From Candidatus Eiseniibacteriota bacterium (GTDB taxonomy: Bacteria; JAFGKV01), in NCBI GenBank assembly GCA_025453925.1, contig JALOPK010000010.1:1-24850 (forward strand): DNA of 24,850 bases, in the 5' to 3' direction. Shown here piece by piece: positions 1 through 24,850 of the stretch. The translations under genes and the position numbers were made by a program. How positions within the stretch are numbered: position 1 is the first letter of the stretch; each line of letters begins with the position of its first letter. Under the pieces are notes generated by a model. It was given only the letters and a program-made list of their open reading frames with translations. It was not told the origin of the DNA and searched no databases.

Positions 1-2471
1 GGCATGCCCAGAGTGAAAGCGAGCTCATGGCTGCATGGGTTGGCCGCGCCTACCCGGAGCGTGAATTCCTGTGGGCCGCTGTTGGCTTCATCTCCATCGA
101 CGGTGCCGCCGGCCAGCCGTACCCGGGAGAAGATGCCGTCGCCGAACGTGCCGTCTCCCACATCGAAGCGCATCCGAGCCGCGTACACCGAGTCATCGGC
201 CGCGCGCCAGATCGCGGCAATGATGGGGTGCCCCTCAATGAATCCGGGGCCTCCGTCCTGGCTACCCCAGGCATCGACGATCAGAGGCCACGTTCCGTCA
301 ACTACCGCGGCCCCCACGCACAATGCACCGTCGAAGATGCCGATCTCGTCCCCCGGCGAGAGGGGTTCGCCGTCGACCAGCGCTTCAGCGACCACGATGG
401 CATAGGGTTGTCCAGTCTCCGCAACCGACGTGAACACGCTGGTGCCGGAGCCGTCCCATGCCGCCAACCATACGTCGTCGAAGTAGTTCCACCCACCGTT
501 GAGGGCCAAAGCGCCGAATCCCACCCCCGAGAACGGGAGCGTCGTGGTGGCGAGGATACCGTTGTAGAGCACGTCTCCCTGATCCGTCGCTACCATGGCA
601 TGCAGTGATCCGCCTCGGGCGTGCAGCCGATGGCGGTACCAGACGTTGCGCGCATAGGTCGTGGCGGTGTCGAGCGGCGCCACGCTGGCGTCCGGCGAGA
701 TCGTGCCGTACCAGAGATGGCCGGCACCGTCAATGAACAGGGCATAGAGGGTCTCCATGGTGTCCTGGATGCCGATGGCCCCGCCCATGCCGGCGCCGGG
801 GAGGGGGTACCGGGCGAGGTTGAACCACGCATCGAACTCGAGGCCGCCCACGGGAGCGAACTCCCGGCTCAACGCCGTAATGCCCGCGTTGCTCCCTCTG
901 ACCCCGACGGCGTGGGATCCGCCGTGGACGGGAGCGTCTACGATGATGGGCGCATTGTTGCCTTCGTATTGCACCGCCCAGCCCTCCAGCCCTTCTTCGA
1001 AGTCGGCGGTGAAGGGGATACCGTATGCGTTTTCCCAGCACACCGCGATCAGAGGCTGCAGGGACTCGCCAATCTCATGGACCGCCGAAACGACGATGAG
1101 GTACAGACCTGATGAAGGGAGCGGCACCGACGATGAGGGCGTCTCGGTCGAGTCGATCCAGGCGCCGTTCATGTACACGCGGTAGCGCAGCAGGCCGCTC
1201 ACGTCTGCGGGAGGCTGCCACGCCAGATCCACGGCGCCGGAGGCCGGATCCAGGGTCGCCGTGAGGCCGCTAGGCGGCGGGGCAGCCCAATTGACAGACA
1301 TGCTCACGACGACGTCTGCGTCGTCGGGCAAGAGGCAGGGCGCATCCGTGGACATGGCGCCGATGCCAGCGCTCATATCCTCGATCCAGACCACGTTGAG
1401 TGCCCCGGCGCGACCATCGCCGGGATCGGTATCCCAGGCCCGTATGAAGAAGGCATTCGGCGCGGCAGGATCGATGAACGCGAGGGCATCGGTGATATCC
1501 AGCAGCACCGCCGCGTCAGGAGGGTAGTAGACGTGGCCGGATTCTGACATGGGGTTGAAGTCGAAGAAGCGCCGGAGGAGCAGCGGGTCTTCAGGAGCGC
1601 CAAGGCCTACATCGAACCGCATGGCATAGCGATCGCCATGAGAGATGCCGATCCGGGCAGCAAGCGCAGGTTCGTACCCAATCCTGTCCTGGGCGTAGAG
1701 CACGTAGCCGTAGCTCGTTCGGGAACTCATGACCGCCTCGTAGGACATCCAGAAGAAGCCGCTATCCCCCCACTGCGGGCCGAAGGAGTTGACGATCCGG
1801 AACGCGCCGATACCGTCGGCCGTGACCCGCGCATCGTCGAATCCGACTACGCAGACGTCATGCCAGTACAGCCTGCTCCCCAAGGCCTCCGCGACGCAGT
1901 AGGTCGTGTCGTAGGCGATGATGTTCGGGAAGTTGGCAAAGCAAAGGATGCCCAGGACTGCCGTGTTCCCGGCCAGGAGGTGCTCCTTGAGCTCCTGCAC
2001 GCCTTCGACGGTCCGGGTGGAGATCGTAGCCGTGCCCAAGCTGCGGAAGCGCATGCCGCTGCGGAACGCCGCCTCGGTGGGGAAGTCGAGGTAGCCCGTG
2101 GGGCTGTAGGGCATGTCGGCCATGGTGGCGCACCCCATGCTCTCGAAGACATGGAATGCGTCGGCCCGGGCGTTCGTGCCTTCGGAGGCGCCATTGTCGA
2201 CACCGCCGTTCGTGAGATTGTACACGAACGCCGGGCTACACTGGTGCGCCGGGTCGGTGAGATCCCAGCCGAATTCCTGACCTTGCACGTAGGTCAGGTG
2301 GTAGTAGGCCGCTGCCCATGCGTAGCAGCTGCCTCCCACCTCTTGATTCGAGACGGGCGGCAGGCCCGCCGAGTTGTCACACCACTGCCGCGGGGGAGGA
2401 GCGGCCGGAAGCGACGACGCGGAGAAAGGCGCAAGGAGCGAGAACGCCACGAACCAGACGAAACGGATCAC
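1..2471 (-). CDS. secreted papain-like (C1A) cysteine protease, multidomain, 3' end outside window
   Basis: The frame is open from a GTG at 2471 to the left edge (823 codons, no stop), so the C-terminus is missing. AGGAGG lies 8 nt upstream of the GTG and decides the start. Residues 1-20 form a signal peptide. The catalytic domain (about 30-270) shows the papain pattern: Q43, then GGSCYAW with nucleophile C49, H204 in WHDVCVVGFDD, and N228 in VNSFGPQWGDSGFFW. A beta-rich stretch follows (about 280-395), then an FN3-like domain (about 399-477), a LamG/concanavalin-like domain (about 484-672) and a domain with GDEIGIFDG and CVGAAVVDG (about 680-790). The visible end, LRVGAANP, looks like the start of a FlgD-like or type IX sorting domain, so I infer that only about 60-70 residues are missing. 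Likely role: extracellular or surface proteolysis. Family assignment is firm; the substrate is unknown. Confidence 0.9.
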   Translation of the reverse strand, partial: MIRFVWFVAFSLLAPFSASSLPAAPPPRQWCDNSAGLPPVSNQEVGGSCYAWAAAYYHLTYVQGQEFGWDLTDPAHQCSPAFVYNLTNGGVDNGASEGTNARADAFHVFESMGCATMADMPYSPTGYLDFPTEAAFRSGMRFRSLGTATISTRTVEGVQELKEHLLAGNTAVLGILCFANFPNIIAYDTTYCVAEALGSRLYWHDVCVVGFDDARVTADGIGAFRIVNSFGPQWGDSGFFWMSYEAVMSSRTSYGYVLYAQDRIGYEPALAARIGISHGDRYAMRFDVGLGAPEDPLLLRRFFDFNPMSESGHVYYPPDAAVLLDITDALAFIDPAAPNAFFIRAWDTDPGDGRAGALNVVWIEDMSAGIGAMSTDAPCLLPDDADVVVSMSVNWAAPPPSGLTATLDPASGAVDLAWQPPADVSGLLRYRVYMNGAWIDSTETPSSSVPLPSSGLYLIVVSAVHEIGESLQPLIAVCWENAYGIPFTADFEEGLEGWAVQYEGNNAPIIVDAPVHGGSHAVGVRGSNAGITALSREFAPVGGLEFDAWFNLARYPLPGAGMGGAIGIQDTMETLYALFIDGAGHLWYGTISPDASVAPLDTATTYARNVWYRHRLHARGGSLHAMVATDQGDVLYNGILATTTLPFSGVGFGALALNGGWNYFDDVWLAAWDGSGTSVFTSVAETGQPYAIVVAEALVDGEPLSPGDEIGIFDGALCVGAAVVDGTWPLIVDAWGSQDGGPGFIEGHPIIAAIWRAADDSVYAARMRFDVGDGTFGDGIFSRVRLAGGTVDGDEANSGPQEFTLRVGAANPCSHELAFTLGM

Positions 2472-2663
2472 GAAGAGTGCCTCCTGACTGTGATCCCTGA
2501 CGACGACGCGGGTGTTTCTACGCAAGCCGCGTGCCATGTCGAATCCCCTGCAGGTCAATGGAGAACTTCTTGCGCTCGTCCGTGCGTGTCTGCCGGCGCC
2601 TGCAGAGCCGTCCATTTTCGACGACATCGCTCTACGCGTCACGGGTCATCCCCATGGTAGACA

Positions 2664-2692
2664 TTGACACGGGATTTCAGGTCCCATAGAAT
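2664..2692 (+). promoter_or_regulatory. near-consensus sigma-70 promoter
   Basis: TTGACA (2664-2669, perfect -35) is separated by exactly 17 bp from TAGAAT (2687-2692, one mismatch to the -10 consensus). Transcription would begin near 2699, about 80 nt before the ATG at 2780. It is the best housekeeping-type promoter match I saw in the window and would drive the 2780-7720 cluster. Confidence 0.65.
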
Positions 2693-2704
2693 AACAACCG
2701 TTGA

Positions 2705-2735
2705 GTGAATAATGAGTGGGATCACTCGCATTCAC
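2705..2735 (+). promoter_or_regulatory. leader hairpin / dyad just after the predicted transcription start
   Basis: GTGAATAATGAGTG (2705-2718) and CACTCGCATTCAC (2723-2735) are complementary apart from a small internal loop, with a GGAT apical loop. It lies within the first nucleotides of the predicted transcript and 45 nt before the start codon. It could be an operator, an mRNA-stabilising 5' hairpin or a leader control element; the sequence does not decide between these. Confidence 0.45.
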
Positions 2736-2779
2736 CATGATGGTCTCGTCACTTGTCCCGTTTCCCAGGGAGGGAGCGC

Positions 2780-3796
2780 ATGCGCGTTTTCGCGGCCATG
2801 GTGCTTCTGGCGCTGGCGGCCGTTGGCGGCCCGGCGTTCGGAGCGGACAGAATCGTCCACTACGAGCACTTCACCTCAGCCGGCTGACCCACCTGCCCTT
2901 CGATCGCAGGTGTGGTCGATCAGTGGGAGGATGCATACAGCTCCAATGAGATCACCTGGGTCGGGTACACCAATAGCGACCCGTTCTACTCCAGTCGGAT
3001 GAGCTACTACGGCATCACGGCGGTCCCGACCATTTGCGGCAATGGCACCTCCGATGTCTGGCCATGCAATCAAAGCACGATGAATGCAGACTACGCCGCA
3101 CACAACGAGCTCCCCTCGCCTCTCTCCGTCACGCTCATCGAGAACGGGATCGCCGATTTCACCGCGCGCATCGTTGCCGAGGAGGCGGTGACCGGCGCCA
3201 GGTTCGTGATGGTGGCTGTGGAGGACGATACGGTCCCTGGCTACGGCGGAAGCCAGACCCATCTGCCGTTCCATGCGCGGGCATTCATGACTGCTGTCCA
3301 GGGGGATGACTTTTCATTGGCCGCGGGCGCCAGCGTTGACATCCGCCGGACCTTCACCGTGAGCCCGGGCTGGTACTATCAGAAGATGGGAGTCGCGTGC
3401 TGGGTCCAGATCGCGGGTGGTTCCGACCCCAGCCCGTCGCCCAGCATCCCAGTCCTCCATCAGGTGCTCCAGTCGGCGTTCCGGCCGGCGTGGTTCCAGC
3501 CCGCACAGAGCACCTTCAACGGTACCGAGCTGCAGCTCACGTGGACACCGATGTGGGAAGCGGCGCAGTTTTGGATATATGGGGAACGGAATGAGGCGTA
3601 CTTCTCGCCGGGTCTTGCCCCCGGTTATGCCCATCGGCTTGCAACTCTGCCCGCAGGCTCGACGCTGTGGTCAACGACCACCGGACTCAGCAATCCCACG
3701 GACAACTGGACGTACCTGATCGTCGCCGTTGATTCCGACGGTCTGGAGATCACCCGCTCCAACAGGCTGGGTGAGTTCGAGTTCGAAACACCGTAG
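2780..3796 (+). CDS. candidate selenoprotein: secreted thioredoxin-fold (Omp28-like) protein with UxxC, in-frame TGA
   Basis: ATG at 2780 follows GGGAGGG by 5 nt and begins a clear signal peptide (residues 1-22, ending AFGA). Mature residues read DRIVHYEHFTSAG, then TGA at codon 36, then PTCPSIAGVVDQW. The thioredoxin-like family shows FTxxxCxxC at this place, so the stop replaces the first redox Cys and gives Sec36-P-T-Cys39. The frame stays open for 302 more codons to TAG at 3794 (338 residues in all). Beyond the thioredoxin fold (cis-Pro region AVPTICGNG), residues 110-215 match the Omp28-like tail (LPFHARAF, VSPGW, VACWVQ). Residues about 235-338 form an FN3-like C-terminal domain shared with the next gene. 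A downstream GTG start at 2912 would lack both a ribosome site and the redox motif. Alternatives are a pseudogene or a base error. The role is probably a periplasmic or surface thiol/disulfide function. Confidence 0.72.
2885..2923 (+). promoter_or_regulatory. candidate bacterial SECIS element after UGA codon 36
   Basis: UGA is at 2885-2887. A stem of 2902-2907 (GATCGC) pairs with 2915-2921 (GUCGAUC, with one bulged U at 2916), closing a 7-nt loop AGGUGUG at 2908-2914. The loop starts 20 nt after the UGA and has G at its second position. Both values lie within the published bacterial SECIS model as I recall it. The GCAGGU at the stem-loop junction is also present in the E. coli fdhF SECIS. A competing stem, CACCTGC (2890-2896) with GCAGGTG (2906-2912), is GC-rich and would place the loop only 9 nt from UGA. 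Confidence 0.6.
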
Positions 3797-3800
3797 CGGG

Positions 3801-3845
3801 CAGTCGGCTCTGACTGTCCACGATTCGGGGCGCCGGCAAGCCCCG
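3801..3845 (+). other. two short intercistronic hairpins
   Basis: CAGTC (3801-3805) pairs with GACTG (3812-3816), and CGGGGC (3826-3831) pairs with GCCCCG (3840-3845). They lie in the 75-nt gap between the two TGA-containing genes. No T-run follows, so they look more like processing or attenuation structures than strong terminators. Confidence 0.3.
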
Positions 3846-3871
3846 CGACGCCTAATGGGAAGGAGAATGGA

Positions 3872-5293
3872 ATGAGGAAACGCCTGATGCCATGGGCGAG
3901 CGTGCTTGCCATGGCCCCCCTGGCGTACTCGGCCACCTTCTGGGTCGAGCCCGACGGCAGCGGTGACTACCCGACCATCCAGGCCGCGATCAACGCCGCT
4001 TCGCCCAGCGATGAGATCGTTCTTGGCGACGGCGTGTTCACCGGGGATGGCAACAGGAACATTGACTTCGTAGGCAAAGCCGTCACCGTTCGTTCCCAGA
4101 GCGGAGACCCCGCCACATGCGTGATCGATGTGCAGGGGAACTTCGACTACATTTCCGACCAGGGGTTCTCCTTCCACTCGGGCGAGGGGCCGGGCTCGGT
4201 GGTCAGGGATCTGACCATTACGAATGCGGTCGCCGATGGCGCCTGACCATCGTGCGATGGCGGCGGGGTCCGCTGCCAGGGTGCTTCTCCTTCTCTCATC
4301 AACGTCATATTCCTCAACAACTTCGCCGTCGTCGGCGGGGGTGCCGCGTTCCTCGAGAGTTTGCCCACCATCTCGGGCTGCGTGTTCAAAGGCAATCGTT
4401 CGCTGACCGACGGCGGCGGGCTCTATCTCTCCGTCATCGATACCGCGACGGTCGGTCGGTCGCGCTTGCCCGGCGAGGATCCCAGCCTCCGGGCACCCGA
4501 CGGGATCCGCGCGATCACCGTCACCGCCTGCGTGTTCGACAGCAACTATGCCTACGGTTCGGCCGGGTATGGCGGCGGCCTGTGCATCCTCGGCCCGAAT
4601 GCCGTGACCGTGCGCGGCTGCACCTTCGGCCGGAACAGCGCAGCCAACGGCGGGGGCGTCGGCCTTCCCGATGGCATCGTGTACATGGAGAACACCATCA
4701 TTGCCTTCAATACCCGCGGCGGCGCTGTCGGCATGAACGCCGGCGGCAGCGCGACGCTTCAGTACAGCGATCTCTCCGGCAACACCGACGGAGACTGGAC
4801 GGGGTCCATCGCGGACCAGAACGGCATCAACGGGAACATCTCCCTGGATCCACTGCTCGCAGGGGCTGCGTCCGGCGACTACCGGCTGACGTCGGGCTCG
4901 CCCTGCATCGACACCGGTGATCCGGCCGCTACACCCGATCCTGACGGCAGCCGGGCTGACATGGGCGCGCGGTTCTTCGACCAGTCATTCGACCTGACGG
5001 CAACGGTAACCGGGGGCGTGATGAATCTGGCGTGGACCAGTTCACCCCGGGCTGCCGCCTACTGGATCTACGGGGCGGTCAACGAGCCCTTCTTTGCGCC
5101 GGGACTCGGGCCGGGATACGCGCACCGACTCGCCGTGGTGGGTTCGGGCACACTCACATGGTCCAGTAGCGCCGGCGTCGGCGATCCCGCGACCAACTGG
5201 TGGTATCTCGTGGTGGCCGCCGGCCAGAACGGCCTTCCGATTCTGCCCTCGCCCCGCGTGGGCGAGTACGACAGGGCCTGGGACACCCCGTAA
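3872..5293 (+). CDS. candidate selenoprotein: secreted right-handed beta-helix protein with in-frame TGA (UPSC)
   Basis: ATG at 3872 follows AAGGAG by 6 nt. Residues 1-20 are a signal peptide ending AYSA. FWVEPDGSGDYPTIQAAI opens a pectate-lyase-like/DUF1565 beta-helix. Helical turns then run to about residue 330 with GGG and N-x-A/S repeats (GGGAAFL, GCVFKGN, DGGGLYL, GGGLCIL). The late motif GDYRLTSGSPCIDTGDP followed by DGSRADMGA is typical of this family. TGA at codon 125 (4244-4246) interrupts the reading ADGA-TGA-PSCDGGGVRC, and the same frame stays open for 348 codons to TAA at 5291. If decoded, the product is 473 residues with Sec125-P-S-Cys128. The C-terminal domain (about 370-473: WIYGAVNEPFFAPGL, PGYAHRLA) is homologous to that of the preceding gene. 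Without recoding only a 124-residue stub is made. Alternatives are a recent nonsense mutation or sequence error. Confidence 0.65.
4244..4278 (+). promoter_or_regulatory. candidate bacterial SECIS element after UGA codon 125
   Basis: UGA is at 4244-4246. UGGCGGCGG (4258-4266) pairs over nine positions (one G-U) with CCGCUGCCA (4270-4278), closing the triloop GGU at 4267-4269. The loop starts 20 nt after the UGA, the same distance as in the preceding gene, and begins with G. Stem length, loop size and spacing all fall within the bacterial SECIS model as I recall it. Confidence 0.62.
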
Positions 5294-5301
5294 CCGCCCC
5301 G

Positions 5302-5344
5302 GAGACGCTCCCCCTGGGGCGGCTCGCCCCCCCGCCGGCGTCTC
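5302..5344 (+). terminator. possible factor-independent terminator or attenuator
   Basis: GAGACGC (5302-5308) pairs with GCGTCTC (5338-5344). Inside it GGGGCG (5316-5321) pairs with CGCCCC (5325-5330) around a GCT loop. It begins 9 bp after the beta-helix stop codon. Only a weak T content follows (tctcttga), so it may cause partial termination before the lipoprotein gene. Confidence 0.4.
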
Positions 5345-5433
5345 TTGACGGCCCCGTCTGCCCGCCTAGACTCCGGCAATGCCGAGACCTGGCGCGCTAT
5401 GCCCGGGAACGCCCCGGGTGGAGGGAGGGAACG

Positions 5434-6789
5434 ATGACTCGTCTGCACCGCCTCGTGGTTCTTCCCGTGGGGGGCGCGGTACTCGCCGCGCTTCTTGGGC
5501 TGTCCTGCGGCACTGATCCCGAAAACGACCAGCTGGAGCCGGGCATTCCCGGTCAGGTGGTGCGCACCGATCAGTATGCCACCATCGAGCATCCCGACGG
5601 GTGGGAGATTCACCTGCCCTTGGGCGCCGTTTCGCCGGACAAAGAGGGGCGCACCGGAGAGATGCTCTTCAGCATCGAGGCCGAGGACATGGCCACGCTC
5701 GGCCTGCCCGCCGCCGCGCCCTCCGGGTGGAGTCTCGCCGGCGAGCCCGTGAGCTTCGGTCCCGAGTGGTTCACCCTGGCTGCCCCTGCCACCGCCACGA
5801 TTCCCCTGGCCCCGTCGGTGGATCTCGCCTCGTTGGACGCGTGCCTTTTCGCCTTCGACCGACCGGCCTCTCGATGGGTGGCCCGGGGCGGCCGTGTCGC
5901 CGCGCAGGCCCGCACGCTCTCGGCCGACATGGTGGGCCTCGACCCCCATGTCGTCATGACACGTCCAATCTCCTCCACGGCGTGGGGCGCCATTGCCGTT
6001 GACGCCATCGCCGGCTACCAGTTCATCCTGAGCGTCGAGAGCGTCCAGCTGGGCTACTTCTCTGATGAAGCCGATTTCGATGCGGCGTGGTGCCATCTCC
6101 GGGTTCCGGCGTTGGATGATCCCGTCACCCCGTCCGGCGGGCGCCTGTACCTGGTGGTGCCCCAAGGCATCTATCACCTGGCCGTCGGCGCATACCGCGC
6201 CACGGATCCCCGGGCGAGCCTTCCCGAGTACCTAGGTTATGGAAGAACTACGGTGACCGTGGGCAGCCCGCACTACGACTGGATCCAGCCCGGTCACGAG
6301 GACTACACACATGCCGTGGCCCTGGGAGACCTGTCGTGGTGGGCCGATCCCTCCCATTTGACCATGGCCGCGCAGCCGAACGTGCCCACGGCAACGCCGT
6401 CGGTAGGCATCGGTGCGCTGAATGTTCGGCTTGAGTGGGCCGCGGCGGCCGATCTCGACCTCTGGGTCGTCGATCCGTGTGGAAACCGGGTCTGGGGCGG
6501 CGCGGTCGAGGCCACCTGCAACGATGCCATCGGCCTTCTCGACCTGGACAACCAGTGTTCCCGTCTGGTTCCCGGGAAACCGGAGAACGTATTCTGGCCC
6601 GCGCCCGCCCGGGGGACCTACCAGGTGTACGCGGATTACTACGAGGACTGCGGCGGAACAGGACGCCTGTACTACACGTTGCGCTGGCTGGTCGGCGGCG
6701 CGGTCCACGCCCGGCACGGATGGCTGTTGCCGCCGGAGTGGACAGGCGTCGTCGGCGACGAGGTGATGCTCGCGGAGTTTACATACTGA
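5434..6789 (+). CDS. putative secreted lipoprotein with C-terminal DUF2135 (YfaP-like) domain
   Basis: ATG at 5434 follows GGAGGG closely, giving 451 residues ending in TGA. Residues 8-24 are hydrophobic and end LLGLSC, a relaxed lipobox with lipidation at C25. The early mature part (about 40-80) has the look of a ZU5/autoproteolytic-type beta domain (HPDGWEIHLPLGAV). The C-terminal part (about 328-430) matches DUF2135: VRLEWAAAADLDLWVVDPCGN, then GLLDLDN, KPENVFW and GTYQVYADYYEDC. Acidic pairs in such domains may bind Ca2+. It lies 140 bp downstream of the beta-helix gene on the same strand. Probably an envelope or surface protein; its precise role is unknown. Confidence 0.8.
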   Translation: MTRLHRLVVLPVGGAVLAALLGLSCGTDPENDQLEPGIPGQVVRTDQYATIEHPDGWEIHLPLGAVSPDKEGRTGEMLFSIEAEDMATLGLPAAAPSGWSLAGEPVSFGPEWFTLAAPATATIPLAPSVDLASLDACLFAFDRPASRWVARGGRVAAQARTLSADMVGLDPHVVMTRPISSTAWGAIAVDAIAGYQFILSVESVQLGYFSDEADFDAAWCHLRVPALDDPVTPSGGRLYLVVPQGIYHLAVGAYRATDPRASLPEYLGYGRTTVTVGSPHYDWIQPGHEDYTHAVALGDLSWWADPSHLTMAAQPNVPTATPSVGIGALNVRLEWAAAADLDLWVVDPCGNRVWGGAVEATCNDAIGLLDLDNQCSRLVPGKPENVFWPAPARGTYQVYADYYEDCGGTGRLYYTLRWLVGGAVHARHGWLLPPEWTGVVGDEVMLAEFTY

Positions 6790-6850
6790 TCCCGCCGCGC
6801 CTTTCATCCGATACGATGGTCTCCCGGATGATAGGACGTCGACCCGTACG

Positions 6851-7720
6851 ATGATTTCCGAGATCGCCGCAAAAACCATCCTGTCGGCGGTGCCGCAGCC
6901 TGACCCGTGGTTCGGCCTCCGCTACTCCATGAACCTGTACCGCGGCTGCCAGCATCAGTGCATCTACTGCGATTCACGGAGCACGTGCTACGGCATCGAG
7001 AACTTCAGCGACATTCTGGTGAAGGCCAATGCCATCGAGCTTCTGCGCCGTGAACTTCCACGGAGACGCGTCAAGGGCACCATCGGTACCGGCTCCATGC
7101 ACGATCCCTACATGCCGCTGGAAGCGGAACGACGGCTTACCCGTCGCGCGCTGGAAGCCATTGCGGAGCATCGGTTTCCCGTGCACGTCATCACCAAGAG
7201 CGATTTGGTCGTGCGCGACGCCGACGTGCTCTCGGGCATCAGCGCGGTCTATGCGGCGGTCAGCTTCACCATCACCACCGCAGACGACTCCCTGGCCGCC
7301 AGACTTGAGCCAGGGGCTCCTTCCGTTTCCCGTCGGCTCCGCGGCATGGAGGCATTGTCCGGACGCGGCGTCTTGGTCGGCGTGGTGCTCATGCCCATCT
7401 TGCCCTTCCTGGAAGACACCGAGGGCAATATCCGGGCCATCGTGACGCGAGCGCATCAGGCCGGTGCGGCATACATCGTCCCCGCCTTTGGCATGACCCT
7501 GCGTGACCGGCAGCGCGACTACTACTACGCGCAGCTCGACTGTCTGTTTCCAGGGCTGCGGAAGCGCTACGAGCAACGTTTCGGGGACCGATACTCCTGT
7601 GGGGTTCCCAACGCCCACCGATTGGAGGAGTGCTTTCGTAGCGTGTGTGCCGACAGAGGACTCGCCATCCGGATGCCAGTGTACCCGGCACCCTCGGCAG
7701 AACAACTTTCTCTGTTCTGA
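6851..7720 (+). CDS. SplB-like radical SAM protein (COG1533-type)
   Basis: This 289-residue protein carries the radical SAM cluster motif in RGCQHQCIYC (C33, C37, C40), which binds a [4Fe-4S] cluster for S-adenosylmethionine cleavage. The flanks PDPWFGLRYSMNLYRGC and the later TGSMHDPYMPLE and HVITKS match the COG1533/spore-photoproduct-lyase-like group. Several such members lack a known substrate. No strong ribosome site precedes the ATG at 6851, and the gene starts 61 bp after the lipoprotein, so it may depend on cotranscription. TGA stop at 7718. It is complete for the family. A DNA-repair or RNA/protein modification role is possible but not shown. Confidence 0.88.
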   Translation: MISEIAAKTILSAVPQPDPWFGLRYSMNLYRGCQHQCIYCDSRSTCYGIENFSDILVKANAIELLRRELPRRRVKGTIGTGSMHDPYMPLEAERRLTRRALEAIAEHRFPVHVITKSDLVVRDADVLSGISAVYAAVSFTITTADDSLAARLEPGAPSVSRRLRGMEALSGRGVLVGVVLMPILPFLEDTEGNIRAIVTRAHQAGAAYIVPAFGMTLRDRQRDYYYAQLDCLFPGLRKRYEQRFGDRYSCGVPNAHRLEECFRSVCADRGLAIRMPVYPAPSAEQLSLF

Positions 7721-7740
7721 GGGTCTCCCGGGAGCGTCGA

Positions 7741-7757
7741 GCCGGATCTTATCCGGC
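7741..7757. terminator. possible bidirectional hairpin between convergent genes
   Basis: GCCGGAT and ATCCGGC form a perfect 7-bp stem with a CTT loop, next to the 10-bp palindrome CTCCCGGGAG at 7725-7734. It sits at the convergent ends of the radical SAM gene (7720) and the small HTH gene (7749). No T-tract is present on either side. Confidence 0.3.
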
Positions 7758-7979
7758 GAGAGGGATCGGTTTGGTCCACGTGTGTGGCGGGCTGCCTGCA
7801 GGAAGCCCCTTCACAATCCGCCGGCACCACATGTCCAGTCGATCAGTCGGGATGTCGAGGTTCTCGGAAACCGAATCCAGCGGCTCGCCGTGGAGTACTC
7901 TCCAAACGGCCTGAGCCTCGCATAGCGACGCGAACCGTGCCCGCCGCAACTCCATGTCGGGTATCGTCGTCGACCTCAT
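7749..7979 (-). CDS. small helix-turn-helix protein
   Basis: A 76-residue protein with ATG at 7979. AGGAGG lies 9 nt upstream; another ATG at 7986 is only 2 nt from it and out of frame. Residues 13-58 (RRARFASLCEAQAVWRVL, then HGEPLDSVSENLDI and DRLDMWCRRIVKG) fit the HTH found at the N-terminus of IS3-type transposases and small DUF-type regulators, where LLxGExLxxLSxxLGV precedes a recognition helix with Trp. No catalytic domain follows and no inverted repeats flank it. It is therefore either a stand-alone DNA-binding protein or a relic of a transposase orfA. The sequence alone does not decide. Confidence 0.6.
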   Translation of the reverse strand: MRSTTIPDMELRRARFASLCEAQAVWRVLHGEPLDSVSENLDIPTDRLDMWCRRIVKGLPAGSPPHTWTKPIPLAG

Positions 7980-8174
7980 CGCGCATTACCTCCTGGGCGC
8001 ATGGCAGGTGATGTTATCTCTTGTATAGAGGCCAGGATAGCCGCTGACCATGAGCCCGATGCGAACGAAGCGTGTGTTCCCGATGAAGGGAGGAATGGGA
8101 GTGCGTGGCGCCCCCGCCCCGCCCCGCGAGAGCCCCGCACGCCAGATCCCCGGCCACCCTTCGAGGGGGCCGCA

Positions 8175-10187
8175 TCAGGGAGCGGAACGGCGCGCACTGG
8201 GTGCCGAAGCCCGGCGGTGCCTTCCCTCATCCCGCGCGCGCAGATCCGATGGCTGAGCCCATTCCGGTGCCGATCCGGGATACAGATACGGATCCCTCAA
8301 GGCGGCGTCGCAGGGGTCGAGACGCCGGTTCTCGTATCCTTTGCGCGAGGCAACGACGCGGTAGTCAAATGGCAGGCTCGTCGAGTCGTCAGCGGCGATG
8401 ACTTCGAATCCGCGCGTTGCCTTCGTCACATAGAGACCCGGACACGGTCCGCCCGGCTGGATGAACACCATGAAGGGATTGAGCGAGTCTATGGTGACGG
8501 TCTCCAGGAACACCGGATCGAGTTCGACATGGGAACGGCCGTGGACCACCTGCCCTGAGCCGAAGTCCTCGAACCAGTTCTCCGGGCTCTCCAGGCAGTA
8601 CAGCATTCGCGGGCCCCGAGAGGTCGTTACCACGCAGCTCTTCGTGCCGCTGGCTGCGAAGTTGCCTGACGCGTAGACCGCGTATCCCGACGTTGCGCTC
8701 GCCGCGCCGTACACGCCATAGGTCTGGCCGGAGGGAGCGCTGGCCCACCCGGCAACGCCGTAGCCTTGGGGTGACCAGCTATCGAAGAACCCGCCGCAGG
8801 AGGCGCCTCCACCCTCGCCGTGGCCCTCGACGCCGTGACCGCCGGCTGCGACACTCAGCCCCATTACGCCCACCGCCAAGTCGTCTCCGCTGGCCTGGGC
8901 AGCGAAGTTCATGCCCGAGACACCATAGCCTTCGGCCGAGCTGGCATCGCCGTAGACTCCGCAGGTGGGGCCCGTACTCGCCGTGGCCCACGCACCAACG
9001 CCGAAGCCGCCGGTGGAGGGACTCGTGAAGTAGCCGCCGCAGTCGCCGCACCCCTCGATGCCATGGCCCCCGGGTGAGAGGCTCCGGCCCATTACGCCGA
9101 CCCCGTCCAGACCGGAGGAGTCGTTGATCCCCAAGACACCACAGCCCTGTGATGAGCTGACGTGGCCGTAGACGCCGCGGGTCTGGCCGGAGGTGGCGCT
9201 GGCGAGCCCAGATACCCCGTGACCGGAGGGTGAGCTCGTCGAGCCGTGGACCCCGTGGGTCACGCCCGAGGTGGCGGTGGCCACGCCACGGACACCCCAA
9301 CCCTGCGATGAGTTGACCTGGCCGTGGACGCCGGCGGCCTGGCCGGACGCAGACTCGTTGATCCCGAACACGCCATAGCCGGAGGGTGAGAAGGTCTGGC
9401 CGTAGACGCCATAGGTCGAGCCGGTGGTGGCGGTGGCCGATCCCGTGACGCCATGCCCCCCGGGCGAGATGACTTGGCCGCAGATGCCGGTCGTCAGGCC
9501 GGTGGTGGCGGCGGCGAACCCGAAGACGCCATAGCCGGAGGGCGAGTAGGTTTCGCCGTAGACGCCACGGGTCGAGCCTGCGGTGGCGGTGGCCGATCCG
9601 GTGACACCATGGCCTTGCGAGGAGCTGACCTGGCCGTAGACGGCGGCGGTTCCACCGGTGGTGGCGCTCGCGAGAGCATAGACGCCGCAGCCGGAGGGTG
9701 AGAAGGTCTGGCCGTAGACGCCATAGGTTCCGGCGAGTTCCGACGTATTGGTCACCGCGAGGGCGGCCCGCGGACCCTGCGACACTGCCCCGGCGATCTC
9801 CGTGCCGGGGACGAGACCGGCGGCAGTGAACGCGTAACCCGTCGAGCAGAGCCGTACCCTTGGGGACTGATCCTCGCCCGCGAACGTGATCTGGAACCAA
9901 AAGTCACGATCGAACGCCAGGGAGAGAGCCGGCTGAGGACTCTGACCCAGGATGACCGAACACACGCCATCATTCACCTGGGTCAGCAGGACGCCGCTAT
10001 CCCACAATTGCGTGCCGGCGGTGGACGCGTCGAAGATGCGGACCCGCATGTTGTAGACACCGTCGGCGATCGGCGTCCCTTGGGAGTCCGTGATTCTGCC
10101 CTGGTAGCTGATCACCCGGGGGATGTCCGCCCGACACCAGGTGGAGATGGCGATGAGAAGGCCAAGGATCATGGCAGATAGTGTCAT
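8175..10187 (-). CDS. secreted GVYG-repeat surface protein
   Basis: ATG at 10187 is chosen because GGAGG lies 7 nt upstream and it opens a signal peptide (MTLSAMILGLLIAISTWCRA); an upstream in-frame ATG at 10256 lacks this. The product is 670 residues. The N-terminal beta domain (about 21-135: IPRVISYQGRITDSQGTPI, GVYNMRVRIFD) is common in FCB secreted proteins. About twelve repeats with a 26-residue period follow (about 155-510), each with VYGQ/VHG, S-P/S-x-G-x-GV and a Thr/Ser/Ala-rich link. The C-terminal domain (about 515-640: GTKSCVVTTSRGPRMLYCLESPE, VHGRSHVELDPVFLETV) also recurs in such proteins. It is probably a fibrous surface or matrix protein. The repeats create long false reading frames on the other strand. 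Confidence 0.88.
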   Translation of the reverse strand: MTLSAMILGLLIAISTWCRADIPRVISYQGRITDSQGTPIADGVYNMRVRIFDASTAGTQLWDSGVLLTQVNDGVCSVILGQSPQPALSLAFDRDFWFQITFAGEDQSPRVRLCSTGYAFTAAGLVPGTEIAGAVSQGPRAALAVTNTSELAGTYGVYGQTFSPSGCGVYALASATTGGTAAVYGQVSSSQGHGVTGSATATAGSTRGVYGETYSPSGYGVFGFAAATTGLTTGICGQVISPGGHGVTGSATATTGSTYGVYGQTFSPSGYGVFGINESASGQAAGVHGQVNSSQGWGVRGVATATSGVTHGVHGSTSSPSGHGVSGLASATSGQTRGVYGHVSSSQGCGVLGINDSSGLDGVGVMGRSLSPGGHGIEGCGDCGGYFTSPSTGGFGVGAWATASTGPTCGVYGDASSAEGYGVSGMNFAAQASGDDLAVGVMGLSVAAGGHGVEGHGEGGGASCGGFFDSWSPQGYGVAGWASAPSGQTYGVYGAASATSGYAVYASGNFAASGTKSCVVTTSRGPRMLYCLESPENWFEDFGSGQVVHGRSHVELDPVFLETVTIDSLNPFMVFIQPGGPCPGLYVTKATRGFEVIAADDSTSLPFDYRVVASRKGYENRRLDPCDAALRDPYLYPGSAPEWAQPSDLRARDEGRHRRASAPSARRSAP
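8661..9735 (-). repeat. degenerate 78-bp tandem repeat array inside the GVYG protein gene
   Basis: The 26-residue protein repeat corresponds to about 78 bp. Recurrent pieces on the plus strand include ccgtagacgcc and gccggagggtgag. The units diverge, and later ones carry insertions with Gly/Cys (CGDCGGYF), so the array looks old rather than recently expanded. Confidence 0.7.
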
Positions 10188-10859
10188 CGGGAAACCTCCG
10201 ACGGAATGACCGTGCCGCGAGTCTGCCTCGACTGGATGACACGCGCCGGTCTGCATGAGGACGGGTAGCGACGGCGGTCCCGGCCGCGGGACGGGGCAGG
10301 TTCGCTACGTTCACGGGTGCGTCGCTCACCGTCAGCAGGCGGCACCGCACCGGTCCTGACTACTCGCGGTGCCCCGTGGCGCCGGAGACGGATCAGGGAA
10401 ACGCGCGAATCATGAACCGGGCGACCAAGGGTTTTCCAAGCGGAGGGGCAGCAAAGGACGGCATGTATGTGGCCGGTCCCTCAGGAGGAAGAACAGGATG
10501 ACTTTCCGCGAGAGAACCCCGTCGGATTCCCGCAGACACGCCAGCGTGACATCGAGGTCCCGGGTGCGTGAAGCCAGACCCGAAGTCGGAGAAGGGCCGC
10601 GGGATCGACGTCTTCGAGAGGATGGCGGCTTGCCCTCAATAGAGTCGAGGACGCGTTCTGGGATGATGGCGTGGTTCGTTGGAGGAGAGGAACCGGCCGG
10701 TGGCGGAGGCTTCCCCTGCGTTCGAGGAGCCCGCGTGTCGGGCGAGCGACCCGGCTTCGGGCTCTGCCGGCGGTCGGGCACTCCCGAGGGCGCACACCCC
10801 AGCCGGAATACCGAGCGCCACCCGACCCCAGACTCCGGATCCCGCGCACTACCGGGCAG
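10188..10859. other. 672-bp stretch without a supported gene
   Basis: This region lies between the start of the GVYG-repeat gene and the end of the dienelactone hydrolase gene. Frames on both strands translate to Arg/Pro/Gly-rich text without domain motifs. The plus-strand frame 10498-10932 has an AGGAGG 9 nt upstream but poor third-position bias, and it runs into the 3' end of the opposite-strand hydrolase. I saw no tRNA-like or terminator structure. Confidence 0.5.
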
Positions 10860-11642
10860 CTACTGCGCGAACACGTCGCGAAACAGGCCCAGCATGGCGT
10901 TCCATGACCGGGCCTCGGCTTTCGCGTCGTAGCGCTGAGGATCATGGCGGTGGGTGAAGCCGTGGACCGCATTGCCGAACATCATGAGATACCAGTCGAC
11001 CCCCGCATCACGCATCTCCTGGATGAACCCCCTCAGTTCAGCGTCGGGAACGGCAGAGTCGCTGCCGCCGTGGCACGCCAGGATGGTGCCCTTGATCTCC
11101 CGCGCATCCTCCGGGTGAGGGGTTGACAACCCGCCATGGAAGCTGACCGCCGCCTTGATGTCCACCCCGCTCCGCGCCAACTCCAGGGCGCCGGTGCCGC
11201 CGAAGCAGTAGCCGATGACTGCCAGCCGAGCCCCGTCGACCTCCGGCCTGCTTCGCAGCATATCGAGCCCGCGCTGCAGCCGGCGGCGGTACAAGGTGAC
11301 GTCGTTCTTGTACTTTCCTGCGGATCGTCCCGCCTCGCTCTGGCTTCCGGGGCGATCATCCTGCCCGTAGATATCACATGCGAACGCGGCGTACCCCTCC
11401 GAGGCGAGGCGATCGGCGATCTCCCTCTCGTGGTCTGTCAGCCCCATCCACTGATGCACCACCAGCACCCCGGGCACCGGTGCGGCGAGCTCGGGCGGAA
11501 GAGCCAGATAACCCTCCAACGCAACCTCGCCGTCGGCGTAGGGTACTGTCCCGCCGGGCTGCGCATGGACGAGAATTGGGGTGAACGGCAGGGTCAGTGC
11601 AAGGATCAGCCGGGGCAGCATTCGAACTGCGCAGAATGACAC
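10860..11642 (-). CDS. secreted dienelactone hydrolase family protein
   Basis: GTG at 11642 follows GGAGG by 8 nt; an ATG at 11621 is the alternative start. From the GTG the protein has 260 residues with a signal peptide to about residue 27 (LVHAQ). The alpha/beta hydrolase core shows HQWMGLTDHER, the nucleophile elbow GYCFGG (C146), an acid in HGGSDSAVP (D195) and H227 in NAVHGFT. This is the Cys-Asp-His triad of dienelactone hydrolases. Family members hydrolyse lactones or esters; the native substrate here is not evident. Export is unusual compared with cytosolic ClcD-type enzymes but common in environmental genomes. It stands alone, with a 265-bp gap upstream to the divergent VOC gene. Confidence 0.88.
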   Translation of the reverse strand: MSFCAVRMLPRLILALTLPFTPILVHAQPGGTVPYADGEVALEGYLALPPELAAPVPGVLVVHQWMGLTDHEREIADRLASEGYAAFACDIYGQDDRPGSQSEAGRSAGKYKNDVTLYRRRLQRGLDMLRSRPEVDGARLAVIGYCFGGTGALELARSGVDIKAAVSFHGGLSTPHPEDAREIKGTILACHGGSDSAVPDAELRGFIQEMRDAGVDWYLMMFGNAVHGFTHRHDPQRYDAKAEARSWNAMLGLFRDVFAQ

Positions 11643-11907
11643 GGGCAGGTCCTCCGGAAGAGGGGTAAAGGGTGCGGCGCCTGCGCGGCGCATGTCGAAA
11701 CAGGAATGCAAGAGCCGGGCCTGTCTCACAGGGGGGGCGCCTTGATGCCTCGTCGCGGAAACCCCGATCAGTCGAAACGCGGGTTTCGTGGGGGCCGGCC
11801 ACCATCGCCCCGGCACGCCATCCGGGAGCTTCGTGGTATATTGCGCGTCGCGATGTTTGCGTCGTTCTCCAGTCGCCTGCCTCCGACACCACGGGAGTCG
11901 ATTGCAT

Positions 11908-12312
11908 ATGGAGCCCTGCAGAATCGAGTGGATCACCATTCCCGCGCCGGACCTTGAGGCGGCGAAGGCATTCTACGGCAATGTCTTCGGCTTTGATCTC
12001 AAGGAGTTCAACGAACGGTTCTGGGTGTTCAAGGCCGGCAACCTCGGCGGCGGGCTCGACCGGGATCTCCCCGTCGCCCCACCGGGTATCGGTTTCTCCA
12101 TCACCGTCTCCGATATCCCCGACACGCTCAGGACTGTCATCGAGCATGGCGGCCAGGTGCTCAGTGAGCCCTACTCCCTCGGCCCCGGCGCGGGCTTCTG
12201 CGCCCGAGTCGCCGACCCCAACGGCAATGTGCTGGAGCTCTACTCGGAGTCACCGCCGGAGAGTGGCGAGCGGCAGGAGTTCACGGGGCTCGACGTGGGG
12301 ACCGAAGCCTGA
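11908..12312 (+). CDS. glyoxalase/VOC superfamily protein
   Basis: A 134-residue single-domain protein. It has the two beta-alpha-beta-beta-beta halves of the vicinal oxygen chelate fold: IEWITIPAPDLEAAKAFYGNVFGFDL at the N-terminus, and VSDIPDTLRTVIEHGGQV with GFCARVADPNGNVLELYS at the C-terminus. Candidate metal ligands include E238-type glutamate equivalents in NVLELY, but the first-strand His usual in glyoxalase I is absent (IEWITI). Catalytic identity is therefore uncertain. The start at 11908 has GGGAG about 10 nt upstream. The zinc-ribbon gene follows after 23 bp in the same direction, suggesting one transcript. Confidence 0.82.
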   Translation: MEPCRIEWITIPAPDLEAAKAFYGNVFGFDLKEFNERFWVFKAGNLGGGLDRDLPVAPPGIGFSITVSDIPDTLRTVIEHGGQVLSEPYSLGPGAGFCARVADPNGNVLELYSESPPESGERQEFTGLDVGTEA

Positions 12313-12335
12313 GGTCCAAAGAAGGAGGATCCTTG

Positions 12336-12632
12336 ATGGCGATCCAGAAATGCCCGATCTGCTTGGCGACGGTCACACCCAATCCGCGATATCCGAGGTT
12401 TCTCTGCAGACAGTGCGCGACGCGGGCGACCTCGGTGGATGGACGGCAACTGGAGTTTGCCAATACTGACTTCACGGGCGGCTTCGCCGCCAGCTACGCG
12501 GATTCCGGTGAGGAGTACCCGAGCCATGAGTGCTATGTGGACGGCGTGCGGTGCCATGCGGATGAAGCTCGGTTTGGCGGCATCGTCATCGAGGCAGTCG
12601 CGGAGGCCCGAGTGCCGCACCCCGAACGGTGA
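12336..12632 (+). CDS. small zinc-ribbon protein
   Basis: ATG at 12336 is preceded by AGGAGG at 7 nt. The 98-residue product carries CPIC (C6, C9) and CRQC (C24, C27), a four-Cys zinc ribbon. The tail has no recognised domain (ECYVDGVRCHADEARFGGIVIEAV). It is likely cotranscribed with the VOC gene and converges with rmuC. I do not recognise a more specific family. Confidence 0.75.
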   Translation: MAIQKCPICLATVTPNPRYPRFLCRQCATRATSVDGRQLEFANTDFTGGFAASYADSGEEYPSHECYVDGVRCHADEARFGGIVIEAVAEARVPHPER

Positions 12633-12644
12633 GGCGGCGGGCGG

Positions 12645-14171
12645 CTACGGCGCGGGTCGATCCTCCGGCGGCAGCGGGCGGGACGGCTCGAGGGTGAGCT
12701 GGCGCCGTGAGTGTTCGACGGGGCCAAGCTCCTCGATCTCCCTGGTTCCGCCGGCGCCCATATCCCTGAAGCGTCGCGCCGACACCAACACCCGGCTTTC
12801 CAGGGAACCCACGGCGTTGTTGTAGGCCTCCAGCGCGGAGTCAAGCCCCCGACCGACCTTGGCGAGGTGCTCGACGAGGACTGAGATGCGATCGTGAAGC
12901 TCCCGGCCCAGGGCGCTGATTTCCTGGGCGTTCTCGGCGATCGTCTCTTGCTGCCATCCGTAGGCAACTGCCCGGAGCAAGGCGATCAGCGTCGTAGGCG
13001 ACGCCGGAATCACCCGCTCGGCGACGCCCTGCTCGATCAGCGACGGATCGCGTTCGAGCGCCGCGCTGAAGAATGTCTCGCCGGGCAGAAAGAGCACCAC
13101 GAACTCGGGCGTTGGCTGAAACTGATCCCAGTAACTCTTCGCACTGAGCATGCGAATGTGGTTTCTGATCTGCTGGGCATGGGCGTGGAGGTGCTTCATG
13201 CGCTCGCTCTCGTCGTCAGCTTCGACCGCTCTCAAGTAGGCGTCCAGCGGAGCCTTCGCGTCGACCACGATGTTCTTCCCGCCCGGGAGCTTCACGATCA
13301 GATCAGGCCGGAGACGCCCATCGGCCGTTGACACTGAGACCTGCTCTCCGAAATCGCAGTAGGCAACCATCCCCGCCATTTCGACGACCTTCCGCAGCTG
13401 GATCTCACCCCAGCGGCCGCGTACCGTCGGCGTCTTGAGCGCCTGCACGAGCTTGCTGGTCTCCGTCTTCAAACGTTCCTGGGTCGTGGCCAATGATCGC
13501 ACCTGTTCGGTGAGGCCCGCGTAGGCCTGAACCCTGGAGCGCTCGATCCCCTGCAGGGCCGAATCCACCTTGGAAAGCGAGTCCGCCACGGGCCTGACCA
13601 GATCATCAATGGCTTTCTGGCGCTTGTCGAGGTCCGCTCTGGCGGTTTCCTGATACTGGTCCATGCGCGTGCGCGCCAGCTCGAGGAACGACTGGTTGTT
13701 GGTATGCAAGGCCTCCGCCGATAGCGCCTTGAATGCATCGGAGAGTCTGGCCCTGGCATCCTCCAGCAACGCGAGTTTCTCCGCGGACGACGTGCGCTCC
13801 TCCTCTCTGCGGGCCTGGAGATCCGCGTTTCGCTGCTGGAGCGACTCGATCTCCCGCTGGAGCGCCGCCGTTGACGTTTCCAACGCCGGGATGCGGCATG
13901 CCCGTTCTTCGGCGGCGGACCGGCGGGCGGCCTCCTCCTGGAGTCGAGAGAGGCCCTCTCTGATCTCGCGCTGGGCGGCATCGGCCGACCGCTGAGCCTC
14001 CGCCAGGCGCTGCTCCGCCGCGGCCAGACGTTCGGACAAGACGGTCCGATCCCTATCCGATGCCTGAAGATGGGCCAGCGCGACATACATTCGTCGGCGC
14101 AGCAGCAGCCACGCGGCGAGGACTCCCGCGATGATGCCCAGCGCCACCGGTACCGTCAAGGATGAGGTCAT
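12645..14171 (-). CDS. rmuC: RmuC family DNA recombination protein
   Basis: ATG at 14171 has GGAGG shortly upstream; an earlier in-frame start at 14210 would cover that ribosome site. The product is 508 residues. It has an N-terminal membrane anchor (about 8-24, [15 protein letters not shown]), a long coiled coil (about 35-190) and the RmuC core (about 250-440). The core has the signature [19 protein letters not shown] and the nuclease-like [25 protein letters not shown], whose D and DxK residues suit a PD-(D/E)xK-type fold. [19 protein letters not shown] is also a family hallmark. In E. coli, RmuC limits inversion at short inverted repeats. Its 3' end lies 12 bp from the convergent zinc-ribbon gene. 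Confidence 0.95.
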
Positions 14172-14340
14172 GAATCCACCCTCCTCGCCCCGGTGCGCGG
14201 GGAGACACATTTGGGAGCATTCACGCGTCGTTGTGCCGCGAGCACCCCCATTGGGCTATCGGTAAGACGACGCGCCCAACACCCGTCTTCCGCGCCGCGT
14301 CGTTGATCTCGTTGCGCTCCCGTAGGGGGCTCCCGACTGC

Positions 14341-14763
14341 TCAGCTTCGGGAAACGTGGGCTTCGGCGTCAGCGATTCTGACCACGGTCTCGAATGCCGG
14401 CGGCTCATGCAGGTGCCGCTTCACCGTGCATTGTTCGACGCTGCGCACCAGCGCCGGCACATACTTCGCGGGGAATGAGGCGGGCACCTCGATGCTGAAC
14501 GTGATCTTGGTGAGCATTCCCCGGGTCTTGTCCGCTTCGGTGGAGAGCCTCATCCGCAAGTCTTCGGTGGGAATGCCCCGGTGCTGCAGGAAGGAGAGGG
14601 CATAGATGCCCGCGCAGGCGCCCAGTGACGCGAGAAACAGGTTGAAAGGCGTGGGCGCGCTTTCTTCTCCGCCGGCGGCCACAATCTGGTCGGTTTGCAC
14701 AACGAAACCATCGAACTCGGCATTGACCCGGGCGCGGCCCGGGAAGGTGATCTCCATATCCAT
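14341..14763 (-). CDS. OsmC-like family protein
   Basis: A 140-residue protein. ATG at 14763 has AAGGA 6 nt upstream; the frame is open further upstream but lacks a ribosome site. The OsmC fold is shown by ITFPGRARVNAEFDGFVVQTD, ESAPTPFNLFLASLGACAG and SVEQCTVKRHL. The two conserved Cys (LGAC at about residue 57 and EQC at about 117) match the peroxidatic and resolving residues of OsmC/Ohr-type thiol peroxidases. The short APTPFNLFLASLGAC form resembles the YhfA subgroup, where peroxidase activity is less sure. Monocistronic: 14172-14340 and 14764-14906 are empty. Confidence 0.88.
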   Translation of the reverse strand: MDMEITFPGRARVNAEFDGFVVQTDQIVAAGGEESAPTPFNLFLASLGACAGIYALSFLQHRGIPTEDLRMRLSTEADKTRGMLTKITFSIEVPASFPAKYVPALVRSVEQCTVKRHLHEPPAFETVVRIADAEAHVSRS

Positions 14764-14906
14764 GGCATGTCCTTCCGCAGTGGTCGAATGGGAAACACGA
14801 CACGCGACAAGATAGGGATCGCGGCGGTGGCGGCCAACGGGAGGGGCAGATAGAGTCGGCCGGGACACTCGATGGAATGCCCCGGCCGATGATGCCGCTC
14901 GTCGAG

Positions 14907-15875
14907 TCAGTTGGTGTGCTTCAGACTCTTCTTCAGCTCGTCGAGTTCGGCACGGAGGGCCTTGATCTCGTCGGTGAGGGACTCGCGCAGCTCCTTGAGC
15001 CCCTGCCGAAGCTCTTCAGATGCCGCCTCGTCCTCGAGTTGGAGCTGCTTCTGGAACTCCCGCGGTTCGAACTGGGGCAGGCCGGGCAGGTTCGGGAGAA
15101 CCCTCATCCCGAATCCTGTGCCGTCATCGTCCCACGTGAAGAACTGGGGCACTCCCTTCCGGTACTTCTCGGGAGTTTCGGCCAGCTCCACTTCCTTGGT
15201 CATTTCCTTGCCGTCGCGGATGAAGACCAGCGCGACCTTGTCGCCCGGCTCATGATCTCCCATCGCCTTGGTGAGACCGAGTGGGTGTTCAACCGTCTCC
15301 GTGCCGACCTTGACGATAACGTCGCCGGCCATCAGCCCGGCCCCGGCGGCGGGACCCCCCTCGATGACCTCGGAGACCAGCACGCCGTCCTTGCTTCCGA
15401 AGTGCTCGCCGAGCTGCTCCGACAGTTCCTGGGTTCGTATGCCCAGCCAGGCTCTCGGCTCGCCGCTGATGACAATTGTCTTCCTGATGTCATCCGAATC
15501 CAGCAGGGAGGCGGGCTTCTGTTCAGGCTTGCCCAGTTTCACCTGCAGGGTCGTCTTGCCGCTCTTGCGCCACACGGTGATGGCCACCGTGTCACCCGGC
15601 CGGTGCAGCGCGAGGGCATCCCTGAGATGCCCAGGCCCGATGATGACCTCTTTGTCGATCCCGATGACAATATCACGATCCTTCATGCCCGCCTGGTCCG
15701 CGGGGCTCTCCTCGACGACATCCACGACGAAGGCACCCCGGCCTTCGTAGTCGAGTTTCTTCATGGCGTCATCGTCGATGACCCCCAGAATGACGCCGAG
15801 GTAGGCACCGTCGGCATGCACCGCTGCCGGCGCCAGAAGCACACTGAGTATCACTGCTGCGAGTATGCGCTGCAT
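14907..15875 (-). CDS. secreted double-PDZ protein with C-terminal coiled coil
   Basis: ATG at 15875 has GGAGG 9 nt upstream; the GTG at 15881 is too close to it. The product has 322 residues with a signal peptide ending VHADG. PDZ domain 1 (about 30-120) contains FVVDVVEESPADQAGMKDRDIVIGI. PDZ domain 2 (about 140-235) contains AWLGIRTQ, LVSEVIEGGPAAGAGLMAGDVIV. The C-terminal 50 residues are a charged coiled coil. No protease domain is attached, so it resembles the regulatory half of HtrA-type proteins. Its start codon shares one base with the stop of the upstream membrane-protein gene (TAATG), indicating translational coupling in an ECF sigma operon. Confidence 0.85.
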   Translation of the reverse strand: MQRILAAVILSVLLAPAAVHADGAYLGVILGVIDDDAMKKLDYEGRGAFVVDVVEESPADQAGMKDRDIVIGIDKEVIIGPGHLRDALALHRPGDTVAITVWRKSGKTTLQVKLGKPEQKPASLLDSDDIRKTIVISGEPRAWLGIRTQELSEQLGEHFGSKDGVLVSEVIEGGPAAGAGLMAGDVIVKVGTETVEHPLGLTKAMGDHEPGDKVALVFIRDGKEMTKEVELAETPEKYRKGVPQFFTWDDDGTGFGMRVLPNLPGLPQFEPREFQKQLQLEDEAASEELRQGLKELRESLTDEIKALRAELDELKKSLKHTN

Positions 15876-16378
15876 TACCACACACCTCCATCAGATGCAT
15901 ACGAGACTTCGTTCCCTTGGTTTTCCGAAGTGGCGCCGAGCGGTGTGTAGATGCTCACCGCTCGCCCTCCGGAGATGGGGAACCTGCTGACGACGAATGA
16001 GCGCTCGGGCTCCATCTCTCCATAGACCTGGCGAGCCCCGAGCTGTCTCGCCAATCGCCGGTCTTGCTCCAGGCTTGCCGCCAAGGTGTGCTCCAGGGGG
16101 ACCGAGTCGCCGCTGCGGGCGAATTGCATGCCAGTGGCGGCGGGGGGTGATCCGAGGAGCGCCGCGAATGAATCGCGAGCCCTGTGGGAAATCGCGGGCC
16201 GAGCGACGCTCAGGGCACACAGGGCCATGGCGGCGACCGCGGTGACCCGCCAGTTGCGGCGGGACCGTTCGAGGCCTACACGCTGATGTTCAAAGACGAG
16301 CTGCTGCTTCAGGTAAGCCTGGAACTTCGGCGCATCCATCGACACCGGCAGCCCACCCTGCATCGTGTGCTCTTCCAT
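15875..16378 (-). CDS. single-pass membrane protein, putative anti-sigma factor
   Basis: A 167-residue protein with ATG at 16378 after GGAGGG (9 nt). The first 42 residues are charged and cytoplasmic-like. One membrane segment follows (about 43-64, NWRVTAVAAMALCALSVA), then a periplasmic tail of about 100 residues. It overlaps the 3' end of the sigma gene by 89 bp and its stop overlaps the PDZ gene start. That position between an ECF sigma factor and an exported sensor-like protein is typical of anti-sigma factors. It has no zinc-finger HxxxCxxC, and the cytoplasmic part is short, so the assignment rests mostly on context. Confidence 0.65.
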   Translation of the reverse strand: MEEHTMQGGLPVSMDAPKFQAYLKQQLVFEHQRVGLERSRRNWRVTAVAAMALCALSVARPAISHRARDSFAALLGSPPAATGMQFARSGDSVPLEHTLAASLEQDRRLARQLGARQVYGEMEPERSFVVSRFPISGGRAVSIYTPLGATSENQGNEVSYASDGGVW

Positions 16379-16934
16379 GGTTCCAGCCCTCCATTTCCAG
16401 TATCTGCTCCAGCTTCCTCAGGGCCCGCATGGCCCGGACGCGGACCGCGCTCTCCTTGACACCAGCCGATTGCGCGATGACCGCATAGGTCTCGCCCTGG
16501 AAGTAGTGGAGCGTGACGATGTGGCGATCCCGGGGGTCGATCTCGGCAAGGGCTCGCGCGAGTGCCCGCGCCAGCTCACGACCTGACCAGGCCGCCTCGG
16601 CCTCCTCGAGCTCATCCCTCACCGGTCCGGGCAGTTGGTCGGGGAGCGGGCTTTCCGCACCCTTGGCCCTCCTGCGCTGCACATTGGCGGACTCGTTCGC
16701 GGCGATCCGGTAGAGCCAGGGCAGAAACCCGCACCGCCTCCACCTGAACCGGCCGATGGCGCGAAGCGCCTTGTAGAACGTCTCCGACGTTGCCTCTTCC
16801 GCATCGGTGAAAGAACCGAGGAGACGGTAGGTATAGGAGAGGATCCTGCCGACATACGCGTCGTACAGAGCGCCGAATGCCTGGGGGTCCTTGCTGGCGG
16901 CTTTGACGAGCCGCCGTTCCTGATTCTTGTCCAC
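16290..16934 (-). CDS. ECF-type RNA polymerase sigma factor
   Basis: GTG at 16934 has GGGAG just upstream. The 214-residue protein has sigma region 2 (about 20-90: AFGALYDAYVGRILSYTYRLLG, DAEEATSETFYKA, FLPWLYRIAANES) and region 4 (about 130-180: EIDPRDRHIVTLHYFQGETYAVIA, AVRVRAMRALRKLEQIL), with an acidic linker. The final 35 residues past region 4 overlap the next gene in another frame and are probably a tail of little function. It heads an operon with the membrane protein and the PDZ protein. Confidence 0.92.
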   Translation of the reverse strand: MDKNQERRLVKAASKDPQAFGALYDAYVGRILSYTYRLLGSFTDAEEATSETFYKALRAIGRFRWRRCGFLPWLYRIAANESANVQRRRAKGAESPLPDQLPGPVRDELEEAEAAWSGRELARALARALAEIDPRDRHIVTLHYFQGETYAVIAQSAGVKESAVRVRAMRALRKLEQILEMEGWNHGRAHDAGWAAGVDGCAEVPGLPEAAARL

Positions 16935-16964
16935 TCCACTCTCCCGGTCGAGGCTTCACCCAAT

Positions 16965-16992
16965 ACAACGAGAGGGTCACCCTACCGTTACA
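16965..16992 (-). promoter_or_regulatory. ECF-type promoter upstream of the sigma gene
   Basis: On the minus strand TGTAAC (16992-16987) is followed after exactly 16 bp by CGTTGT (16970-16965). The layout fits known ECF promoters (AAC-containing -35, N16, CGT-type -10). Transcription would start near 16957, giving a leader of about 23 nt. This supports autoregulation by the adjacent sigma factor, an inference from pattern and position. Confidence 0.5.
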
Positions 16993-17262
16993 CGAGATGC
17001 GATCGTTGCTGTCCCCGGAGGCCGTCGTGCGACGGGATGGCCAAGACGACAGGGGGCCAAAGGCGCAGGAGGCGGGAGGAGTCAGGACATGGGAGAGAGG
17101 AGTGAGCATGGGACGGAACGGAGTCGGCAGTCGCCAATTGGCAGCCTTCCGATTGCGGAAGGCTGATTACGGAGCGCAGAATCCGGAGGGAAAACGGAGC
17201 AAGACGGTGTCAGCTCGCCTGGACTCCTTGCTTCTCACTCCAATCTCCTTGCCGGGCCCACT

Positions 17263-17290
17263 GTGAACTGTCAACCGTGAACGGTCAACA
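17263..17290. repeat. two-copy 14-bp tandem repeat
   Basis: GTGAACTGTCAACC (17263-17276) is followed directly by GTGAACGGTCAACA (17277-17290), with two differences. It lies 17 bp downstream of the transporter stop codon. Confidence 0.7.
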
Positions 17291-17306
17291 GCGAGCCCAG
17301 CGAGCC

Positions 17307-18593
17307 TCACGGGAACGAGGAGCGAATCAGGCCGTCCAACCCGCAGGCTCTGCCCAGGACGAAGAGCCCCGCCGACATCAGTGCGGCGGCGGGCACGGTC
17401 AAGAGCCATGAGCCGAAGATGTCCTGCGTGACTTTCCGGTTCACCGCGCCGAGCCCCCGGGCGAATCCGACGCCGATGATGGCCCCCACGATGGTGTGGG
17501 TCGTGGACACGGGAAGTTTGAGAAGGGTGCACGAGATCACGGTCGTCGCGGCAGCAAGGTCCGCGGCCACCCCACGGGTCGGCGTCAACTGAGTGATCTT
17601 GGTGCCGATCGTGAGCATGACCCGGTAGCCGTAGGTCGCAAGGCCCAGCACGATTCCGAAGCCTCCGAGACCAAGCAGCCAGAGGGGGGCCGCCGTTTTC
17701 ACGTCAACGGTTCCTCCCCGGATGATGTCGACCACCGCGGCGACTGGCCCGATGGCATTGGCCACATCGTTGGCGCCGTGGGCGAACGCGACGCTGCACG
17801 ACGTGATCACAACCAAGGGGGCGAAGGCGCACTCAATCGAGGCAAGCTGATCGGCGAGGGGAAATGTTTCGCGCGGCGTGAGCCTGCGCTTCAGGAACGG
17901 TCGAGCAGCCGCCGCGACCAGCACTCCCAACGCCACAGACAGGATCACCGCGGGCGCGCCGGTAGCCTCGAGGAAAGTCCCCTGCAGCTTGCGGCCAAGA
18001 CCCTTGAAGAGCGTGGAGAACACCACCGTGCCGACCACCGCGAAGACCACCAGAGGGGAGTAGCGGATGGCTGCCGAGATGGGCCGGGACTGCCCAAGAA
18101 TGAACCGGACCATCAGTTTGAAGATCAAGTAAGCCAGCAGTCCGCCCACGACCGGTGAGATGAACCAGCTTGCCACGATGGTGCCCATCTTGCCCCACGA
18201 GACCGCCGCCCACCCGGCTCCGACGACACCGAAGCCGGCGACCCCGCCGACGATGGCGTGCGTCGTCGAGACGGGAAGGCCGAACCACGTCGCAAGGTGC
18301 AGCCACAGAGCCGTGCCCAGTAGCGCGCACAACATGCCCAACGCCATCAACTCCGGCGTGGCGGAGAAGTTGGCTGGATCGACGATGCCGCGCCGGAGGG
18401 TGTCCGCGACGTGACCGCCAGCGAGCGTTGATCCCGCCACTTCGCAGAGTGCGCCGAAGAGGATCGCCTTGGGAATGGAAACTGCCCTCGCGCCGACGGC
18501 ATCCCCCATGGAGTTGGCAAAATCGTTGGCGCCGATTGTCCATGCCAAGTACAGGCCCAGCGCGACCGTCGCGCCGAGGAGCACGGTGACCAC
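17307..18593 (-). CDS. pit: inorganic phosphate transporter, PiT family
   Basis: A 428-residue integral membrane protein with about ten to eleven hydrophobic segments. Both PiT signatures are intact and duplicated: GANDFANSMG (near residue 21) and GANDVANAIGP (about 271). The paired LPVSTTHAIVGG and LPVSTTHTIVGA motifs are also present. The family moves phosphate with H+ or Na+. GTG at 18593 has GGGAG 10 nt upstream. The DUF47 gene ends 16 bp upstream on the same strand, a common pairing in which the DUF47 protein modulates Pit. Confidence 0.95.
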   Translation of the reverse strand: MVTVLLGATVALGLYLAWTIGANDFANSMGDAVGARAVSIPKAILFGALCEVAGSTLAGGHVADTLRRGIVDPANFSATPELMALGMLCALLGTALWLHLATWFGLPVSTTHAIVGGVAGFGVVGAGWAAVSWGKMGTIVASWFISPVVGGLLAYLIFKLMVRFILGQSRPISAAIRYSPLVVFAVVGTVVFSTLFKGLGRKLQGTFLEATGAPAVILSVALGVLVAAAARPFLKRRLTPRETFPLADQLASIECAFAPLVVITSCSVAFAHGANDVANAIGPVAAVVDIIRGGTVDVKTAAPLWLLGLGGFGIVLGLATYGYRVMLTIGTKITQLTPTRGVAADLAAATTVISCTLLKLPVSTTHTIVGAIIGVGFARGLGAVNRKVTQDIFGSWLLTVPAAALMSAGLFVLGRACGLDGLIRSSFP

Positions 18594-18609
18594 GAGATCG
18601 GTACTCCCG

Positions 18610-19287
18610 CTAACCCTTGACGATCATCTGGCGCAGGATGTCGCCGCTGTTCTCCGCTGCGTTTGCGATCCCGCTCAGAGACCGCAGCATCTTCTCATAG
18701 AAACTGATGGTGATGGGATCCAGTTGTTGCTCCAATTGGTAGATGTGTGTGCTCACTTTGCGCTGCAAGCGATCGGCCTTCCACTCCGCTTCGCCGAGAC
18801 CGCCGACGCGCTGAAGGATCAACTGAGCTTCCGCCCCCTTGAAGGATGCTTCCGCGAGCGCACCGAGTTCTTCCGCGGCGGTCATGAGCAGATCGCTCAC
18901 TGAGGTGATCTGGTCCACAAACTCCAGAAACTCCCGGACGAGTTCGGGGTGGATCTTGGTCTTTCGTATCAACAGCACCACCGAGAAGTCCTGCACGTAG
19001 TCAGCAACATCGTCGATGCTGTGGAGGTAGTGCTCCAAGTCTGCACGGTCTACGGGCATCATGTACTGGCGCGGCAACTGCTCCCGGATGGCATGCTTCA
19101 CCTGATCGGCTTCATACTCCAGCTTGCACACCAGATCCTGCAGGCGGTGGATCTCGTCGTGGTCCTCCCGGATGCATGCCTCCATGAGAGGCCGCACAAG
19201 CTTGACGCACTCGTGTACCTTCTTGGTGTGCTCGACCAGTGGACCAAACGGAGAGGTGCCGAAGAGCTTCTCGATGAGCCGTTTCAT
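18610..19287 (-). CDS. DUF47/PhoU-like phosphate transport regulator (TIGR00153 type)
   Basis: A 225-residue all-helical protein with the DUF47 pattern. It starts MKRLIEKLFGTSPFGPLVEHTKKV, then has LEYEADQVKHAIREQLPRQYMMPVDRADLEHYLHSIDDVADYVQDF. The acidic ExxxD and DxxxD positions match the metal-binding helices of PhoU-like proteins. It is directly upstream of pit in the same transcript. GGGAGAAG precedes the ATG. Confidence 0.92.
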   Translation of the reverse strand: MKRLIEKLFGTSPFGPLVEHTKKVHECVKLVRPLMEACIREDHDEIHRLQDLVCKLEYEADQVKHAIREQLPRQYMMPVDRADLEHYLHSIDDVADYVQDFSVVLLIRKTKIHPELVREFLEFVDQITSVSDLLMTAAEELGALAEASFKGAEAQLILQRVGGLGEAEWKADRLQRKVSTHIYQLEQQLDPITISFYEKMLRSLSGIANAAENSGDILRQMIVKG

Positions 19288-19488
19288 GTATCTTCTCCCA
19301 TGGAGTCGAATCAGGAGTCAGAGCGCATTCGCGATGAGGCGAACAGAGCCGTTCGGCCACCAAGGTCGGGTACGCGCCGGCTCTTGGCAACCCCTGATCG
19401 GGCGACTTCGGCGGAATAGTCTCCCGTGCGCCCGCGGGACGCCCGCAGGAACGGCTTTCCAGGAATCAAGCGACAAGGGGAGGTGGGT

Positions 19489-19794
19489 ATGATCAGGCAC
19501 ATCGTCATGTGGACGCTGAAGGAATCAGCCGACGGAAAGCCCAAGGCACAGAACGCAGTGCGGATGAGAGATGCCCTCGAGGGAATGCGCCCGCGTATCC
19601 CCGAGATCCTGCGGCTTGAGGTCGGGCTGAATGCCGTCCAGGGGCCGGAAGCATTCGACGTGGTTCTGGTCGCCGACTTCGCAACCCGCGACGACCTGGA
19701 ACGCTATCAGGCGCATCCCGCGCACGAGCAGGTCAAGGTCTTCGTCCGCACCGTTCGGGAGACCCGGGCGGTAGTCGACTACGAGGTTCCGTGA
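19489..19794 (+). CDS. Dabb (stress-response A/B barrel) domain protein
   Basis: A 101-residue protein beginning MIRHIVMWTLKESADG, the typical Dabb opening. It continues with IPEILRLEVGLNA, FDVVLVADFATRDDLERYQAHPAHEQVKVFV and VVDYEV, which cover the full ferredoxin-like barrel. ATG at 19489 follows GGAGG by 5 nt. Such proteins usually dimerise; function is generally unknown. It diverges from the phosphate operon and is followed by a hairpin. Confidence 0.88.
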   Translation: MIRHIVMWTLKESADGKPKAQNAVRMRDALEGMRPRIPEILRLEVGLNAVQGPEAFDVVLVADFATRDDLERYQAHPAHEQVKVFVRTVRETRAVVDYEVP

Positions 19795-19814
19795 GGCGGA
19801 TAGCGGCCTCACGG
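19789..19814 (+). terminator. possible hairpin terminator overlapping the Dabb stop codon
   Basis: CCGTGAGGC (19789-19797) and GCCTCACGG (19806-19814) form a perfect 9-bp stem with an 8-nt loop. The TGA stop lies inside the 5' arm. No T-run follows, so a Rho-independent role is unproven. Confidence 0.4.
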
Positions 19815-19945
19815 AGAGAATCCTCATGCTCCGCAAGGGGTATACTGAGTGATCTCCCGACCTCGCAGGGATGACCCCAGGCCCTTGCCGTCCAACCGCG
19901 CGACTTCCAGATGGCACGCGCGCACATCGAAGTAGAGGGGACGTG

Positions 19946-21022
19946 ATGGCTGACTTTCACGAACTCGCCCAGTATGCCCCCGGCCGGTGCATGCGATGCA
20001 TCCCGCGGAGAGGGTGGTACACAAAGGGGGAGGAGCGCCTTCTCCCTGAGGTGTGGAGGCCCATCTCCGTGCATCCCAGGTGGTCGCCGGTCCCGTGGAT
20101 CGGCCAGCAGGCGGGGGTGCCCGTCATCGCATTCTGTTCCATCTGCGAGTCTCTATGGTACATCCTCTACGACAGGAATGAAGATGCCTACCTCCCTTCG
20201 GGGCTTCCTCCGGGGATCGACACGGTACTGCGGACGGACGGAAGGCTGGGAGATGTGTGGCCTCTGGTCGCGATGGAGGACCCTGCGGTGAAGGGCTTGG
20301 TCAGCAGCTACTTCTCGCATGCCGAGTATGACCATGAACTGGCCGCCCGGATCATTATCTCACGTATCGCCGCCCAGGAACTGAGCCGATGGGAGGCGGA
20401 GCGCCTGGTGTACTTCCTTCGGGGCGTGGTGTGCGGCGGGCAATTGAAGCGGCCGGGGCGTCCAATCCGCATTCCCTCGCTTGCGCCGCTCATCGCTCTA
20501 CTCGCTCGCGACGATGTGTGGTGCGATGGCTGGGACACCGCGTACGACAAGGTGAAGGTACGGGACTTCATTGATGACATAGTTACCACTGCCTTCGGGC
20601 CGGCTTCAGGGCGGGCGTCCTGCTGGGTGCGTACGCGTGATGTTGACCGGGACACGCTCCAGTCGATGGTCGGGCCCACCAACCGGCGACGCCGCGCTGC
20701 GGAGCGGCTGGAACGCGCGGTTGGTGAAGGGCGCCCGGGCCTTGCCCGTGAGGCATTGGCCGACTTCGATAAAGTGGCGGGTCAAGCACATGCGCCGTTG
20801 GCGCCGTCGGAGATAGAAGGACTCGTCGGGGCGCTGGCGGCCATGGAACAAAGGGCCCACGATGAGGGTCAGGGCAGTCGTTGGAGCTTCCTCTGCGGTC
20901 ACACGAGGGCCATGCTGACGACCTTGTGGTGTTGCCACCGCATTCCCACCGCATGCGCCGATCTGGTCCGGGAGGCAGTCGGCCGAGATGACCTGCCTAC
21001 CCCACGGGAGGGCCAACCATGA
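19946..21022 (+). CDS. protein of unknown function with two N-terminal CxxC pairs
   Basis: ATG at 19946 has GAGGGG 5 nt upstream and gives 358 residues. CMRC (C15, C18) and CSIC (C64, C67) are spaced as a long-looped zinc ribbon. The rest is mainly helical, with AARIIISRIAAQELSRWEAERLVYFLRGVVCGG in the middle, an Arg-rich stretch near 250 (TNRRRRAAERLERAV) and a helical end. No signal peptide or membrane segment is seen. I do not recognise the family. Neighbours are unrelated by function, so context does not help. Confidence 0.8.
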   Translation: MADFHELAQYAPGRCMRCIPRRGWYTKGEERLLPEVWRPISVHPRWSPVPWIGQQAGVPVIAFCSICESLWYILYDRNEDAYLPSGLPPGIDTVLRTDGRLGDVWPLVAMEDPAVKGLVSSYFSHAEYDHELAARIIISRIAAQELSRWEAERLVYFLRGVVCGGQLKRPGRPIRIPSLAPLIALLARDDVWCDGWDTAYDKVKVRDFIDDIVTTAFGPASGRASCWVRTRDVDRDTLQSMVGPTNRRRRAAERLERAVGEGRPGLAREALADFDKVAGQAHAPLAPSEIEGLVGALAAMEQRAHDEGQGSRWSFLCGHTRAMLTTLWCCHRIPTACADLVREAVGRDDLPTPREGQP

Positions 21023-21359
21023 ATGCTCGGTCAGTTCCCGGAAGGGCCGGCATCGGATGAGTGTTCGGACTGCGTGCTGTTGGTTCTTGCCATACGATCG
21101 TCACCACGGGAACTGCGGCGCCCGGACCGGCGTGATTATCGCGTCTCGGGCGGTGTTGGTCGCCTGCGACCCGCAGTCGTGAAGGTCATTGACGCGAGTA
21201 TGCCCTCCAGAGTATGATCGTCAGCAGGCGGGCGAGTCATTCGTGCGCGGTCCGTTACTGCCGTCAGTCCACCGGGGCCGCCGGCGTGTCCCGGCTCGCT
21301 CTCGATCAGAACGAGGCATCACGCCAGCAGTGAGTTACGTCCGCACTCAGGGAGGTGCC
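21023..21359 (+). other. 337-bp gap with a doubtful 64-codon frame
   Basis: A frame at 21023-21217 starts with ATG immediately after the preceding TGA, with GGGAGGG 10 nt upstream, and contains ECSDC. It lacks other recognisable features and I do not call it a gene. The remainder contains no clear promoter or RNA. Confidence 0.3.
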
Positions 21360-22451
21360 GTGGAACACAGTCGCATATCATGTGTGCCAAAGCGGCAAAT
21401 AGCCGTAGTGGCGTTTCTCGTCCTGATGTCGCTCCCTCGACCGTCGTTGGGTAGTGATCGCAGTCCGGGAACACCGGATTTCGCGGGGAACCCGCAAGGC
21501 GGGTCCGCAGATCTGCAACCGACAGGCGCCGGGCTTCTCCGCGCAGTTATTGAGGATTCCGTACTGGCCCGACGCGTGCTGGTGCTGGAACGACCGGGTG
21601 ACACGCTGACCTTCACCATGGCCGAACTGGCGGCGTCACCCCTGTGCATGGAGGGCCGGGGCGGTTTCACGACCTCCGCCGGCACTGAAGTCACTGGGAC
21701 ATGGGCGGGCATCAGCCTGCCGGATCTGCTCACGCAATGGGCCGGCCTCAAAGGATCGCAGTCCCTCACGTTCATTGCCGATGATGGCTACCGGATGGCA
21801 TTCGATGGCAGCGAGATACTGGACCGACGCCAGGGCACCTGGATCCTGGCGATGGTGCGCGATGGCGTGCCCATCCCGGCGGCCATGGGGCCGGTCCGGG
21901 CGATCAAGGTGGGGCGCGCAACCCCGCTGGTCACCGGCCACCTTTCGGTCCAAGGCATCAGCACCATCCGAGTCAGCGGCGTCTCGACTCCGTCGTTCTC
22001 GCTGGCCATGCGGGGCAGCATGAATGTGGACGTCGACAGGCAGACGCTGCAGAGTTGCGTGAGCTGCCACAGCGCGCGCGTAAGCGGGGGCCCGGGCAGC
22101 GGCTCAGCCGAGTACGACGGCGTTCCCCTCTATCGTCTCCTGGCGTTCTCCGACGATTCCCTGTATGCTCCCCATCGGCAGGACAGTGCGGTTCTTTCCT
22201 ACCAGCGGCAACTCGCCGTGGCGGGGTATGGCGTGGAGGTGCGTTCCGTGACGGGAGAGACGATCACCCTTGATTCGCGGATCCTCGATCGAAGCAACCA
22301 TGTCATTCTCGCGCTGTATCGCGCGGGGGACGATTTGACGGATGATGAGGCGCCGGTGCTGGTGGCCGGCCCGGAGGAATCTGGTTCGGAACCGGGGGCG
22401 GCCCTCAAGGTCATCCCTCGCGTCACATCGCTGACGCTTCAGATGCCCTGA
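21360..22451 (+). CDS. exported molybdopterin-oxidoreductase-like protein with a CxxCH haem motif
   Basis: GTG at 21360 has GGGAGG just upstream. The 363-residue product has a signal peptide or anchor (about 12-31, QIAVVAFLVLMSLPRPSLG). Residues about 65-215 resemble the sulfite-oxidase-type molybdopterin-binding fold (FTMAELAASPLC, TWAGISLPDLL, FIADDGYRMAF, GPVRAIKV). That stretch appears again in degenerate form at about 225-363 (YDGVPLYRLL, VEVRSVTGETITLD, APVLVAGPE). Between them lies QSCVSCHSA (C233, C236, H237), a c-type haem attachment motif. I cannot confirm that the cofactor-binding Cys of true molybdoenzymes is present, so it may be an electron carrier or a degenerate paralogue. Confidence 0.72.
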   Translation: MEHSRISCVPKRQIAVVAFLVLMSLPRPSLGSDRSPGTPDFAGNPQGGSADLQPTGAGLLRAVIEDSVLARRVLVLERPGDTLTFTMAELAASPLCMEGRGGFTTSAGTEVTGTWAGISLPDLLTQWAGLKGSQSLTFIADDGYRMAFDGSEILDRRQGTWILAMVRDGVPIPAAMGPVRAIKVGRATPLVTGHLSVQGISTIRVSGVSTPSFSLAMRGSMNVDVDRQTLQSCVSCHSARVSGGPGSGSAEYDGVPLYRLLAFSDDSLYAPHRQDSAVLSYQRQLAVAGYGVEVRSVTGETITLDSRILDRSNHVILALYRAGDDLTDDEAPVLVAGPEESGSEPGAALKVIPRVTSLTLQMP

Positions 22452-22696
22452 CCGTAGCGGCACGCGCACCCAGCCGGAGTGCATGCCGCGGAGTTGGCAT
22501 GGGCAGAGCGGGGAGTGCTACCTTCAACGGCGTCATGATCGACCGAGCCCCGGCTCCTCCACGGCACTATTCTAATATTAGAATAGTGCCCATCCGTTGC
22601 CTTCAGGACTATTGGATCCGGTTTCCTGCCATACGTTCCGCAACGACACGGCGGACGATGGGCACGGCTCTTCGATGGATGACGGGGCTCTGTGGC
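22452..22696. other. convergent intergenic region
   Basis: It contains a weak hairpin (CATGCC 22482-22487 with GGCATG 22496-22501) and the perfect AT-rich palindrome at 22563-22590. No gene is supported. Confidence 0.5.
22563..22590. promoter_or_regulatory. perfect 28-bp AT-rich palindrome
   Basis: Two 14-bp arms (GGCACTATTCTAAT and its exact complement) meet without a spacer. About two thirds of the bases are A/T, unlike the surrounding GC-rich sequence. It is about 110 bp from the stop codons of both convergent neighbours. As DNA it fits a dimeric repressor operator; as RNA it forms a 12-bp stem with an AUAU loop and could stop transcription from both sides. Confidence 0.6.
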
Positions 22697-23995
22697 TCAG
22701 GATGCCGGCAGGTCGGTTCGTCGGCGCTTCTGCCCTCGATGTGGCGACCGCCGGCGAGCCCCTTCGCCAGTGAGCGGCGCGTCGCGGCTGCCTCGCCGCC
22801 GGAACGCCTCAGCCAGTCCGCCGGCGGCGGTTTCACGGTAACGGGGCGAAAGGTCGCGGCCCGTTTCCAGCATGACCCGCACGACCTCATCGAACGAGAT
22901 GTGATGGTGACCGTCCGTGAGCAAAGCGAAATCCGCGGAGGCCAGCGCACGTGATGCGGCGAATACGTTGCGCTCGATGCAGGGGATCTGCACTAACCCT
23001 CCCACGGGGTCGCACGTGAGCCCCAGGTGGTGCTCGAGGCCTGTCTCCGCCGCATACTCGATCTGCCGCAACGATGCCCCGAGCATCTTCGCGGCCGCCC
23101 CGGCCGCCATGGCGCAGGCCGTGCCGATCTCGCCCTGACAGCCGACCTCGGCGCCGGAGATGGACCCGTTGTGCTTCACGATGTTGCCGAGCAACCCTGC
23201 GGTGGCGAGGGCCCGCACCACCGTGTCCTCACCGCAGTCAGTCTCCTCCTGCATGGAGCGGAGCACGGCGGGAAGCACTCCCGCCGCGCCACACGTCGGC
23301 GCGGTGACGATCTCGCCGCCCGCCGCATTCTCCTCGGCGACGGCAAGGGCATAGGCCGATATCACCCTGCGTCGCTTGAAGTAGGGGCTCGACTCTGCCG
23401 CCCGCCGGTAGAACGACCACGCACGGCGGGGTAGCCCCAGCGGGCCGGGGAGCACGCCTTCGGCGTGAAGGCCGCGGTCGATGGCTGCCGCCATCACACG
23501 CCAAACCTCCCGGAGGAACCCCCAGATCTCCTCCCCTTCGCACTCTGCGACGTACTCCCAGAAGGCCAGGCCCCGCCGTTCGCAGTCCTGGAGGATGTCG
23601 TTCATCGTCGCATGGCCATATGTGCCGGAGGCGACCGTCTTCTCGCCCTCTTCGCGGATTGCGCCGCCGCCGACACTGTAGCCCTGCCATGACCCCAGCA
23701 TCCTTCCTGTCGTATCGAACGCCTCGAACCGCATGCCGTTGGGATGCTCGGGGAGGGTCTCGCCGGGACGCCACACAATCTCCACGGGCTGGGGCGCCAG
23801 TGCCTCCCTGATGGCGGGATCGGCAAGGTGGCCCTTTCCCGTCGCGGCGAGACTGCCGAACAGCGTCGCGCGGAAGCCCCGGGCATCGGGATGGCGTTCC
23901 CTGAATGAGATGGCGGCTGCACGCGGCCCCATGGTATGGCTGCTGGAGGGCCCCCGGCCGATGCGGAAGAGTTCTCGAATCGAATCCATCATCAT
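22697..23995 (-). CDS. sdaA: L-serine ammonia-lyase, [4Fe-4S], single chain
   Basis: A 432-residue protein with both halves of the iron-sulfur serine dehydratase. The beta half starts [24 protein letters not shown]. The alpha half has [38 protein letters not shown] and [21 protein letters not shown]286, C328 and C339 have the 42- and 11-residue spacing of the known cluster ligands. It converts L-serine to pyruvate and ammonia. Three in-frame ATGs (23995, 23992, 23989) follow GGAGAGG; 23992 has the most usual spacing. The C-terminal 30 residues are Arg-rich and likely unstructured. Confidence 0.95.
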
Positions 23996-24104
23996 ACCTC
24001 TCCGTCTGCTTCGGGCCGCATGGAGTGAGCGTGTCCTCTGTCCAGCACCTTGGGCTCGTCCAATCAGAGACCGATGTCAGCGCCGGAACTCCTCATTGCG
24101 GGAG

Positions 24105-24314
24105 TCACGCGCTTCTCTTCGGCTCGTATGCGTCGCATTCGAATTCGATCTCTCCCTGCTGGTCCAGACGATTGAGGGCGCACGGGATCTCCTCGCTCGG
24201 GTCATCGCCCTTCGCGCAGGAACGGCAGAGCGCCGGCTTCTCGACCAGTTCGGGATCCAGCTCGGCCCCATCATCGTCGAAGTATCGTGGCTGGTCGGCG
24301 GTGTCTCCTCTCAT
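24105..24314 (-). CDS. small four-cysteine protein
   Basis: A 69-residue protein with ATG at 24314 and AGGAGG 5 nt upstream. Four Cys (C30, C33, C45, C60) in CRSC, PCALNRLDQQ and FECDAY suggest a metal-binding knuckle. The N-terminus is acidic. It lies 21 bp downstream of the acetyltransferase on the same strand, so the two are probably cotranscribed. Function unknown. Confidence 0.75.
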   Translation of the reverse strand: MRGDTADQPRYFDDDGAELDPELVEKPALCRSCAKGDDPSEEIPCALNRLDQQGEIEFECDAYEPKRSA

Positions 24315-24335
24315 CTTGCCCTCCTGGGGCGCCCG

Positions 24336-24850
24336 CTAGAGTTTCCGTTTCATGAACACGGCGATCTCGCCATCCGGCCAGTCGTCATTCGTGTAGTAAG
24401 AGAGGTCGATGCCCTCGACCGTGAAGCCCATCCTGCGGTAGAACCGGATGGCGGGCACGTTGGTGTTCTGGGTCTCGCAGATCATGATGCGAAGTCCCGC
24501 CGCCCGGGCCCGGCGGGCGAGATCCTCCATCAGCACCGTTCCGATTCCCTGCCCCTTGCGACGCTCCGCCACATGAAACTCCCACACCCAGAGGCTCCTG
24601 TTCCATTCCTGGGCTTCCGCCAGGGACACGCCGACCAGCGCCTCGCCTTCATCCACGCCGAGGCAGAACTCCCCCGGCACCATGCGCCGGTATCGCTCCA
24701 GGCTCTCCGCATCCGGAGGGGCGAACTGCTTGCGGTAGGGTGTGGCCAGCGTTGCCAACGTCATAGTGAACGTGACTCCCGCCTCGGTCTCCTCCCGGGC
24801 GATCTCGTAGCGGGCATCGCTGACATACCCGCCGTGGAGCAGGCACAGGA
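24336..24850 (-). CDS. GNAT family N-acetyltransferase, 5' end outside window
   Basis: The frame is open to the right edge. An internal ATG at 24764 exists, but the upstream residues (GGYVSDARYEIAREETEAGVTF) fit the N-terminal part of this GNAT group and no good ribosome site precedes 24764. I therefore treat the gene as truncated. The acetyl-CoA motif A is clear (RRKGQGIGTVLMEDLARRA), followed by ICETQNTNVPAIRFYRRMGFTVEGID. The family transfers acetyl groups to amines; the WNRSLWVWEFHV segment recalls streptothricin-acetyltransferase-like members, but the substrate is not determined. Confidence 0.85.
   Translation of the reverse strand, partial: LCLLHGGYVSDARYEIAREETEAGVTFTMTLATLATPYRKQFAPPDAESLERYRRMVPGEFCLGVDEGEALVGVSLAEAQEWNRSLWVWEFHVAERRKGQGIGTVLMEDLARRARAAGLRIMICETQNTNVPAIRFYRRMGFTVEGIDLSYYTNDDWPDGEIAVFMKRKL

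Follow-up and report, generated by a model that had tools for sequence, protein, structure and literature searches.

Can an in-frame TGA in a gene for an apparently exported beta-helix protein stand for selenocysteine (Sec, U)? The question is raised by an open reading frame in the window analysed here, a 24,850-nt stretch of contig JALOPK010000010.1 from a Candidatus Eiseniibacteriota assembly (GCA_025453925.1). Whether the codon is a stop, a reassigned sense codon or a site of Sec insertion depends on its conservation, on the residues that accompany it, and on the signals and enzymes available for decoding it.

The gene, its product and the distribution of its TGA codon

The original prediction was of a single TGA at codon 125, directly followed by Pro-Ser-Cys, with 348 further codons completing the fold. 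Translation bears this out: the 474 codons of the frame include just one internal TGA, and the 348 residues between it and the TAA stop, counting P-S-C, hold the rest of the beta-helix and an Fn3-like domain (Table 1). The Pfam Beta_helix profile (PF13229) matches residues 166-322 with 28.5 bits, above its gathering cut-off of 25.9. An AlphaFold2 model, with block-mean pLDDT of 86-98 over residues 21-190, places U125 in a loop between strands 115-117 and 133-135. Foldseek matches were to beta-helix lyases and esterases, at low TM-scores, and to Fn3-like chains. A PDB sequence search gave one uninformative match, a solved complex in which the matching chain is a long, putatively transmembrane protein, and no plasmid match was found.

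Table 1. Features of the beta-helix locus and its upstream neighbour, in window coordinates
Feature	Position	Strand	Basis
Omp28/thioredoxin-like gene, own in-frame TGA at 2885-2887 (SAG-U-PTC-P)	2780..3796	+	Profile match, aligned relatives
Shine-Dalgarno-like AAGGAG, 6 nt 5' of ATG	3860..3865	+	Read from sequence
CDS, putative beta-helix selenoprotein, 473 residues, ATG to TAA	3872..5293	+	Translation, Pfam, AlphaFold2, conserved family
Signal-peptide-like N-terminus MRKRLMPWASVLAMAPLAYSA, suggesting export	3872..3934	+	Sequence pattern alone
Right-handed beta-helix, about residues 22-305	3935..4786	+	Pfam PF13229 and AlphaFold2 strand pattern
In-frame TGA taken as selenocysteine, U125	4244..4246	+	Conservation in paralogue, same-genus genome, other phyla
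Partner cysteine C128 of U-P-S-C	4253..4255	+	Unchanged in every U member
Bacterial SECIS-type hairpin, 9-bp stem and GGU loop, within GGGVRC codons	4258..4278	+	Fold and bacterial model (PMC13188914)
C-terminal Fn3-like domain, residues 373-473	4988..5290	+	Genome matches to residues 373-473, Fn3-like PDB matches

The Fn3-like domain recurs in about 35 copies in the same genome and is also found in genomes G001 and G002; the Omp28-like gene upstream bears a copy as well (3503-3781). It may be a module specific to this lineage, for anchoring or secretion.

Is the TGA peculiar to this gene? In the same genome the paralogue G000:C296, and in a same-genus genome the gene G001:C148, have U-P-W-C-S-GGGVRC, their TGA aligning with that of the window gene; TGA codons at this column are also present in genes of Effluviviacota, Krumholzibacteriota, Zixiibacteriota and Neomarinimicrobiota. 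Such recurrence at one column, in a paralogue, a same-genus genome and other phyla, leaves chance unworkable as an explanation. Aligned in this way, the UxxC beta-helix feature is kept across five bacterial phyla. Relatives with UxxC at this turn, which the prediction had said to look for, thus exist, and the further stops that would have counted against it are absent from the related genomes: each gene has one TGA and no other.

A wider scan covered 84,980 species with the pattern TG[A/C/T]-CCN-NNN-TGY-NNN-GGN-GGN-GGN-RTN-NNN-TGY, that is, TG[A/C/T]-Pro-x-Cys-x-GGG-[V/I]-x-Cys, leaving the first codon free to be TGA, TGC or TGT. It returned 90 stretches, nine of them within a beta-helix frame. 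The first codon was TGA in all nine, compared with 24 of the other 81 (Fisher p = 5e-5), which were mostly chance, out-of-frame or low-complexity matches; those at G001:C144, G002:C96 and similar places were dropped as lying outside a beta-helix context. The nine come from Fermentibacteria, Effluviviaceae, Krumholzibacteriota, Zixiibacteriota, Neomarinimicrobiota and four metagenome-assembled genomes (MAGs), the last four matching, by agreement of SelB places and scores, genomes in the phylum of genome G071, which is also home to the Effluviviaceae record. When the 20 genomes of that phylum were searched with the family profile, the six best matches (197-221 bits) had exactly one TGA each, and the next best (119 bits) had none.

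The hairpin and the decoding machinery

The hairpin described in the prediction, a 9-bp stem closed by a GGU triloop, was found exactly where it had been placed: the loop occupies 4267-4269 and starts 20 nt past the UGA. The predicted fold of the 47-nt hairpin stretch has an energy of -21.6 kcal/mol. The Escherichia coli fdhF SECIS has a GGU in its apical loop close after the UGA; the loop is thus common to both, while the stem and the host protein differ, the stem here being set by the GGGVRC codons. On scoring, as had been proposed, the hairpin fits the published bacterial SECIS model, which has a loop of 3-9 nt with a G within its first two positions, a stem of 4-16 bp, a spacing of 16-37 nt and a minimum free energy of -7.5 or lower (PMC13188914), and so do those of all 12 distinct family members. 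Spacing from the UGA to the start of the loop is 20 nt in 11 of these and 21 nt in the remaining one (L137). The 18 nt of the stem region, GGCGGCGGGGTCCGCTGC, are the same in 10 of the 12, in proteins with just 28-47% local identity to the window protein. Codon choice points the same way: in 11 of 12 members the third Gly is encoded by GGG, a codon found there at 17 of 55 comparable turns elsewhere in these genes (p = 1.4e-4).

The energy of the hairpin is unexceptional, and the case is therefore built on conservation. It is no more stable than synonymous recodings with the same peptide and codon usage (z = -0.65), nor does it stand out from dinucleotide shuffles (z = -1.34); the same holds against synonymous recodings for most members. 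When the GGGVRC peptide is recoded with these codon preferences, 17-67% of the recodings yield a hairpin like this one. Across 12 sequences, 91.7% of cells are paired, and changes on both sides occur at two pairs, mostly contributed by L110; this suggests modest covariation support, formal covariation being thin because the hairpin sequence is so conserved. A scan of the window with Rfam at gathering cut-offs returned nothing.

Could the host decode such a codon? The prediction would have been undermined had Sec machinery been missing, and it is present in the source genome (82% complete): a tRNA-Sec whose anticodon is TCA (78.8 bits), a full-length SelB (333.9 bits) and SelA (523.6 bits). Ten carrier genomes were considered, those of the nine scan matches plus G071. 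A clear tRNA-Sec (61-77 bits) is present in nine; the Neomarinimicrobiota carrier has a borderline one (48.1 against a cut-off of 47) along with a strong SelB. SelB likewise exceeds its cut-off in nine of the ten, and a tRNA-Sec is present in the remaining carrier. For the phylum of G071 the SelB count is five among six carriers and six among 14 non-carriers (p = 0.16), which is only a trend, consistent with the proposed role and not decisive. The same-genus genome G001 (94% complete) has SelB and no SelA over the cut-off (20 bits at best), a gap that may lie in the assembly or reflect the use of another enzyme. One MAG, G104 (L157), carries two tRNA-Sec genes, each above 72 bits.

The proposed selenocysteine-cysteine pair and its possible roles

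The residue three positions after U is Cys in all 27 aligned U rows, many of which are overlapping loci of the same genes. Homologues with a non-Cys residue at the U column, which the prediction had named as refuting, do exist: in non-Sec relatives that column is gapped or filled by Tyr, Trp, Gln, Gly or a similar residue. But they almost never have the downstream Cys either, and the pair is therefore missing as a unit.

A homologue in G079 (L219, G079:C23:222900-225000), 37.5% identical across the first 177 residues, has the two residues exchanged: U-P-S-C has become C-G-S-U, its codons at the U and Cys columns being TGC and TGA (L219:713), respectively, in a loop four residues longer. A candidate 7-bp hairpin lies in its GGG[VI]xC codons, its loop again starting 20 nt past the UGA, in a form that differs from the minimum-energy fold; SelB is present in this genome. 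Given this exchange and the joint absence from non-Sec relatives, Sec and Cys seem to function together, as a single pair on a surface loop.

Most selenoprotein families also have a plain Cys form. Here, scanning 84,980 species for the exact pattern gave no plain C-P-x-C form. A long beta-helix protein in G110 (L199, G110:C65) has C-W-P-N-C-T-GGGMYC at the same turn, offset by one residue, and this CWPNC is a possible Cys counterpart of U-P-x-C.

How might such a pair be made, and what might it do? The most probable answer, to which a probability of about 0.88 can be attached, is an exported beta-helix selenoprotein, most likely with a redox function. UGA codon 125 would be read as selenocysteine by SelB and Sec-tRNA, directed by the hairpin whose GGU loop lies 20 nt downstream and which is built into the codons of a conserved Gly-Gly-Gly-Val-Arg-Cys turn. 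The protein would then be exported, as the T9SS sorting domains in several relatives also suggest, and would display Sec125 and Cys128 on an exposed loop between two coils of the helix, where, outside the cytoplasm, they would most likely form a redox-active selenol/thiol (selenenylsulfide) couple.

Another possibility, unlikely but deserving attention, is that the protein is indeed a selenoprotein whose Sec/Cys pair, instead of redox cycling, binds metal ions or soft electrophiles. An extracellular scaffold with two soft ligands close together would be suited to this, and 11 of 17 aligned family members match the model of the copper-maturation protein NosD at E < 0.001; but NosD is itself a beta-helix protein, so this may be scaffold similarity only, and at the model's own cut-off of 300 (TIGR04247) the paralogue falls far below, with 21.2 bits, and the window protein is unmatched. 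The loop conserves no His/Met/Cys cluster beyond U, C128 and the C134 of GGGVRC, which is common in non-Sec relatives too, and the occurrence of both U-x-x-C and C-x-x-U orders is typical of redox pairs.

It is also conceivable, at much lower probability, that the UGA serves mainly as a selenium-dependent switch, giving a short product without selenium and the full-length protein with it. The TGA does cut the product at one quarter of its length, as any Sec UGA in part must, but the residues up to 124 form only an unfinished helix, and a pure switch would not need the partner Cys that every member retains.

Reading of the UGA as Trp, Cys or Gly, through a suppressor tRNA or a reassigned code, is very improbable. 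Trp does stand at the aligned position in a few non-Sec relatives, for example S-S-W-P-Y in L048, but L048 has no partner Cys and every U member does; the carriers own Sec machinery; and TGA is the ordinary stop of eight of the 14 window genes checked, and is therefore not reassigned.

There remains the question of whether anything downstream of the TGA is made at all. The dN/dS ratio past the TGA is 0.13 (L080/L130) and 0.21 (the paralogue and its G001 counterpart), similar to the values before it in the same two pairs (0.18 and 0.21). These ratios indicate that the downstream part is under purifying selection, and that it is therefore translated. That the TGA is a true stop or an assembly error in a truncated or decaying gene is hardly credible: automatic gene callers would halt there and restart downstream, but independent assemblies from five phyla have the same TGA column, one TGA each and zero other stops, and selection past the TGA speaks against decay. 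Pseudogene, assembly error and code reassignment were thus rejected on the cross-phylum TGA, purifying selection and the TGA stops in the window.

In the family tree, the window gene clusters with the Zixiibacteriota gene and non-Sec relatives, and the other nine U genes make up a second group, forcing at least two changes of state. On this topology, the Sec feature would be either old and lost in between, or gained twice.

Relation to known selenoproteins and wider meaning

No published selenoprotein family on a beta-helix scaffold was found, in keeping with the original prediction. None of the 119 prokaryotic families in Table 1 of a 2026 review is a beta-helix entry (PMC13188914). The selenoprotein models of NCBIfam (June 2026) gave no match at E < 0.001 in 17 aligned members, and full-text literature searches combining selenoprotein and beta-helix returned nothing relevant, with incomplete coverage, so that absence there is not proof.

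A thioredoxin-like fold is shared by most characterized selenoproteins (PMC13188914). With the bacterial U-x-x-C selenoproteins of that and related folds the present family has in common an in-frame UGA, a SECIS-type hairpin shortly downstream, SelA, SelB and tRNA-Sec, and the U-x-x-C motif itself (PMC13188914); it differs in its right-handed beta-helix, in the position of the motif on an inter-coil loop, and in its probable export. With right-handed beta-helix repeat proteins (PF13229; pectate-lyase-like, NosD-like and POMP repeats) it has in common the fold and the GG[GA]-[IV]-x-C turns, according to Pfam and AlphaFold2/Foldseek, whereas ordinary PF13229 members, including the closest relatives, lack both U-P-x-C and the in-frame TGA.

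The Omp28-like gene, 76 nt upstream, offers a further comparison. Its relatives have TGC or TGT at the TGA column, or TGA in G000:C438 and G027:C26, and it is probably a second selenoprotein, distant from the Omp28-related selenoprotein NF045500 (GOS_C), whose model it matches with 24.5 bits against a cut-off of 200. NF045500 resembles the beta-helix protein in its U-x-x-C and probable export; unlike it, NF045500 is thioredoxin-like, of an unrelated fold, and has Cys homologues with TGC/TGT at the U column. The Omp28-like neighbour could be a redox partner of the beta-helix protein. In the ORF lists of eight family loci, no conserved gene neighbour was evident, the Omp28-like gene included. 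Two genes downstream of the beta-helix gene lies a radical-SAM-like gene (6851-7720; GCQHQCIYCDSRS).

It is likely that these genes constitute a new selenoprotein family of uncultured FCB-type bacteria: a Sec-Cys pair set on an extracellular repeat scaffold, found as U-x-x-C or as C-x-x-U and in two separate branches of the beta-helix tree, and possibly forming a redox or metal-handling site on the outer surface. Such genes would be easily overlooked, because gene callers cut at UGA and some detection pipelines demand Cys homologues; deep-Sep, for one, requires them (PMC12013277), and pipelines of this kind would tend to pass over a family with almost no Cys form. If the present reading is correct, it shows that selenoprotein genes of this type are missed, and the SECIS hidden in the GGGVRC turn provides a searchable signature for finding more of them. 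It would also extend selenium biochemistry to extracellular repeat proteins, in an exported beta-helix family present in five phyla.
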